64,000 nt of DNA from assembly GCF_913777995.1 (NCBI RefSeq), contig NZ_CAJYVE010000008.1, forward strand, positions 38,726 to 102,725, read 5' to 3'. Each line of letters starts with the position of its first letter. The stretch's first letter is position 1. The position numbers and the translations under genes are program-made. The stretch comes from an uncultured Pseudomonas sp. (GTDB lineage: Bacteria > Pseudomonadota > Gammaproteobacteria > Pseudomonadales > Pseudomonadaceae). Shown piece by piece: positions 1 through 64,000 of the stretch. A model generated the notes under the pieces. That model had not been told where the DNA came from. It worked only from the letters and a program-made list of their open reading frames with translations, and did no database searches.

Positions 1-1308
1 ATGTTCATGGTCCTGCCGGTGTTGTCCACCTACGGCATGGACCTCGCCGGTGCCACGCCAGCGCTGATCGGCCTGGCCATCGGTGCCTACGGCCTGACCC
101 AGGCGATCCTGCAGATTCCATTAGGCTTCATTTCCGACCGCATAGGCCGACGCCCGGTGATCTACCTCGGCTTGCTGATATTTGCCGTGGGCAGTGTGGT
201 GGCGGCGGGGGCGCACTCCATCGAGGGCGTCATCGTTGGTCGGGTTCTGCAGGGCGCCGGGGCCATTTCCGCAGCGGTCATGGCGTTGCTGTCCGACCTC
301 ACCCGCGAGCAGCACCGTACCAAGGCCATGGCCATGATCGGCATGACCATCGGCCTGTCCTTCGCCATCGCCATGGTCATCGGCCCGGTACTGACCAGTG
401 CCTTCGGTCTCTCCGGGCTGTTTCTGGCGACCGGCATCATGGCCCTGCTGGGCATCCTGATCGTCGCCTTCATCGTGCCCAAGGCCGCTGGACCCTTGAT
501 GCACCGCGAGTCGGGTGTCGACAAGGCCGCCCTGGGCTCGATTCTGCGCAACCCCGATCTGCTGCGCCTGGACCTGGGTATCTTCGTGCTGCATGCCATG
601 CTCATGTCCAGCTTCGTGGCCTTGCCGCTGGCGCTGGTAGACAAGGCCGGGCTGCCCAAGGAGCAACACTGGTGGGTGTACCTCACCGCGCTGCTGATTT
701 CCTTCTTCGCCATGGTGCCGTTCATCATCTACGGCGAGAAGAAACGACGCATGAAGCGCGTCCTGACAGGCGCTGTTACCGTGCTGATGCTCTCTGAAAT
801 ATTCTTCTGGGCATTCGGCGACACGCTGCGGGCCCTGGTGACCGGCACCGTGGTATTCTTCACCGCGTTCAACCTGCTGGAGGCGTCGTTGCCGTCGCTG
901 ATCAGCAAGGTTTCGCCGGCAGGCGGCAAGGGCACGGCTATGGGGGTTTACTCCACCAGCCAGTTCCTGGGCTCGGCCACCGGCGGCATATTGGGCGGTT
1001 GGCTGTTCCAGCACGGAGGCCTGGACCTGGTATTCCTGGGCGGTGCCATGATGGCGGCCCTCTGGCTGGTCTTCGCGGTAACCATGCGCGAACCGCCCTA
1101 CGTGACCAGCCTGCGCATGCCGCTGTCGCCCGAGGCGCAACGCGAAGCAGGGCTGGCTCAACGCCTGATGTCCGTACCAGGCGTGACGGACGCTGTGGTG
1201 GTTGCCGAGGAGGCAGCCATCTATATCAAACTCGATACAAAACTATTGGATCGCGCGTCGCTCGAAAGGCTGGTCAATCATCCAGCCAACCAAACGTGCG
1301 AAGCCTAG
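1..1308 (+). CDS. MFS transporter, YajR-like (5' end cut by window)
   Basis: Inner-membrane proton-driven exporter of the major facilitator superfamily; substrate unknown. The reading frame is open from base 1, and the first methionine falls inside what should be TM1 (it runs straight into FMVLPVLSTYG), so the true start lies upstream of the window and roughly 25-30 residues are missing. The MFS loop motif SDRIGRRP follows TM2. After the last membrane segment there is a soluble tail of about 60 residues (LAQRLMSVPGVTDAVVV...) that resembles the ferredoxin-like YAM domain found at the C-terminus of E. coli YajR. The gene ends 9 bp before ssb, so the two may be co-transcribed. Confidence 0.85.
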   Translation: MFMVLPVLSTYGMDLAGATPALIGLAIGAYGLTQAILQIPLGFISDRIGRRPVIYLGLLIFAVGSVVAAGAHSIEGVIVGRVLQGAGAISAAVMALLSDLTREQHRTKAMAMIGMTIGLSFAIAMVIGPVLTSAFGLSGLFLATGIMALLGILIVAFIVPKAAGPLMHRESGVDKAALGSILRNPDLLRLDLGIFVLHAMLMSSFVALPLALVDKAGLPKEQHWWVYLTALLISFFAMVPFIIYGEKKRRMKRVLTGAVTVLMLSEIFFWAFGDTLRALVTGTVVFFTAFNLLEASLPSLISKVSPAGGKGTAMGVYSTSQFLGSATGGILGGWLFQHGGLDLVFLGGAMMAALWLVFAVTMREPPYVTSLRMPLSPEAQREAGLAQRLMSVPGVTDAVVVAEEAAIYIKLDTKLLDRASLERLVNHPANQTCEA

Positions 1309-1317
1309 GAGAACGTT

Positions 1318-1854
1318 ATGGCCCGTGGGGTTAACAAAGTCATATTGGTCGGTACATGCGGCCAGGATCCCGAAGTCCGTTACCTGCCTAACGGCAACGC
1401 CGTGACCAACCTGAGTCTGGCCACCAGCGAACAGTGGACCGACAAGCAGAGCGGCCAGCGTGTCGAGCGCACCGAATGGCACCGTGTCTCGCTGTTCGGC
1501 AAGGTCGCGGAAATCGCCGGCGAATACCTGCGCAAGGGTTCGCAGGTGTATATCGAAGGCAAGCTGCAGACCCGCGAATGGGAAAAGGACGGTATCAAGC
1601 GCTACACCACCGAGATCATCGTCGACATGCAAGGCACCATGCAGCTGCTCGGCGGCCGTCCGCAGCAGGGCGACAACCAGGGCGGCGGCAACTATGCCCA
1701 GTCCGCGCCACGCCCACAGCAGTCGCGCCCGGCACCCGCCCCGCAACAGCAGTCCTATGGCCAGCAGCCACAGCGCGAATCGCGCCCGGCACCACAGCAG
1801 GCTCCACAGCCAGCCGCTGACTTCGACAGCTTCGACGACGATATTCCGTTCTAG
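1318..1854 (+). CDS. ssb: Single-stranded DNA-binding protein
   Basis: Homotetrameric SSB that coats ssDNA during replication, repair and recombination. The 178-aa product has the OB-fold at about residues 1-110 (start [12 protein letters not shown], with [23 protein letters not shown] inside). A low-complexity Gln/Pro/Arg linker of about 55 residues follows, then the acidic tip [11 protein letters not shown] that recruits partner proteins. The length is usual for Pseudomonas. An AGGAGAACGTT ribosome site precedes the ATG, and an intrinsic terminator follows at once. Confidence 0.97.
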
Positions 1855-1894
1855 AGAGCACCTTAGCGAAAACGGTGAAACTTTTCTTGGAGAG

Positions 1895-1914
1895 CCCCGC
1901 ACTTGCGGGGTTTT
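1895..1914 (+). terminator. Rho-independent terminator of ssb
   Basis: A 6-bp GC stem, CCCCGC/GCGGGG with an ACTT loop, is followed by TTTT, 40 bp after the ssb stop codon. Confidence 0.85.
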
Positions 1915-1996
1915 CTTCGTTTTGGGTATGTAAAAAAAACGCCTCTAGATTTTACTTTGGTGCACACAATGTAAAAAAATAAATTGTGGAGGCGTC

Positions 1997-2180
1997 ATGG
2001 ACGTATCGATGCGCAGACTTGTACCTGCTGACGGCGAGCGATTTGTGGTGCTGTTCGATGGTTCAGGTATGCCTCTTTACTACTCGGCACGTGCTTCGTG
2101 AACGCGGTCAGGTCACTAAAGTATTGGCCCCCGCTGCGGTTCAGGAGAAAGCCTTGAACCCTTATTGGACATTCCCGGCT
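1997..2180 (+). pseudogene. Frameshifted N-terminal remnant of a tyrosine-type integrase (tentative)
   Basis: An ATG at 1997 has a good GGAGG site and opens a frame reading MDVSMRRLVPADGERFVVLF, which stops at 2101. The start resembles the N-termini of island-type tyrosine recombinases (a DGER motif, a hydrophobic strand, then G-MPLYY). Reading continues in another frame from about 2080 (HVLRERGQVTKVLAP...), as expected after a single-base loss. Nothing like a catalytic domain follows, so only the 5' tip survives. It sits just downstream of ssb in AT-richer DNA. The assignment rests on remembered family appearance, not on an alignment. Confidence 0.4.
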
Positions 2181-2598
2181 CAAGGTGTGTATCGGTGTAG
2201 TGACCTCTCGTGCCAAAGCCAGCCTTTATTAGGGCGATAGCTCCTTTTCTACACCGTGCATTAAGGTGCACCTTCATACCACAATATCCTCGGAGCGCCT
2301 TGCAACGCAACCGTCGCTCAGGGCTGTCCGATCCGCCGCTCGAGACGCGTTTTATGGCCGACTGTTCCAACTTGAAAATTCGATGTGATTTCCGCCCAGC
2401 AGGTGTTTCCAAACCGGGCAACCGATTGCACTGAAACGACACTGGTAGGAGGTGGCCAATGACTACAAGCGGCCTCTGAATGTGTGGTAGCGTGAGCACA
2501 TTCCGATAGCTTTGATATGACGGCTTGCACGCGTCAAATTGCGCGGCGTTAGAAGAAGCATGTATTCATCTTGATGTCTAAGAAACTGCGGGAGGTTG
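2181..2598. other. Intergenic stretch without a convincing gene
   Basis: About 420 bp with lower GC than the flanks. Short open frames exist on both strands, the longest being a 127-codon frame on the minus strand (2116-2499). It lacks a good ribosome site, overlaps the integrase relic, and resembles no family I know. It is best treated as decayed mobile DNA. Confidence 0.5.
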
Positions 2599-2781
2599 AT
2601 GTTGATCGCGTTTATATTGACAGTGCTTTCTTCAGCAGCGCTTTGGATGGATGCACACACAAATAGGTGTGAAGTTGAAAAGCGTCCATTAGGAAAGCTC
2701 TATTATATTGTTAGAGTTGTGAGTTTGGTGGTGGCTTTGGCTTTGTGGGCATTTGTTACTAAGGTTAATTTTTTTAGTTGA
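2599..2781 (+). CDS. Small hypothetical membrane protein
   Basis: A 60-aa frame beginning MLIAFILTVLSSAALWMDAH. It has two hydrophobic segments (about residues 1-16 and 35-52) separated by a charged loop, so a two-helix inner-membrane miniprotein is plausible. A GGGAGG lies just upstream of the ATG, although closer than ideal. Codon use is AT-rich compared with the neighbours, which fits the foreign character of this interval. No family is recognised. Confidence 0.45.
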   Translation: MLIAFILTVLSSAALWMDAHTNRCEVEKRPLGKLYYIVRVVSLVVALALWAFVTKVNFFS

Positions 2782-2940
2782 TTTTTTGAAAAAATAATCT
2801 TTGCATCCGTTGGGGTTGTTTCGAACGGCGACAGGCAATGATGTGCTGTTTGCTGTAGATTCATCAGATTTTGTAAACGCTGAAGCGGATAAAAACCGTT
2901 ATCGGAATGGCTGAAGACGTTATTAAGAAGGGGGGATGAG
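2782..2940. other. AT-rich non-coding spacer
   Basis: Spacer between the small membrane ORF and the IS5-like remnant. I see no gene, tRNA or clear regulatory structure here. Confidence 0.5.
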
Positions 2941-3054
2941 TTAGGGAATCTCTGAAGTAGGCATCGGGCGAAGGCCATCTGCTTCATCAGGCGGCTCAGC
3001 GGTGGAAGTCAGGCATTTTGCCAAATTTGCACGGCTTCTTCAGATAATCCCTAA
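2941..3054. mobile_element. Internally deleted IS5-type element (MITE-like, tentative)
   Basis: A 114-bp segment is bounded by 17-bp inverted ends, TTAGGGAATCTCTGAAG at 2941-2957 and CTTCAGATAATCCCTAA at 3038-3054 (15 of 17 match). Read on the minus strand, an ATG at 2987 gives MKQMAFA, like the first residues of IS5-family transposases (MKQMTFADAEY in many members). After one extra C this runs directly into the other end. This is the structure expected of an IS that kept both tips and lost its body. The exact family is inferred from memory. Confidence 0.5.
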
Positions 3055-3146
3055 GCATACATCTTGGGAACGGCTTAGGTCGGGCAGTGCTTCTCGACTG
3101 AGGCGGCTCTTACAGGCGGTTGCCATCCCCATTCGGGGATGCATGA
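3055..3146. other. Short non-coding spacer
   Basis: Between the IS-like remnant and the chemoreceptor terminator. It holds a small CATCCCC/GGGGATG hairpin near 3124-3142; nothing else is seen. Confidence 0.4.
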
Positions 3147-3183
3147 AAAAGCCCCGCACGGCCAACGCCGGCGGGGCTTTTTC
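3147..3183 (-). terminator. Bidirectional terminator of the chemoreceptor gene
   Basis: A perfect 12-bp stem, AAAAAGCCCCGC (3147-3158) with GCGGGGCTTTTT (3172-3183), gives a U-run in either direction. It lies 18 bp past the stop of the minus-strand chemoreceptor gene. Confidence 0.85.
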
Positions 3184-3200
3184 TTAGGCAACAGGGCCGG

Positions 3201-4826
3201 TCAGAGTCGGAACTTGGCCACCATCGCGTTGAGTTCCACGGCCAGGCGCGACAGCTCCTGGGCCGAGGCGCTGGTCTGGTTGGCGCCTGCCGAGGTCTGC
3301 ATGGCCAGGTCGCGGATGTTCATCAGGTTGCGGTCCACCTCGCGGGCAACCTGCGCCTGTTCTTCGGAGGCGCTGGCGATCACCAGGTTGCGCTGGTTGA
3401 TCGAGGCGATGGCTTCGGCGATCAGTTGCAGCGCCTCGCCGGCGGCTTGCGCTACGTCCAGGGTGGTGCCCGCACGGTTCTGGCTGGTCTGCATGGCTTC
3501 CACGGCGCGTCCGGTGCCGGTCTGGATCGAGCCGATCATCTGCTCGATTTCCTCGGTGGACTCCTGAGTCCGATGGGCCAGGGCCCGTACTTCGTCGGCG
3601 ACCACGGCGAAGCCGCGCCCGGCTTCACCGGCACGCGCGGCTTCGATGGCTGCGTTAAGGGCCAGCAGGTTGGTCTGCCCCGCCACGGTACCGATCACGT
3701 CGAGCACCCGGCTGATTTCGTTGGCGCTGCTGGCCAGTTGCTCGATTTCCTGCGCGGTGCCGCTCACGTCCTGCACCAGCAGGCGGATGGACATCAGCGC
3801 TTCATCGACCTGATCCCGGCCGCTGCGGGTGGTCTGGTCGGCGCCCTTGGAGGCTTCGGCGGTGCTGACCGCATTGCTGGCGACTTCTTCCACGGCAGCG
3901 GTCATCTGGTTCACCGCCGTGGCGGCCTGGTCAATCTCGGCGTTCTGCTGATGCAGGCCTCGACTGGTGTCTTCGGTCACGCTGTGCAGTTCTTCGGAAG
4001 CCGAGGCCAGTTGATCGGAGGAGGCGGCGATCTGGCGCAGCGTCTGGCGCAGATTCTCTTGCATATGGCGTAGCGCGGTGAGCAGCAGGGCCGGCTCGTC
4101 ACGGCCCTTGACCTGCACCTCGCGGGTCAGGTCGCCGGTAGCGACCCGCTCGGCGACGGCCACGGCTTCGGCCAGCGGCACCACGATGCTGCGGGTCAGC
4201 AGGGTGGCGATGACGATCAGCGCCAGCACGATGATCGTCAGGCTCAAGGCAATGACCCAGACGGCTTCATGGGACAGATCGGTGCTGAGCTGCGAGGCGT
4301 TGTCGGCGCCGTCGGAGTTGAAGCGGATCAGGGCGTTGAGCGCTTTGCTGAGTGCGTCGGTGATTTCACCCAGCGGGCCATTGACCTGCTGGCGGGCCTG
4401 TTCCAGCTGACCCGCCAGCACCAGGTCACGAATCTTGCCCTGCTGTTCCAGGTAGCGGGCCTTGGCGTTCAGCAGTTCGGTATACAGCCGCCTGTCGGTG
4501 GCGTCGTAAACGGTGCTTTCATAATCGCCCAGGCCTGCTTCTATCTGCCGGCTGATCTCGTCGACCTTGGCCAGTGTGGCCCGGCGCTGGGAGGGCTCGT
4601 CTTCGAGCAGGCTGCGCATGGTCAGAGCCCTGGCGCGACCAATATTGCTGCCGACATCGCTGAGGTTGACCACCGACGGCATCCACATGTTGCGGATTTC
4701 GGCGGTGGCGTTGTCCATCCGGCGCGTTTCGTAGAGGGCAATCAGGCCGAGGGCGATGACCAGCAGACCCAGCATGGTGAACATGAGGGCGGCCCGGGCG
4801 CCGATTTTCATTTCTCGAAACTGCAT
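3201..4826 (-). CDS. Methyl-accepting chemotaxis protein with four-helix-bundle sensor
   Basis: Transmembrane chemoreceptor of 541 aa. Order: TM1 at about 13-32; a periplasmic helical sensor of about 155 residues that looks like the 4HB_MCP fold; TM2 at 189-211; a HAMP linker; and a cytoplasmic signalling hairpin whose conserved tip lies at about 384-418 ([17 protein letters not shown]). Gln/Glu pairs suited to CheR/CheB methylation flank the tip. There is no C-terminal CheR-tethering pentapeptide. The ligand is unknown. AAGGAG precedes the ATG at a good distance. A weak FliA-like TAAAG...GTCGGAT can be read upstream but is not convincing. Confidence 0.93.
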
Positions 4827-5236
4827 GGGAGGCTCCTTGGCCGACGTGGGAGGGGGTATATGGGATCCGACTTCGATGATGTCGCTTTAATATCGTTCCT
4901 TGGGCGCGCTAAATTTTTGCATGCATTTTTCTTGTAGAAGAGCAGTCATGCGTCCATGTCCCGGCTTTTGGAAAAAAAGTGGAGCGATACGGGGAACGTT
5001 TTGAGCGGGCCGCCGGTCTGGATGATGGCCTATTGCTAGATTTGCTCGCCGCTTCCTGTTGCGCTCCAGCCGCTCTGGCGCCGCGTTCAACGTCGTGACG
5101 CCTTCCCTTGCCGAGAACGCCTGGCAGGCTTGTGGCCGTCATGCTTCATTGAAAATATTGATGATGGCAATAGGGCATTTATATGAGGCGGCGAGTGTCT
5201 CATCCTTAACCAGGTTCTCTTGAAGGGCGTACTGAC
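4827..5236. promoter_or_regulatory. Divergent regulatory region between chemoreceptor and EAL gene
   Basis: 410 bp without a credible gene, so it must carry the promoters of both divergent genes. For the plus-strand EAL gene a sigma70-like pair can be read: TTGATG at 5158-5163 and TATATG at 5180-5185, 16 bp apart. Both matches are imperfect. Nothing decisive is visible for the chemoreceptor. Confidence 0.35.
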
Positions 5237-7018
5237 ATGCAAATCGCACCCTTGCCCGACAATGAGCGGGAACGCCAAGCCAAGGTCTTCGAGCTGTGCG
5301 TCGAGCACCTGGACGAACCGGAAGAGTTGCAGGCACTGGTGGCCCTGGCGGGCAATCATTTCGCGGTGCCTATCTGCCTGGTGTCGATTGTCAGTGAGCA
5401 TCAGCAGTGGTTCATGGCCAAGACCGGGCTGGATGCGCACTCCACATCCCGCGACGTGTCGTTCTGTGCGCATGCCATCCACCAGCCCAAGCCCCTGGAA
5501 GTGCCGGATGCGCTGCTGGACCCGCGGTTTTTCGACAACCCGCTGGTCACGGGGGCGCCGGGTATCCGTTACTACTGCGGTGCGCCCTTGCTGACGGAAA
5601 ACGGCATTGCGATCGGCAGCCTGTGTGTGATCGATACCGTGCCCCGTCCGCCGATGTCCGAGGCCGAGCGGAGCATGCTCACCGGATTCGCCGAGATGGT
5701 GATGAAGATTCTTGTCGGCATTCGCCAGCGCAATTTCTTCGATCATCCCACCGGATTGTTGAACCGCTTCAGGCTGGAATGCGACGTGCTGGAGCGCCTG
5801 GCCCGCGGCGAGCGCTTCACGCTCCTGGCCCTGGACATCATGCAGGCCTCGGCGCTCAACGACGTGGTCACGGCCCTGGGCTACAACTTCGCCCAGGACC
5901 TGGTGCTGGAGGTCAAGCAACGTGTCACTGAGCAGCTGGGTTGCGACCTGCAGCTGTACAAGATCAGCCCCACGCGTTTTAGCGTGATTCTGCCTGAAGG
6001 GCAGGATGTCCCACGCCTGAGCGCACGGATGGTCGAGGCGCTGCAGCGCCCGATTTACTGTCATCAGATTCCTGTGCCCCTGGACCCCGGCATCGGCATT
6101 CTGGAAATCTCGCGGCTCGAAGGCGATGGCCGTGATCTGGAGTGGTTGCGCCGTGCGATCGGCGCCGCCGAGGCGGCTCGCCATGAGCCGGGGCGCTGTG
6201 CCTGGTATCAGCCTGATGTGGATGCAGCGCAGCGTCGTGCGTTCATTCTGCTCACCGCACTGGTGCAGGCGCTGCAAAGTGCAGATCAGCTCAGCCTGCA
6301 TCTGCAACCGCGCATCGACCTGGACTCCGGCTGCTGTCGTTCGGCCGAGGCCCTGCTGCGCTGGAAGCATCCGGTGTTGGGCGATATTTCCCCGGCGGAA
6401 TTCATTCCTCTGGCGGAAAAGACTGCGCTGATCACCGAGATCAGCGCCTGGGTCATGCATGAAGCGCTGCGCATTCTGGCGCACACCCGTGGCATGGACT
6501 TCAGCATCAGCATGAATGTCACCGCCCGCGACCTGGAAAGCTCGCTGTTCATGGACAGCCTGCTGGAGGAACTGCAGCGCCTGGATATCCATCCCTCGCG
6601 CCTGCAACTGGAGTTCACCGAAAGCGTGTTGATCGAGCGCCTGGAAGTGGTTCAGCAGCAACTGCAGCGGGCGCGTCAGGCCGGTATCGACATCGCCATC
6701 GATGATTTCGGCACCGGCTACAGCAACTGGGCCTACCTGAGCCGCATTCCGGCGTCGGTGGTCAAGCTGGACCGTTCACTGGTGCAGAAGTCGGCCGTGA
6801 CCGCTCGTGACCGCCTGCTGGTGCAATCACTGGTTTCGCTGGCCACCCGGCTGGGCTATCGGGTGACCGCCGAGGGTATCGAAACCGCCGAGCTGCTCGA
6901 ACAGGTCAAGACCTGGGGCTGTTCCGAAGCGCAGGGTTTCTACCTGGGCATGCCCATGACCCTGGCCGCCTTCGAGCACTGGTACTGCAAGGCCGACCGC
7001 GCCAGCTCGGTAGCCTGA
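5237..7018 (+). CDS. c-di-GMP phosphodiesterase: GAF, degenerate GGDEF, EAL
   Basis: A 593-aa soluble protein predicted to hydrolyse c-di-GMP. A GAF sensor spans about 30-160. A GGDEF-like domain at about 165-290 has the signature replaced by SPTRF, so it should not make c-di-GMP. The EAL domain covers about 340-585 and keeps the residues expected for catalysis: E371 in EALLRW, N427, E459, the D489-D490 pair in DDFGTGYS, K510, E546 and Q566. No membrane segment is visible. It is transcribed divergently from the chemoreceptor, linking two motility-related signalling outputs. The GAF ligand is unknown. Confidence 0.9.
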   Translation: MQIAPLPDNERERQAKVFELCVEHLDEPEELQALVALAGNHFAVPICLVSIVSEHQQWFMAKTGLDAHSTSRDVSFCAHAIHQPKPLEVPDALLDPRFFDNPLVTGAPGIRYYCGAPLLTENGIAIGSLCVIDTVPRPPMSEAERSMLTGFAEMVMKILVGIRQRNFFDHPTGLLNRFRLECDVLERLARGERFTLLALDIMQASALNDVVTALGYNFAQDLVLEVKQRVTEQLGCDLQLYKISPTRFSVILPEGQDVPRLSARMVEALQRPIYCHQIPVPLDPGIGILEISRLEGDGRDLEWLRRAIGAAEAARHEPGRCAWYQPDVDAAQRRAFILLTALVQALQSADQLSLHLQPRIDLDSGCCRSAEALLRWKHPVLGDISPAEFIPLAEKTALITEISAWVMHEALRILAHTRGMDFSISMNVTARDLESSLFMDSLLEELQRLDIHPSRLQLEFTESVLIERLEVVQQQLQRARQAGIDIAIDDFGTGYSNWAYLSRIPASVVKLDRSLVQKSAVTARDRLLVQSLVSLATRLGYRVTAEGIETAELLEQVKTWGCSEAQGFYLGMPMTLAAFEHWYCKADRASSVA

Positions 7019-7174
7019 ACTTTCGTCGGCACAGCCCGAGTGCACCGAGTTATTCCCATGGACAGGTAAAGAGGCAAGCGATTTCTTGCCTATCCTGGCG
7101 AACTTGCGCGCCCTGGGGGGATCAGTTTCTGGTGAACGATGATCCCTTAGGACACCGGTGGAGGAGCGCGCGGC

Positions 7175-9406
7175 GTGGTGTGTCAGCTGAGAAACCTGGT
7201 CTTGCTGGTGGTGCTGGCGTTTGCCGGCAACCTGTCATTGCAGGCGGCGGAAGTGCCCGCGCTGCCGATGGGCGCGGCGGCCGACAAGGCCGACGCCAAG
7301 CCCGATGACAAGGCCGCTCCCGGCCCTGTGGATAAGAAGCCGGCCACCGAGGCTGACAAGAAGGATCCGCCGCCCGAGGCCGACAAGCCGGCGGATGAGC
7401 AGGGCGCTGCACCGGAAATCCTCGTCGAAGGCGGCCTGCTGGGCGCGCTGAGCGGTAGCATCGATGATGTTCAGCGAGCACTGAACCTCAATGCTGACCT
7501 GCTCGACACCTGGCGCGTACGGGCCGACCGTGCGGCCAGCGAGATCGACCGTCTGGTCAACAAGCCCTCGCCGCGCACTGCCTGGCAGATGACCGGTGAT
7601 TTCCTGCTGCTCTCGGTGGTGTGGATCGGCACCTTCGCGCTGCTGTGCGGGGCCGGCAGCTTCGTGGCGCGGCGGGTGAACCGGCGTTCGTTCATGCGCA
7701 GCTGGGAGCGCACCCGGGGGTTGCTCAAGTACCTGCTGCCGTTCACCCTGCCGGCGCTGATCTGCCTGCCGCTGACGGTGTACATCAGCCAGTTCGTGCC
7801 CAGCTCCCTCGGTCGGGCGCTGGCGCTGTGCTTTGCCTACGCCACCAGCAGTGGCATCTTTTCCACCTCGGTGCTGCTGTGCGTCATTGTCATGTTCAAT
7901 GCCGGGCATAAGCGGACCGCGGTGCGCATCCTGCGTCGCTATTGCCCACGGCCGTTGTTCGTCATCGGCTTCCTGGCGGCGCTGAGCGATGCACTGACCA
8001 GCCCGCAGATCGCCCGGCAGATCGGCAGCAACGTCACCACCAGCATCGCCGTATTCACTGGCCTGGTCGCTTCGGCGGTGTTCTGCGTGCTGGTGATCCG
8101 CATGCGCCGGCCGGTCGCACACCTGATTCGTAACCGCGCCTTGAGCAGTCGTACCCGCCAGCCGGCGTTGCAGCAGTCGCTGAAGATCTTCTCCAACCTG
8201 TGGAATCTGCCGATCCTGCTGATGATCCTGGTTTCGGCGGTAAACCTCATCGGTGCTGGCGAAGACAGCCAGCAGACGCTGCGCTGCGCGCTGTTCACCA
8301 CCTTGCTGCTGATTGCCACGGTCTTCATCAGCACCGTGTTCCAGCATCTGTTCAAGCGCCCCAGCGATCAGGTGGCGCGCAGTGGACACGCCTACAAGGC
8401 GCGTCTGATCAGCCTGGTGTATGCCTGCCTGCGCATTGCCCTGGCGGTGACCTTCATCGAAGTGCTGGGGCGCATCTGGGGCTTTTCGCTGTTCGAGTTC
8501 GCCCAGCGCAATACCCTGGGGCGGGCGATCAGCGATTCGTTGAGCGGCATCGGCCTGATCTTCCTGGTGACCTGGCTGCTCTGGGTGGTGCTCGACACCG
8601 CCATCCAAGAGGCGCTCAAGCCACCGGTCAACCAGCGCCACGGTCGCCAGCCCAGCACCCGGGTCAAGACCATCCTGCCGCTGTTGCGCAATGCGATCAA
8701 AATCATCCTGGTGGTGATCTGCGCCATTACCACCATGGCCAACCTGGGCATCAACGTCGCACCACTGCTGGCCGGTGCCGGTGTGGTGGGCCTGGCCATC
8801 GGTTTCGGTTCGCAGCAGCTGGTCCAGGACGTCATCACCGGGCTGTTCATCATCATCGAAGACACCTTTTCCATCGGCGACTGGGTGGTGCTCAGCACCG
8901 GCCATTCCGGCACCGTGGAAAGCCTGACGATCCGTACCGTACGCCTGCGCGACGGCAAGGGCTTCGTGCACTCGGTGCCGTTCGGCCAGATCAAGGCCGT
9001 GACCAACCAGTCGCGGCAGTTCGCCTACGCGTTCTTCTCGGTGCAGTTCACCTACGACACCGACATCGACGAGGCGCTGGCGCTGATCCGCGAGACCGGC
9101 CAGTCGATCACCGAGGACATCCTGCTCAAGAACAACCTGCAAGGGCCGCTGGAGGTGTTCGGCGTCGACCGTATGGACCTCAACGGTGTGGTGCTGACCG
9201 CGCAGTTCCGGACTTCGTCGGGTGGCCAGTACAGCGTCGGGCGAGCCTTCAACGAGCGCCTCAAGAAGCTTGTCGACCAGCACCCCAAGGTGCATTTCGC
9301 GCAGACTTATCCACAAGTGGTGATGAACCCAGGCGCCGCGCATCGCAGCCAGGCCGCCGAGGCCGAGGGGCCGCCAGCGCCAGCGCCGGGCTCCGGTGCG
9401 GCGTGA
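7175..9406 (+). CDS. MscS-family mechanosensitive channel, YbiO-like
   Basis: A large inner-membrane channel of 743 aa, about the length of E. coli YbiO. It starts with a signal peptide (cleavage near LQAAEVPA). A Lys/Asp/Pro-rich low-complexity stretch at about 35-80 and a short helical periplasmic segment follow, then many membrane helices. The MscS core is near 520-640 (pore-helix region AGAGVVGLAIGFGSQQLVQDVITG, then a beta domain with VPFGQI). It should release solutes on hypo-osmotic shock. The GTG start at 7175 is chosen because GAGGAG lies 8 bp upstream; a second GTG follows directly. Confidence 0.9.
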   Translation: MVCQLRNLVLLVVLAFAGNLSLQAAEVPALPMGAAADKADAKPDDKAAPGPVDKKPATEADKKDPPPEADKPADEQGAAPEILVEGGLLGALSGSIDDVQRALNLNADLLDTWRVRADRAASEIDRLVNKPSPRTAWQMTGDFLLLSVVWIGTFALLCGAGSFVARRVNRRSFMRSWERTRGLLKYLLPFTLPALICLPLTVYISQFVPSSLGRALALCFAYATSSGIFSTSVLLCVIVMFNAGHKRTAVRILRRYCPRPLFVIGFLAALSDALTSPQIARQIGSNVTTSIAVFTGLVASAVFCVLVIRMRRPVAHLIRNRALSSRTRQPALQQSLKIFSNLWNLPILLMILVSAVNLIGAGEDSQQTLRCALFTTLLLIATVFISTVFQHLFKRPSDQVARSGHAYKARLISLVYACLRIALAVTFIEVLGRIWGFSLFEFAQRNTLGRAISDSLSGIGLIFLVTWLLWVVLDTAIQEALKPPVNQRHGRQPSTRVKTILPLLRNAIKIILVVICAITTMANLGINVAPLLAGAGVVGLAIGFGSQQLVQDVITGLFIIIEDTFSIGDWVVLSTGHSGTVESLTIRTVRLRDGKGFVHSVPFGQIKAVTNQSRQFAYAFFSVQFTYDTDIDEALALIRETGQSITEDILLKNNLQGPLEVFGVDRMDLNGVVLTAQFRTSSGGQYSVGRAFNERLKKLVDQHPKVHFAQTYPQVVMNPGAAHRSQAAEAEGPPAPAPGSGAA

Positions 9407-9508
9407 CGCGCCGGGGCGGGTGTTGGGCCTGGCCGGTCAACGTGATATGTTTGCAGGCGTTTTCAAACCTGATGACCTGATCAATCCGATACCGAGCCTG
9501 CTGACTCT

Positions 9509-10393
9509 ATGCGAATGCGCCTTATGCTGTTGGGCGGCGGGAATGCCCTCGGGCAGGCGCTGATACGTCTGGGTGCCGAGGAAGACATCGCGTTCCTCGC
9601 ACCGCGTCCGCCGCAAGATGGCTGGGACGCAGCCAGCCTCACGCAACTGCTCGACGACACCCGTCCCGATGCCCTGATCAACCTGGCCTACTACTACGAC
9701 TGGTTCCAGGCCGAGTCCGTGAGCGAATCGCGCCTGGCGACGCAAGAGCGCTCGGTGGAGCGCTTGGCCGAACTCTGCCAGCACCACAACATCATCCTCT
9801 TGCAGCCTTCCAGCTACCGGGTCTTCGATGGCTCGCGGGCCACCGCCTACAGCGAGAAGGACGATCCGCTACCGCTCGGTATTCGCGGCCAGGCGCTGTG
9901 GCGCATCGAGCAGAGCGTGCGGGCCGCCTGCCCGCAACATGTGCTGGTGCGCTTCGGCTGGTTGCTCGACGACAGCCGCGACGGTGTGCTCGGGCGTTTC
10001 CTGAGCCGTGCCGAACAACCCGAGCCGCTGTTGCTGGCCGATGATCGGCGTGGCAACCCGACACCGGTTGACGACGCGGCGCGGGTGCTGCTGTCGGTGC
10101 TCAAGCAGCTGGACTGCGAAGCGCCGCTGTGGGGCACCTATCACTACGCGGGCCATGAGGCGACCACCCCGGTGGCGCTCGGCCAGGCCATCCTCACCGA
10201 GGCGCGGCTGCTGCACCCGCTGGCCATCGAGGCGCCCACGCCGCAGGCGCATGCCGCCCGCCCGGATGCCGCAGAAGAGCCGCAGCATGCGGTGCTGGCC
10301 TGCAAGAAAATCCTTCACACCTTCGGGATCAAGCCCCGCGCCTGGCGCGCCGGTCTGCCCATCCTGCTCGACCGGTACTATCGACATGTCTGA
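9509..10393 (+). CDS. RmlD-like sugar nucleotide-binding / reductase protein
   Basis: A 294-aa NAD(P)-binding protein of the short-chain dehydrogenase superfamily, similar in layout to dTDP-4-dehydrorhamnose reductase. A Rossmann start (LMLLGGGNALGQAL) is followed by INLAYYYDWFQ and a central PSSYRVFDG. The usual catalytic Tyr-x3-Lys is not obvious (IRGQALWRIE occupies that place), so activity is uncertain. Its last 8 bp overlap the next gene, an epimerase, implying coupled translation and a shared role in nucleotide-sugar metabolism. No polysaccharide cluster surrounds the pair. An ATG 6 bp downstream is an alternative start. Confidence 0.75.
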   Translation: MRMRLMLLGGGNALGQALIRLGAEEDIAFLAPRPPQDGWDAASLTQLLDDTRPDALINLAYYYDWFQAESVSESRLATQERSVERLAELCQHHNIILLQPSSYRVFDGSRATAYSEKDDPLPLGIRGQALWRIEQSVRAACPQHVLVRFGWLLDDSRDGVLGRFLSRAEQPEPLLLADDRRGNPTPVDDAARVLLSVLKQLDCEAPLWGTYHYAGHEATTPVALGQAILTEARLLHPLAIEAPTPQAHAARPDAAEEPQHAVLACKKILHTFGIKPRAWRAGLPILLDRYYRHV

Positions 10394-11315
10394 TGCCCCC
10401 GTCCTCATCACTGGCGGCGCCGGTTTCATCGGTTCGCACCTGGTCGACGCATTGCTCGCCAACGGGCGCAGCGTGAGGGTGCTCGACGACCTGTCCACCG
10501 GCAAACGCAGCAACCTGCCGCTGGACGATGCGCGTGTCGAGTTGATCGAAGGCAATGTGGCCGATGCCGCCCTAGTAGCGCGTGCCGTGCAAGGTTGCCA
10601 GGCGGTGGTGCACCTCGCGGCGGTGGCCTCGGTGCAGGCCTCGGTGGACGACCCGGTGAGCACTCACCAGAGCAACTTCATCGGCACCCTGAATGTCTGC
10701 GAGGCCATGCGCGCCGCCGGCATCCAGCGGGTGCTGTTCGCCTCCAGCGCGGCGGTGTACGGCAACAATGGTGAAGGCGAGGCCATTGGCGAAGACACGC
10801 CCAAGGCGCCCCTGACCCCTTATGCGGCCGACAAGCTGGCCAGCGAGCACTACCTGGACTTCTATCGTCGCCAGCATGGGCTGGAACCGGTGGTGTTCCG
10901 TTTCTTCAATATATTCGGCCCACGCCAGGACCCGTCCTCGCCCTATTCCGGGGTGATCAGCATCTTCGCCGAGCGCGCGGTCAAGGGCCTGCCGATCACA
11001 GTATTCGGCGACGGTGAGCAGACCCGCGATTTCTTCTATGTCGGTGATCTGGTCGGTGTATTGGTGCAGGCGCTTGAGCAGCCTGTGGTCGAGCCCGGCG
11101 CGATCAACATCGGCTTGAATGCCACCACGTCGTTGAACCAGTTGCTCGGCGCTTTCAAGGAGGTGGTCGGCAGCCTGCCGATGGTGAGCTACCAGGCCGC
11201 GCGTGCGGGTGACATCCGCCATTCGCGGGCCAACAACCAGCGCTTGCGCGAGCGTTTCAGCCTGCAACAGCCCACCCCGCTGATCGACGGTCTGGCTCGC
11301 CTGCTCGGCCGCTGA
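10386..11315 (+). CDS. NAD-dependent epimerase/dehydratase (GalE-like)
   Basis: A 309-aa extended short-chain dehydrogenase, probably a nucleotide-sugar 4-epimerase. It shows the dinucleotide motif GGAGFIGSHL at residues 9-18, an S-x-A-A-V-Y segment and the catalytic YAADK motif. FNIFGPRQDP and DFFYVGDLV are typical of the substrate half. The open frame extends far upstream, but the ATG at 10386 is right because the glycine motif begins a few residues later and the gene overlaps the preceding one by 8 bp. Confidence 0.88.
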   Translation: MSDAPVLITGGAGFIGSHLVDALLANGRSVRVLDDLSTGKRSNLPLDDARVELIEGNVADAALVARAVQGCQAVVHLAAVASVQASVDDPVSTHQSNFIGTLNVCEAMRAAGIQRVLFASSAAVYGNNGEGEAIGEDTPKAPLTPYAADKLASEHYLDFYRRQHGLEPVVFRFFNIFGPRQDPSSPYSGVISIFAERAVKGLPITVFGDGEQTRDFFYVGDLVGVLVQALEQPVVEPGAINIGLNATTSLNQLLGAFKEVVGSLPMVSYQAARAGDIRHSRANNQRLRERFSLQQPTPLIDGLARLLGR

Positions 11316-11536
11316 GCCGCTGTCGGCCCCGTGGCTTGCGCGGGGCTGGCTTCCCTGCTTTCACCCCCTCCAATCATCCATCGCCATCGCTGCTGTAGGC
11401 GTACCGCTTCTGCGCTGTGGGTTTTTTCTGTTTCTGCAGAAGTGGCCCTTTGCGTTCTTGAGTCAGACGCGGCCCTGGAGAATATTCTCGCCTCTTTTCC
11501 AGACCAATCATCACGGATGAAGGAGCGGGTACCAGG
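11316..11536. other. Intergenic region with a possible promoter
   Basis: 221 bp. A GC-rich CCCCG/CGGGG hairpin just after the epimerase stop may end that operon. A loose sigma70 match, TTGAGT at 11458-11463 and GAATAT at 11480-11485, could drive the next gene. Neither is strong. Confidence 0.3.
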
Positions 11537-11920
11537 GTGAAACAGCTTCAACTGACAGCAGAGAATGGCGAATACGAAGCCACGGGTTTTGCCCTGCATT
11601 ACGCGGGGTATCTGGAGGAGCGGGATTCTCAAGTACAGTTTTCGCACGTCGCCGCTATCGTGCTGGCGTGTCTGGGCATCGGGCTCGTGCTGTTCACGGG
11701 CATGTACCCGTTGGGGTTTATCCCCGTAGCATTGGCGATATTGCTTAAACGGGCCAATGGTGATGCGCCTCTGTCAGCCGAGGCCTACCTGAAGAAATCC
11801 TGGTTCCTGCTCTTGCCCGACGGCACGCAGTGCGATGAGCGGCTAAGTATCGCCTGGCTGGAGGATGACCGCTTCGCTATCGAAATCATGACCGAAACTG
11901 TACCGCATAGAGTCGCCTGA
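11537..11920 (+). CDS. Hypothetical membrane-anchored protein
   Basis: A 127-aa protein with a GTG start, AGGAG 11 bp upstream. Polar N-terminus; two adjacent hydrophobic stretches at about 38-70 (AAIVLACLGIGLVLF and LGFIPVALAILL), likely a helical hairpin; then a soluble C-terminal half of about 55 residues. No family recognised. Flanked by a strong terminator and transcribed alone. Confidence 0.6.
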   Translation: MKQLQLTAENGEYEATGFALHYAGYLEERDSQVQFSHVAAIVLACLGIGLVLFTGMYPLGFIPVALAILLKRANGDAPLSAEAYLKKSWFLLLPDGTQCDERLSIAWLEDDRFAIEIMTETVPHRVA

Positions 11921-11924
11921 ATGA

Positions 11925-11962
11925 AAAAACCTCGCGGGGCCAATGCGCCCCGCGAGGTTTTT
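11925..11962. terminator. Bidirectional terminator between convergent genes
   Basis: A perfect 16-bp stem (11925-11940 with 11947-11962), A-rich on the left and T-rich on the right. It serves the plus-strand membrane gene and the minus-strand oprG. Confidence 0.9.
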
Positions 11963-11981
11963 CCCGGCCCTGGTCAGGCGC

Positions 11982-12668
11982 TTAGAACTTGTAGCCCACA
12001 CCCACCATGTAGACCCACGGGTCGATGTCCACATCCACTTTAGTCTTGCCGACGCTCAGCGCCGAAGGGCCGTCGACGCTGGCCTTGGTGTCGATGTCCA
12101 CGTACCACACGGCGGCGTTGAGCAGGAAGTGCTCGGTCAGTTGGTAGTCCATGCCGATCTGCCCGGCCAGGCCTACGGAATCCTTCAGTTTGAGGTTGCT
12201 GAAGCCCTGGTCCTTGCGGTTGCCGGTCAGATCGGTGTCGAAGAACTTGGTGTAGTTCAGGCCCACGCCAACGTACGGCTGGAAGGCCGAGGACGCGGCC
12301 ATCGGGTAGTACTGCAGCGACAGGGTTGGCGGCAGTTGTTTGATGTCGGCCAGCTTGCCGTCCAGGCCCGGGCCCAGACCATGGACCGAAACGGTGTGGC
12401 TGAACGGCGTGGCGGCCAGCAGCTCGATGCCGACGTGCTCGTTGAGCATGTAGGCGAAGGTCAGGCCCAGCTGGTTTTCGCCGTCCACCGAGGCCTTGGT
12501 GCCGGAAACCTTGGTACCGTCCAGGCGCAGTTCACCGCTGTCTTCATGCGGGTCGACGTGGGCTACACCGGCACGCACGATGAAATCGCCGGGCTGGTGG
12601 GCCTGGGCGGCGAGCGGGGCGGCAAGGGCGAGTGCGCACACCGAGGCGCACAGCAGGGACTTGTTCAT
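11982..12668 (-). CDS. oprG: OmpW/OprG-family outer-membrane protein
   Basis: A 228-aa eight-stranded beta-barrel with a hydrophobic lateral gate, implicated in uptake of small hydrophobic molecules. A signal peptide (MNKSLLCASVCALALAAPLA, cleavage near AQA) precedes GDFIVRAGVAHVDP, the family's start; the chain ends in VGVGYKF with the terminal Phe needed for BAM assembly. An open frame 12 codons longer exists, but the signal peptide fixes the start. A candidate ANR-dependent promoter lies upstream, as expected for OprG, an oxygen-limitation-induced protein in pseudomonads. Confidence 0.93.
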   Translation of the reverse strand: MNKSLLCASVCALALAAPLAAQAHQPGDFIVRAGVAHVDPHEDSGELRLDGTKVSGTKASVDGENQLGLTFAYMLNEHVGIELLAATPFSHTVSVHGLGPGLDGKLADIKQLPPTLSLQYYPMAASSAFQPYVGVGLNYTKFFDTDLTGNRKDQGFSNLKLKDSVGLAGQIGMDYQLTEHFLLNAAVWYVDIDTKASVDGPSALSVGKTKVDVDIDPWVYMVGVGYKF

Positions 12669-12702
12669 GGAAGCTCCAGAGCGGTTAAAAAGGTCTGGAG
12701 CC

Positions 12703-12744
12703 ATGGTAGGAGGGCGTCTGCGCCGCGGCCTTGACTCAGCTCAA
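12703..12744 (-). promoter_or_regulatory. Candidate class II ANR-dependent promoter of oprG
   Basis: On the minus strand, TTGAG-CTGA-GTCAA at 12744-12731 matches 8 of 10 bases of the ANR/FNR half-sites (TTGAT-N4-ATCAA). Exactly 22 bp further lies TACCAT (12708-12703), a good -10. This spacing puts the box centre near -41.5, the position for class II activation, with transcription starting about 12696, 28 bp before the ATG. Confidence 0.65.
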
Positions 12745-12781
12745 TGAAAGGTCGATGAGTGGCGCCTCAGGTCCGAAACGC

Positions 12782-13318
12782 TCAGGAATCGGACAACTCG
12801 TAGACATATATCTTGTCGGCTTCCATCTGGTAACCCGCCTCGGCCAGCTCGCTGCTGCTGTGCTTGGCCTGCATCGGTCCTTCGATCCAGTAGGGCTGGT
12901 ACAGCTCGTCGACCTTCACGCCCAGCTCGCTGGTGACATGTACGATCTGGTTGGCCGGCGGCGGCGGCACATGGATGCAGGCGCCGAAATAGGGCACCAG
13001 CAGAAACTCGGTGACCCGTCCTTCCTCGCTGACCTCCAGCGGCACGATATAGCCCGGCAAGCGCACCTGCTTGCCATCCAGCGCCTTGACCACCGGCGCG
13101 TCCGGCGCCAGTTGATGGGCCGCTGGGGCCGCTTCCATGGCCAGGGCATCGCCCATCTTCGACAGGTCGTGGAGCGGCTGGGTTACCGGCTTCACCGGGG
13201 GCGCGTCCGGTGGAATCAGCTCTTCCCAGGTCAGCACCTGAGGGTCGGCCGCCCAACCGGCGAGCGGGGCGCAAAGCAGCAGGGCAAGCAGCAGGCGTCG
13301 CACAATAGAGGTCCTCAT
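12782..13318 (-). CDS. DUF3299 periplasmic protein of the zinc operon
   Basis: A 178-aa secreted protein: signal peptide ending near GWAADPQ, then a conserved region with VRLPGYIVPLE, TEFLLVPYFGACIHVPPPPANQ and WIEGPM, typical of DUF3299. The Cys-Ile-His and Pro-rich loop could bind metal. Last gene of the zinc operon; its ATG overlaps the permease stop (ATGA), so translation is coupled. Role unknown; context points to zinc delivery or the periplasmic side of the ABC system. The open frame begins 35 codons earlier, but those codons lie inside the permease gene. Confidence 0.85.
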   Translation of the reverse strand: MRTSIVRRLLLALLLCAPLAGWAADPQVLTWEELIPPDAPPVKPVTQPLHDLSKMGDALAMEAAPAAHQLAPDAPVVKALDGKQVRLPGYIVPLEVSEEGRVTEFLLVPYFGACIHVPPPPANQIVHVTSELGVKVDELYQPYWIEGPMQAKHSSSELAEAGYQMEADKIYVYELSDS

Positions 13319-14580
13319 AGGCGGATCGACAGGCCGTCGGCCAGGGATTGGCGGTAGGCGCGCCAGGCGGGCACCACGCCCATCAACAGCGCCGCACCCA
13401 AAATGCCAGCGAGCAGTGTCCATTCATATTCACTGGGCCAGGCCAACGGCAGGTACAGGCCGTATTCCGACTGCACGTAGCCCTGCGCCACAGCGATACC
13501 CAGGTACAACAGCGCCAGCCCGGCCACCGCGCCAGCCAGGGCCAAGGCGAAGGCTTCGAGAATCAGCAGGCTGGCGATGTGCCAAGGGCGAGCGCCCACC
13601 GAACGCAGAATGGCCATTTCCCGGCGCCGCTCGTTGAGGCTGGTGAGGATCGCGGTGAGCATGCCGATCAGCCCGGTGAGCACCACGAACAGCGAGATCA
13701 CGAACAGCGCTTTCTCTGCCGTGCCCATCAGGCTCCACAACTCCTGCAGGGCTACGCCGGGCAGGATGGCGAGCAGGGGTTCGCCACGGAATTCGTTGAT
13801 TTCGCGTTGCAGGCTGAAGGTCGAGATCTTGCTGTTGAGCCCGAGCAGGAAGGCGGTGATGGCCTTGGGCGTGAGGTCCATGTTGCGCGCCTGGTCGGCA
13901 GAGATGCGCTCGTTGCCACGGGCCGGCGCACCGTTGTGCCAATCGATGTGGATCGCCTCCATGCCACCCAGGCTGATGTGCAGGGTGCGGTCCACCGGCG
14001 TGCCGGTGCGCTTCAGGATGCCGACCACGGTGAACGGTTTATCGTCATGCTTGACCAGGCTGATGGTCGCTACGCCATGGGCCAGCACCAGTTTGTCGCC
14101 CAGCTTGTAGTGCAGTGCCTCGGCCACCTCGGCGCCGAGCACCACCTCGAACGGGTCACTCTGGAATGGCCGCCCCTGGGCCAGCTCCAGGGCTTGCTGG
14201 CGACCGTAGCGGTAATGCTCGAAGTACGCCTCGCTGGTGCCCATCACCCGGTAGCCGCGGTGCGAGTCACCCAGGGAAATCGGAATCGCCCATTTCACCT
14301 GCGGGTGGTTGGCGAAGTGTTCAAAGCTGTCCCAGCGGATGTTATTGGTCGCATTGCCGATGCGAAACACCGAGTACAACAGCAGATTGATCGAGCCGGA
14401 GCGGGCGCCGACGATCAGGTCGGTGCCGCTCACGGTACTGGCGAAGCTGGTCCGCGCCTCAGTGCGTACGCGTTCCACGGCCAACAGCAGGCAGACCGAC
14501 AGGGCAATGGCGAACGCCGTAAGGAACGCGGTGAAGCGGCGGTTGGCCAGGCTGGCCATGGCCAGGCGAAGCAGATACAT
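13315..14580 (-). CDS. ABC transporter permease, MacB/FtsX type
   Basis: A 421-aa inner-membrane permease with the FtsX layout: TM1 near residues 18-38 (FTAFLTAFAIALSVCLLLAVE), a large periplasmic domain of about 230 residues, and three helices in the last 150 (LFVISLFVVLTGLIGMLTAIL onward). It pairs with the ATPase one base upstream. Systems of this class usually act on periplasmic proteins or lipoproteins rather than import ions, so its exact part in zinc homeostasis is unclear; it may correspond to the permease of the ZrgABCDE system described in Vibrio. Confidence 0.88.
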   Translation of the reverse strand: MYLLRLAMASLANRRFTAFLTAFAIALSVCLLLAVERVRTEARTSFASTVSGTDLIVGARSGSINLLLYSVFRIGNATNNIRWDSFEHFANHPQVKWAIPISLGDSHRGYRVMGTSEAYFEHYRYGRQQALELAQGRPFQSDPFEVVLGAEVAEALHYKLGDKLVLAHGVATISLVKHDDKPFTVVGILKRTGTPVDRTLHISLGGMEAIHIDWHNGAPARGNERISADQARNMDLTPKAITAFLLGLNSKISTFSLQREINEFRGEPLLAILPGVALQELWSLMGTAEKALFVISLFVVLTGLIGMLTAILTSLNERRREMAILRSVGARPWHIASLLILEAFALALAGAVAGLALLYLGIAVAQGYVQSEYGLYLPLAWPSEYEWTLLAGILGAALLMGVVPAWRAYRQSLADGLSIRL

Positions 14581-14581
14581 C

Positions 14582-15292
14582 TCAAATCTCCACGGCGACG
14601 GCGGCGCGATTGAGCTCGGCCAGTGACAGGTTGCGATCGAACAAGGCGGCCAGGCTCTGGTCATGGCTGACGAACAGCAGGCTGGAGCCGGCCTCGCGGC
14701 ATTCGGCGAACAGCAACTGCAGGAACGCCTCACGGGCGTCGGCATCCAGGGCCGAGGTCGGTTCGTCGGCGATCACCAGCTCGGGCTGGCCGATCAGCGC
14801 TCGTGCGGCGGCCACGCGTTGTTGCTGGCCGATGGACAGGGCATCGGCGCGGCGATCCAGGAGCGTGGTGTCTTTCAAACCGAGATGAGCGAGCAGGGCA
14901 ACCGCGGCCTCAGCCACCGAACCATGCCGCTGGCAGGCGCGGTCGGCGCGCAGCCGGGAGAAGTGACAGGGCAGTTCGACGTTTTCACGCACGGAAAGAA
15001 ACGGCAGCAGGTTGAACTGCTGGAAGATGTAACCGGTGTGGTCGACCCGGAAGCGATCACGGGCGCCGGCCGAGAGCCGGTTCAGCTCCTCGCCCAGCAG
15101 GCGGATGCTGCCCCGCACCGGCAACTGCACGCCGCCCAGCAGGCCGAGCAGGGTGGTCTTGCCGCTGCCGCTCGGGCCTTTCAGGAACAGGGTTTCACCG
15201 GCTTCCAGGCGGAAGGCCGGAATGTCCAGCAACAACGGGTGGCCGGGCCAGTTGAAACCCAGGTCCGTCAGTTCGATAAGTGCCTGGCTCAT
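14582..15292 (-). CDS. ABC transporter ATP-binding protein of the zinc operon
   Basis: A 236-aa LolD/MacB-type ATPase. Walker A GPSGSGKTT at about residues 39-47; the signature is LSIGQQQRVAAARAL, with Ile where Gly is usual in LSGGQ; Walker B LVIADEPTSALD; switch His in LLFVSHD. The start is placed at MSQALIEL; the 19 extra codons available upstream run back over the terminator hairpin. One base separates it from the permease. Confidence 0.92.
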   Translation of the reverse strand: MSQALIELTDLGFNWPGHPLLLDIPAFRLEAGETLFLKGPSGSGKTTLLGLLGGVQLPVRGSIRLLGEELNRLSAGARDRFRVDHTGYIFQQFNLLPFLSVRENVELPCHFSRLRADRACQRHGSVAEAAVALLAHLGLKDTTLLDRRADALSIGQQQRVAAARALIGQPELVIADEPTSALDADAREAFLQLLFAECREAGSSLLFVSHDQSLAALFDRNLSLAELNRAAVAVEI

Positions 15293-15320
15293 GCCCTGAC
15301 TCTCGATGGGGAAAACGAAA

Positions 15321-15340
15321 CGACCGGGCAGGCCCGGTCG
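15321..15340 (-). terminator. Partial terminator between zrgA and the ABC genes
   Basis: An 8-bp stem CGACCGGG/CCCGGTCG with a four-base loop is followed on the minus strand by TTTCGTTTTC. It lies between the His-rich zinc protein gene and the ATPase gene, so it probably lets most transcripts end after the binding protein. Confidence 0.7.
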
Positions 15341-15355
15341 CTGTGGCACCAGGGG

Positions 15356-15949
15356 TCAGAACTTGACGCTGGGGTTGGCGGCGATCACCTCGGCACCCGA
15401 CTGCCCGCCGGGGGAGATCAGCTGGACCTGCAGCTTCTTGGTGTCCGGGAAGGTCTTGAACACCTGGCTGAGGTCGAGTTTCTTCAGAATCGCCGGTGCA
15501 TCGCAAGTGAAGATGTATTTGGCGTGGATCTCGCTGTGCTCGTGATGATGCTCGTCGGGCTTGGCGTGTTCATCTTCATCGTGATCGTCGTCGTCCTTGT
15601 CGCCGAACAGCGGGCTTTCCAGTTTCACCGAGCGCGCCGAGCATTGCGCCGCTTCAGAGATGCTGAACAGCGCATTGGGCTTGAGCAGCAGCTCGCGGGC
15701 CTTGGCCAGCTTGGCCTTGTCGTCGTCGCTGCCAGGGGCATGTTCGAAGCCGACGATGTTCATGGCAGGGCTGTCGAATTCCAGCTCCAGGGTCTTGCCT
15801 TCCAGCACGGCGTTGAGGCGGCCGACGCCGTGTTCGTGGGCGCCCAGGCTTTCATGCTCGTGATCGTGGTCATGTTCGGCGGCAGCGAAGGCCTGAGGGG
15901 CGGCCAGAGGCAGCAGGGCGAAGGGCAGGGCGAGCAACAGGCGGCGCAT
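15356..15949 (-). CDS. zrgA: His-rich periplasmic zinc-binding protein, DUF2796/ZrgA family
   Basis: A 197-aa exported protein: signal peptide MRRLLLALPFALLPLAAPQA, then HDHDHEHE near the mature N-terminus and a second acidic/histidine loop at about 117-137 (DKDDDDHDEDEHAKPDEHHH). Such clusters bind Zn2+ with many sites. The C-terminus (FKTFPDTKKLQVQLISPGGQ) matches DUF2796 as I recall it. First gene of an operon with an ABC ATPase, permease and DUF3299 protein, behind a strong Zur-box match; a zinc-scavenging role under zinc starvation is therefore well supported, though the mechanism is inferred. Confidence 0.88.
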   Translation of the reverse strand: MRRLLLALPFALLPLAAPQAFAAAEHDHDHEHESLGAHEHGVGRLNAVLEGKTLELEFDSPAMNIVGFEHAPGSDDDKAKLAKARELLLKPNALFSISEAAQCSARSVKLESPLFGDKDDDDHDEDEHAKPDEHHHEHSEIHAKYIFTCDAPAILKKLDLSQVFKTFPDTKKLQVQLISPGGQSGAEVIAANPSVKF

Positions 15950-15980
15950 GGGTGAGGCTCCAGGGAGAGGGTTACAAAAT

Positions 15981-15998
15981 GTAATGTAATCTTATAAC
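15981..15998 (-). promoter_or_regulatory. Zur box controlling the zinc operon
   Basis: On the minus strand GTTATAAGATTACATTAC agrees at 15 of 18 positions with the proteobacterial Zur consensus core GTTATAATATAACATTTC. It ends 31 bp before the zrgA start codon, so bound Zn-Zur would block the promoter. Confidence 0.8.
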
Positions 15999-16124
15999 GG
16001 GCGCGCTGAATGATGCCGGTTTTTTTCCTTCGCGTCGACTTCGCTGCTGCGCCCGGCTTGTGGTGGGTGGGCAGGGCAGGACGGCTGTGGGAGCATGGCG
16101 GCCTGATCGTTGGGGAAACAGACT

Positions 16125-16481
16125 ATGCGGATTCGCGGAAGCATCGGCCAGTGGCCGGTGGACCTGAACATCGAACTGGATGAAAGTGATTGGGCCAGCC
16201 TGGCTGGGCTGTTGGGCAAAGCATCGCCCGTCGAGGCTCCGGCCAGGCCCGCCGCACCTACCGCCGCTCGGCCGGCGAACCAGGATGACCGGCTCTGGCA
16301 GGCGGCCTGCGAACTGCTGCGCGAGGCCGGGCAGCTCAGCGGCCCGGAGCTGGCCGGGCGCCTGGAAGATCTGACCGGCAGTGAATCCGCCGCCAAGCGC
16401 CTGCTGGTGCGCTTGCGTCACAACGCCAGTGTGAAGGTGCAAAGCGGCGCGGATGCACCGCTGTACAGCTGGGTCGGATAG
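16125..16481 (+). CDS. Hypothetical protein
   Basis: A 118-aa soluble protein beginning MRIRGSIGQWPVDLNIELDE. The N-terminal third looks like a small beta domain; an Ala/Pro-rich linker at about 40-57 follows; then a helical segment with LWQAACELLREAG and LLVRLRHNASVKVQS that could be a winged-helix-like domain. The ATG has GGGG nearby and is preferred over the upstream TTG. It is convergent with cnoX and stands alone. Function unknown. Confidence 0.65.
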   Translation: MRIRGSIGQWPVDLNIELDESDWASLAGLLGKASPVEAPARPAAPTAARPANQDDRLWQAACELLREAGQLSGPELAGRLEDLTGSESAAKRLLVRLRHNASVKVQSGADAPLYSWVG

Positions 16482-16509
16482 GCGAGGGCTTCGCAAGCTC
16501 CCACTGGCG

Positions 16510-17385
16510 TCAGTAGAGAGCAGCGAACAGCTTGCGGCGATAAGTGGTGACCAGCGGGTGATCGTTGCCCAGCAGATCGAACACCTGCAGCAGGGTCTTG
16601 TGCGGCAGACCCTCGTCATAGCTGCGATTGCGGATGAACAGCTTGAGCAGGCCGTCCAGCGCTGCTTCGTATTGCTGACGCGACAGCTGCTGGATCGCCA
16701 ATTGATAGGCCGCCTGATCGTCCTGCGGGTTCTGCGCCAGGCGGCTTTTCAGTTCGGCGCCGTCCGGCAGTTGCGCGGCCTGGGCGAGGAAGGTCAGCTG
16801 CGCCTTGGCACCGGCCAGTTCGGCCTTGTGCGCATCGTCGCTCTTCACCGCGTCGAGAACGGTGCGGGCTTCACTCAGCTCACCGCGCTCGGCCAGGCAG
16901 CGAGCATAGAGGATCAGCCCGCGCGCGTTGCTGTTGTCTTCGCTGAGCAGCACCTTCAACTGCGCCTCGGCTTCCGCGAAGCGGCTCTCGGCGAACAGTT
17001 CCTGGGCCAGTTGCAGCGGGTCGGCGGCGCGGGGCGCGGGCATCTGCACATGGGCTTCGAGCAGCTTGCGGATTTCCGACTCCGGCTGGGCGCCGGCAAA
17101 GCCGTCCACCGGCTGGCCATCCTTGAACAGCACGACGGTGGGCAGGCTGCGAATGCCGAAGCGGCCGACGATTTCCTGTTCGATGTCGCAGTTGACCTTG
17201 GCCAGCGCCAGGTTGCCCTGGTAGCTCTCGGTAATCTGCGCCAGCAGTGGCATCAGGACCTTGCAGGGCGCGCACCACTCGGCCCAGAAGTCCACCAGCA
17301 CCGGCTGCTGGAACGACTTCTCGATGACCTGCTGATCGAAGGTGTTGACGGTGACGTCGTAGATGTAAGGCGTGTCCTGGCTCAT
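16510..17385 (-). CDS. cnoX: Chaperedoxin CnoX (YbbN): thioredoxin plus TPR domain
   Basis: A 291-aa cytoplasmic redox holdase that protects substrates from oxidative damage and passes them to GroEL or DnaK. The thioredoxin fold (about 10-115) carries a full WCAPC pair (C38, C41), unlike E. coli CnoX, which lost one Cys; this version may therefore also reduce disulfides. The C-terminal 160 residues are TPR-like helices (LQLAQELFAESRFAEAEAQL...). The start MSQDTPYIYDV is chosen over upstream in-frame starts because the conserved region begins there. Confidence 0.9.
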   Translation of the reverse strand: MSQDTPYIYDVTVNTFDQQVIEKSFQQPVLVDFWAEWCAPCKVLMPLLAQITESYQGNLALAKVNCDIEQEIVGRFGIRSLPTVVLFKDGQPVDGFAGAQPESEIRKLLEAHVQMPAPRAADPLQLAQELFAESRFAEAEAQLKVLLSEDNSNARGLILYARCLAERGELSEARTVLDAVKSDDAHKAELAGAKAQLTFLAQAAQLPDGAELKSRLAQNPQDDQAAYQLAIQQLSRQQYEAALDGLLKLFIRNRSYDEGLPHKTLLQVFDLLGNDHPLVTTYRRKLFAALY

Positions 17386-17496
17386 TGCGCGTCTCGGCAT
17401 ATCAGAATGTTGCCAACTATAAAGCCCACGGCACATTGCCGAAAGCCGTGCTGCGCGTAGGACCGCCGGCTGGCGTCAAGGTGCGATGAGTGTGGT

Positions 17497-18147
17497 TCAG
17501 CCCTGGCGTGCCGCGTGGTACAGGCTGACCTGGCGAAATTCCCAGGGCTCGGCCAGGTCGGGCAGTGTCAGCGCCTGGAGCTTGCCCAACGGGCGGTAGG
17601 CGGGGTGCTGGAAGTCGCGTACCCGCGAGTCGGCCACCAATACCTCACGGCCACGGCTGAGGAACTGGTCGAGCAGCGGCAGGTTGGCGCGGTCGTAGAG
17701 CACGTCGGCGACCAGGATCAGGTCGTAGCGGTCGGCCTCATTGAAGAAGTCCGCCGAATAGCCCAGCGTGACCTGGTTGAGCACGGCGTTGGCACGGCAG
17801 GCGGCCAGCGCCAGCGGGTCGAGATCGCAGGCCACCACTTCCAGCGCGCCGGCCCGTGCGGCCGCGATGGCCGCCACGCCCGAGCCGGCGCCGAAGTCCA
17901 GCACCCGTTTGCCAGCCACCCAATGCGGCTGCTCGGCGAGAAAGCGCGCCATGGCCAGGCCGCTGGCCCAGCAGAAACTCCAGTACGGCGGTTCTTCGAG
18001 AATGCGCCGGGTTTCCTCGGCGCAGAAGGCGCGGTCCATGTTGGCCGGGTCGATCAGCCACAGGCTCAGGTCGGTGTCCGGCAGCGGCGTCACGACCAGC
18101 CGGGCATCACCCAGCAGCTCGCCCAGCGCCTCCTGTAGCGCCTTCAC
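17497..18147 (-). CDS. Class I SAM-dependent methyltransferase
   Basis: A 216-aa enzyme with the SAM-binding motif LDFGAGSGVAAIAAARAGA, the acidic ACDLDPLALAA strand end, and LILVADVLYDR as the post-I motif. The pattern, with an upstream PPYWSFCWASGLAMARFL, resembles the METTL20/ETF-beta lysine methyltransferase or PrmA-like group; the substrate cannot be told. A GTG at 18147 is taken as start because it overlaps the stop of the preceding lipoprotein gene in a GTGA junction; the open frame itself extends far upstream through unrelated sequence. Confidence 0.83.
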   Translation of the reverse strand: MKALQEALGELLGDARLVVTPLPDTDLSLWLIDPANMDRAFCAEETRRILEEPPYWSFCWASGLAMARFLAEQPHWVAGKRVLDFGAGSGVAAIAAARAGALEVVACDLDPLALAACRANAVLNQVTLGYSADFFNEADRYDLILVADVLYDRANLPLLDQFLSRGREVLVADSRVRDFQHPAYRPLGKLQALTLPDLAEPWEFRQVSLYHAARQG

Positions 18148-18587
18148 GGCGCCTTGACGAGCTGCAGGGGGCCAAGGGCCTGGGTCACGGGTTGCTCGAT
18201 GCGCATCGACGGCAGGTGCATGACCAATTGCCCGGACTGGATGGCCCGGGCACGCAGCTCGACCCGCGCCCCGGCCGGGAACGCCTCGGGGTTGAAACGC
18301 AGCTGGAAGGGCAGTGACTGGCCGGTGCTCTGCAGCTTGCTGCTGGTCAGCAGCTTCTGCGGCCGGCCCCGTTCGTCGACCACCAGCATGGCCATCTCGA
18401 CCTCGGCACCGGCGGGCGCTCCCAGCAACTGGCCGCTCACTTCGCGTTGATAAGGCAGCAGTGGGCCGGGGCCTTCGGGAACCTTGGCGACCGGTGCGGC
18501 CGGTCGCGGCGCGGGCGGCGGTTCGGTGCTGCTGCAGGCGGCCAGCAAGGCGGCCAGGGCGAGGGCGACGATGTGTTTCGGTGACAT
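18144..18587 (-). CDS. YbaY-family lipoprotein
   Basis: A 147-aa envelope lipoprotein: signal peptide with lipobox LLAAC (Cys about 18), a Pro/Ala-rich spacer, then a beta-sandwich domain of about 105 residues (VSGQLLGAPAGAEVEMAMLVVDERG...) of the YbaY/YscW type. Related domains act as pilotins for secretin assembly, but no secretin is nearby. Co-transcribed with the methyltransferase (4-bp overlap) and divergent from nrdR. Confidence 0.82.
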   Translation of the reverse strand: MSPKHIVALALAALLAACSSTEPPPAPRPAAPVAKVPEGPGPLLPYQREVSGQLLGAPAGAEVEMAMLVVDERGRPQKLLTSSKLQSTGQSLPFQLRFNPEAFPAGARVELRARAIQSGQLVMHLPSMRIEQPVTQALGPLQLVKAP

Positions 18588-18756
18588 GCGGACTCCGGCG
18601 AGGCAGCAGGAGCACCTGAGGGGCTCCCGCATCGGTGTGAATCAATAGCGGCAGTTTCATATCGCCGTGCCCGCCTGTCCAGCGCCGCCTGAGTCTTGTC
18701 ATGCCGATGAGATGCGCTACCATGGCGCTCCCCTTTTTCCAGTGGCTTGCCACCCC

Positions 18757-19221
18757 ATGCACTGTCCCTTCTGCGCTGCCAACGACACCAAGGTCATCGA
18801 TTCGCGCCTGGTTGCCGAAGGCGAGCAGGTACGTCGCCGTCGCGAATGCCTGGCCTGCGGCGAACGCTTCACCACCTTCGAAACCGCCGAACTGGTCATG
18901 CCACGGCTGATCAAGCAGGACGGCCGACGCCAGCCATTCGATGAAGACAAGCTGCGTGCCGGCATGCAGCGTGCCCTGGAAAAGCGCCCGGTCAGTGTCG
19001 AGCGCCTGGAAGCGGCGCTGGCGCACATCAAGCACAAACTGCGCGCCACCGGCGAGCGTGAGGTCAAGTCGCTGGTGGTCGGCGAACTGGTCATGGGCGA
19101 GCTGCAGAAACTCGATGAAGTTGCCTACATCCGTTTCGCCTCGGTGTACCGGCGCTTTCAGGACCTCAACGAATTCCGCGAAGAGATCGAGCGCCTGGCG
19201 CGCGAGCCGGGGAAGGAATGA
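18757..19221 (+). CDS. nrdR: Transcriptional repressor NrdR
   Basis: A 154-aa nucleotide-sensing repressor of ribonucleotide reductase operons. The N-terminal zinc ribbon is complete (C3, C6, C31, C34 in MHCPFC and CLACGE), followed by the ATP-cone ([21 protein letters not shown] to about 140). The start is fixed by MHCPFC; 30 further upstream codons are open but unrelated. It overlaps ribD by 4 bp, the usual nrdR-ribD arrangement. Confidence 0.96.
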
Positions 19222-20354
19222 GCAGCGAACAACGCGTCCTCGACGCCCACTACATGGCGCGCGCCCTGGAGCTGGCGCGCCAGGGGCTGTATTCCACGCA
19301 TCCCAACCCACGGGTCGGCTGCGTGATCGTGCGCGACGGCCAGGTGGTAGGCGAGGGCTGGCACGTGCGTGCCGGTGAGCCGCATGCTGAAGTTCATGCT
19401 CTGCGTCAGGCCGGTGAGCGGGCTCGTGGCGCCACCGCCTACGTCACCCTGGAGCCCTGCAGTCACCACGGGCGTACCCCGCCCTGCGCCGAAGCGCTGG
19501 TCGCCGCCGGCCTGGGGCGCGTGGTCGCGGCGATGCAGGACCCCAACCCGCAGGTTGCCGGGCGTGGCCTGCAGCGCCTGCGCGAGGCCGGTATCGCGGT
19601 CGACAGCGGCGTGCTGGAGGACGAGGCCCGGGCGCTGAACAGTGGTTTCATCAAGCGCATGGAAAGCGGCCGGCCCTATGTACGGGTCAAGCTGGCCATG
19701 AGCCTGGACGGTCGCACCGCCATGGCCAGCGGCGAAAGCCAGTGGATCACCGGTCCCCAGGCGCGCGCCGAAGTGCAGCGCCTGCGCGCGCAGTCCAGCG
19801 TGGTGCTCAGTGGCGCCGATACGGTACTCGCTGACGCGGCGCGTCTCACCGTGCGCTCCGCCGAGCTGGGCCTGGACGCCGAACTCACCGCCTTGGCCGC
19901 CGCCCGGCCGCCGCTGCGGGTACTGATCGACGGGCGCCTGCGGGTGCCGCTGGACCAGCCATTCTTCCAGGCCGGCCCTGCCATGGTAGTGACCTGCGCA
20001 GGCGAAGACGCCGACGCCCGCTACCAGGCGCAGGGGCATGAGCTGGTGAACCTGCCCGGCAGCGACGGCCACGTCGACCTGCCTGCGCTGCTCGATGCGC
20101 TGGGGGCCATTGGCGTCAACGACGTGCTGGTCGAGGCCGGCCCGCGCCTGGCTGGCGCCTTCACTCGATTGGGCCTGGTCGACGAATTCCAGATTTTCAT
20201 CGCCGCCAAGTTCCTCGGCTCCGAAGCGCGGCCGCTGCTGGACCTGCCGCTGTCGCGAATGAGCGAAGCGCTGGCGCTGAAAATCGTGAAAATGCGCGCC
20301 ATCGGCAACGACTGGCACGTCATCGCTCTGCCTGTGCCCACGCCAGGCGTATAA
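19218..20354 (+). CDS. ribD: Bifunctional pyrimidine deaminase/reductase RibD
   Basis: 378 aa; performs the second and third steps of riboflavin synthesis, deaminating the GTP cyclohydrolase product and reducing its ribosyl group. The N-terminal deaminase has the zinc site HAE (56-58) and [11 protein letters not shown] (80-90). The C-terminal DHFR-like reductase spans about 155-365 ([22 protein letters not shown]). Length is usual. ATGA overlap with nrdR, and 51 bp before ribE. Confidence 0.96.
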
Positions 20355-20405
20355 TTCCCGGCTTTGCCCGAACCTTCCGGGCAGCCAGTCCCAGCGGAGG
20401 ACCTC

Positions 20406-21068
20406 ATGTTTACCGGCATCATCGAATCCATCGGCAGCATCCGGGCCCTGACCCCCAAAGGCGGCGACGTCCGCGTCTACGTGGAAACCGGCAAGCTCGA
20501 CCTGGGCGACGTCAAGCTTGGCGACAGCATCGCGGTAAACGGCGTGTGCCTGACCGCCGTCGAGCTGCCTGGCGACGGTTTCTGGGCCGACGTCAGCCGC
20601 GAGACCCTCGACGTAACGGCGTTCGTCGACCTCAAGGTCGGCAGCCGGGTCAACCTGGAAAAGGCCCTGACCCCCAGCTCGCGCCTCGGCGGCCACCTAG
20701 TCAGCGGCCATGTCGACGGCGTGGGCGAAATCGTCTCGCGCGAGGAAAATGCCCGCGCCATCCAGTTCCGCGTACGCGCCCCGCGCGAGCTGGCCAAATA
20801 CATCGCCCACAAGGGTTCGATCACCGTCGACGGCACCAGCCTGACCGTCAACGCCGTGCATGGCGCGGAGTTCGAGCTGACCATCGTGCCGCACACCCTG
20901 GCCGAGACCATCATGGCCGACTACCGGCCGGGTCGTAAGGTCAACCTGGAGGTCGACCTGCTGGCCCGTTACCTCGAGCGCCTGCTGCTCGGTGACAAGG
21001 CCGCCGAGCCGGCCCAGGGCGGCATCACCGAAAGCTTCCTGGCCGCCAACGGCTACCTGAAATCCTGA
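20406..21068 (+). CDS. ribE: Riboflavin synthase, alpha subunit
   Basis: 220 aa; dismutates two 6,7-dimethyl-8-ribityllumazine molecules to riboflavin. The family's start MFTGIIE and two homologous lumazine-binding barrels (about 1-97 and 98-200, each with GDSIAVNGVCLT- or GSITVDGTSLTV-like strands) are clear. GGAGG sits 6 bp before the ATG. It is named ribC in some genomes. Confidence 0.96.
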   Translation: MFTGIIESIGSIRALTPKGGDVRVYVETGKLDLGDVKLGDSIAVNGVCLTAVELPGDGFWADVSRETLDVTAFVDLKVGSRVNLEKALTPSSRLGGHLVSGHVDGVGEIVSREENARAIQFRVRAPRELAKYIAHKGSITVDGTSLTVNAVHGAEFELTIVPHTLAETIMADYRPGRKVNLEVDLLARYLERLLLGDKAAEPAQGGITESFLAANGYLKS

Positions 21069-21084
21069 CCCAAGGGGGTGCCGA

Positions 21085-22176
21085 GTGGCGCTCAACACGA
21101 TTGAAGACCTGATCGAAGACATTCGTCAGGGCAAGATGGTCATCCTCATGGATGACGAAGACCGCGAAAACGAAGGCGACCTGATCATGGCCGCCGAATG
21201 CGTCAAGGCTGAACACATCAACTTCATGGCCCGTTATGCGCGCGGTCTGATCTGCATGCCGATGACCCGCGAGCGCTGCGAAACGCTCAAGCTGCCGCTG
21301 ATGGCGCCGCGCAACGGTTCGGGCTTCGGCACCAAGTTCACGGTGTCCATCGAGGCCGCCGAGGGCGTGACCACCGGCATCTCCGCCGCCGACCGTGCGC
21401 GTACCGTGCAGGCCGCCGCGGCCCGCGACGCCAAGGCTGAAGACATCGTCAGCCCTGGGCACATCTTCCCGCTGATGGCCCAGCCGGGCGGCACCCTGGT
21501 GCGCGCCGGGCACACCGAGGCGGCCTGCGACCTGGCGCGCATGGCCGGTTTCGAACCTTCCGGGGTGATCTGCGAGATCATGAACGACGACGGCACCATG
21601 TCGCGTCGCGCCGAGCTGGAAGCCTTCGCCCTGGAGCACGACATCAAGATCGGCACCATCGCCGACCTGATCCACTACCGGATGACCCACGAACGCACCA
21701 TCCAGCGCGTCGCCGAGCAGCCGGTGGACAGCGAAGTGGGGCACTTCAACCTGGTGACCTACCGCGACTCGGTGGAAGGCGAAGTGCACCTGGCCCTGAC
21801 CCTGGGCACCATCAGCGCCGACGAGCCCACTCTGGTACGGGTCCACAACATGGACCCGCTGCGCGACCTGCTGCTGATCAAACAGCCTGGTCGCTGGAGC
21901 CTGCGTGCGGCCATGGCCGCCGTGGCCGAGGCCGGCAGCGGTGTGGTGCTGCTGCTCGGTCACCCGCTCGATGGGGACGTGCTGCTCGCGCACATCCGTG
22001 AGACCGCCGGTCAGCAGCCGATCAAGCTGCCGAGCACCTACAGCACCGTAGGCGCCGGTTCGCAGATCCTGCGCGACCTTGGCGTGCGCAAGATGCGCCT
22101 GATGAGTTCGCCGATGAAGTTCAACGCGATATCCGGTTTCGACCTGGAAGTTGTAGAATACGTGCCATCGGAATGA
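21085..22176 (+). CDS. ribBA: DHBP synthase RibB with a degenerate RibA-like domain
   Basis: 363 aa, GTG start. Residues 1-200 are 3,4-dihydroxy-2-butanone-4-phosphate synthase, with the acidic loop DDEDRENEGDL and HTEAACDLARMAG, making the four-carbon unit from ribulose 5-phosphate. The remaining 160 residues have the GTP cyclohydrolase II fold (VHNMDPLRDLLL, TYSTVGAGSQILRDLG) but lack the zinc-binding cysteines and the arginine-rich catalytic segment, so this half is unlikely to be active. Active RibA is encoded at 24968. Confidence 0.93.
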   Translation: MALNTIEDLIEDIRQGKMVILMDDEDRENEGDLIMAAECVKAEHINFMARYARGLICMPMTRERCETLKLPLMAPRNGSGFGTKFTVSIEAAEGVTTGISAADRARTVQAAAARDAKAEDIVSPGHIFPLMAQPGGTLVRAGHTEAACDLARMAGFEPSGVICEIMNDDGTMSRRAELEAFALEHDIKIGTIADLIHYRMTHERTIQRVAEQPVDSEVGHFNLVTYRDSVEGEVHLALTLGTISADEPTLVRVHNMDPLRDLLLIKQPGRWSLRAAMAAVAEAGSGVVLLLGHPLDGDVLLAHIRETAGQQPIKLPSTYSTVGAGSQILRDLGVRKMRLMSSPMKFNAISGFDLEVVEYVPSE

Positions 22177-22188
22177 CGACACCCCCCG

Positions 22189-22219
22189 CAGCCGGCAAAA
22201 AACTGCTTTTTGCCGGCTG
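22189..22219 (+). terminator. Terminator-like hairpin after ribBA
   Basis: A 13-bp stem, CAGCCGGCAAAAA with TTTTTGCCGGCTG, lies 12 bp after the ribBA stop. The A/T pairs sit on the loop side and no U-tract follows, so it may work as a partial terminator or an RNA-end stabiliser rather than a full stop. Confidence 0.5.
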
Positions 22220-22256
22220 TCTCATGTGCATCGTGATTCATGACCTAACATTCTCA

Positions 22257-22278
22257 AAGTCCGCCGCTGGGCGGACTT
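22257..22278 (+). promoter_or_regulatory. Leader hairpin before ribH
   Basis: AAGTCCGCC, loop GCTG, GGCGGACTT: a perfect 9-bp stem ending 25 bp before the ribH ATG and followed by GCTCTTTAA. Together with the preceding hairpin it could tune ribH expression. No FMN riboswitch motif accompanies it. Confidence 0.45.
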
Positions 22279-22303
22279 GCTCTTTAATACGAGACCCAAG
22301 CGA

Positions 22304-22780
22304 ATGACCCTGAAGACCATCGAAGGTACCTTCATCGCCCCGCAAGGCCGCTACGCCCTGGTGGTTGGCCGTTTCAACAGCTTCGTCGTGGAAAGCCTGG
22401 TGAGCGGCGCGGTCGATGCCCTGGTACGCCACGGCATCAAGGAAAGCGACATCACCATCATCCGCGCGCCTGGCGCCTTCGAAATTCCGCTGGTGGTGCA
22501 GAAGGTCGCCCAGCGTGGCGAGTTCGCGGCCATCGTCGCCCTCGGCGCGGTGATCCGTGGCGGCACCCCGCACTTCGAATACGTGGCTGGTGAATGCGTG
22601 AAGGGCCTGTCCCAGGTCTCCATGGAGTTCGGCGTACCGGTCGCGTTCGGCGTGCTGACCGTCGACACCATCGAGCAGGCCATCGAGCGTTCTGGCACCA
22701 AGGCGGGCAACAAGGGCGCTGAAGCCGCCCTGTCGGCCCTGGAAATGGTCAGTCTGCTTGCGCAGTTGGAGGCCAAGTGA
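22304..22780 (+). CDS. ribH: 6,7-dimethyl-8-ribityllumazine synthase
   Basis: 158 aa; condenses the RibD-pathway pyrimidine with the RibB product. Conserved segments: [47 protein letters not shown] with the catalytic His, and [14 protein letters not shown]. The start MTLKTIEG is placed after the unrelated [13 protein letters not shown] overlap with nusB. Confidence 0.96.
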
Positions 22781-23274
22781 TTTCCGACGACAGCGACAAG
22801 TTCAACCCGCGCGAGCCCAAATCGCCGGAAGCCGCCAAGAGCAAGACTGTCAAGCGCCGCGAAGCCCGCCAACTGGCGACCCAGGCGCTGTACCAGTGGC
22901 AGATGGCTGGCCATTCGTTGAACGAAATCGAGGCGCAGTTCCGCGTCGACAACGACTTCAGCACCGTCGATGGCGGCTACTTCCGCGAGCTGCTGCACGG
23001 CGTGGCCACCCACAAGGGTGAAATCGACGGCGCCCTCAAGCCGTGCCTGGACCTGAGCATCGACGAACTGGACCCGGTCGAACTGGCCGTGCTGCGCCTG
23101 TCCACCTTCGAGCTGCTGCGCCGCATCGACGTGCCGTACCGTGTGGTCATCAACGAAGCCATCGAACTGGCCAAGGTCTACGGTTCTACCGATGGCCACA
23201 AGTTCGTCAACGGTGTGCTCGACAAACTGGCCCCGACCCTGCGCGCCGCTGAAGTCAAAGCCCATAAACGCTGA
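22777..23274 (+). CDS. nusB: Transcription antitermination factor NusB
   Basis: 165 aa; RNA-binding all-helical protein that with NusE forms the boxA complex in rRNA antitermination. An N-terminal charged extension of about 25 residues is followed by [16 protein letters not shown] and ends with the characteristic [21 protein letters not shown] start inside the ribH stop. A ribH-nusB-thiL order is common in gammaproteobacteria. Confidence 0.95.
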
Positions 23275-23286
23275 TGACGGGCGCCT

Positions 23287-23356
23287 CTGAAAACGTCGCC
23301 GGGGCCGCCAGCGCGGGGCACGAACAGGCCGCGATGGCAGCGCCGGCCGTTTTCAG
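23287..23356 (+). promoter_or_regulatory. Long-range hairpin in the nusB-thiL spacer
   Basis: CTGAAAACG at 23287-23295 pairs with CGTTTTCAG at 23348-23356, enclosing a GC-rich segment able to fold further. The right arm borders the GGGGG ribosome site of thiL, so the fold could limit thiL translation. No TPP riboswitch motif is present. Confidence 0.4.
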
Positions 23357-23364
23357 GGGGCTGC

Positions 23365-24326
23365 ATGGGTGAGTTCGAGCTTATCCGTCATTACTTCGCC
23401 GCCGCGCCCTGTGCGCAGGGCGGCGATGGCGTTGCTTTGGGGATCGGCGACGACTGTGCGCTGCTGGACCTGGCGCCTGGCGAGCAACTGGCAGTATCCA
23501 CCGACACCCTGGTGGCCGGTGTGCATTTCCCCGAGGGCTGCGACCCGCTGCTGCTCGGCCAGCGCGCCTTGGGTGTCTCGGCCAGTGACCTGGCCGCCAT
23601 GGGCGCGCGGCCCCTCGGTTTCACCCTGGCCCTGACCCTGCCGAGTTTCGAGGCCGGCTGGCTGCAAGCCTTCGCCGAAGGCCTCAATCGCATGGCCGAA
23701 GGCTGCGCACTGCGGCTGATCGGCGGCGACACCACCCGTGGCCCGCTGTCCCTGACCCTGACCGTTTTTGGCGCCGTACCCGCAGGCCAGGCGCTGACGC
23801 GCCGGGGTGCCCGGCCGGGCGACCTGCTGTGCGTGGGCGGCGAACTGGGTGAGGGTGCCGGCGCCTTGCCGTTGGTGCTGGGCCAGCGCTCGGCCGAACC
23901 GGCGCTGGCCGAGGCCTTGCTGGCCCGCTACTGGGCGCCGCAGCCACAACTGGCGCTGGGCCAGGCACTGCGGGGCAAGGCGACGGCGGCACTGGACATC
24001 TCCGATGGCCTGTTGGCCGATTGCGGGCATATCGCCAAGGCTTCCGGACTGCGTCTGCTGGTCGAGCGTGAACGCCTGCCGATCGGTACCGCGCTGCGTG
24101 CCCTGCTGGGTGACGACGCGGCGCTGCAGGCCGCCCTGAGTGGCGGCGACGACTATCTGCTGGCCTTCACCCTGCCGGCCGAGCACCTGGCTGGACTGCA
24201 GGCGGCCGGTTGGCCGGTGACGGTCATTGGCCGTGCCGTGGCCGGCGAGGGCGTCACCCTGCTCGACGCCCGTGGCCAGGACATCACCCCCACTGTGCGG
24301 GGCTACCAACATTTCCGAGTGGATTC

Positions 24327-24330
<4 letters not shown>
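23365..24330 (+). CDS. thiL: Thiamine-monophosphate kinase
   Basis: 321 aa; phosphorylates TMP to the cofactor TPP. Typical segments: GIGDDCALLDL near residue 28, VSTDTLVAGVHFP, GGDTTRGPLSLTLT, the central LGVSASDLAAMGA, and DISDGLLADCGHI. The start MGEFELI matches the family's MGEFxLI opening. GTGA overlap with pgpA. Confidence 0.95.
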
Positions 24331-24836
<506 letters not shown>

Positions 24837-24967
24837 CTTTCCGATAGCAACCAGCGAATATTCGGCATAAGCGTCGGCTGGAACCTGCTGTTACAATGCG
24901 GCTTTCCCGATCCAAGGCAGTGCCGCACCGGCGTTGCCTTTTCAGCTTTCATAGTTAGGAGCAAACG

Positions 24968-25585
24968 GTGCCCGTCGTTTTTGTCGCCGCTTCCAAATTG
25001 CCCACGCCTTTCGCGCAATTCACCATGCATGGCTTTCTCGAGTCGGCCACCGGGCGCGAACACGTCGTCCTGAGCCTGGGTGACATCGCCGATGGCGAAC
25101 CGGTGCTGGGCCGGGTGCATTCGGAGTGCCTGACCGGTGATGCGCTGTTCAGCCAGCGCTGCGATTGCGGTTCGCAACTGGAAGCCGCCCTGCGCGCGAT
25201 TGCCACCGAAGGCCGCGGTGTGCTGCTGTACCTGCGCCAGGAAGGCCGTGGCATTGGCCTGATGAACAAGATCCGTGCCTATGAGCTGCAAGATGGCGGA
25301 GCCGACACCGTCGAGGCCAACGAGCGCCTTGGCTTCGCCGCCGACATGCGCGAGTACGGCATCTGCCTGCCGATGCTCGAACACCTGGGGGTCGGTTCGC
25401 TACGCCTGATGACCAATAATCCGCGCAAGGTCAAGGCGCTGACCGACATGGGCATCAAGGTGGCTGAGCGGGTGCCACTGCATACCGGGCAGAACCCGCA
25501 CAACAAGCTGTACCTGGCCACCAAGGCCGGCAAGCTGGGCCACATGATGGGCAACGAGCATCAAGGCGAGGTCGATCCGGCGTGA
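24968..25585 (+). CDS. ribA: GTP cyclohydrolase II
   Basis: 205 aa; opens GTP in the committed step of riboflavin synthesis. Zinc ligands are present in [18 protein letters not shown], followed by [12 protein letters not shown] and, near the end, [18 protein letters not shown] start with AGGAGC upstream. A TACAAT in the 131-bp leader may be a -10 element, but no clear -35 goes with it. This is the functional partner of the zinc-less RibA half in RibBA. Confidence 0.96.
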
Positions 25586-26010
25586 CCCGGGGCGAGGTGT
25601 ATCAGCGCCTTGAACTGGCCTGGTGGCGGCAACTGGGCCTGGCCCTGGCACCGCTGGTGGTGGCGTTGGTGTTCTTCAAGGCTTCGGAGCCTGGGGTCAT
25701 GGCGCTGCTGCTGTTCGTGGCTGGCGCTGCCTCGCTGTTCATCAGCCTCAAGACCTACGCCACTTACAAGGCGGCGCTGGAAATGACCCGCAACAGCCTC
25801 GACACGCCCGAGGAACCTGCCGCCTGGCTGCGCCTGGCGGCCATCCGCCGTACGGCCTTCCTGGCCGCCAGCCTGCCAGCCTGGTTCGCCGCGATCGGTG
25901 TGCTGTTCAGCCTGCATGCCATGCTGGTGTTCCTGCTGGGCCTGGCCAGCCTGGGCCTGCTGTGCCTGTACCGCATTCCACGGCTGGTGCCGGTGCAGCA
26001 CCAGGCCTGA
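25582..26010 (+). CDS. Hypothetical four-helix membrane protein
   Basis: 142 aa, GTG start overlapping the ribA stop by 4 bp, so it should be co-translated with RibA. Four hydrophobic segments in two pairs (about 22-38, 42-60, 94-110, 112-132) are separated by a polar loop ([22 protein letters not shown]). No known family. Whether it relates to flavin metabolism is only a positional guess. Confidence 0.65.
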
Positions 26011-26012
26011 AT

Positions 26013-26157
26013 CCGATACTGTTCAGTGAGTCGTTATGTGGCGTGGTAGGAGCGGCTTTAGCCGCGAAAGCGCCTGGAAATTCACTGCATCTGCTGTGAA
26101 CAGGCGATCGCTTCGCGGCTGAAGCCGCTCCTACCCGGCCTAACCGAACAGTATTGG
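26013..26157. repeat. Composite inverted repeat: REP pair inside 18-bp outer arms
   Basis: Outer arms CCGATACTGTTCAGTGAG (26013-26030) and CTAACCGAACAGTATTGG (26140-26157) are inverted copies (15 of 18). Inside lies a REP-type doublet: GTAGGAGCGGCTTTAGCCGCG (from 26046) against an inverse arm ending CCGCTCCTAC at 26134. The same two-layer design recurs at 55843-55986. Confidence 0.75.
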
Positions 26158-26235
26158 CTTTAGCCGCGAAAGCGCGAGGAAATTCACTGCATCTGCTGTG
26201 AACAGGCGGTCGCTTCGCGGCTGAAGCCGCTCCCG
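26156..26235. repeat. Second, adjacent copy of the REP doublet
   Basis: About 80 bp repeat the inner part of the previous element in direct orientation with few changes (GGCTTTAGCCGCGAAAGCGCG to GGCTGAAGCCGCTC), without a second outer arm. A shorter single REP relic (GGAGCGGCTTCAACCGCG) follows at about 26256-26273. Confidence 0.75.
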
Positions 26236-26289
26236 CCGGGCTTGCTTATCCGGTCGGAGCGGCTTCAACCGCGAAGGGTCGTTCAGGAT

Positions 26290-28185
26290 TCAGCCCAGCT
26301 GCGTCAACCGCGCTTCGATGGCCGCCGCGATACCTTTGGCATCCAGACCGCATTCGGCGAGCATCTGTGCCGGTTTGGCATGTTCCACGTAGCTGTCCGG
26401 CAGGCCCAGGTGCAGCACGGGCTTGAGGATGCCGGCCCGCGCCAGGTATTCGCTGACCGCCGAGCCGGCGCCGCCCATCACTGCGTTTTCTTCAACGGTC
26501 ACCAGCAGGTCATGGCTGGCGGCCAGTTGCTGCACCAGTGCTTCATCCAGCGGCTTGACGAAGCGCATGTCGGCCACGCTGGCGTCGATGTTCTCAGCAA
26601 CTTGCAGGGCGTCGTTCAATTGCACGCCGAACGCCAGGATGGCCACGCGCCGGCCCTGGCGGCGTACCACGCCCTTGCCGATCTCGATGGGCGTCAGCTC
26701 TGGCTCGATGACCGCGTTCGGGCCGCTACCACGCGGGTAGCGCACCGCGGCCGGGCCCTGGTGCAGGTAGCCGGTGGTGAGCATCTTGCGCAGTTCGTTC
26801 TCGTCGCTCGGGGTCATGATCAGCATGCCCGGGATGCAGCGCAGGTAAGAGAGGTCGAAGCTGCCCGCGTGGGTGGGGCCGTCTTCGCCCACCAGCCCCG
26901 CGCGGTCAATGGCGAACAGTACGTCGAGGTTTTGCACCGCGACGTCGTGCACCAGCTGGTCATAGCCGCGTTGCAGGAAGGTGGAATAGATCGCCACCAC
27001 CGGCTTGCTGCCTTCGCAGGCCATGCCGGCGGCCAGGGTCACGGCGTGCTGCTCGGCGATGGCCACGTCGAAGTAGCGCTGTGGGAAGCGCTCGCTGAAC
27101 GCCACCAGGTCCGAGCCTTCCTTCATGGCCGGGGTGATGCCGACCAGGCGCGGGTCGTGGGCGGCCATGTCGCACAGCCATTGCCCGAACACGCCGGAAT
27201 ATTTCGGCCCGCTAGCAGGCTTAGGCGCCTTGGCCGGGGCGTCCAGCGGGTCGAGCTTGGTGATGGCGTGATAGCCGATGGGGTCGACCTCGGCGGGGGC
27301 GAAGCCTTTGCCTTTCTTGGTCACCACGTGCAGGAATTGCGGGCCCTTGAGGTCGCGCATGTTGCGCAGGGTGGCGACCAGGGTCGGCAGGTCGTGGCCG
27401 TCGATGGGGCCGATGTAGTTCCAGCCCAGCTCCTCGAACAGCGTGCCGGGCACCAGCATGCCCTTGGCGTACTCTTCGGTGCGGCGGGCGATTTCCCAGG
27501 CACCGGGCAGGCGCGACAGCACTTTCTTGCTGCCTTCGCGCATGCTGGTGTAGGTGCGGCTGGAGAGAATCTTGGCCAGGTAGTTCGACAGCCCGCCGAC
27601 GTTGCGCGAGATCGACATGTCGTTGTCGTTGAGGATCACCAGCATGTCGGCGCCCACTTCCGGCGCGTGGTTCAGCGCCTCGAAGGCCATGCCGGCGGTC
27701 AGCGCGCCGTCGCCGATCACCGCGATGGACTTGCGTGGCGAGCCCTGCAGGCGAGCGGCCACGGCCATGCCCAGGGCGGCGCTGATCGAGGTGCTGGAGT
27801 GGCCGACGCCGAAGGTGTCGTACTCGCTCTCGCAGCGGCGCGGAAAGGCGGCCAGGCCGTCTTTCTGGCGCAGGGTGGTCATGCGCTGGCGGCGACCGGT
27901 AAGGATCTTGTGCGGATAGGCCTGATGGCCGACGTCCCACACCAGGCGGTCGTCCGGGGTGTCGAACACGTAGTGCAGGGCGATGGTCAGCTCGATGACA
28001 CCCAGCCCGGCACCGAAGTGGCCGCCGGTCTGGCCTACGCTATACAACAGTTCCTGGCGCAGTTCATCGGCGAGGGTTTCCAGCTCGGCTTCACCGAGGC
28101 GGCGCAGGTCGTCCGGTTTCTCGACCTGGTCGAGCAACGGAGTGGCGGGGCGCTCGCGGGGGATCTCTTTGAACGTCTTGGGCAT
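26290..28185 (-). CDS. dxs: 1-deoxy-D-xylulose-5-phosphate synthase
   Basis: 631 aa; thiamine-diphosphate enzyme joining pyruvate and glyceraldehyde 3-phosphate at the entry of the MEP isoprenoid pathway. The GDG...N cofactor motif ([17 protein letters not shown]) is followed by [27 protein letters not shown] and the transketolase pyrimidine segment [15 protein letters not shown] are intact. Length is typical. It lies downstream of xseB and ispA on the same strand, the common xseB-ispA-dxs order; 144 bp separate it from ispA. Confidence 0.97.
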
Positions 28186-28283
28186 CAGGCGAATCGTTAT
28201 AAGTAGAGGACGCGGCAGTTTACCCTATGAGTCGCAGGCTGCCCATGAAGTGCGTCGTGGATGGATACCGCTGCAGGCTTTGA

Positions 28284-28311
28284 CGTGGCGAATCCATATT
28301 GATTCGCCACG
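28284..28311 (-). terminator. Hairpin between ispA and dxs
   Basis: CGTGGCGAATC (28284-28294) and GATTCGCCACG (28301-28311) form a perfect 11-bp stem with a 6-base loop. No U-tract follows on the minus strand, so it may be an attenuating or RNA-stabilising structure rather than a classic terminator. Confidence 0.4.
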
Positions 28312-28329
28312 GGCGACGTGCGGTGCGGC

Positions 28330-29217
28330 TCAGCTGCGTCGTTCGACGATGTAGCGGGCCAGCTCGCGCAGCGGTTCGGCAGCGTCGTCGAAGCCGCGCA
28401 GTGCCTCCAGGGCCTGATCGCGCAGTTCCAGGGCATAGGCCTTGGCCGCCTCCAGGCCCAGCAGGGCGGGATAGGTCGGTTTGTCACGGGCGATGTCGGC
28501 GCCCTGGCGTTTGCCCAGCGTGGCGGTATCGCTTTCCACGTCGAGAATGTCGTCCTGAACCTGGAAGGCCAGGCCGATCGCACGGGCATACAGCTGCAAC
28601 GCATCCAGGCGTGCGGCATCGGCGTGGCCGCTGGCCAGGGCGCCGAGGCGCACGCTGGCTTCGATCAGCGCGCCGGTCTTGTGCCGGTGCATGTTCTCCA
28701 GCGCCGCCTGGTCGAGCTTCAGGCCCACCGAGCCGAGGTCGATGGCCTGGCCGCCGACCATGCCGGCAGGGCCGGCGGCGCGGGCCAGGGCGTCGACCAT
28801 CTGCAGGCGGGTCTCGGCGTCACGGTTGTTCAGGCGCGGGTCGGCGAGGGCGCTGAAGGCCAGGCTCTGCAGGCCGTCCCCGGCAAGGATCGCGCAGGCT
28901 TCGTCGAAAGCCTTGTGGGTGGTCGGCTGGCCCCGGCGCAGGTCATCGTCGTCCATCGCCGGCAGGTCGTCGTGGACCAGCGAGTAGGCGTGGATCAGTT
29001 CCACGGCACAGGCCGCGCCATTGGCGTCTTCGGGCGCACCGCCCAGAGCCTGGCAGGCCGCGTAGACCAGCAGCGGACGCACGCGCTTGCCGCCGTTCAT
29101 GACGCTGTAGCGCATCGCGGCGTAGACCCGGTCGAGTTCGGCGGCCGGCGCCTTGAACAGCGGTTCCAGGGCAGCGTTCACGCGGGTCTGGCACTGGGCC
29201 TGATAGGTCGCGATCAT
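28330..29217 (-). CDS. ispA: Farnesyl diphosphate synthase (geranyltranstransferase)
   Basis: 295 aa; condenses DMAPP and IPP to FPP. First Asp-rich motif [14 protein letters not shown] with HAYSLVHDD before it, second motif [27 protein letters not shown] is the IPP-binding loop. ATGA overlap with xseB. Confidence 0.95.
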
Positions 29218-29456
29218 TCGGGCTGTTCCGCGTCGAAGGGCATCTCGGCCAGTTCGCCGTCACGTTCGAGCAGCATCTGCACTTTCTGCTCGGCCTGGGC
29301 CAGGGCGCCCTGGCATTCACGGGTCAGGCGCACACCCTGTTCGAAGGCGGTCAGCGAGTCTTCCAGCGACAGCTCGCCATTCTCCAGGCGCTCGACCAGC
29401 GTCTGCAGCTCGGCGAGGGACTGTTCGAAATCCAGTGCAGCTTTCTTGCGGGCCAT
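29214..29456 (-). CDS. xseB: Exodeoxyribonuclease VII small subunit
   Basis: 80 aa; partner of XseA in degrading single-stranded DNA. The conserved core ([35 protein letters not shown]) is intact. It starts the xseB-ispA-dxs series. Confidence 0.94.
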
Positions 29457-29528
29457 GGGGCTATTCCGGTTAGCGGTTGAACCGGCGCGACACTAGCAGA
29501 GCCGCGCCATCGGGGCAAATGGCCGGGC

Positions 29529-30704
29529 TCAGGCCGACTGGGCGAGGGCGGTGAAGCCGGCCTGCAGGTCGGCGATCAGGTCGTCCGGGTTCTCCAGGCC
29601 GATCTGCAAACGCAGGATCTGCCGTGGGCCGCTGTCACCCTGAGCCTGGATCTGAGTCACCAGGCTCTCGAAGCCGCCCCAGGAGTAACCGATGCCGAAC
29701 AGGCGCAGGGCGTCGACGAAGCGGTCGCAGGCGTCTGGCTGCGGGCTGTCGAACTCGAAGCTGAGCAGGCCGTTGCAACCGTGGAAGTCGCGCTTCCAGA
29801 TGGCATGGCCGGGATGTTCCGGCAGCGCCGGGTACATCACCCGGATGACCTGCGGCTGGGCCTGCAGCCACTGCGCGACCTGCAGGGCGTTGCGTTCGTG
29901 CATGGCCAGGCGCGCGGCCAGCGAGCGGGCGCCGCGCAGGGCCAGGTAGGCGTCGTCCGGGCTGACCGTCGAGCCCATGGCGATCTGCATGGTTTTGAGC
30001 GTGGCGAAATGCGCCTCGGTGGTGCTGACGCTGCCCATCATCACGTCCGAATGGCCGCCGACGTACTTGGTCAGGGCCATCAGGGAAATGTCCGCGCCCA
30101 GCTCCAGCGGGCGATAGAGCACACCCGAACCCCAGGAGTTATCCACCGCCAGCAGCAGGCCGCGCGCCTTGCACAGCTGCGACAAGGCCGGCAGGTCGCA
30201 CATCGCGAAGGTCTGCGAGCCGGGCACCTCGGCGTAGATCATCCGCGTGTTGGGCTTGATGAGTGCCTCGATGCCGCTGGCGTCGGCGGGATAGTAGTCG
30301 ACCTCGATATCGAAGGCCGCCAGCAGGGTGCGCGCCAGGCGCCGCACCGGTGGGTACACCGCGTCGGTGATCAGGACGTGCTGGCCGGGGCGCAGGAAGG
30401 CCTGGAACATCAGCCCCACGGCATTCAGGCCGGTGGGGAACAGGCAAGTGCCATGGGCACCTTCCAGGTCGTTGATCAGGTCTTCCAGGGCGAAGGCGGT
30501 GGGGTTGCCGTTGGCCGCATAGGTCAGCGAGCGTTCGCTCTGCGCGCGGCGGGCTTCGGCTTCGCGCAAGTCGGCCAGGCTGTCGAACAGCACGGTGCTC
30601 ATGCGCACCACCGGTGGATTGACCGACAGCCCTGGGCCGCTGTCCGCCGTGCGACCGGACTGGGTCAGCGTGGTTCGGGCTTGAAGGTCGTTGGCTGAAG
30701 ACAT
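29529..30704 (-). CDS. metC: Cystathionine beta-lyase (Cys/Met PLP enzyme)
   Basis: 391-aa PLP enzyme cleaving cystathionine to homocysteine. The lysine-containing motif is LMALTKYVGGHSDVMMG; YPPVRRLARTLL, YAEVPGSQTFAMCDLPAL and SWGGFESLV are typical of MetC rather than MetB. The start MSSANDLQ has GGAG 8 bp upstream; 61 additional open codons upstream show no family similarity. Transcribed alone, divergent from the VgrG-like gene. Confidence 0.88.
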   Translation of the reverse strand: MSSANDLQARTTLTQSGRTADSGPGLSVNPPVVRMSTVLFDSLADLREAEARRAQSERSLTYAANGNPTAFALEDLINDLEGAHGTCLFPTGLNAVGLMFQAFLRPGQHVLITDAVYPPVRRLARTLLAAFDIEVDYYPADASGIEALIKPNTRMIYAEVPGSQTFAMCDLPALSQLCKARGLLLAVDNSWGSGVLYRPLELGADISLMALTKYVGGHSDVMMGSVSTTEAHFATLKTMQIAMGSTVSPDDAYLALRGARSLAARLAMHERNALQVAQWLQAQPQVIRVMYPALPEHPGHAIWKRDFHGCNGLLSFEFDSPQPDACDRFVDALRLFGIGYSWGGFESLVTQIQAQGDSGPRQILRLQIGLENPDDLIADLQAGFTALAQSA

Positions 30705-30885
30705 GGCCGGCTCCGGAGGACTGCAAGGGGAAGCGGGCATGGTACAGCAGCGGATGCCTGCTGAGGGTATGCGTAAGAAAAGGCCTCTCGCTGTGTAGGT
30801 GGTGTCTTGTTCTGCTTCGGGCTCTCTACCGCGCCGGGCTTCTCGCCCAGAATCGCGACTCACCTTGCGACCTGGAGAACCCGTC

Positions 30886-32295
30886 ATGTCCGACTCCCCG
30901 TTTCGCCTGGAAGTCAGTGGCTTGAAGCAGCCACTGGCCGTGACCGGCTTTCACGGCACCGAAGCCATCAGCCAGCCCTACGTCTTTACCCTGCAGGTGG
31001 TGTGCGAGCCTGCGCAGGTAGCGCCGGCGCAGTTGATGTATCGCTCGGCGTTCCTGGCCGTGGATGAACAGGACACGGGCTTTCATGGCCAGATCCAGGG
31101 CGTGGAGCATCAGCCGCATCCAGGCAGCGAGACGCGCTACCGGCTGGTCCTCGGCCCGCGACTGGCCTGCCTGGCGCAACGCTGCAATGTCCGGGTGTTC
31201 CAGGGCCTGAGCGCCAGGCAGATCATCGCCCAGGTGCTGAGCGAGCATGGCCTGCGTGGCGAGGCGCACGCTTTTCACCTCAAGGTGCCGTGCAGGCCAC
31301 GGGCTTTCTGTGCCCAGTACCAGGAGAACGACCTGCAGTTCGTCCAGCGCCTGTGTGCCGAGGAAGGCATTCATTACCACTTCGCCCATTCGCGCCAGGG
31401 GCATCGGCTGATCTTCGCCAGTGGCCTGTACGGTGCCAGACGCAGCCCGCCCGCCCCCTGGCATGCAACCACCGAGGGTCCGGCAGTAACGCGCTTTGCG
31501 ATGGTGCCCAATGAAGACCCGCAGGCCGGGCGGCGTGCCGAGGGCGACAGTACCCTGAGCTTTATCAACAGTGGTCGACTGTTCGCTATGAGTGGTCATG
31601 CGTGCGAGGCGTGGAACGGCCTTTGGCGCGTGTTGCACGTCGAGCACGCGGGGCAGCAACGGTATGGCAACCGCTTCGTGGTGCAGCCTTGGGATGCCCG
31701 CGTGCCCATCGCCGCGCCGCCTGCCCAGGCGTTGCCCGTGGTGATGCGGGCGTGGGTCATGGGAGCGGCCGGCGAGCCCGCCGACCGTGACGCGAACGGA
31801 CGGGTGCGGGTGCAGTTCGATTGGATCATGCAGGGCGCCGGGGCGCGTTTCGCCGATTGCTGGCTGCCGGTACAGCGCCAGGTGCGCAGCCCGTTGCTGG
31901 GCGGCATGCCGGTGCTCGCCAGTCCTTCGCGACAAGCCGACCAGCCGCCGCAGATCATTGCCTGCCTGAGCAAGGCAAGCTTGTCGGCAGAGCCGCCGCA
32001 AGAGGGGCAGGAGCCTTTGCAGGCATGCGTGTCCGCAGCTTGGCTGATGGGTGAGCGGCGCACCTTGCAGCTGCGCGATGGGCCGCTCATCGAGCTGCAC
32101 GAGGGCGCCGAGCTGACCCTGGAAGTGGGCGCCAGCCGCGTGCGGCTCGACGCCCAGAGCCTGGCACTGAGTGCCGCGGCGCTGAACTTCACTCACTCAG
32201 TGGGCGAACCAGCCATCGCTGCGCTGCAGGCGCCAGGCGATGCAACCCAGGGTCAGGGCGCGCAGCAACATGAAGAGCAGGAAGGTCAGCCATAG
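30886..32295 (+). CDS. Orphan, shortened VgrG-like spike protein
   Basis: 469 aa. The gp27-like half is well kept (FHGTEAISQPYVFTLQVV near residue 24, RYRLVLGPRLACLAQ, FCAQYQENDLQFVQRLCAEEGIHYHF). The gp5 OB-fold starts correctly (DANGRVRVQFDW) but breaks off: the usual WAG...PRIGQEV segment is replaced by WLPVQRQVRSPLLGGMPVLA. A short needle-like region follows, and the last 33 residues are read antisense to the MATE gene. No T6SS, PAAR, adaptor or effector gene is nearby, so function is doubtful. Confidence 0.75.
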   Translation: MSDSPFRLEVSGLKQPLAVTGFHGTEAISQPYVFTLQVVCEPAQVAPAQLMYRSAFLAVDEQDTGFHGQIQGVEHQPHPGSETRYRLVLGPRLACLAQRCNVRVFQGLSARQIIAQVLSEHGLRGEAHAFHLKVPCRPRAFCAQYQENDLQFVQRLCAEEGIHYHFAHSRQGHRLIFASGLYGARRSPPAPWHATTEGPAVTRFAMVPNEDPQAGRRAEGDSTLSFINSGRLFAMSGHACEAWNGLWRVLHVEHAGQQRYGNRFVVQPWDARVPIAAPPAQALPVVMRAWVMGAAGEPADRDANGRVRVQFDWIMQGAGARFADCWLPVQRQVRSPLLGGMPVLASPSRQADQPPQIIACLSKASLSAEPPQEGQEPLQACVSAAWLMGERRTLQLRDGPLIELHEGAELTLEVGASRVRLDAQSLALSAAALNFTHSVGEPAIAALQAPGDATQGQGAQQHEEQEGQP

Positions 32296-33537
32296 CGCGT
32301 GATTGCCTTGGGTGGACGCCAGCGCGGCAAATGGTGCCAGTACGGCGACGCTGAGCAGCATGGCGTTGCGCATTTCTCTGGCTCGGGTGGCGCCGATGAA
32401 CAGTCCGTCGAGCAGGTAGCTCCACACCCCCAGCAACGGCGTGACGGCCAGGTAGGGCAGGTAGATGACGGCGGTCTCACGGATCTCCGGGATGTCGGTC
32501 TGCATGAACACGAACCAGTGGCCGAAGAGCAGAAAGCCAGCGGCGAACAGCAGGCTGGCGATCAATGACCAGCCGCCGGCCACCACCAGGCTGCGGCGCA
32601 GGGTGAGCCGGTCGCGGGCGCCGATGGCGTGGCCGCACAGCGCTTCCACGGCATGGGCCAGGCCATCCAGGGCCTGGGCCGCCAGCAGCAGGCCGTTGAG
32701 CAGCAGGGCGTTGGCGGCCACCGTGGCATCGCCCAGGCGGGCGCCCTGGGCGGTGATGAGGAACATCACCGACTGCAGCGCCAGGGTGCGCAGGAAAATG
32801 TCCCGGTTGACCCCCAGCAACGGGCTCCAGTTGTGCCAGTGCGCCAAGGCGCGCCAGACGATCTGCCCAGGCCAGGTGCGCAGCGTGCCACGGGTCAGCG
32901 CCAGGCCCAGCAGTACGCCGAGCCACTCGGCGAGCACCGAGGCCCGTGCCGAGCCCAGCACGCCCCAGTCCAGGCCCAGGACGAACCACAGGTTGAAGAC
33001 GATGTTGGCCAGGTTGGTGGTCAGCAGGATCGCCAGCGGCGCGCGGGCGTTCTGTGCGCCAAGGAACCAGCCGACCAGCGCAAAGCTGGCCAGGGTCGCC
33101 GGCAGGCCATACAAGCGCGCCTGGAAGAAATCCAGGGTCAGCTGATGCAGCTGTTCGGAAGGCTGCATCACATGCATGGCCACCTGGCTGAAGGGCAATG
33201 CCAGGACGGCCAGGCCGAGGGCCATGAAAAACGCCAGCAGCAAGCCCTGCAGCAGAATGCGCCGCAGCGCTGCACCATCGTCGCGCCCGGCGGCCTGGGC
33301 GGCGAAGCCGGTGGCGCCCATGCGCAGGCACACCAGCCCGGAGGCGAGGAAACCATACAGGGTCGAGCCCACGGCCACGGCGCCCAGTTGGTGGGCATGC
33401 GGCAGGTGGCCGATGACCGTGCTGTCGACCAGCGCCACCAGGGGAACGGAAATATTGGACAAGATCATCGGCGTCGCCAGGCCCCAGACCCTTCGGTGGG
33501 TAGGGCGGTGACGCCAGTCGCTGACAAGGCTGGACAT
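32197..33537 (-). CDS. MATE-family efflux transporter (DinF-like)
   Basis: 446-aa inner-membrane cation-coupled exporter with about 12 helices in two repeated halves. The N-terminus (HRRVWGLATPMILSNISVPLVALVDSTVIGHL) is typical of the DinF branch. The start MSSLVSDW is chosen because 49 upstream codons are polar and unlike the family. Its 3' end overlaps the convergent VgrG-like gene by 99 bp. Substrate unknown. Confidence 0.9.
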   Translation of the reverse strand: MSSLVSDWRHRPTHRRVWGLATPMILSNISVPLVALVDSTVIGHLPHAHQLGAVAVGSTLYGFLASGLVCLRMGATGFAAQAAGRDDGAALRRILLQGLLLAFFMALGLAVLALPFSQVAMHVMQPSEQLHQLTLDFFQARLYGLPATLASFALVGWFLGAQNARAPLAILLTTNLANIVFNLWFVLGLDWGVLGSARASVLAEWLGVLLGLALTRGTLRTWPGQIVWRALAHWHNWSPLLGVNRDIFLRTLALQSVMFLITAQGARLGDATVAANALLLNGLLLAAQALDGLAHAVEALCGHAIGARDRLTLRRSLVVAGGWSLIASLLFAAGFLLFGHWFVFMQTDIPEIRETAVIYLPYLAVTPLLGVWSYLLDGLFIGATRAREMRNAMLLSVAVLAPFAALASTQGNHALWLTFLLFMLLRALTLGCIAWRLQRSDGWFAH

Positions 33538-33706
33538 GTGGACTCCTGAGCAGGCGGCCATTGTACCGGTAGGGCCGATGATACGCAGTGGCCATGTACC
33601 GAGAACGAAGTCACAAAGCCGCTGTCTATTCGCGCAACCAGCTCCGCACCCGACAGTGGCTGCTTTATAGTCACGCTTTTTCAACCTGCCCCCCTACGAG
33701 TGCCCC

Positions 33707-36700
33707 ATGCTCAACAAAGGATTGTTCCTGGCTTGCGCGCTTGCGCTGCTCAGTGCCTGCGATTCCTCTTCTTCCGACAAACCCGCGGCGCCCCCGGCGC
33801 AGGCCCAGGCGCCGGCGAGCACGCCCGCCAAGCCCCGACCGGCACTCGACCTGCCGGCCCTGGCCAAGCGTTACGAAGGGCGCGAACTGAGCGTGGTGGA
33901 CGTCTCCGAGATTCAGGTGGACGGCGCCAGCACCCTGTCGGTGAGCTTCTCGGTACCGCTGGATCCGCAGCAGAAATTCGCCGAGAAACTGCACCTGGTC
34001 GACAGCAAGAGCGGCAAGGTCGACGGTGCCTGGGAGCTGTCGGACAACCTCATGGAGTTGCGCCTGCGTCACCTGGAGCCGCAGCGCAAGCTGGTGCTCA
34101 CCGTCGACGCCGGCCTGGAAGGCGTGAACAAGGCCAGGTTGGCCAGCGAATTCAGCGCGCGCCTGGAGACCCGTGACCTGCAGGCCACGGTGGGCTTCGC
34201 CAGCCGTGGCAGTCTGCTGCCGACCCGCCTGGCCGAAGGCCTGCCGGTGATCGCCCTGAACGTCGACAAGGTCGATGTGGAGTTCTTCCGCATCAAGCCC
34301 GACCAACTGCCCGCCTTTCTCGCTGAGTGGGAAGGCTCTTCTTCGATGTCGTCGTATCGCTCCGAAGAGCTGCTGCCCATGGCCGACCTGGTGTATGGCG
34401 GGCGCTTCGACCTGAAGCCGGCGCGCAACACCCGGGAGACCCTGCTGCTGCCGATCTCCGGCATCAAGCCCCTGCAGCAGCCGGGCGTTTACCTGGCGGT
34501 GATGCGCGCCTCGGGCACCTACAGCTACAGCCTGCCGGCGACCCTGTTCACCCTGAGCGACATCGGCCTGTCGGTGCATCGCTACAGCCAGCGCATGGAC
34601 GTCTTCACCCAGGCGCTGGAGGGCGGCAAGGCACTGAGCGATGTGAATGTCGATGTCTACGACCAGGACGGCAAGGTGGTCGGCCAGGCCAAGACCGACG
34701 GCAAGGGCCACGCCCAGTTGCCGCTGCCCAACAAGGCCGCGCTGATCCTTGCCCACAAGGACGAGCAGAGCAGCCTGCTGCGCCTCAACAGCCCGGCGCT
34801 GGACCTCGCCGAATTCGACATTACCGGCCCGCAGGCCCATCCGCTGCAGTTCTTCATCTTCGGCCCGCGCGACCTCTATCGCCCTGGCGAAACCGTACTG
34901 CTCAACGGCCTGCTGCGTGACCAGGACGGCAAGGGCGTGAAGGCCCAGCCGATCAACGTCGAAGTGCGCCGCCCCGACGAACAGGTCAGCCGCAAGTTCG
35001 TCTGGGAGCCGGACGCCAACGGCCTGTACCAGTACCAGCTGCAACTGGCCGACGAGGCGCCCACCGGTCGCTGGCAACTGGTCTATGATCTGGGCGACGG
35101 CAAGCCGCAGCTCTATGAATTCAATGTCGAAGACTTCCTGCCCGAGCGCCTGGCGCTGGACCTCAAGGGCAGCGAGCAGCCGATTTCCCCAGAGGACAAC
35201 CCGCAGTTCGAAGTGACCGGTCGCTACCTCTACGGCGCCCCGGCTTCGGGCAACAGCCTCACTGGCCAGCTCTACGTGCGGCCGCTGCGTGAGGCGGTGG
35301 AAAAACTGCCGGGTTACCAGTTCGGTTCCATCACCGAAGAAGACCTCAAGCAGGACCGCGAGCTGGACGCCATCACCCTGGATGCCAACGGTGAAGCGCT
35401 GCTGGACGTGCAGACCGAATGGGCCAAGGCGCGTTCGCCGCTCAATGTCATCCTCCAGGCCAGCCTGCAGGAGTCCGGTGGCCGGCCGATCACCCGCCGC
35501 GTGGTGCAGCCGGTATGGCCGGCCGAACGTCTGCCGGGCCTGCGCCCGCTGTTCGGCACCAGCGCCGGCGATGACGACGACTACGGTTACGGCGCCGCCC
35601 GTGGCGAAGCGCAGACCGACGGCGACGGCCCGGCCGAGTTCGAGATCCTGGTGGCCGACGCCGCCGGCCACAAGCTGGCCGCCAACGACGTCAAGGTGCG
35701 CCTGGTGCGCGAGCGTCGCGACTATTACTGGACCTACTCCAACAGCGACGGCTGGAGCTACAACTACAACGAGAAATTCCTCAACCTCAACGAGGAAACC
35801 GTCAACATCAAGAAAGACGGCACCGCCAAGGTCACCTTCCCGGTGGAGTGGGGCCCGTACCGTGTGGAAGTCGAAGACCCGGCCACTGGCCTGGTCAGCA
35901 GCCTGCGTTTCTGGGCGGGCTACCGCTGGCAGGACAACGCCGAAGGCGGTGCGGTACGTCCCGATCAGGTCAAGCTGGCGCTGGACAAGCCGGCCTATGG
36001 CGATGGCGACACCGCGAAAGTCACCGTGACCCCGCCGGCCGCTGGCAAGGGCTACCTGCTGGTGGAGTCCAGCGAGGGCCCGCTGTGGTGGCAGGAGATC
36101 GACGTGCCGGCCGAAGGCAAGACCTTCGAGGTGCCGCTGGACAAACAGTGGGCGCGTCATGACCTGTACGTCAGTGCCCTGGTAGTGCGGCCGGGCGAGC
36201 GCAAGGCCAATGTCACGCCCAAGCGCGCCGTGGGTGTGCTGCACCTGCCGCTGGATCGTTCGCAGCGCAAGCTGGGCCTGACCATCAGCGCGCCTGAGAA
36301 GATGCGCCCCAAACAGCCGCTCAAACTCAAGGTCGCGGCGAAGAACGCCGACGGCAGCGTGCCCAAGCAGGTGCAGGTACTGGTGTCGGCGGTGGATGTC
36401 GGCATCCTCAACATCACCCGCTACGCCACGCCCGATCCGTTCGCCAGTCTGTTCGGCCGCAAGGAGTACGGCGCCGACCAGCTCGACGTGTACGGGCAAC
36501 TGATCGAAGCCGGTCAGGGCCGCCTGGCCAGCATGGCCTTCGGCGGTGACGCCCTGGCCAAGGGCGGCAAGCGTCCCGACACCAGCGTGACCATCGTCGC
36601 CCTGCAAAGCGCGCCGGTGACCCTCAACGAAAAGGGCGAGGGTGAAGTCAGCGTCGACATCCCCGACTTCAACGGCGAACTGCGCATCATGGCCCAGGCC

Positions 36701-38665
36701 TGGACCGACGAGCGCTACGGCATGGCCGAAGCCAAGACGGTGATCGCTGCGCCACTGATTGCCGAACTCTCGACGCCGCGCTTCCTCGCCGGTGGTGACC
36801 AGACCAGCGTGGCGCTGGACCTGGCCAACCTCTCCGGCAAGGCGCAGAAGCTCGATGTGCATCTGTTCGCCGACGGCCAGCTGAGCATCCCGGGTGGTGA
36901 CCAGCTCAAGACCGTGCAGCTCAAGGAAGGCCAGCGCACCACGCTGAAGTTCCCGGTGCAGGCCCAGGGTGGCCTTGGCCAGGGCAAGCTGCGTGTGCAG
37001 GTCGACGGCCTCGACCTGCCGGGTGAGCAACTGCCGCCGATGTCCCGCGAATGGACCGTCGGCGTGCGCCCGGCCTACCCGGCGATGCTGCGTCACTACC
37101 GTGCGGTGCTGGAGCAGGGCCAGGACTGGAACCTGCCGGAAGGCGCGCTGCAAGCCTTCGAACCGGCCGGTCGCGAGGCGCTGCTGTCGCTGTCGAGCCG
37201 TCCCCCGCTGAACCTCGGCGAGCAGATCCGTGCCCTCAAGGCCTACCCCTACGGTTGCCTGGAGCAGACCGCCAGCGGCCTGTACCCCTCGCTGTACGCC
37301 GATGCCGCAACGCTCAAGCGCCTGGGCCTGACCGGCGAGCCGGATGCCGAGCGCAAGCGCAAGGTGGAAATCGGTATCGAGCGCCTGCTGGGCATGCAGC
37401 GTTACAACGGCAGCTTCGGCCTGTGGGGTTCCGATGGCGAGGAAGAGTACTGGCTGACCGCCTACGTCACCGACTTCCTGCTGCGCGCCCGTGACCAGGG
37501 TTACGCGGTGCCCGCCGAGGCCCTCAAGAAAGCCAGCGAGCGCCTGATGCGCTACCTGCAGGACCGTGGCCAGGTGCAGGTCAACTACAGCCAGAACGCC
37601 GAGCACACTCGCTTCGCCGTCCAGGCCTACGCCGGCCTGGTGCTGGCGCGCAGCCAACAGGCACCGTTGGGCGCACTGCGGACCTTGTTCGAACGCCGCA
37701 GCGATGCGCGTTCCGGCCTGCCGCTGGTGCAGCTGGCCATCGCCCTGGACAAGATGGGCGACAAGCCGCGCGCCGAGCAGGCCTTGCAGGCCGGCCTGGC
37801 CGTGACCCGCAAGTCCAACGAATGGCTGGCCGACTACGGCAGCCCGCTGCGTGACCAGGCGCTGATCCTGGCCCTGTTGGAAGAGAACGATCTGGGCGGC
37901 GAAGCGCGCAACCAGAAGCTCTTCGACCTCGCCGACCAGCTGGCCGCCAGCCGCTACCTGTCGACCCAGGAGAGCAACTCGCTGTTCCTTGCCGGCCGCC
38001 ACCTGCTGAGCAAACCGGAGAAAGACTGGAGCGCGGCGTTGTCGTCCGGTGGCCAGAGCCTGGAGCTGAGCAACCGTCAGCCTGGCCAGAAACTCGCAGG
38101 TCCCGTGCTGGCCGCGCCGATGACCGTGCATAACGCCAGTGCCGCGACCCTCTACCAGCAACTGACCGTCTCGGGTTACCCGACCCAGGCGCCGGTGGCC
38201 GGTGGCGAGAACCTGAGCATCAGCCGTGAGTACCTGAGCCTCAAGGGCCAGCCGCTCAACGTTGAAGCCCTGAAGACTGGCCAACTGGTGCTGGTGCACC
38301 TGCAGGTCTCGGCACGCCAGCGTGTGCCGGATGCCCTGGTCGTCGACCTGCTGCCCGCCGGCCTGGAGCTGGAGAACCAGAACCTGGCGCAGAGTGCGGC
38401 CAGCCTGGAAGACGCCAGCGAGTCGATCAAGGACTTCCGTGAGTCGATGGAAAATGCCGGTCTCAAGCACCAGGAATATCGTGGCGACCGCTACGTCGCG
38501 GCCCTGGATATCAGTGCCAGCCAGCCGGTCCACCTGCTGTACCTGGCCCGTGCGGTAACACCGGGCATCTACCGGGTTCCGCCACCGCAGGTCGAGTCGA
38601 TGTACCGGCCTAACTGGCAGGCCCTGGGCGAGACCCCCGCGCAGATGGTGGTGCGGGGCAAGTGA
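33707..38665 (+). CDS. Bacterial alpha-2-macroglobulin lipoprotein (YfhM-like)
   Basis: 1652 aa, almost exactly the length of E. coli YfhM (ECAM). Lipobox LLSAC puts Cys at about 19, followed by Asp, which in E. coli favours inner-membrane retention. A Pro/Ala linker and many macroglobulin beta-domains follow; the bait region lies near the middle. The thioester motif CLEQ is intact (Cys1184 in YPYGCLEQTASG), followed by alpha-helical thioester and receptor-like domains. It should trap proteases that breach the periplasm. PBP1C, encoded next, is its usual partner for wall repair. Confidence 0.95.
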   Translation: MLNKGLFLACALALLSACDSSSSDKPAAPPAQAQAPASTPAKPRPALDLPALAKRYEGRELSVVDVSEIQVDGASTLSVSFSVPLDPQQKFAEKLHLVDSKSGKVDGAWELSDNLMELRLRHLEPQRKLVLTVDAGLEGVNKARLASEFSARLETRDLQATVGFASRGSLLPTRLAEGLPVIALNVDKVDVEFFRIKPDQLPAFLAEWEGSSSMSSYRSEELLPMADLVYGGRFDLKPARNTRETLLLPISGIKPLQQPGVYLAVMRASGTYSYSLPATLFTLSDIGLSVHRYSQRMDVFTQALEGGKALSDVNVDVYDQDGKVVGQAKTDGKGHAQLPLPNKAALILAHKDEQSSLLRLNSPALDLAEFDITGPQAHPLQFFIFGPRDLYRPGETVLLNGLLRDQDGKGVKAQPINVEVRRPDEQVSRKFVWEPDANGLYQYQLQLADEAPTGRWQLVYDLGDGKPQLYEFNVEDFLPERLALDLKGSEQPISPEDNPQFEVTGRYLYGAPASGNSLTGQLYVRPLREAVEKLPGYQFGSITEEDLKQDRELDAITLDANGEALLDVQTEWAKARSPLNVILQASLQESGGRPITRRVVQPVWPAERLPGLRPLFGTSAGDDDDYGYGAARGEAQTDGDGPAEFEILVADAAGHKLAANDVKVRLVRERRDYYWTYSNSDGWSYNYNEKFLNLNEETVNIKKDGTAKVTFPVEWGPYRVEVEDPATGLVSSLRFWAGYRWQDNAEGGAVRPDQVKLALDKPAYGDGDTAKVTVTPPAAGKGYLLVESSEGPLWWQEIDVPAEGKTFEVPLDKQWARHDLYVSALVVRPGERKANVTPKRAVGVLHLPLDRSQRKLGLTISAPEKMRPKQPLKLKVAAKNADGSVPKQVQVLVSAVDVGILNITRYATPDPFASLFGRKEYGADQLDVYGQLIEAGQGRLASMAFGGDALAKGGKRPDTSVTIVALQSAPVTLNEKGEGEVSVDIPDFNGELRIMAQAWTDERYGMAEAKTVIAAPLIAELSTPRFLAGGDQTSVALDLANLSGKAQKLDVHLFADGQLSIPGGDQLKTVQLKEGQRTTLKFPVQAQGGLGQGKLRVQVDGLDLPGEQLPPMSREWTVGVRPAYPAMLRHYRAVLEQGQDWNLPEGALQAFEPAGREALLSLSSRPPLNLGEQIRALKAYPYGCLEQTASGLYPSLYADAATLKRLGLTGEPDAERKRKVEIGIERLLGMQRYNGSFGLWGSDGEEEYWLTAYVTDFLLRARDQGYAVPAEALKKASERLMRYLQDRGQVQVNYSQNAEHTRFAVQAYAGLVLARSQQAPLGALRTLFERRSDARSGLPLVQLAIALDKMGDKPRAEQALQAGLAVTRKSNEWLADYGSPLRDQALILALLEENDLGGEARNQKLFDLADQLAASRYLSTQESNSLFLAGRHLLSKPEKDWSAALSSGGQSLELSNRQPGQKLAGPVLAAPMTVHNASAATLYQQLTVSGYPTQAPVAGGENLSISREYLSLKGQPLNVEALKTGQLVLVHLQVSARQRVPDALVVDLLPAGLELENQNLAQSAASLEDASESIKDFRESMENAGLKHQEYRGDRYVAALDISASQPVHLLYLARAVTPGIYRVPPPQVESMYRPNWQALGETPAQMVVRGK

Positions 38666-38677
38666 TGGCCCCTGACG

Positions 38678-38733
38678 GTGGGAGCAGGGCCGCTCCCACT
38701 GTCATCCCCGCTGGCCCGGGATCTTGCCGGGCC
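38678..38733. terminator. Two hairpins between convergent genes
   Basis: GTGGGAGC/GCTCCCAC (38678-38699, 6-base loop) and GGCCCGG/CCGGGCC (38713-38733) lie between the macroglobulin gene and the minus-strand small membrane gene. The first resembles a worn REP unit. U-tracts are absent. Confidence 0.45.
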
Positions 38734-38740
38734 GTGTGGA

Positions 38741-39034
38741 TCAGCGAATGATCCAGCTCAGCAGCCACAACCCCAAGGCCAGCCAGATGAAGCCGAGGAT
38801 GATCGACGCGCGCATGAAGGCGCGGATGGCCGAGTAGAGAAACAGCAGGCCGACGATCAGCGCCAGGATGCTGACCAGTGAAGTGTCCATGCCCAAGGCA
38901 CGGGACAACCCGTCGACGAAATTGCCGCCGGCATGAGCGAACAGATTGAAGAACCACGCCAACCCATCGACCACGAAGCGGATCACCGCACCGATTGCCT
39001 GGCCCAGCCATTCGAAGAAGCCTTCTACTTGCAT
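38741..39034 (-). CDS. Small hypothetical membrane protein between macroglobulin and pbpC
   Basis: 97 aa: a hydrophobic amphipathic N-terminal half (FFEWLGQAIGAVIRFVVDGLAWFFNLF) followed by two clear helices (LVSILALIVGLLFLYSAI and ASIILGFIWLALGLWLLSWII). Encoded opposite to both large neighbours. AGGACA precedes the ATG. No family recognised; position suggests, but does not prove, an envelope role. Confidence 0.7.
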   Translation of the reverse strand: MQVEGFFEWLGQAIGAVIRFVVDGLAWFFNLFAHAGGNFVDGLSRALGMDTSLVSILALIVGLLFLYSAIRAFMRASIILGFIWLALGLWLLSWIIR

Positions 39035-39118
39035 GGAAAATGTCCTGAGTGAAAGGAAGTGTCTAAGAGCTTTGGCTATCAGCCAGTACGGCTGGTTCCC
39101 TGCGGGGGGCGTATCGGC

Positions 39119-41467
39119 ATGAAAGTCTGGAACCCCGAAGGCCGGCGCCGCTGGTTGCGCCGTGGCCTGCTGGTGCTGTTGGTGCCGCCGCTGCTGCTGT
39201 GGCTGGCCGACCGTATCTGGCCGCTGCCGTTGCCGCAAGACGACCTGGCGCGAGTGGTTCTGGCCGAGGACGGTACGCCACTGTGGCGCTTCGCCGACGC
39301 CGACGGGGTATGGCGTTACCCGATCACCCGTGAGCAGGTGTCACCCTATTACCTGGAGGCGCTGCTGACCTACGAGGACCGCTGGTTCTACAGCCACCCC
39401 GGGGTCAACCCGCTGGCCCTGGCGCGGGCAACCTGGCAGAACCTCACGGGCGCGCGGGTGGTGTCCGGTGGCAGCACCCTGTCGATGCAGGTGGCGCGCT
39501 TGCTCGATCCGCATTCACGGACCTTGCCCGGCAAGCTGCGCCAGCTGTGGCGTACCGTGCAGCTGGAGTGGCATCTGTCGAAGCCGCAAATCCTCGAGCT
39601 GTACCTCAACCGCGCGCCGTTTGGCGGCACCCTGCAAGGCGTGGCGGCGGCCAGTTGGGCGTACCTGGGCAAGTCGCCGCAGCAGATGACCCGCTCCGAG
39701 GCCGCGATGCTGGCGGTACTGCCCCAGGCGCCCAGCCGCTTGCGCCCCGATCGTCACCCGGAGCGTGCCCAGCAGGCGCGTGACAAGGTCCTGCGACGCC
39801 TGGCCGAGTTCGGCGTCTGGCCCCAGGCCAGTGTCGAGGAAGCCTTGCAGGAGCCGCTGTTGCTCGCGCCGCGCCAGGAACCGAGCCTGGCACCGTTGCT
39901 GGCCCGGCGCCTGAACCGTCCCGGCAGCCCGCCGCTGATCCGCACCACCCTGGATGCCGGCCTGCAACGGCGCATGGAAGACCTGATCATGGGCTGGCGC
40001 GCACGCCTGCCCGAGCGCACCTCGGCTGCCATCCTCATCGTCGAGGCCGAGAGCATGGCGGTGCGCGCCTATGTCGGCTCGGTGGACATCAACGACGCCA
40101 AGCGCTTTGGCCATGTGGACATGATCAGTGCGATCCGCTCGCCCGGCTCGACGCTCAAGCCGTTTCTCTACGGCATGGCCATGGACGACGGGCTGATTCA
40201 TTCCGAATCGCTGCTGCAGGACGTGCCGCGCCGCTATGGCGACTACCGACCAGGCAATTTCTCTGCCGGCTTCGGCGGGCCAGTGGCGGCCAGTTCGGCG
40301 TTGTCCATGTCGCTCAACCTGCCCGCCGTGCAGTTGCTGGAGGCCTACGGGCCGAAGCGCTTTGCGGCCGAGCTGCGCAACGGCGGTATCCCGCTGGTCC
40401 TACCGCCGCTGGCCGAGCCGAATCTGGCGCTGATCCTCGGTGGCGCCGGCACGCGCCTGCAGGACCTGGTCACCGGCTACAGCGCCTTCGCCCGTGGCGG
40501 GGTCAGTGCCGACGTGCGCCTGCAACCCCAGGACCCGCTGCGTGAACGGCGCATGCTGTCGCCGGGCGCAGCGTGGATCATCCGGCGCATTCTCAGCGGC
40601 CAGTCGCGGCCCGACCTGGACCCGCATGCCGAGCTGGTGCAGCGTCCGCAACTGGCCTGGAAGACCGGCACCAGCTACGGCTTCCGCGATGCCTGGGCCA
40701 TTGGTGTAGGGCCGCGCTTTCTCGTCGGGGTGTGGATAGGCCGCCCGGACGGTACGCCGGTGCCGGGCCAGTTCGGCTTGGCCTCGGCGGCGCCGCTGAT
40801 GCTGCAGGTGCATGACGTGCTGGCCAACCGTGACAGCCAGCGCGGTATCAGCACACCGGTGCCGCCGGTGCCCTTCAACGTGGGGGTGGCCGCGATCTGC
40901 TGGCCGCTGGGCCAGCCGCTCGGCAAGAACGACCCGAACTGTCGACGCCAGCGGTTCGCCTGGACCCTGGACGGCACCACGCCGCCGACCCTGCAGGCGG
41001 GTGATCAGCCGCTGGGTCTGGGGCTACTGGAGAAGGTCTGGGTCAATGCCGAGGGGGTGCGTGTCGACGCCGGTTGCCCCGGTGCGGTCGCCCGCGACAT
41101 CGCCTTGTGGCCGGCCCCGCTGGAACCCTGGCTGCCCCGCAGCGAACGTCGTGAGGCGCGGCTGCCCGCCATCGACCCGGCATGCCCGCCGCAGGCTCTG
41201 AGCCTGGCCACGCCGTTGAGCATCGTCGGCGTGCGCGAAGGCGACAACCTGCGCCTGCCGGCCGGCAGCCGCCAGGCCCTGCATTTGAAACTCTCGGCCC
41301 TGGGCGGCAATGGCCGGCGCTGGTGGTTCATCGACGGCAGCCCGGCTGCCGATACAGCCAACCAGGAAGAATTCAACACCACCCTGAAACGCTCCGGGCA
41401 CTACCAGTTGAGCGTACTGGACGAGAGCGGGCAGACCGCTCAAGTGCAGTTCAATGTGCTGGATTAG
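39119..41467 (+). CDS. pbpC: Penicillin-binding protein 1C
   Basis: 782 aa, bifunctional peptidoglycan synthase. N-terminal anchor (LLVLLVPPLLLWLADRI), GT51 glycosyltransferase with YEDRWFYSHPGVNP and GGSTLSMQVARLL, then the transpeptidase with SxxK at S344 (GSTLKPF), an SLN triad (SMSLNLP) and KTG at 515 (KTGTSYGFRD). The last 90 residues are the BiPBP-C domain characteristic of PBP1C. Start MKVWNPEGRRR; the 20 open codons upstream are not part of the family. The pairing with alpha-2-macroglobulin is widespread. Confidence 0.95.
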   Translation: MKVWNPEGRRRWLRRGLLVLLVPPLLLWLADRIWPLPLPQDDLARVVLAEDGTPLWRFADADGVWRYPITREQVSPYYLEALLTYEDRWFYSHPGVNPLALARATWQNLTGARVVSGGSTLSMQVARLLDPHSRTLPGKLRQLWRTVQLEWHLSKPQILELYLNRAPFGGTLQGVAAASWAYLGKSPQQMTRSEAAMLAVLPQAPSRLRPDRHPERAQQARDKVLRRLAEFGVWPQASVEEALQEPLLLAPRQEPSLAPLLARRLNRPGSPPLIRTTLDAGLQRRMEDLIMGWRARLPERTSAAILIVEAESMAVRAYVGSVDINDAKRFGHVDMISAIRSPGSTLKPFLYGMAMDDGLIHSESLLQDVPRRYGDYRPGNFSAGFGGPVAASSALSMSLNLPAVQLLEAYGPKRFAAELRNGGIPLVLPPLAEPNLALILGGAGTRLQDLVTGYSAFARGGVSADVRLQPQDPLRERRMLSPGAAWIIRRILSGQSRPDLDPHAELVQRPQLAWKTGTSYGFRDAWAIGVGPRFLVGVWIGRPDGTPVPGQFGLASAAPLMLQVHDVLANRDSQRGISTPVPPVPFNVGVAAICWPLGQPLGKNDPNCRRQRFAWTLDGTTPPTLQAGDQPLGLGLLEKVWVNAEGVRVDAGCPGAVARDIALWPAPLEPWLPRSERREARLPAIDPACPPQALSLATPLSIVGVREGDNLRLPAGSRQALHLKLSALGGNGRRWWFIDGSPAADTANQEEFNTTLKRSGHYQLSVLDESGQTAQVQFNVLD

Positions 41468-42024
41468 CTCCCGGATCGTTCGACACCTTCCAGTGCGTTG
41501 ATGGTGCTGGGGCGGTTCAGGCGTGCCGCAGGTACCGGCACCACAGCCACTGCGGTAGCCCGTAGCTGTATGGTGGTCGGCTGCGAAGAACTGTCGAACA
41601 GCGAGGCAATGCCGGACGCGATGCTGCGTGGCACCGTATGGCTGGCGACCACCTGAATGGCTTCGGTGCTGGCGGCGTTGACCACGAAGGTGCTGCTGCC
41701 GTCGTCGGGGTTGACAACCAGCGTGCCGCAGCGCGTTTCCAGGCGGCGCTCATCGGTGTCGGGAATGAAACCGTTGCGGGTGGCGCTTTGCGTCGCATAC
41801 CGCGCGGCGCTGGCCGTGCTGCCGCAACGCCCCTGGCGGCTGGCCGCTTCCTGGGCAGCGATGTCGGCGATGCGCTGCAGGGCGCGCATTTCCAGATACA
41901 GGCGCAGGCTGTCGAGCAGGGTCACGCAGAGCAGCAGAGCGATGCCCAGCGTCAGCGCGGCGAGTGCCGCAATGGCGCCACGCTGCCGGCCAGGCGGCGA
42001 AAAAGTTCTGCGCAGGGGCGACAT
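41464..42024 (-). CDS. TadG-like protein with N-terminal membrane anchor
   Basis: 186 aa. A basic start (RRTFSPPGRQRGAIAALAALTLGIALLLCVTLLDSLRLYLEMR) matches the TadE/TadG N-terminal helix, with RGA before the hydrophobic stretch and an amphipathic tail after it; the remainder is an extracytoplasmic domain with two conserved Cys (RCGST and TRCGT). No other tad or flp pilus genes are nearby. Its stop codon overlaps that of the convergent pbpC. Confidence 0.7.
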   Translation of the reverse strand: MSPLRRTFSPPGRQRGAIAALAALTLGIALLLCVTLLDSLRLYLEMRALQRIADIAAQEAASRQGRCGSTASAARYATQSATRNGFIPDTDERRLETRCGTLVVNPDDGSSTFVVNAASTEAIQVVASHTVPRSIASGIASLFDSSSQPTTIQLRATAVAVVPVPAARLNRPSTINALEGVERSGS

Positions 42025-42127
42025 CCAGCCCTCCTTTGGCTCAACCACCCGTTGGGCATTGAGTGTAGTAAAGGTTGGATAGCGGCGCTGGCTGATCGCC
42101 ATTATCGCGGGCTGTTTCTAGCTTTGC

Positions 42128-42152
42128 TGGGCGCGAGCCTGCTCGCGAAAAT
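42128..42152. repeat. Degenerate single REP unit
   Basis: GGGCGCGAGCCTGCTCGCGAA resembles the inner REP arm seen at 55863 (GGAGCGAGCTTGCTCGCGA) with a few changes. It sits in the spacer between the TadG-like and DUF4136 genes. Confidence 0.45.
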
Positions 42153-42222
42153 GCCTTGTCGCGAAGGTCATGCAGCCTTTCGCGAAGCCCGCGCCAGCAC
42201 GCTGTATCGGAGCGACAGGCGC

Positions 42223-42780
42223 TCAGTGCGGCGGGTATTGCTCAAGGATCTTCGCCACTGTCTTGCGTATCGCCGCATCCCTGGCCGCCGGGTCCGCCGG
42301 GTTGTCCTGGATGCGCTCGGTACTGCCGCGCCAGACCAGCTTGCCGTCCTTGCCGTCGAACAGGTCGATCTGCAGGGTCGAGACCTTGTAGTCGACGCTA
42401 CGGGTCTCGGTGGCCATTGGCGCGCCCCAGTAACCATAGCCGCCCCACGGGCCCCAGCCACCGCCGTATTGGGTGCTGACCAGTTGCTGGCGGTCTTCGA
42501 CGATCAGCCAGGCCTGGACCTTGAGGTCCGCCGCCGCGCCAGCGGCCGGGCGCAGGCCGCGCTGGTCGAGCTGCTCGCCGATGGCATCGCGGATGCGCCG
42601 GTCGGTCAGGTCGCTCTGCACCCGTGGGTCTGCCGGCTGGTACTGCACCGCCGGCTCTTTCCAGCTCCAGCTGCGATAGGCACCGAAGTCGCGCTGGGCA
42701 TCGAAGTCGCGGTTGATGGTGTTGCTCTGGCAGGCAGCGAGCAACAGGCAGCAAGACAGCAGGGCTAGACGTAGGGACAT
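42223..42780 (-). CDS. DUF4136 lipoprotein (first copy)
   Basis: 185-aa predicted lipoprotein: lipobox LLAAC (Cys17), then the DUF4136 pattern [40 protein letters not shown] and VSTLQIDLFDGKDGKLVWRGSTE. A Gly/Trp/Tyr-rich loop (GGGWGPWGGYGYWG) is inserted centrally. Function unknown. A diverged relative lies 40 bp upstream in the same orientation, so the two are probably a tandem duplication. Confidence 0.85.
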   Translation of the reverse strand: MSLRLALLSCCLLLAACQSNTINRDFDAQRDFGAYRSWSWKEPAVQYQPADPRVQSDLTDRRIRDAIGEQLDQRGLRPAAGAAADLKVQAWLIVEDRQQLVSTQYGGGWGPWGGYGYWGAPMATETRSVDYKVSTLQIDLFDGKDGKLVWRGSTERIQDNPADPAARDAAIRKTVAKILEQYPPH

Positions 42781-42820
42781 GGCAGTGGCTCGCTAAGGTC
42801 GATTCCGAAAAGGGTCGGTA

Positions 42821-43432
42821 TCAGGCGGGAGGATACGCCGCCAAGGCCTTTTGCACAGCCTGGCGCAGGGCCTGATTGCGTGAAGACTCATCCCCGCCGC
42901 TGCGGGTTTCGGCGCTGGCACTCCACACCGGCTGGCCGGTACGGGCATCGAACAGGCGGATGCTCACCACCAGCACCTGTTCCTGATAGGTGCGCACCAC
43001 TGGCACCCGGGCGTAGCCGCCGTAGCCATGCCGGTAGCCGTCATAGCCCCAGCCACCGTAGTACGGGTTGGCGTAGTCTTCGCGCACTTGGCGCAGGCGG
43101 GTTTCCAGGCGGCTGTCGGCGCTGACCCGCAGGTCTGGCGGGGCGTTGCGCGCCGGACGCAGGCCGCGTTGGTCAAGGCCTTCGCTGACCGTTTCGGCGA
43201 CCTGTGCGCCATCCACCCAGGCCGAGCCGGCCGGGCCTCGGTCGTACTGCCACGCCCAGCTGCGGTAGCGGGCGTAATCGCGAGGGGCGGCCGGGTAGGC
43301 GCTCATGTCCAGCACCTGCGCGGCCTGCGGTGGTGCAGCCGGCAGCGGCAGGGTCTGGGCTCGATAGGGGTTGTCGCTCTGGCAGGCGCTGAGCCCAAGC
43401 GTGATGGCGATCAAGGCAACACGAGCGTTCAT
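42821..43432 (-). CDS. DUF4136 lipoprotein (second copy)
   Basis: 203-aa predicted lipoprotein: lipobox GLSAC (Cys17), a Pro/Ala linker, [14 protein letters not shown], a shared LDQRGLRPA, a Gly/Tyr-rich loop ([17 protein letters not shown]) and [19 protein letters not shown]. Same architecture as the downstream copy, with a longer N-terminal linker. Cell role unknown. Confidence 0.85.
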
Positions 43433-43450
43433 GGCGGTCTCCGTTGTGCG

Positions 43451-44218
43451 TCACACCGGCCGGCAGATCCAGTGCAGATAACGGCCCAGGCCGGCGAAGG
43501 CCGGGTGACGGCGGTGCGCCAGCTCCATTTCCAGCAGCTCTTCCAGGCTGGCGCGTTTCTGGAAGTCGGTGGGCATGTAGTCGTGGAAGACGCGCACGCC
43601 GCTCTGGGTTTCGATTCGCCACTGGCCGGCAAGTTGCGCTGCCAGCTCCCGCGGGTCGAGCGGTTCCTGGGGCGTGAGGCTCTGTTTCTCGCCGGCCAGT
43701 TCGTTGCTGCGCAGCTTGCGGAAATGGCCCTTGAGCAGGTTGCGATAGACCAGCGCATCGCGGTTGTAGAACGCCAGCGACAGCCAGCCGCCTGGCGCGG
43801 TCAGGCGGTGCAGCAACGGCAGGATGGCATGCGGCTCGGCCAGCCATTCCAGCACGGCGTGGCAGATCACCAGGTCGAAGGGCTCGTGCAGATGCTCGGG
43901 CAGCGCCTGCCAGGGGGCGTGGATGAACTGTGCCGACAGACCGGCCTCGTCGAAACGCTGGCGCGCGCCGTCAAGCATGGGCGCGGCCGGTTCGCTGAAG
44001 GTCACCGCATGGCCCTGGCTGGCCAGCCACAGCGACATGTGGCCCAGGCCACCGCCGATATCCAAGACCCGCAAGGGGCGCTCAGGCAGCGTTTCAGTCA
44101 GGTCGGCCTGAAGGACCGCCAGGCGGATGGCGCCTTTGGCTCCGCCGTAGATCTTCTCGGCGAAGCGCGTGGCCAGTTCGTCGAAGTGCCGATCGGCCGC
44201 TTTCACTGGCGCGTTCAT
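43451..44218 (-). CDS. cmoM: tRNA 5-carboxymethoxyuridine methyltransferase CmoM
   Basis: 255-aa SAM enzyme; esterifies cmo5U at the wobble base to mcmo5U. It has FDELATRFAEKIYGGAKGAIRLAVL, the SAM loop LDIGGGLGHMSLWLA, HAVLEWLAEP, LSLAFYNRDALVYRNLLKGHF and GVRVFHDYM, all matching E. coli CmoM as I recall it. Start MNAPVKAADRHFDE overlaps the upstream MazG-like gene by 4 bp. Confidence 0.92.
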   Translation of the reverse strand: MNAPVKAADRHFDELATRFAEKIYGGAKGAIRLAVLQADLTETLPERPLRVLDIGGGLGHMSLWLASQGHAVTFSEPAAPMLDGARQRFDEAGLSAQFIHAPWQALPEHLHEPFDLVICHAVLEWLAEPHAILPLLHRLTAPGGWLSLAFYNRDALVYRNLLKGHFRKLRSNELAGEKQSLTPQEPLDPRELAAQLAGQWRIETQSGVRVFHDYMPTDFQKRASLEELLEMELAHRRHPAFAGLGRYLHWICRPV

Positions 44219-44520
44219 CGGGCGAACCTGCGCTCGCTGTCGGCCAGCTTGCTGCGTACGACCTGTTCCATGTCCAGGCCCAGTTCGCTGCACAGCAACA
44301 ACAGGTACAGCACGATGTCACCGACTTCCTGGCCGGCATGGGCCAACTGGTCGGCCGGCAGCTGGCGCGACTGGTCTTCGCTCAGCCACTGGAAGATTTC
44401 CACCAGCTCGGCCATTTCCACGCTGGCGGCCATGGCCAGGTTCTTGGGGCTGTGGAAACGCTTCCAGTCGTTGGTGTCGCGGATGCGGTGCAGGCGTTGC
44501 GTGAGTTCTTCGAGGTTCAT
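44215..44520 (-). CDS. MazG-like nucleotide pyrophosphohydrolase
   Basis: 101 aa; single MazG-type helical domain with the metal-binding pattern EMAELVEIFQW and, further on, EVGDIVLYLLLLCSEL. Likely hydrolyses non-canonical NTPs or dCTP-type substrates. The start MNLEELTQRLHRIRD is preferred over a much longer open frame that runs through the MaoC gene. ATGA-coupled to cmoM. Confidence 0.9.
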   Translation of the reverse strand: MNLEELTQRLHRIRDTNDWKRFHSPKNLAMAASVEMAELVEIFQWLSEDQSRQLPADQLAHAGQEVGDIVLYLLLLCSELGLDMEQVVRSKLADSERRFAR

Positions 44521-44576
44521 CGTGGTCTCCTGATGTGGCATAGCATCAGGCTGAATGTCACGCCAGGCAAGTTCCG

Positions 44577-45431
44577 CTACAAGGGGCGCCAGCTGCCGTT
44601 CAGGTGCTCGAGGGCCGCGTCCTGGCCGGTGACCCGGAATTGGCCGTGGGAGCCGGCGGCGCTGGCCGCCAGGACCACGCTGCCGGGCAGGCGCACCGGT
44701 TTGCGGAACTGCACGGCGATCTCCACGTTGGCGTCTGGCAGGTGGTCGTCCAGCGACGCCAGGGTGCGCGCCTTGAGCCACATGCCGTGGGCGATGGCCT
44801 TGGGAAAACCGAACAGTCGCGCGCTGGGGGCGCTCAGGTGGATGGGGTTGTAGTCGCCGGAGACCTTGGCGTACTGGCGGCCAATGGCGGCGGGCGTGTC
44901 CCAGCGCGCCACTTCGCTGACCGGCAGCGGTGCCGGAGTGTCCTGCGCCTTGACCAGGCCATCGACCTTCACACCCTTGCACAGCAGGGTGCTTTCCTCT
45001 TCCCAGAGCAGGCCCAGCTGGTCGTCGATCTGGGTGACCAGGCTGAAAGTGGCGCCTTTCTCATGGGGTTGCAGGTTCTGCGCGTGCACGCTCACGTACA
45101 GCTTGCTGACCCCGCCCAGCGGGCGATGCAGACGCACACGGTTGGCCAGGTGCACCATGCCCAGCAAGGGGAAGGGGAACTCCTCCGAGGTCATCAGCTG
45201 CATCTGCAGCGCGAAGGCCAGGACGTGGGGATAGGTCGGCGGCAGCAGGCTGCTGTCTGGGAAGCCGCAAACTGCGCGGTAGGCGGCCAGTTTGTCGGCG
45301 TCCACGGTCATCCAGCTGCGCAGCCCCAGGTCCGGCAATTGCGTGCCGCTGGGCTTGCGCCGCAGGGCTGCCTGCAAGAACAGGCTGGGCAAGGGGGGCA
45401 GGCTGTCCACATAGCGCCAATGTGCAGTCAT
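44577..45431 (-). CDS. MaoC-like hotdog dehydratase
   Basis: 284 aa with two hotdog modules; the C-terminal one carries the hydratase 2 motif YAKVSGDYNPIHLS...FGFPKAIAHGMW with the catalytic Asp/His pair. Probably an enoyl-CoA or enoyl-ACP hydratase acting with the FabG-like reductase encoded just upstream and the divergent thiolase. The AGGAGGAT ribosome site is strong. Confidence 0.9.
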   Translation of the reverse strand: MTAHWRYVDSLPPLPSLFLQAALRRKPSGTQLPDLGLRSWMTVDADKLAAYRAVCGFPDSSLLPPTYPHVLAFALQMQLMTSEEFPFPLLGMVHLANRVRLHRPLGGVSKLYVSVHAQNLQPHEKGATFSLVTQIDDQLGLLWEEESTLLCKGVKVDGLVKAQDTPAPLPVSEVARWDTPAAIGRQYAKVSGDYNPIHLSAPSARLFGFPKAIAHGMWLKARTLASLDDHLPDANVEIAVQFRKPVRLPGSVVLAASAAGSHGQFRVTGQDAALEHLNGSWRPL

Positions 45432-45458
45432 CTTGCTGATCCTCCTTAATGTGCTCAG

Positions 45459-45475
45459 CGGGGCCTCAGGCCCCG
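45459..45475 (-). promoter_or_regulatory. Palindrome over the stop codon of the FabG-like gene
   Basis: CGGGGCCTCAGGCCCCG is a near-perfect 17-bp dyad that contains the FabG-like stop codon and lies 28 bp before the MaoC start. It could form an RNA hairpin that lowers downstream expression. Confidence 0.4.
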
Positions 45476-46821
45476 ATCACGCTTTGCCCGCAAACCCGCA
45501 GCACCTGCCCGCTGACCGCGCCGCTACCTGGCTGGCTGAGCCAGGCGACGGCCTCGGCGACATCCTGTGGCAGGCCACCCTGGCCCAGCGAACTCATGCG
45601 TCGCCCGGCTTCACGCAGGGCGAAGGGCATCTGTTCGGTCATGCGCGTCTCGATGAAGCCCGGCGCCACGGCGTTGATGCTCATGCCCCGCGACTGCAGG
45701 CGCGGGGCCATGGCCCGTGCATAGCCGATCAGCCCGGCCTTGCTGGTGGTGTAGTTGGTCTGCCCACGGTTGCCGGCCAGACCGCTGATCGACGCCATCA
45801 GCACGATGCGCGCCTGGTCATGCAGGGTGCCGCTGTCCAGCAGCGCCTGGGTCAGACGCTGCGGCGCATCGAGATTGATGTCCAGCACGGCGTCCCAGAG
45901 GTCCGGGGTCATGTTGGCCAGGGTCTTGTCGCGGGTGATGCCGGCGTTGTGCACCAGAATGTCCAGGCCATCGGGCAGGTGCTCGCGCAGTTGGTCGGCG
46001 GCGTCTGTGGCGCTGATGTCCAGGGTCAGGGCCTGGCCGCCCAGGCGTGAGGCCAGGGCTTCGAGGTCGGCGCGTGCCTGCGGCACATCGAGCAGCACCA
46101 CCTGGGCGCCATCGCGGGCCAGGGTCTCGGCGATGGCCGCACCGATGCCGCGGGCGCTACCGGTCACCAGGGCACGGCGCCCGGCCAGCGGGCGGCTCCA
46201 GTCCGGCACCGGGGCGCCGCCGGCCGACAGGCGCAGCACCTGTCCGGAAACGAACGCGCTCTTGGGCGAAAGAAAGAAGCGCAACGCGCCTTCGAGCTGG
46301 TCTTCGGCGTCGGCCTCGACCTGCAGCAGCTGCAGGGTGCTACCGTCGCGCAGCTCCTTGGCCAACGAGCGGCTGAAGCCTTCCACGGCCTGCTGGGCGC
46401 TGGCGGCGATGGGGTCGTCCAGGGTCCCGGGGGCGCGGGCGAGGATCACCACGCGGGCGCAGCGCTCCAGGTTGCGCAGCAGCGGTTTGAAAAAGTCGCG
46501 CAATTGCACCAGGTGCGCGGTGTCTTGCAGGGGGCTGGCATCGAATACCACGGCCTTGAGGCGCGGGTCTTGTTCGGCCACCCACTGGCTGGCGCCGGGT
46601 ATTTCACTGCCGAAGCTGTACAGGGCATCGGTCAGGCGCTGGGCGAACAGCCGCACCTGGTCGGCCAATGGCCCGGCGCTGATCAGCAGGGTGCCCTCGA
46701 TGGGGCGCAGGCGTCCTGCCTGCCAACGTTCCAGACGTGTCGGCGTGGGCAGGCCCACGGCTTTCACCAAACGCCTGCCCATGTCGGAATTGGCGAAATT
46801 GACGTAGCGATCAGACGACAT
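45466..46821 (-). CDS. High-molecular-weight 3-oxoacyl-ACP/CoA reductase (FabG4-like)
   Basis: 451 aa. The C-terminal 245 residues are a standard FabG SDR: VTGSARGIGAAIAETLA near 215, HNAGITRDKTLANM, catalytic Ser in MASISG and NYTTSKAGLIGYA with Tyr/Lys. The N-terminal 200 residues form a degenerate Rossmann domain, as in mycobacterial FabG4. With the MaoC protein and thiolase it could form a beta-oxidation-like or reverse module. Confidence 0.92.
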   Translation of the reverse strand: MSSDRYVNFANSDMGRRLVKAVGLPTPTRLERWQAGRLRPIEGTLLISAGPLADQVRLFAQRLTDALYSFGSEIPGASQWVAEQDPRLKAVVFDASPLQDTAHLVQLRDFFKPLLRNLERCARVVILARAPGTLDDPIAASAQQAVEGFSRSLAKELRDGSTLQLLQVEADAEDQLEGALRFFLSPKSAFVSGQVLRLSAGGAPVPDWSRPLAGRRALVTGSARGIGAAIAETLARDGAQVVLLDVPQARADLEALASRLGGQALTLDISATDAADQLREHLPDGLDILVHNAGITRDKTLANMTPDLWDAVLDINLDAPQRLTQALLDSGTLHDQARIVLMASISGLAGNRGQTNYTTSKAGLIGYARAMAPRLQSRGMSINAVAPGFIETRMTEQMPFALREAGRRMSSLGQGGLPQDVAEAVAWLSQPGSGAVSGQVLRVCGQSVIGA

Positions 46822-46957
46822 GGAACACTCTCCTTGAGGCGGGGTTCAAAGCAGTGGACCACAGTCGTGCGACATTTGTTCTTCCTTGCGCTGTACTGTT
46901 GATCCAGCGCGCTGCGCGCCTGAATGATCCTTGCCCTTGAAAAAACGGAGTTTTTCC

Positions 46958-48235
46958 ATGAACCAGCCACGCCGTGTCGCCATCGTCGGCGGCAACCGTA
47001 TTCCCTTCGCCCGTTCCAACGGTGCCTATGCGACGGCCAGCAATCAGGAAATGCTCACGGCGGCGCTGGAAGGCCTGATCGAACGCTTCAACCTGCACGG
47101 CCTGCGCCTGGGCGAAGTGGTCGCCGGGGCGGTGCTCAAGCACTCCCGTGATTTCAACCTGGCCCGTGAGTGCGTGCTCGGCTCGCGGCTTTCGGCGCAG
47201 ACCCCGGCCTATGACCTGCAGCAGGCCTGTGGCACGGGCCTGGAGGCGGCGCTGCTGGTGGCCAACAAGGTCGCCTTGGGGCAGATCGAATGCGGCATCG
47301 CCGGTGGCGTGGACACCACCTCCGATGCGCCCATCGGCGTCAACGAGGGTTTGCGCCAGGTGCTGCTCAAGGCCAACCGTGGCAAGTCGCCCGCCGACAA
47401 GCTCAAGGCCCTGCTGCAACTGCGCCCCGGTCATCTCAAGCCGGAGCTGCCGCGCAATGGTGAGCCGCGCACCGGCCTGTCGATGGGGCAGCACTGTGAG
47501 CTGATGGCGCAGCGCTGGGGCATCGCCCGGGAAGACCAGGACCGGCTGGCGCTGGACAGCCATCTGAAACTGGCCGCCGCCTATGCCGAAGGCTGGCAGG
47601 ACGATCTGCTGACCCCGTATCGCGGGCTGAACCGTGACAACAACCTGCGCCCGGAACTGAGCCTGGACAAGCTCGCCAGCCTCAAGCCGTCGTTCGAACG
47701 CGGCGCCAAGGGCACGCTGACCGCCGGTAACTCCACACCGCTCACCGACGGGGCATCGGTGGTGTTGCTGGCCAGCGAAGACTGGGCCCGCGAGCACGAC
47801 CTGCCGATTCTCGCCTGGTGGCGCGACGGTGAAACCGCCGCCGTGGATTTCGTGCGTGGCGAAGAGGGGCTGCTGATGGCGCCGGTGTATGCCGTGCCGC
47901 GCCTGCTGGCGCGCAATGGCCTGACGCTGCAGGATTTCGACTATTACGAATTGCACGAGGCGTTCGCCGCCCAGGTGCTGTGTACCCTCAAGGCCTGGGA
48001 AGACCCGGACTACTGCCGCACTCGCCTGGGCCTGGATGCGCCGCTGGGCAGCATCGACATGACGCGCCTGAACGTGAAGGGCAGTTCCCTGGCCGCCGGG
48101 CACCCGTTCGCCGCCACCGGTGGACGTATCGTCGCCAACCTGGCCAAGTTGCTGGAAGTGGCCGGGCAGGGGCGCGGGCTGATTTCCATCTGTGCCGCCG
48201 GCGGCCAGGGCGTGACGGCGATTCTGGAGCGCTGA
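46958..48235 (+). CDS. Acetyl-CoA acyltransferase (thiolase, FadI-like)
   Basis: 425 aa; cleaves or forms 3-ketoacyl-CoA. Nucleophilic Cys in LQQACGTGLEAAL, His in KGSSLAAGHPFAATGGR, and the second Cys in ISICAAGGQG. ACGGAG lies 7 bp before the ATG at 46958; nine extra codons upstream (MPLKKRSFS) are outside the conserved region. Divergent from the FabG-like gene over a 136-bp shared promoter region. Confidence 0.94.
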   Translation: MNQPRRVAIVGGNRIPFARSNGAYATASNQEMLTAALEGLIERFNLHGLRLGEVVAGAVLKHSRDFNLARECVLGSRLSAQTPAYDLQQACGTGLEAALLVANKVALGQIECGIAGGVDTTSDAPIGVNEGLRQVLLKANRGKSPADKLKALLQLRPGHLKPELPRNGEPRTGLSMGQHCELMAQRWGIAREDQDRLALDSHLKLAAAYAEGWQDDLLTPYRGLNRDNNLRPELSLDKLASLKPSFERGAKGTLTAGNSTPLTDGASVVLLASEDWAREHDLPILAWWRDGETAAVDFVRGEEGLLMAPVYAVPRLLARNGLTLQDFDYYELHEAFAAQVLCTLKAWEDPDYCRTRLGLDAPLGSIDMTRLNVKGSSLAAGHPFAATGGRIVANLAKLLEVAGQGRGLISICAAGGQGVTAILER

Positions 48236-48305
48236 TCAGTGACGCGTGGCATTCGCCACGGGCCGTGGGCATAATCGACGCGGTGCATTGGGTGGGCAGG
48301 TAGGC

Positions 48306-48584
48306 ATGGGACTGATCTTGGCGGTGCTGGTGTTTCTCACCCTGGTGGGGCTTGCCCTTTATCTGTTCGACAAAGGCGCCAGAACCCGCTGGCTGCAGCC
48401 GCACATCGGCCTGTTGCTGATTGGCCTGTTGCTCGCCGGCATGGCCTGGCTGGCCGGGCTGATCTCGGTCGAGGCCGAAAGCTGGTTGATGCTGGCGGCC
48501 AAGCTGGTGATCGCCGTGGCCGGTATCCTGCTAGGCCTGCGCCTGATCAAGCGCGTCGCCAAGCGCTTCATCTTCCGCAATTGA
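48306..48584 (+). CDS. Small hypothetical membrane protein
   Basis: 92 aa with three hydrophobic helices (LILAVLVFLTLVGLALYLF, IGLLLIGLLLAGMAWLAGL, LMLAAKLVIAVAGILLGL) and a basic C-terminus (KRVAKRFIFRN). No family recognised. It is followed 48 bp later by a lipase-like gene on the same strand. Confidence 0.68.
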   Translation: MGLILAVLVFLTLVGLALYLFDKGARTRWLQPHIGLLLIGLLLAGMAWLAGLISVEAESWLMLAAKLVIAVAGILLGLRLIKRVAKRFIFRN

Positions 48585-48632
48585 ACCAGGCCTGTCGCAA
48601 AGGCTGTTGCCCGGCAGGCGAGACACGACACA

Positions 48633-50069
48633 GTGGATACGCGTTTCAAGTTTCTGACCCTGCCCAAGGCCACGGGCAGCGTCGCCAACATCTTCATCCA
48701 CGGCTACTCGGCTGGCCACGACCTGGACGACCGCCGCCTGCTGGCCGGCAGCATTCCCGAAGAGTTGCGCCAGAGCGTCAACGTGTTGGCCTTCTGGCCG
48801 TCGAGTCATTTCATGCAGATGGACAACCGCTCCCGGGGCCTGCTGGTGGCAGCGGTACGCCTGCATCCGCTGGCCGGCGCTGCGGCGCTGGCCGGTGACC
48901 GGGCCTGGCACTTCGCGCAGATCCGCAGCCGTGCCGAGGGTATGGGCCGGGTGCTGCTGGAGCAGCTGGCGCAGTACCTGGCGCTGCACCATCCGCAGGT
49001 CACGCAGGTCAATTTCATCGGTCATTCCCTCGGCGGGCGCGTGCTGGTCAGCATGTTGCGCCACCTGACGGCGGACAGCGCGCCAGGCCTGGCCATCGGC
49101 GACGTGCTGCTGATGGCGGCGGCAGTGCGTGTCGAGGCTCAGGAAGCCGAGCAACTGCGTGCATCCATCTCCGGTCGGCTGATCAATGCCTGGTCCAGCG
49201 AAGACCCGGTGCTGTTGCTCAACCTGGGCGAGCGCAGCCTGGGGCGCATGGCGGTGGAGCACTTCGACAACGTGCGCATGGTCGGTTATCGCCACCATCA
49301 TTACTGGAAGCGCCTGCGTGAGGTGCTGGTGGCCAGCGGGTTCAGCGGTTTCGCCGGCCAACAGGATGACCCGCAGACCCTGCTGGTGGTCAACGACGAC
49401 CCGGTGCTGCAGGACACTTACCTGCATGCCGTGCTGCAGCGTTCACCCGGCCCCTGGCTCGACGAAGCCATCAAGCACCTGTGCAGCAGCCGCTGGACAC
49501 GGATCAGCGATGAAGAAACCGACCGTGTGTATGCCTTCGCCCGCGAGTTCCAACGGGTGGGCGGGCATTTCCTGCTCAATGCCGCGCGGCGACGCGGGGT
49601 GCCCTATACCCGCGTGCTGGGCATGCTGGCTCGCCAGTACGGCCTGGGGCAAGCGCTGCACCACTGCGCCACGGTGGTGGAGGTCGAGGCGCTGCTGCTG
49701 CGCACCTTCTTTCGTCAGGCGTTCATCGAGGGGCATCCATTGGCCCTGGCCTCGCCAGCCAGCGTCCGCAGTATGCCGTGGGCGGTCTATGCCGGGTACG
49801 TCGACCAGTTGGCCGAGCGCCTGACCCTGGCCCGCTCGTTCAGAACGGCCGCGGCCCCGACGGTGGAAGCGTCGGCCACCACCAGCCTGGTGGTCAGCCC
49901 GCCGCGCAGCACCTTGAAGTCGCTGCTCGGGGCGATCCGCCGGGTGCCGGTGCAACGCCTTTTCAACGATGTAAGCCTGGCGCTCAAGCCCGGCTATTCG
50001 GCGTTGATTCCGGCGGTGGCGATCGTTTTCTACGCGCGGGTCGCGCTGGATGACGAGACGCTGATGTAG
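48633..50069 (+). CDS. Alpha/beta-hydrolase-fold protein (DUF726-like)
   Basis: 478 aa. It starts with an oxyanion-type FIHGYSAGHDLDDRR and has the nucleophile elbow NFIGHSLGGRVLVSML at about residues 127-142. Downstream SSEDPVLLLNLGER and DNVRMVGYRHHHYW could supply acid and His, reminiscent of DUF726. The C-terminal 230 residues are helical with one hydrophobic stretch near the end (YSALIPAVAIVFYARVAL). GTG start with a weak ribosome site. Substrate unknown. Confidence 0.7.
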   Translation: MDTRFKFLTLPKATGSVANIFIHGYSAGHDLDDRRLLAGSIPEELRQSVNVLAFWPSSHFMQMDNRSRGLLVAAVRLHPLAGAAALAGDRAWHFAQIRSRAEGMGRVLLEQLAQYLALHHPQVTQVNFIGHSLGGRVLVSMLRHLTADSAPGLAIGDVLLMAAAVRVEAQEAEQLRASISGRLINAWSSEDPVLLLNLGERSLGRMAVEHFDNVRMVGYRHHHYWKRLREVLVASGFSGFAGQQDDPQTLLVVNDDPVLQDTYLHAVLQRSPGPWLDEAIKHLCSSRWTRISDEETDRVYAFAREFQRVGGHFLLNAARRRGVPYTRVLGMLARQYGLGQALHHCATVVEVEALLLRTFFRQAFIEGHPLALASPASVRSMPWAVYAGYVDQLAERLTLARSFRTAAAPTVEASATTSLVVSPPRSTLKSLLGAIRRVPVQRLFNDVSLALKPGYSALIPAVAIVFYARVALDDETLM

Positions 50070-50229
50070 GCGCTGCTGGCGCGAATGGTGCAAGGTCCTG
50101 AGCGCTCAGGCGTAATCGGCACCGGTTTGCTGTCCATGCCTGAGAACGGCATGCCACTACTCGCTGGTTGCGGATTGCCGTATAACGACGACTGAAGCGT
50201 ATCTGGCAAAGGACCCCTGCTGAAAGCCG

Positions 50230-51126
50230 ATGAAAACTCCCAAACGCATTGAACCCCTGATCGAAGACGGTCTGGTCGACGAGGTGCTGCGTCCGCTGAT
50301 GAGCGGCAAGGAAGCAGCGGTGTATGTAGTGCGCTGTGGCAGGGAACTGCGCTGTGCCAAGGTTTATAAGGAGGCTAACAAGCGTAGTTTTCGTCAGGCG
50401 GCGGAATACCAGGAAGGTCGCAAGGTGCGCAACAGCCGCCAGGCGCGGGCGATGGCCAAGGGTTCCAAGTTCGGGCGCAAGGAGGCCGAGGACGCCTGGC
50501 AGAGCGCCGAAGTGGCGGCACTGTTCAAGCTGGCCGGTGCCGGGGTGCGGGTACCCAAGCCCTATGACTTCCTCGAAGGCGTACTGCTGATGGAGATGAT
50601 CGCCGACGAGTATGGTGATGCCGCGCCACGCCTCAACGATGTCGAGCTGGAGCCTGACCAGGCCCGCGAATACCACGCCTACCTGATTCGCCAGATCGTG
50701 CTCATGCTGTGCGCCGGTCTGGTGCATGGCGACCTTTCCGAGTTCAACGTGCTGCTCGACCCGCAGGGGCCGGTGATCATCGACCTGCCGCAGGCCGTGG
50801 ATGCTGCCGGCAACAATCATGCGTTCAGCATGCTGGAGCGTGACGTGGGCAACATGGCGGCGTACTTCGGGCGCTTCGCCCCGGAGCTGAAGCAGACCCG
50901 CTATGCCAAGGAAATGTGGGCGCACTACCAGGCCGGTACCCTGACCCCTGAAACCGAACTCACCGGCCAGTTCGAAGACTCGACCCAGCAGGCCGATGTG
51001 TACGGGGTGATGCGCGAGATCGAAGCGGCCAAGCGCGATGAAGCCCGTCGCCAGGCCGCCCTGGCCGCTGCCGAGGCACCGCCAGGCCAGCGCGATGAAG
51101 AGCCGACCCCGCCGTGGATGCGCTGA
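50230..51126 (+). CDS. RIO1-like serine protein kinase (PA4780 family)
   Basis: 298 aa. RIO features: GKEAAVYVVRCG as the flexible nucleotide loop, CAKVYKEANKRSF with the ATP-binding Lys, catalytic loop HGDLSEFNVLL, and metal loop VIIDLPQAVD. A C-terminal charged helix follows. In pseudomonads this family is encoded as a stand-alone gene; targets are unknown. Confidence 0.9.
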   Translation: MKTPKRIEPLIEDGLVDEVLRPLMSGKEAAVYVVRCGRELRCAKVYKEANKRSFRQAAEYQEGRKVRNSRQARAMAKGSKFGRKEAEDAWQSAEVAALFKLAGAGVRVPKPYDFLEGVLLMEMIADEYGDAAPRLNDVELEPDQAREYHAYLIRQIVLMLCAGLVHGDLSEFNVLLDPQGPVIIDLPQAVDAAGNNHAFSMLERDVGNMAAYFGRFAPELKQTRYAKEMWAHYQAGTLTPETELTGQFEDSTQQADVYGVMREIEAAKRDEARRQAALAAAEAPPGQRDEEPTPPWMR

Positions 51127-51168
51127 GCTTTTCACCCAGCCTGTAGGACTGCCTGCAGCTCGTTTGCC

Positions 51169-51567
51169 TCAGGGCTGGCAGCCGCAGGCCAGGTCCTTGA
51201 GGATCGGGCAATCGGGGCGATGATCGCCCTGGCAATGGTCGATCAGCTCCACCAGGGTGTCGCGCAGGCTGGCCATTTCCTCGATGCGCCGCTGCAATTC
51301 ATCCACGTGCCGCTGGGCCAGTGCCTTGACGTCGGCGCTGGCGCGCTGGCGGTCCTGCCAGAGGGTCAGCAGTCGGCCGACTTCTTCCAGTGAAAAGCCC
51401 AGGTCCCGCGAGCGCTTGATGAACGCCAGAGTGTGCAGGTCTTGCTCGCTGTAGCGGCGGTAACCGCTGTCGCTGCGTTGCGCGGGGGCGAGCAGGCTGA
51501 TGGATTCGTAGTAGCGGATCATCTTCGCGCTCAGCCCGCTGCGTTTGGCCGCTTGCCCGATGTTCAT
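51169..51567 (-). CDS. cueR: Copper-responsive MerR-type activator CueR
   Basis: 132 aa. MerR winged helix ([21 protein letters not shown]), dimerisation helix, and the metal loop with C112 and C120 at the same positions as E. coli CueR (CQGDHRPDC), plus a C-terminal Cys pair (C128, C130). It should activate copA and copZ on Cu+ or Ag+. ATGA overlap with the copA stop places it in the same transcript, giving autoregulation. Confidence 0.94.
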
Positions 51568-53753
51568 GGCGTTTCCTCCGGCTGACTGGGTTTCCAGGTC
51601 TTCAACAGCAAGGCATTGCTGACCACGCTGACGCTGGACAGCGCCATGGCCGCACCGGCCAGTACCGGGTTGAGGTAGCCCAGCGCGGCCAGGGGCAGGC
51701 CGATCAGGTTATAGACGAAGGCCCAGAACAGGTTCTGACGGATTTTCGCGTAGGTCTTGCGGCAGATCTCCAGGGCGGCCGGCACCAGGCGCGGGTCGTC
51801 GCGCATCAGGGTGATACCGGCGGCATGCATGGCCACGTCTGTGCCGCCACCCATGGCGATGCCCACGTCGGCGGCGGCCAGTGCCGGGGCGTCGTTGAGG
51901 CCGTCGCCGACCATCGCTACCACCTTGGTGCTCTTCAGGCCATTGACGATGGCGGCCTTGTCGGCCGGTAGCACCTGGGCGTGCACTTCGACGATGCCCA
52001 GCGCCTTGGCCACGGCCTGGGCACTGCCCTGGTTGTCTCCGGTCAGCAGGTGCGAGGTAATGCCGCGTTCATTCAACTGGCGGATGCCGGCTTCGGCACC
52101 GGGTTTGAGGGTGTCGCCGAAGGCGAACAGGCCGATGACCTTCGCTTGCGGCGCCAGCTCGATCAGCCAGGACACGGTGCGGCCTTCGGCCTCCCAGGCG
52201 TTTGCGGAGTCGGCCAGCTCGCCCATCGGCAGGCCGTTTTCCTCCAGCAGACGACGGTTGCCCAGCGCCAGTTCGCGGCCCTGTACGGTCGCCGCGATGC
52301 CGCGGCCAGGCAGCACGCGGCTGTGTTCCGGCAGCGCCAGTTGCAGTTGCCACTGCTGGCAGACCTCCAGTACGGCCTTGGCCAACGGGTGTTCGCTGCC
52401 GCGCTGCAGGGTGCCGGCCAGTTGCAGCAGGTGTTCTTCATTGGCCTGCACCGCGCCCATGTTGGTGATGCGCGGGGTGCCCGAGGTCAGCGTGCCGGTC
52501 TTGTCGAAGACCACCGTGTCGACCGCATGGGCGCGTTCCAGGGCTTCGGCGTCCTTGATCAGGATGCCGTGGCGGGCCGCCACGCCGGTACCGGCCATGA
52601 TTGCGGTCGGCGTGGCCAGCCCCAGGGCACAAGGGCAGGCGATGACCAGCACAGCCACGGCGTTGAGCAGCGCGACCTCCAGCGAGGCGCCGTTGAGCAT
52701 CCAGCCGGCCAGGGTCAGCAGGGCGATGAACAGTACGCTGGGTACGAACACCTGGCTGACCTTGTCGACCAGGCGCTGGATCGGGGCCTTGCCGGCCTGG
52801 GCATCCTCGACCAGGCGGATGATGCGCGCCAGCACGGTTTCCGCGCCCAGAGCGGTGGTACGCACCAGCAGGCGGCCTTCACCGTTGATCGCTCCGCCGA
52901 CCACCGGGTCGCCAGGGTGCTTGGCCACCGGCAGGCTTTCGCCGCTGATCAGCGCTTCGTCGGCGTGGCTCTGGCCTTCCATGATCTGGCCATCTACCGG
53001 GAAGCGTTCCCCGGGGCGCACCACCACCAGGTCGTCGATGCGCAACGCGGCGATGGCCACTTCCTGTTCCTGGCCATCGACCCACTGCCAGGCGCGTTCG
53101 GGGCGCAGGGCTTCCAGGGCGCGCAAGGCACTGGCGGTCTGACGTTTGGCGCGGCTTTCCAGGTGCTTGCCCAGCAATACCAGGGCAATGACCATCGCCG
53201 AGGCTTCGAAATACAGGTGCGGTGTGCTGCCGGTTGCGGCGCTGGCCCAGCCGTAGACACTCAGGCCATAACCGGCACTGGTGCCCAGGGCGACCAGCAG
53301 GTCCATGTTGCCGCTGCCGACGCGCACGGCTTTCCAGGCAGCGACGTAGAAGCGCGCACCGAGGATGAACTGCACGGGGGTAGCGAGCGCGAATTGCACC
53401 CAGGGCGGCAGCATGGCGTGGATGCCCAGGGGCGCCAGAAGCATGGGCAGCACCAGCGGCAGGGCAAGGGCCAGGGCGGCCAATACGGACCAGCGCTGCA
53501 GCTGTTCCTGCCGCTGGCTTTGTCCGGTCGCGCGTGGCGTCAGGCTGGCGGTGTAGCCGGCGCGGCTGACCGCGTCGATGAGGTTTTGCGGGTCGGTATC
53601 CGGGTTGGCCTGTACATAGGCATGTTCGTTGGCCAGGTTGACGGTGACGCTGGCGACTCCGGGCACCTTGGCCAAGGCCCGTTCGACCCGGCCCGCGCAA
53701 TTGGCGCAGGTCATGCCGCTGATCGGCAGGTCGAAGGCGACGGACTCTTGCAT
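51564..53753 (-). CDS. copA: Cu+-exporting P-type ATPase
   Basis: 729-aa P1B-type ATPase. One N-terminal heavy-metal domain (GMTCANC, C16/C19), membrane CPC motif ([11 protein letters not shown]), phosphorylation motif [11 protein letters not shown] locus (SEHPLAKAV), TGDN and [10 protein letters not shown]. Exports cytosolic Cu+ to the periplasm; called cueA in P. putida literature. Start MQESVAF is taken over an 11-codon longer option because the longer one would overlap the CueR promoter's start point. Confidence 0.96.
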
Positions 53754-53785
53754 TGTGTTCGCTCCCTGAAGGTTGGGTACCTGCA

Positions 53786-53816
53786 AGGATCAACCTTGAC
53801 CCAAGGGCAAGGTCAA
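53786..53816 (-). promoter_or_regulatory. CueR-type promoter of copA
   Basis: On the minus strand TTGACC (53816-53811) and GATCCT (53791-53786) are 19 bp apart, the overlong spacing typical of MerR-family targets. Between and over them lies the dyad ACCTTGCC-N5-GTCAAGGT (53793-53813). Confidence 0.85.
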
Positions 53817-53822
53817 GGCAAT

Positions 53823-54200
53823 TCAATAATTCAGGTCGGCCTTCTTCAGGTACAGGCCGTTCATGTTGGCGGCGATGCGGTACTTGAGAATGTCACCGGC
53901 ACGCACGGTGATGCGGTTGACCTGCTGGGCCTCCATGCCGGGCGCGCAGCCCACCACGTTGCCTGGCAGGCGGGTGAGGCGCACGTTCACCTCGCCGGGC
54001 GGCAGGTTGAACGACACCGACTCTTCCTGGAAGACCCGGCCGGCGAGTTGATCCTGGATGTACACGCCGATCTCGCAGGCACTGCCGACTTCCAGGCGTT
54101 CGCGGGAGATGATCAGGATGCCGTAGTCCTCTGCCTGAACGGCGGGAGCCGCGGCCAGGATGCCGAGAAAGCCGATGAGGCGCAGTGCGGGCCAGCGCAT
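53823..54200 (-). CDS. Hypothetical periplasmic protein in the copper locus
   Basis: 125 aa: signal peptide (LIGFLGILAAAPAVQAED), then a small beta-rich domain with two Cys (SACEIGV and VVGCAPG) and LPPGEVNVRLTRLPGN. It looks like other short exported proteins of unknown function with a PEGA-like or carboxypeptidase-regulatory feel; I cannot name it. Co-oriented with and just upstream of copA, divergent from copZ. A copper link is only positional. Confidence 0.68.
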   Translation of the reverse strand: MRWPALRLIGFLGILAAAPAVQAEDYGILIISRERLEVGSACEIGVYIQDQLAGRVFQEESVSFNLPPGEVNVRLTRLPGNVVGCAPGMEAQQVNRITVRAGDILKYRIAANMNGLYLKKADLNY

Positions 54201-54284
54201 CGCTGATACTCCTGTGCAAAACGATGATGAGCAAGCTTGGCTCAGGCCCGGCGGGAATGCCAGCCCGGCAGGAGAACGAGAAAC

Positions 54285-54315
54285 TTGACCTTGCCATGAG
54301 GGCAAGGTCGAGAAT
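54285..54315 (+). promoter_or_regulatory. CueR-type promoter of copZ
   Basis: TTGACC (54285-54290), 19-bp spacer, GAGAAT (54310-54315). The operator ACCTTGCC-N5-GGCAAGGT at 54288-54308 is a perfect dyad, nearly identical to the copA one. Confidence 0.88.
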
Positions 54316-54346
54316 GCCGGCAACCCATCCCATGGAGGTAAGCGAG

Positions 54347-54547
54347 ATGCAAGTATTCGACGTACAAGGCATGACCTGTGGCCACTGCGTGCGAGCGGTG
54401 ACCCGTGCCATCCAGGACGCTGACCCGCAGGCCAGGGTCGAAATCGACCTGCCGGCGCGGCAGGCGAAAGTCGATAGTTCGCTGGTGGCGCAGCGCATCG
54501 TCGAGCTGATCGGCGAGGAAGGCTATCAGGCCCGGGCCTTGGAATAA
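54347..54547 (+). CDS. copZ: Copper chaperone CopZ (HMA domain)
   Basis: 66 aa, single heavy-metal-associated domain with GMTCGHC (C11, C14) and the ferredoxin-like fold ending EEGYQAR. It carries Cu+ to CopA. GGAGGT sits 7 bp before the ATG. The longer open frame upstream runs through the promoter and is not coding. Confidence 0.94.
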   Translation: MQVFDVQGMTCGHCVRAVTRAIQDADPQARVEIDLPARQAKVDSSLVAQRIVELIGEEGYQARALE

Positions 54548-54620
54548 TTTCCGAGTTCACGGGTTATCTTCTGACAAGCCGGGTAGACTAACGAACTGCT
54601 TAGCTTGCTTACGGTTACTC

Positions 54621-55805
54621 ATGAACCTTCGAATCATCCTCATTCTGGGCGCCTTGAGCGCCTTCGGACCGTTGGCCATCGACTTCTATCTGCCAGGCTT
54701 CCCGGCCATGGCGAAGGCGTTCGGCACCGACGAGCAACACGTGCAATTGACCCTGGCGGCCTACTTTCTGGGCCTGTCGATCGGCCAGTTGGCCTATGGC
54801 CCGGTGGCGGACCGCTTTGGTCGGCGCAAGCCACTGCTGGTGGGCGTAGCCTTGTTCAGCCTGGCCTCGCTGCTCTGCGCCATGGCGCCTACCCTCGAAT
54901 GGCTGATTGCCGCGCGCTTCCTGCAGGCGCTGGGCGGGTGTGCAGGCATGGTGATCTCCCGTGCCATCGTCAGTGACAAATGCGATGCGGTGGGCGCTGC
55001 CAAAGTCTTTTCGCAACTGATGCTGGTCATGGGCCTGGCACCCATCCTCGCGCCTTTGCTGGGCGGGGTGCTGGTCAATGGCTTCGGCTGGCAGTCGATC
55101 TTCCTGGCCCTGACCCTGTTCAGTGCTGCCTGCCTGGCCGCCGTGGCCACCTCGCTGCCGGAAAGCATGCGCCCCGACCACCCGCGCGCGCCCTTGCGCG
55201 GCGCACTGGGCCGTTACCTGAGCCTGCTCACCGACCGTATCTTCATCGGCTACGCCCTCACCGGCGGCATCGCCATCGCCGGCATGTTCTCCTACATCGC
55301 CGGCTCGCCCTTCGTGTTCATCAAGTTGTACGGTGTGCCAGCCGAGCATTACGGCTGGCTGTTCGGCACCAATGCCGCCGGTTTCATTCTGGTGGCGCAG
55401 CTCAACGCCCGGCTGCTGCGGCGCTTCGGCCCGGCGTGGTTGCTGTCGCGGATGATCTGGGTGTACCTGGGCGCGGGGCTGACCGTGCTGGGTGTCAGCC
55501 TGTTGCGCACCGAGCAGCTGTGGCCGCTGCTGGTGCCATTGTTCGTCTGCCTGGCCAGTCTGGGCTGCATCATTCCCAATGCGTCGGCCTGCGCCATGAA
55601 CGGCCAGGGGCAGCGCGCCGGCAGCGCCTCGGCCTTGCTCGGCTGCATGCAGTTCAGCGTCGCCGCCGGTGCCGCCAGCCTGGTTGGCGTGCTGCACGAC
55701 GGCACGGCCACGCCCATGGCGCTGGTCATCAGCCTGTGTGGTGCGCTGGCCGTGGGCATGTCGATCATGACCCGCCGCCTGGTGGCCAGGCGCGCCCAGG
55801 CCTGA
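54621..55805 (+). CDS. Bcr/CflA-type multidrug MFS transporter
   Basis: 394 aa, 12 helices. The DHA1 Bcr/CflA opening (LSAFGPLAIDFYLPGFPAMAKAFG) and QLTLAAYFLGLSIGQLAYGPVADRFGRRKPLL with motif A are diagnostic. QALGGCAGMVISRAIVSD is the family's motif C region. Drug spectrum unknown. Confidence 0.92.
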   Translation: MNLRIILILGALSAFGPLAIDFYLPGFPAMAKAFGTDEQHVQLTLAAYFLGLSIGQLAYGPVADRFGRRKPLLVGVALFSLASLLCAMAPTLEWLIAARFLQALGGCAGMVISRAIVSDKCDAVGAAKVFSQLMLVMGLAPILAPLLGGVLVNGFGWQSIFLALTLFSAACLAAVATSLPESMRPDHPRAPLRGALGRYLSLLTDRIFIGYALTGGIAIAGMFSYIAGSPFVFIKLYGVPAEHYGWLFGTNAAGFILVAQLNARLLRRFGPAWLLSRMIWVYLGAGLTVLGVSLLRTEQLWPLLVPLFVCLASLGCIIPNASACAMNGQGQRAGSASALLGCMQFSVAAGAASLVGVLHDGTATPMALVISLCGALAVGMSIMTRRLVARRAQA

Positions 55806-55842
55806 CTTGCGTTTGGCATGGGACGCGTAAGAGCTTCAGCCG

Positions 55843-55986
55843 CAATACGGGTCAGTTAGACCGTTGGAGCGAGCTTGCTCGCGATGGCTGCGTCACGTTC
55901 ACAGCAGATGCATGAGGTTTACCGGCCTCTTCGCGAGCAAGCTCGCTCCAACAAAAGTCAGTTCGTCCCTAACTGACCAGTATTGG
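55843..55986. repeat. Composite inverted repeat: REP pair inside 17-18-bp outer arms
   Basis: Outer arms CAATACGGGTCAGTTAG (55843-55859) and CTAACTGACCAGTATTGG (55969-55986). Inner arms are perfect 22-bp inverse copies at 55863-55884 and 55931-55952 (GTTGGAGCGAGC... against ...GCTCGCTCCAAC). It lies between convergent genes. The outer arms match those at 26013-26157 although the inner REP sequence differs. Confidence 0.8.
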
Positions 55987-55988
55987 GT

Positions 55989-56999
55989 TTAGAAACCTTC
56001 CAGGACGATTTTGCCCTTGGCCTTGCCGCTTTCCAGCAGGGCGTGGGCACGGCGCAGGTTTTCGGCGTTGATGGTGCCGAAGTGCTCGCCGAACGTGGTT
56101 TTCAGCGTGCCGTCGTCGATCAGTTGCGCCACTCGTGCCAGGAGCCGGTGCTGTTCGATCATGTCGTCGGTCTGGAACATCGAGCGGGTGTACATGAACT
56201 CCCAGTGCAGCGACAGGCTCTTGCGCTTGAGCTGCTTGACGTCCAGTTCGGCCGGGTCGTCGATCAGCGCCAGCTTGCCCTGGGGGCGCAATGCTTCGAC
56301 CAGTTGCGCCAGGTGGTCGTCGGTGTTGGTCAGGCTTGCCACATGGGTCACCTCCGGCAGGCCGATGCGGCGCAGTTCTTCGGCCAGCGGCTTGCTGTGA
56401 TCGATGACCTCATGGGCGCCCAGGTCGCGTACCCACTCGGCGGTCTGTGGCCGCGAAGCGCTGCCGATGACGGTCATCGAGGTCAGTTGGCGAGCCAGTT
56501 GGGTGAGGATCGAACCCACACCCCCTGCGGCGCCCACGATCAGCAGGCTCTGGCCTTCACCCTGGCCTTCGGTGACCTGCAGACGTTCGAAGAGCAATTC
56601 CCAGGCGGTGATTGCGGTCAGCGGCAGCGCGGCAGCGTGGGCGAAGCTCAGCGATTTCGGCATGGGGCCGACGATGCGCTCATCGACCACGTGCAGTTCG
56701 GTATTGCCGCCGGGGCGGGTCAAGTCGCCCGCGTAGAACACCTTGTCGCCCGGCTTGAACAGGGTCACGTCACGGCCCACGGCCTTGACCACACCGGCCA
56801 CGTCCCAGCCCAGTACCTTGGCGGCACCTTCGGCAGGCTGCACGTTGCGGCGGATCTTGGTGTCCACCGGGTTGACCGAGATGGCCTTGACTTCGACCAG
56901 CAGGTCGCGTGGGCCGGCAACCGGCTCCGGCAGGTCGATGTCCTGAAGCGATTGCGGGTTTTCGACGGGCTGTGACTGGTAATAGGCGACGGCTTTCAT
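55989..56999 (-). CDS. Zinc-type alcohol dehydrogenase / quinone oxidoreductase
   Basis: 336-aa MDR-superfamily oxidoreductase. GroES-like N-domain with WDVAGVV and the NAD(P) loop VGAAGGVGSILTQLA; the catalytic zinc Cys is absent, so it fits the zinc-independent QOR/ZADH group. Start MKAVAYYQS is typical; 13 open upstream codons are ignored. Divergent from a LysR gene that probably regulates it. Confidence 0.88.
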   Translation of the reverse strand: MKAVAYYQSQPVENPQSLQDIDLPEPVAGPRDLLVEVKAISVNPVDTKIRRNVQPAEGAAKVLGWDVAGVVKAVGRDVTLFKPGDKVFYAGDLTRPGGNTELHVVDERIVGPMPKSLSFAHAAALPLTAITAWELLFERLQVTEGQGEGQSLLIVGAAGGVGSILTQLARQLTSMTVIGSASRPQTAEWVRDLGAHEVIDHSKPLAEELRRIGLPEVTHVASLTNTDDHLAQLVEALRPQGKLALIDDPAELDVKQLKRKSLSLHWEFMYTRSMFQTDDMIEQHRLLARVAQLIDDGTLKTTFGEHFGTINAENLRRAHALLESGKAKGKIVLEGF

Positions 57000-57082
57000 G
57001 TAGCGCTCTCCGGAATGAATGGGACTGGAGCGGATCATTGACTATTTGCTGGGACGATAAAACCGGCTAAAACGGCAGTCTC

Positions 57083-57101
57083 TTTCAATATTTATTTGAA
57101 A
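57083..57101. promoter_or_regulatory. Candidate LysR operator
   Basis: TTTCAATATTTATTTGAAA is a 6-bp dyad with a 7-bp AT centre, in the T-N11-A style of LysR-family sites. It lies in the divergent spacer, 13 bp before the regulator's start codon, so autorepression together with control of the oxidoreductase is plausible. Confidence 0.5.
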
Positions 57102-57114
57102 AAGGGCTTTCATA

Positions 57115-58047
57115 GTGCGTTTCGATGACCTGGAACTGTTCGTTCGAGCTGCCGAGCTGGGCAGCCTCTCGGCTGCGGCACGGGCGATGGACTTGTCGGC
57201 CGCGGTGGCCAGTGCGGCGCTCAAGCGCCTGGAACAGCAGCTCGGTGCACGGCTGCTGGCCCGCTCCACCCGCAGCCTGCGTCTGACCGCCGAAGGCGAG
57301 GGTTTTCTCGACTACGCCCGTACGGCGCTGGCCAGCCTGGAAGAAGGGCAGCGTCTGCTGGCCGGGCGTGATGATGAGTGCAGCGGCGTGTTGCAGCTTT
57401 CCGCGCCTTCGGACCTGGGCCGCAACCTGCTACTGCCGTGGCTGGACGAGTTCCAGCATCTGCACCCGCGCCTGAGCGTACGCCTGTTGCTGGGCGACCG
57501 TATCGCCGACCTGTTCCGCCAGCCGGTGGATGTCGCACTGCGCTATGGCGAGCCGGAAGACTCCAGTCTGGTCGCCCTGCCGGTGGCGCCGCATAACCGC
57601 CGGGTGCTGTGCGCTGCACCGGACTATCTGGCTCGGCACGGTGAGCCACAGCAGATCGAGCAGTTGAGCCAGCATAACTGCCTGCTCTATATGCTTGGGG
57701 AGCGGGTGCATGACCGCTGGCGGTTTCATGACGGCAAGCGCGAGATCACCCTGACGGTGCGTGGCGACCGTTTCAGTGACGACGCTGATGTGGTGCGCCG
57801 ATGGGCCGTGGCCGGACAGGGCGTGGCCTACAAGTCATGGCTGGATGTGGCGCACGATGTTCGGGCTGGCCGGCTCAAGGTGCTGCTGCCTAGCCTGCAG
57901 GGCCAGCCGACGCCCTTGAACCTGTTGTGCACCCACCGCGCGCAATTGAACCGGCCCATCCATTTGCTGCTGGCCATGCTGCGTGAGCGATGTGAGAGCT
58001 TGCAGCGCTTGTTTGGGGAAACGACCTACAGAGATTTCGGAAAATAG
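57115..58047 (+). CDS. LysR-family transcriptional regulator
   Basis: 310 aa. N-terminal winged helix (FDDLELFVRAAELGSLSAAARAMDLSAAVASAALKRLEQQLGARLLARSTR) and the periplasmic-binding-like effector domain. GTG start. The neighbouring divergent oxidoreductase is the likely target; the inducer is unknown. Confidence 0.92.
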   Translation: MRFDDLELFVRAAELGSLSAAARAMDLSAAVASAALKRLEQQLGARLLARSTRSLRLTAEGEGFLDYARTALASLEEGQRLLAGRDDECSGVLQLSAPSDLGRNLLLPWLDEFQHLHPRLSVRLLLGDRIADLFRQPVDVALRYGEPEDSSLVALPVAPHNRRVLCAAPDYLARHGEPQQIEQLSQHNCLLYMLGERVHDRWRFHDGKREITLTVRGDRFSDDADVVRRWAVAGQGVAYKSWLDVAHDVRAGRLKVLLPSLQGQPTPLNLLCTHRAQLNRPIHLLLAMLRERCESLQRLFGETTYRDFGK

Positions 58048-58267
58048 CATCGGCAAATACTGCTGGCTGTGCAGAGGTGCCAACATGGATATGGTGGCCC
58101 TCGGTGCTGGCAGGCACCTCGTCGACGATGGCCGTTTTCCCGGTGCCTGGGAGGGGCGGGCCGCGCCTATAATCCCGGCCCCTGGGAGGGTTCGCACCGT
58201 GGCCTGGCCGTCTTGGCGAGGCTGGCCGCAGGTGTGATGGATGAATGTTTCGACAGGGAGTTTTTAC

Positions 58268-58960
58268 ATGGAATACACACCTTGCATCAGCCAGATGGCG
58301 GCCTTGCTGGCCGACCCCAAGCGCAGTGCGATGCTCTGGGCCTTGCTGGATGGTGCTGCCCGGCCAGCCGATGAACTGGCCCTGCAGGCGGGATTGTCCA
58401 CCGCTTCGGCGGGCGCGCACCTGGCACGCCTGGCCGCAGGTGGCTTGCTGAAGCAGGAGACCCGCGGCCGCAAGCGCTTTTTCCGCCTCGCCGCGCCCGA
58501 AATCGGCACCGCTGTGCAGGCCCTGGCCAGCGCCTCGCAGATCAGTGCCGAGCGGGTCAGCCAGCACCAGGCGCCGCTGCTGCCGTCCTTGCCGCTGCGT
58601 CGGGCGCGGGTGTGTTGCGACCATCTGGGCGGCGAGCTGGCCGCCGAACTCTATCAGCGCCTGCTGATCGACGGCTGGATCGAACAGCTGGAGCAGCGCG
58701 TCGAGGTCACCAGCAAGGGGCTGGCCAAGTTCGCCGAGCAGGGCATCTATGTGCCGGCCCTGGCGCAGCGCGAGCGCGATACGGTATGTGCCTGCCCCGA
58801 CCGCCACGAGCACACCCCGCACCTGGGCGGTGCGCTGGGTGCCGGGCTGTTGCAGTTGTTCATTCAGATGGGCTGGCTGTGCACCACCGAAGAGTCCAAC
58901 ACCTTGCAGGTGTCATCCAGCGGGCAACGGGAGATCAGCAAGATCGCCTCGGCCGCGTGA
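58268..58960 (+). CDS. ArsR-type winged-helix regulator
   Basis: 230 aa. wHTH at about 10-85 (DPKRSAMLWALLDGAARPADELALQAGLSTASAGAHLARLAAGGLL). Downstream RRARVCCDHLGGELAAEL is a feature of a subfamily of long ArsR-like regulators; further Cys/His in VCACPDRHEH could bind metal. Start MEYTPCISQM with GGGAG upstream. No obvious adjacent target gene. Confidence 0.85.
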   Translation: MEYTPCISQMAALLADPKRSAMLWALLDGAARPADELALQAGLSTASAGAHLARLAAGGLLKQETRGRKRFFRLAAPEIGTAVQALASASQISAERVSQHQAPLLPSLPLRRARVCCDHLGGELAAELYQRLLIDGWIEQLEQRVEVTSKGLAKFAEQGIYVPALAQRERDTVCACPDRHEHTPHLGGALGAGLLQLFIQMGWLCTTEESNTLQVSSSGQREISKIASAA

Positions 58961-58981
58961 TGGCGGCCGAGGCGTTGCGGG

Positions 58982-59944
<963 letters not shown>

Positions 59945-60089
59945 TCATCAGGTGCAATGGCCGGGCATTCTACAGGGCCGGCCCGCTGCGCGGGACCGCC
60001 GCAGCACGGACGGTCCGCATATGTCGACATCTTGAAACCTTTTGACACATGCCGGGCTCTCAACACTGCAATCTTTCCGCATCACGGCA

Positions 60090-61193
60090 ATGGACAGGCA
60101 CATGGGCTCGGTCATCAAACAGGAAAAATTTCTGCTTCTGGCGATTCTCGCGGCGATTGCCGCTTATCCGCTGGAGCATCAGTTGCTTGGCCATGGCCGC
60201 ACGGTGGCGCTGATCGCCGGCCTGGCCCTGGTGGCATTCATCGTCTGCGCGTCGCTGCGCGTGGCGCATCATGCCGAGGTGCTGGCCGAGAAGGTCGGCG
60301 ACCCTTACGGAACGATGATCCTTACCCTGTCGGCAGTGCTGGTGGAGGTGGTCATCCTGGCGATCATGATGAGCAACGAGCCATCGCCGACCCTGGTACG
60401 CGACACCATCTATGCCGCGGTGATGCTCGACATCAACGGCATTCTCGGCCTGGCCGCGCTGATGGGCGGACTCAAGCATGGCGAGCAGGTCTACAACGAC
60501 AGTTCCGCACGCACCTACAGCGTGATGATCCTCACCGCCATGGGCGTGTCGATGGTTGTACCCGAGTTCATCCCCGAGGGTGACTGGAAACTCTATTCGG
60601 CGTTCACCATCGGCGCGATGGTGGTGCTCTACACCCTGTTCCTGCGCATGCAGGTGGGGCCGCACAGCTATTTCTTCAGTTACAACTACCCGGAAAAGAA
60701 GAAGCAACGGCACGGCCCGGAGGCCAGTCACGAGTCCGGCAGCCTGGGGATGTCCATCGGCATTCTGGTGCTGGGCGTGGTGGTCATCGGGGCATTGGCC
60801 GAGGTGATGTCCAAGAGCCTGGACCTGGGGCTGGAGGGCAGTGGTGCGCCGCCGGTGATGACCGCGATTCTGGTGGCGGCCATCTCGGCTTCGCCGGAGA
60901 TCCTCACCGCCTTGCGCGCGGCGCTGGCCAATCGCATGCAGGCGGTGGTCAACATCGCTCTGGGGGCGTCGCTGTCTACGGTGATTCTCACGGTGCCGGT
61001 GATGGAAGCCATGGCGCTGTACAGCGGTCAACCGTTCCAGATGGCCATGACTCCGGTGCAGACGGTGATGGTGTTCATCACCCTGCTGGTGTGTGCGATC
61101 AACCTCAACGACGGACAGACCAACGCCATCGAGGGTATGACGCATTTCGTGCTGTTTGCCACCTTCATCATGCTGTCGTGCATGGGGCTGTAG
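60090..61193 (+). CDS. Calcium/sodium:proton antiporter, CaCA family
   Basis: 367-aa inner-membrane exchanger with about 11 helices. The two inverted alpha repeats are visible: GTMILTLSAVLVEVVILAIMM and ILVAAISASPEILTALRAA with the conserved Glu residues. A charged loop (NYPEKKKQRHGPEASHES) separates the halves. ChaA/CAX-like; ion preference uncertain. An in-frame ATG at 60102 is an equally good start. Confidence 0.88.
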   Translation: MDRHMGSVIKQEKFLLLAILAAIAAYPLEHQLLGHGRTVALIAGLALVAFIVCASLRVAHHAEVLAEKVGDPYGTMILTLSAVLVEVVILAIMMSNEPSPTLVRDTIYAAVMLDINGILGLAALMGGLKHGEQVYNDSSARTYSVMILTAMGVSMVVPEFIPEGDWKLYSAFTIGAMVVLYTLFLRMQVGPHSYFFSYNYPEKKKQRHGPEASHESGSLGMSIGILVLGVVVIGALAEVMSKSLDLGLEGSGAPPVMTAILVAAISASPEILTALRAALANRMQAVVNIALGASLSTVILTVPVMEAMALYSGQPFQMAMTPVQTVMVFITLLVCAINLNDGQTNAIEGMTHFVLFATFIMLSCMGL

Positions 61194-61226
61194 CGGCGGC
61201 CTTGAGAGCGCGCCGCTACGTGAGGG

Positions 61227-61913
61227 TTACCAAGGAATGGACGCGCCTTTGTAGTCGATGAAGTGATGGCCGCCCTTGCCGGCGTAGGCTTGCAACTGCT
61301 CGAACAACCCGGTGGTGCTAGTCAGTACGTCGATCTCGGCATTTTCGCCACCCATGTCGGTCTTCACCCAGCCCGGGTGCAGCGACAGAACGGTCGGGCG
61401 TGGCTCGGGCAGCTGGCCGACGAAGGTGTTGGTCATCGAGTTCAGGGCAGCCTTGCTGGCCTTGTACAGGGCCAGCGTGTCGCCGTCGGGGCAGGCCACG
61501 CTGCCCAATACGGAACTCATGAAGGCGATCACACCGGTGCCGGGGCGAACCTGGTGCACCAGGTGTTCAGCCAGGCGAATCGGCGCGACGGCATTGGTGA
61601 GGAACAACTGGCCCAGCTCGGCGGCGGTGGACTGGGCGGCGCTCTGGTGCTGCGGGCCGATGACGCCGGCATTGACGAACAGCACGTCGAAGGTTTCGCC
61701 TTTGAGCTTCTGGACCAACACCTGCAGCGAGGCATTGTCGTCGATATCCAGGGTTTCGATACGCACGCCTTCGATCGCCTTCAAAGCGTCGGCCTTGAGC
61801 GGATCGCGAACCGTGGCGGTGACTTTCCAGTGCTGTTCAGTCAGGCGCTGGACCAATCCCAGGCCGAGCCCGCGAGAAGCGCCGATGATCAGCGCGGTTT
61901 TTTCGGCAGACAT
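61227..61913 (-). CDS. Short-chain dehydrogenase/reductase
   Basis: 228 aa. GASRGLGLGLVQRL cofactor loop, NAGVIGP, catalytic Ser in FMSSVLGS, YKASK with Tyr/Lys, and HPGWVKTDMGG. C-factor-like (CsgA-type) SDR; substrate unknown. Monocistronic. Confidence 0.9.
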   Translation of the reverse strand: MSAEKTALIIGASRGLGLGLVQRLTEQHWKVTATVRDPLKADALKAIEGVRIETLDIDDNASLQVLVQKLKGETFDVLFVNAGVIGPQHQSAAQSTAAELGQLFLTNAVAPIRLAEHLVHQVRPGTGVIAFMSSVLGSVACPDGDTLALYKASKAALNSMTNTFVGQLPEPRPTVLSLHPGWVKTDMGGENAEIDVLTSTTGLFEQLQAYAGKGGHHFIDYKGASIPW

Positions 61914-62031
61914 GGAAAACTCCTTTTCTTGGGTGGCGATGACATCAGGGCCCGCAGCCTACTCCAGGCTTGGGTCTGTGGATACTTTGTTCTGAACACG
62001 GGGCGTCCCAGGAGTGCAGTCCGATTGCGCT
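61914..62031. other. Upstream spacer of the SDR gene
   Basis: Holds the SDR promoter region; CTTTTCTTGGG just upstream of the ATG carries AAGGAG on the minus strand. No further feature seen. Confidence 0.4.
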
Positions 62032-62142
62032 GGTCAGTAAATGATCAATCGTCGGGGAAGGCGGCAGTTATGCGGGGTGGCGCAAGGCGTTCACCTGTTA
62101 TCCACAGGCTGCTCCACAAATATTGTGAGCAACCGCTGGCGT
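62032..62142. repeat. Unit A of a diverged duplicated element with a DnaA box
   Basis: In order: GGTCAgtAAATGATCA at 62032, a perfect DnaA box TTATCCACA at 62098-62106, and TATTGTGAGCAAC at 62121-62133. The same order, with spacing changed by 1-2 bp, recurs 202 bp further on. Confidence 0.6.
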
Positions 62143-62151
62143 AGGGCGAAT

Positions 62152-62175
62152 GGCACTGGCTCTCTCTCCAGTGCC
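62152..62175. other. Perfect hairpin between the two repeat units
   Basis: GGCACTGG, loop CTCTCTCT, CCAGTGCC: an 8-bp stem without a following U-tract. Confidence 0.5.
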
Positions 62176-62234
62176 TCGTCGTGATTGCCCAAGCGCTTGT
62201 TTTCAGCCTGTTTTTCTGTCTTTGCCAGGCGGTT

Positions 62235-62341
62235 GGTCAAAACATGATCACTGGCGCGCAGAGCCCGGCAGGCAAGGCTTGCAGCCCGGTGTGCTCAGCT
62301 TATCCACAACCCGGCCCACAATAGATGTGAGCAACTGCAGG
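62235..62341. repeat. Unit B of the duplicated element with a DnaA box
   Basis: GGTCAAAACATGATCA at 62235, perfect DnaA box TTATCCACA at 62300-62308, ATAGATGTGAGCAAC at 62321-62335. Only these signal-like islands are conserved with unit A; the DNA between them differs. Confidence 0.6.
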
Positions 62342-62342
62342 G

Positions 62343-62939
62343 TCACGCCTGCTGCGTCGCCTCTTCCAGAATGATGCGACCGCGACTGAGGTCGGCCAGC
62401 TGACGCTGCAGTGCCTCGACTTGCTCAGGCACCACGGCAATGGACATCTGCACGCCATTGGCGGTGAAGTCTTCATGTTCGACCAGGCCCTGTGCTTCTG
62501 AGATTCGCAGCTTGACCAGAGCCAGTTCACTGAAGCTGCACTCCAGCCTGAAGGGCTGGCGGTTCACCAGTGGCAGGCGCGGGGCCTGCTGCAGGCATTT
62601 ATTGGCACCACCGCCATAGGCGCGGGCCAGCCCACCGGTGCCCAGCTGGATGCCGCCGTACCAGCGGATCACCAGTACCACCACCTGATCGAAATCCTGG
62701 GCTTCGATGGCCGCGAGGATCGGCCGACCTGCGGTGCCGCCGGGTTCGCCGTCGTCGTTGCTGCGATACTGGCTGCCCAGCTTCCATGCCCAGCAGTTAT
62801 GTGTGGCGTTCAGGTCGCTGTGCTGTTCGATGAAGGCTTGCGCATCGGCCGGGCTGGCGATGGGACCTGCCAGGGTGATGAAGCGGCTTTTGCGAATTTC
62901 TTCGCGAAATTCACAGAAGCCGGTGAGGGTAGAAGGCAT
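62343..62939 (-). CDS. IMPACT/YigZ-family protein
   Basis: 198 aa. N-terminal UPF0029 domain with KSRFITLAGPIASPADAQAFIEQH, HNCWAW, DDGEPGGTAGRPIL and VLVIRWYGGIQLGTGGLARAYG; a C-terminal DUF1949-like ferredoxin fold follows. Relatives influence translation or proline peptidase-like functions; the bacterial role is unsettled. Confidence 0.92.
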   Translation of the reverse strand: MPSTLTGFCEFREEIRKSRFITLAGPIASPADAQAFIEQHSDLNATHNCWAWKLGSQYRSNDDGEPGGTAGRPILAAIEAQDFDQVVVLVIRWYGGIQLGTGGLARAYGGGANKCLQQAPRLPLVNRQPFRLECSFSELALVKLRISEAQGLVEHEDFTANGVQMSIAVVPEQVEALQRQLADLSRGRIILEEATQQA

Positions 62940-62972
62940 GCACGGTGTCCGGCGGATAACGTAAGGCGCCTA

Positions 62973-63635
62973 TTACAGACCCGGCGGCCTCAACCCGCAA
63001 CCCTTGAGGATGATGCTGACCAGATTGTCGCCGGCCAGCTCCATGTCCTGGCGGCTCAACTGGCTGCGTCCGGTGAGCTGGCAGATGTGGCTGGCGAAGT
63101 CGGCGTAATGCTGGGTGCTGCTCCACAGCATGAAGATCAGGTGAGCCGGGTCGATCGGGTCCATCTTGCCGGCATCGACCCAGGCCTGGAACACCGCCGT
63201 ACGGCCCTGGAACCATTGGCGGTAGTCCTGGTTGAAATGCTGGCTCATGTATTCCCCACCGCTGATGATCTCCATGGCGAATATCCGCGAGGCCTGGGGG
63301 TGGCTGCGCGAGAAGGCCATCTTGGTGCGTATGTAGGCGGCCAGTGCGCTGGCAGGGTCGTCGTCGACCTGCAATTGGCTGAAGGCGTCTTCCCACTGGT
63401 CGATGATGCTGCCCAGCAGGGCGATATACAGGCTCTGCTTGTTACTGAAGTAGTAGTGCAGGTTGGCCTTGGGCAGGCCGGCCCGCTGCGCAATGGCGTT
63501 CATGCTGGTGCCCTTGTAGCCGTGTCGGGCAAATTCGTCTTCTGCGGCTTTCAGGATGATCTGCTGGTTCTTCCGGCGAATCCGGCTGGCGGGTTTGACT
63601 GGGGCACTGCGGTACACGACGGCGTCAGGGGGCAT
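62973..63635 (-). CDS. TetR-family regulator (RutR-like C-domain)
   Basis: 220 aa. HTH IILKAAEDEFARHGYKGTSMNAIAQRAGLPKANLHYYFSNKQSLY; the remaining region resembles the YcdC/RutR ligand domain, which in E. coli senses pyrimidines. An amine or pyrimidine catabolic target outside the window is possible. Basic, Arg-rich N-terminal arm. Confidence 0.9.
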   Translation of the reverse strand: MPPDAVVYRSAPVKPASRIRRKNQQIILKAAEDEFARHGYKGTSMNAIAQRAGLPKANLHYYFSNKQSLYIALLGSIIDQWEDAFSQLQVDDDPASALAAYIRTKMAFSRSHPQASRIFAMEIISGGEYMSQHFNQDYRQWFQGRTAVFQAWVDAGKMDPIDPAHLIFMLWSSTQHYADFASHICQLTGRSQLSRQDMELAGDNLVSIILKGCGLRPPGL

Positions 63636-63847
63636 GTGGGCGACTCCGCGGTTCTGTTCTACTTATATGAAGGTGTGCACTGCACAGATAACTCAACTGG
63701 GCTTTTCCCACAAGGAAAAAAGGGAGTTATTGTCGGACAATCCTGAGATGCGCCTGCGGCTTCCCTGTTTCGGCTTATGAAGCGCGGTAGTGCGTACTAA
63801 CGCGCCTTCTCTATATAGAAAGCACGGTGTATTCCCTGGCGAGGCCA
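63636..63847. other. Non-coding spacer upstream of the TetR gene
   Basis: 212 bp without a credible gene. TTGTCGGACAA at about 63731-63741 is a short palindrome that could be an operator; no second copy is seen. Confidence 0.35.
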
Positions 63848-63902
63848 TTAATTTCAGTTTTTTGAAATTAACAGTTGACGGCCTTTCAGATGTCCTTATA
63901 AT
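63848..63902 (+). promoter_or_regulatory. Very strong sigma70-type promoter with UP-like dyad
   Basis: TTGACG (63875-63880), 16-bp spacer, perfect TATAAT (63897-63902), then the GC-rich discriminator GCGCACC seen at stringently controlled stable-RNA promoters. Just upstream, an AT-rich 9-bp inverted repeat TTAATTTCA/TGAAATTAA (63848-63871) sits where an UP element or factor site would lie. Confidence 0.75.
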
Positions 63903-63904
63903 GC

Positions 63905-63994
63905 GCACCACTTCCAACGCGGAATGCACCGAAAACTCCTTGAGAATCAACGAGTTAAGGTGAGGCGAAAGAAGTGGTGCGAATCTTCGGATTC
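63905..63994 (+). other. Structured 5' leader of an RNA continuing past the window
   Basis: GCACCACTTC (63905-63914) pairs with GAAGTGGTGC (63971-63980), enclosing an AACTC/GAGTT hairpin; a GAATC-TTCG-GATTC hairpin with a UUCG tetraloop follows at 63981-63994. No start codon with a good ribosome site is seen. Likely leader of a stable-RNA operon or an sRNA, but the body is outside the window. Confidence 0.4.
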
Positions 63995-64000
63995 CGGCGG

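Follow-up and report, generated by a model that had tools for sequence, protein, structure and literature searches.

The window, i.e. the whole stretch of 64,000 nucleotides that was analysed, carries two non-coding units of ca. 100 bp, 202 bp apart, between yigZ (IMPACT family; 62343..62939, minus strand), whose stop codon lies just past unit 2, and a gene encoding an SDR oxidoreductase (PRK08177; 61227..61913, minus strand) on the opposite flank; both genes serve as context here, and the family scores of yigZ are below the curated cut-offs. Each unit consists of a 15-mer matching the Fis consensus, ca. 51 bp of intervening DNA, and three DnaA boxes arranged as plus strand, 3 bp, plus strand, 5 bp, and minus strand. 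The two perfect DnaA boxes (TTATCCACA) claimed in the earlier note were indeed found on the plus strand at 62098..62106 and 62300..62308, 202 bp apart, and both occupy the box III position. In unit 1, the perfect box is preceded by a predicted Fis site (GGTCAGTAAATGATC, 62032..62046) and a GC-rich dyad position (62054..62082), and is followed by boxes at the box II position (TGCTCCACA, 62110..62118, plus strand, 7/9) and the box I position (TTGCTCACA on the minus strand, 62124..62132, 6/9). Unit 2 likewise has a predicted Fis site (GGTCAAAACATGATC, 62235..62249), a dyad position (62256..62284), and boxes at the box II position (CGGCCCACA, 62312..62320, plus strand) and the box I position (TTGCTCACA on the minus strand, 62326..62334, 6/9). 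GTGAGCAAC was found at an equal distance after both perfect boxes, the two 42-nt stretches being 74% identical, and GTGAGCAA, also downstream of both perfect boxes, is part of the weaker inverted DnaA box TGTGAGCAA. Between the units lie a perfect hairpin (8-bp stem and 8-nt loop; 62152..62175), which was unconserved and was excluded from the element, and an IHF-like site (CAAGCGCTTGTTT, 62190..62202, plus strand; 7/9 to TAAnnnnTTGATW) at +92 from the first box of unit 1. The order of elements at the yigZ locus is thus Fis, core, IHF-like, Fis, and core. The middle DnaA box, the weak inverted box with GTGAGCAA, the Fis consensus, the IHF-like site, and the other loci described below were unremarked in the earlier note.

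Four perfect TTATCCACA boxes were present in the window, as compared to a mean of 0.08 and a maximum of 1 in 100 shuffles. When 398 genomes were searched for TTATCCACA followed by TGTGAGCAAC with the gap left free (8–30 bp), 17 places were obtained in 16 genomes, including the host, and every gap was 17 bp; the same pattern read backwards gave no place in the 398 genomes. When the 429-bp intergenic region was used as a BLAST query, 25 of 95 relatives gave matches, and all 25 belong to the host's genus. For the unit alignment, 62 of 91 references were used; the 29 left out were mostly backwards cores or weak matches, and they include apparently genuine units (L016, L017, L028, L030, L035, L037, and L043) that were dropped for thinning. 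The 62 units were scored against TTATCCACA on both strands at offsets from -100 to +100, which gave the box II and box I positions. The best offsets were 0 (plus strand, 8.95/9), 26 (minus strand, 6.39), and 12 (plus strand, 5.56), the mean over all offsets being 2.20 (sd 0.76). Since the units had been chosen by their first and third boxes alone, the middle box at offset 12 is independent of that choice. Box II is weak in Pseudomonas (consensus nSnYCCACA), and the perfect box sits at III. The motif set also lies far above chance, as the reading in the earlier note requires: a matrix made from the 62 units gave 588 matches in the fetched loci, as against 0 once these were reversed (3.04 Mb, both strands), a control that measures specificity, and since these loci partly overlap and were mostly fetched for such matches, 588 does not represent a genome-wide rate.

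The GGTCA...ATGATC signals pointed out in the earlier note are present at both units (62032-62046 and 62235-62249), and the TGATCA within them is better read as a Fis site on the basis of an offset scan of the 62 units. Both 15-mers fit GnnYAnnnnnTRnnC, which is given as the Fis consensus in PMC8682772. Matches to this consensus peaked at offset -65, where 37 of the 62 units were perfect and 53 had five or six of the six positions, and the central five bases of the site were 95% AT as compared to 47% overall. A second Fis-like offset was seen at -9 (mean 4.95/6, 10 perfect). Among the proteins of the host genome are a homologue of Fis, with 59% identity, and a second PF00308 protein, which was taken to be Hda. 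When 28 non-redundant loci with 202-bp spacing were scanned with TAAnnnnTTGATW, the best place was +92, at which 25 of the 28 reached 7/9; matches of at least 8/9 anywhere were found in 12 of the 28 loci versus 1 of 28 shuffled. A different thinning left 32 non-redundant 202-bp loci, of which 27 scored 7-8/9 at +92 (host, 7) and none scored 9/9. Two other offsets of the scan with high scores, +1 and -10 on the minus strand, coincide in part with the first DnaA box, and the reversed motif gave no peak at +92. The +92 place did not stand out at units with spacings of 145-194 bp (88 units) or 340-380 bp (7) or at single units (44). In 12 loci inspected, the usual form of the site was YAAnnnnYTGTTT. 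Since this form departs from the E. coli consensus, IHF is a likely, yet unproven, occupant of the +92 place.

The host genome (4.76 Mb, 54 contigs, 92% complete) gave 21 matches at E ≤10, among which ten were strong units (E ≤3.5e-7) at four loci: yigZ and, judged by eye, an etfB-like gene, livF-like and SDR-like genes, and rarD. A weak fifth locus (C35) had an E value of 3.5e-4, and the start of a nearby gene matches by eye that beside the single unit at -13% in G036. All 17 one-contig genomes of the same genus that were examined carry 5-12 units (E ≤1e-5). Among the matches listed (to ca. E 2e-8), these units form 73 clusters, as counted by hand with rounded chromosome sizes, and 67 of them lie at 5-18% of the chromosome from dnaA, relative to which all positions are given. 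G003, G012, G014, and G041 each have one listed cluster outside this range, and G029 has two. Clusters were usually on both arms, and on one arm only in G014, G029, and G041 among the matches listed. The units do not correspond to a chromosomal origin beside dnaA, as 72 of the 73 listed clusters are separated from it by at least 5% of the chromosome, the remaining one, in G012, being at 24 kb. Seven of the 17 genomes (G005, G010, G019, G034, G036, G046, and G049) share a common pattern, with one unit at ca. -13 to -15%, one or two at ca. -9%, and four at ca. -8 to -9% on the minus side, and two units at ca. +10% and two at ca. +12%, the latter being the yigZ locus, on the plus side. The unit loci are chromosomal, outside genes, and outside oriC, and their gene neighbourhoods vary. 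In G041 (L271 3130-4214), seven units stand in a row near genes that look by eye like urease accessory genes, with spacings alternating between ca. 158-167 and 203-204 bp. As for perfect DnaA boxes in the host genome, 22 of the 62 listed were on the 132-kb dnaA contig (G000 contig 13, which includes L145), a density ca. 19 times that elsewhere among the matches listed, and the backward control gave 8 genome-wide; this count is a subset, as the pattern demands a non-T base 27 bases on. DnaA boxes are enriched near oriC in E. coli (PMC12371093).

The boxes beside yigZ are kept in many but not all relatives. Two units lie downstream of yigZ in 12 of the 17 genomes, and in the other five (G012, G014, G017, G032, and G041) none is found there and the units lie elsewhere. 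Among 103 yigZ loci, which were mostly fetched for carrying units, 100 have two units, 73 of them 202 bp apart, and the reversed control gave 0 of 103. In the 28 non-redundant 202-bp yigZ loci, the two cores had 1.69 and 1.66 bits per column and the two Fis sites 1.26 and 1.38, as compared to 0.68 for the stretch between, in which the IHF-like site is included.

Neighbouring units are helically phased. The spacings of 265 distinct neighbouring pairs peaked at 150, 161, 172, 182-183, 192-193, 202, and 213 bp. The claim rests on the 140-220 bp range (225 pairs), where R was 0.78 at 10.5 bp and at best 0.80 at 10.3 bp; the range of 140-199 bp, which leaves out the 202 class, gave similar values (127 pairs; 0.75 at 10.5 bp, best 0.77 at 10.8 bp). 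The weighted R of all 265 pairs was 0.60 at 10.5 bp (best 0.67 at 10.15 bp), and that of the 105-199 bp range was 0.55 at 10.5 bp, this range favouring 5.35 bp. When the distinct spacings were pooled, the periodicity was weak (0.17 at 10.5 bp and 0.27 at 10.75 bp). Since related genomes make the pairs non-independent, no probability is given for the phasing.

Beyond the genus, searches at E 1e-6 gave matches in 32 of 116 genomes (25 of 78 genera) of the order and in 22 of 140 genomes (21 of 137 genera) of the class, host included in both, and across the class each matching genome has one to a few copies. Among 43 loci from these searches (L127-L143 and L293-L318, the same-family L125-L126 being left out), 40 have a core scoring at least 20/27, as compared to 0 of 43 reversed; L142, L143, and L318 score 19/27, and L300 reaches 20 only elsewhere, without box III. 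Of the 43 loci, 34 matched the Fis consensus perfectly at -66 to -64 and 28 have a perfect box II, none of the latter being L128, L135, L313, or L318, which belong to the host's genus or family. Units that keep this spacing of Fis site and core, most of them with a perfect central box, are present in further families and orders of the class. Since the model was trained on Pseudomonas, the layout beyond the genus is partly selected; the perfect central box is not in the model. The E. coli neighbours rppH, mutH, ygdQ, part of ptsP, bioC, bioD, orn, and queG gave no match beside the 43 loci; uvrB matches strongly at L317 and weakly at L300, and yigZ matches at L128. The class-wide units L293, L297, L303, and L311 adjoin genes with PriA-like starts, as judged by eye.

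The DARS core is defined by three DnaA boxes at fixed spacing, with I and II head to head and III behind II (PMC8682772, PMC10380432), and the Pseudomonas units have this arrangement, with boxes III, II, and I as 9-3-9-5-9. In E. coli MG1655, DARS1 (bioD-uvrB) reads TAATACACA-3-TTATCCACA-5-AGTGGATAA and DARS2 (rppH-mutH) reads TCTTACACC-3-TTATCCACA-5-CTGGGATAA when reverse-complemented, both with the same spacing and orientations as the units. DARS1, which is intergenic as the units are, tops the 9-3-9-5-9 template ranking in its own 4-kb piece (24/27), but it is a single core, unlike the yigZ locus. The DARS2 core (20/27) ranks second in its own 4-kb piece behind a 22/27 match 316 bp away (L048 1636-1670), a second 9-3-9-5-9 set in the same orientation as the core, which parallels the yigZ locus, although 316 bp is larger than the 202 bp of the yigZ units. 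This second box set is perhaps near DnaA box V. Two IHF-like sites 3 bp apart, with one mismatch each, lie between the core and the second match (L048 1729-1757), and the yigZ locus shows a DARS2-like order of core, IHF-like site, and predicted Fis site. The activity of DARS2 involves IHF and Fis (PMC4245941, PMC8682772). There are also differences: both E. coli sites have the perfect box at II, whereas the Pseudomonas units have it at III with a weak box II, and neither of these sites has a Fis consensus at -66/-65 before box III. DARS2 lies ca. 20% and DARS1 ca. 33% from oriC, given the assumed oriC position, and the Pseudomonas loci are mostly nearer (5-18%). Neither oriC nor datA can be the source of the layout, judging from their template scores: the host oriC region (2.5 kb) has perfect DnaA boxes as the units do, but its best template score was 18/27 and its match to the model was weak (10.7 bits), and the best score in the 4-kb piece of E. 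coli datA was 19/27.

Taken together, the computed features, namely the layout of the boxes, the match to the Fis consensus, the IHF-like site, and the conservation, positions, and phasing of the units, suggest a reading that we hold with moderate confidence, namely that the units are Fis-linked DARS-like sites that would reload ADP-DnaA, because they join a three-box head-to-head core to a predicted Fis site and, at the yigZ locus, an IHF-like site. Of the roles listed in the earlier note (titrating or reactivating DnaA, a pair of RNAs, or promoters), reactivation fits the box geometry of the DARS core, and the RNA and promoter options found no support. The protein binding, nucleotide exchange, and effect on initiation that we infer would proceed as follows. 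DnaA would occupy the outer perfect box and fill the two weaker head-to-head boxes, as at DARS boxes II and I, and Fis would bind on the box III side at a fixed distance from the core. At the yigZ locus, IHF would probably bend the inter-unit DNA, so that the second Fis site and core are drawn towards the first core. DnaA would then lose ADP and be reloaded with ATP, raising the capacity for initiation. In Pseudomonas, units of this kind are lined up in helical phase at several origin-near loci, which are doubled early in replication. Since the units have the DARS layout and are found again at a small number of places near the origin in related genomes, they probably help to time chromosome replication. 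Several features count against a DARS-like role: the perfect box at III, the predicted Fis site with no E. coli counterpart, the IHF-like site at one class of loci, and origin-near positions like that of datA, together with the five of 17 genomes in which yigZ-side units are absent and the weak periodicity of the pooled spacings.

A datA-like site or a plain sink, in which the units gather DnaA after fork passage and either speed ATP hydrolysis or hold DnaA, thereby lowering initiation, is possible because the central box is weak and the position is origin-near, but we consider it rather unlikely. Like the units, datA has DnaA boxes near the origin but outside oriC and uses IHF, which would suit the IHF-like site at the yigZ locus, and it lies ca. 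10% from oriC, a distance resembled by that of most Pseudomonas clusters from dnaA. Early doubling of origin-near loci would suit a sink, and the perfect DnaA boxes of the host are dense round oriC, as seen from the listed boxes on the dnaA contig. However, datA, whose key boxes 2 and 3 are spaced from an IHF site (PMC4585315), lacks the 9-3-9-5-9 layout, one box of its best match scoring 4/9, and a sink would work without a head-to-head pair, a fixed Fis distance, or helical phasing. The IHF scan made us very slightly more confident of DARS-like reactivation and hardly less so of a datA-like or titrating role.

A promoter regulated by DnaA and Fis, or a pair of regulatory RNAs, appears highly improbable. 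The region is non-coding, and Fis and DnaA regulate transcription elsewhere; however, no sigma-70 promoter or terminator pattern was found at 61800-62450, Rfam gave no match at gathering score in the whole window, gene neighbourhoods differ between units, and the units here lie behind the 3' end of yigZ. Nor did the hairpin, which the earlier note placed correctly between the units, prove to be conserved: stems at yigZ loci averaged 4.7 bp versus 4.4 bp when shuffled, and an 8-bp stem was found in 1 of 54 non-redundant loci. A GC-rich dyad (CTGnARGCCnnG-n5-CnnGGCYTnCAG), seen in the consensus of 322 non-redundant units at -44 to -16 from the first box, between the Fis site and the core, is conserved in sequence without covariation; at the 28 yigZ loci it had 1.10 bits in unit 2 and was poorly conserved in unit 1 (0.54 bits). 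Its mean pairing excess in 275 units was 0.018, as compared to -0.023 to 0.012 for slid versions. A hairpin RNA or cruciform was rejected, as the dyad pairs no better than column composition predicts and the window hairpin is unconserved. The dyad may be where another dimeric protein binds. A dispersed repeat or mobile element with no cellular role, although several copies occur per genome, can be dismissed almost entirely, as the copies are few (one to a few across the class), recur in part in the same places across genomes, have fixed spacing, and are conserved only at the binding sites.

Returning to DARS-like reactivation, a wider proposal, which we put forward tentatively and think somewhat less than probable, is that Gammaproteobacteria have long had a Fis-linked DARS module as a control site, from which DARS1 and DARS2 of E. 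coli would have diverged, and that Pseudomonas amplified it into helically phased arrays, placed on both arms at four or five loci near the origin, an early-replicating set jointly setting the level of ATP-DnaA. Among the titles and abstract openings of the open-access (PMC) literature, no DARS in Pseudomonas was found. The Pseudomonas cores may have been noticed earlier, since PMC10380432 cites a paper, taken to be Fujimitsu 2009, for the conservation of DARS-like sequences in many proteobacteria. The DARS2 core is described as specific to species related to E. coli (PMC4245941), and the high-affinity DnaA box of P. putida is TTATCCACA (PMC4285127). A compact module of one predicted Fis site and one core at a fixed distance would offer a minimal system for studying DnaA recharging, and since the arrays occupy defined loci on the two arms, the effects of position and dosage could be tested directly in a laboratory strain. 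Apart from the units, a strong promoter-like stretch at the end of the window (63860-64000) resembles by eye the start of an rRNA operon.
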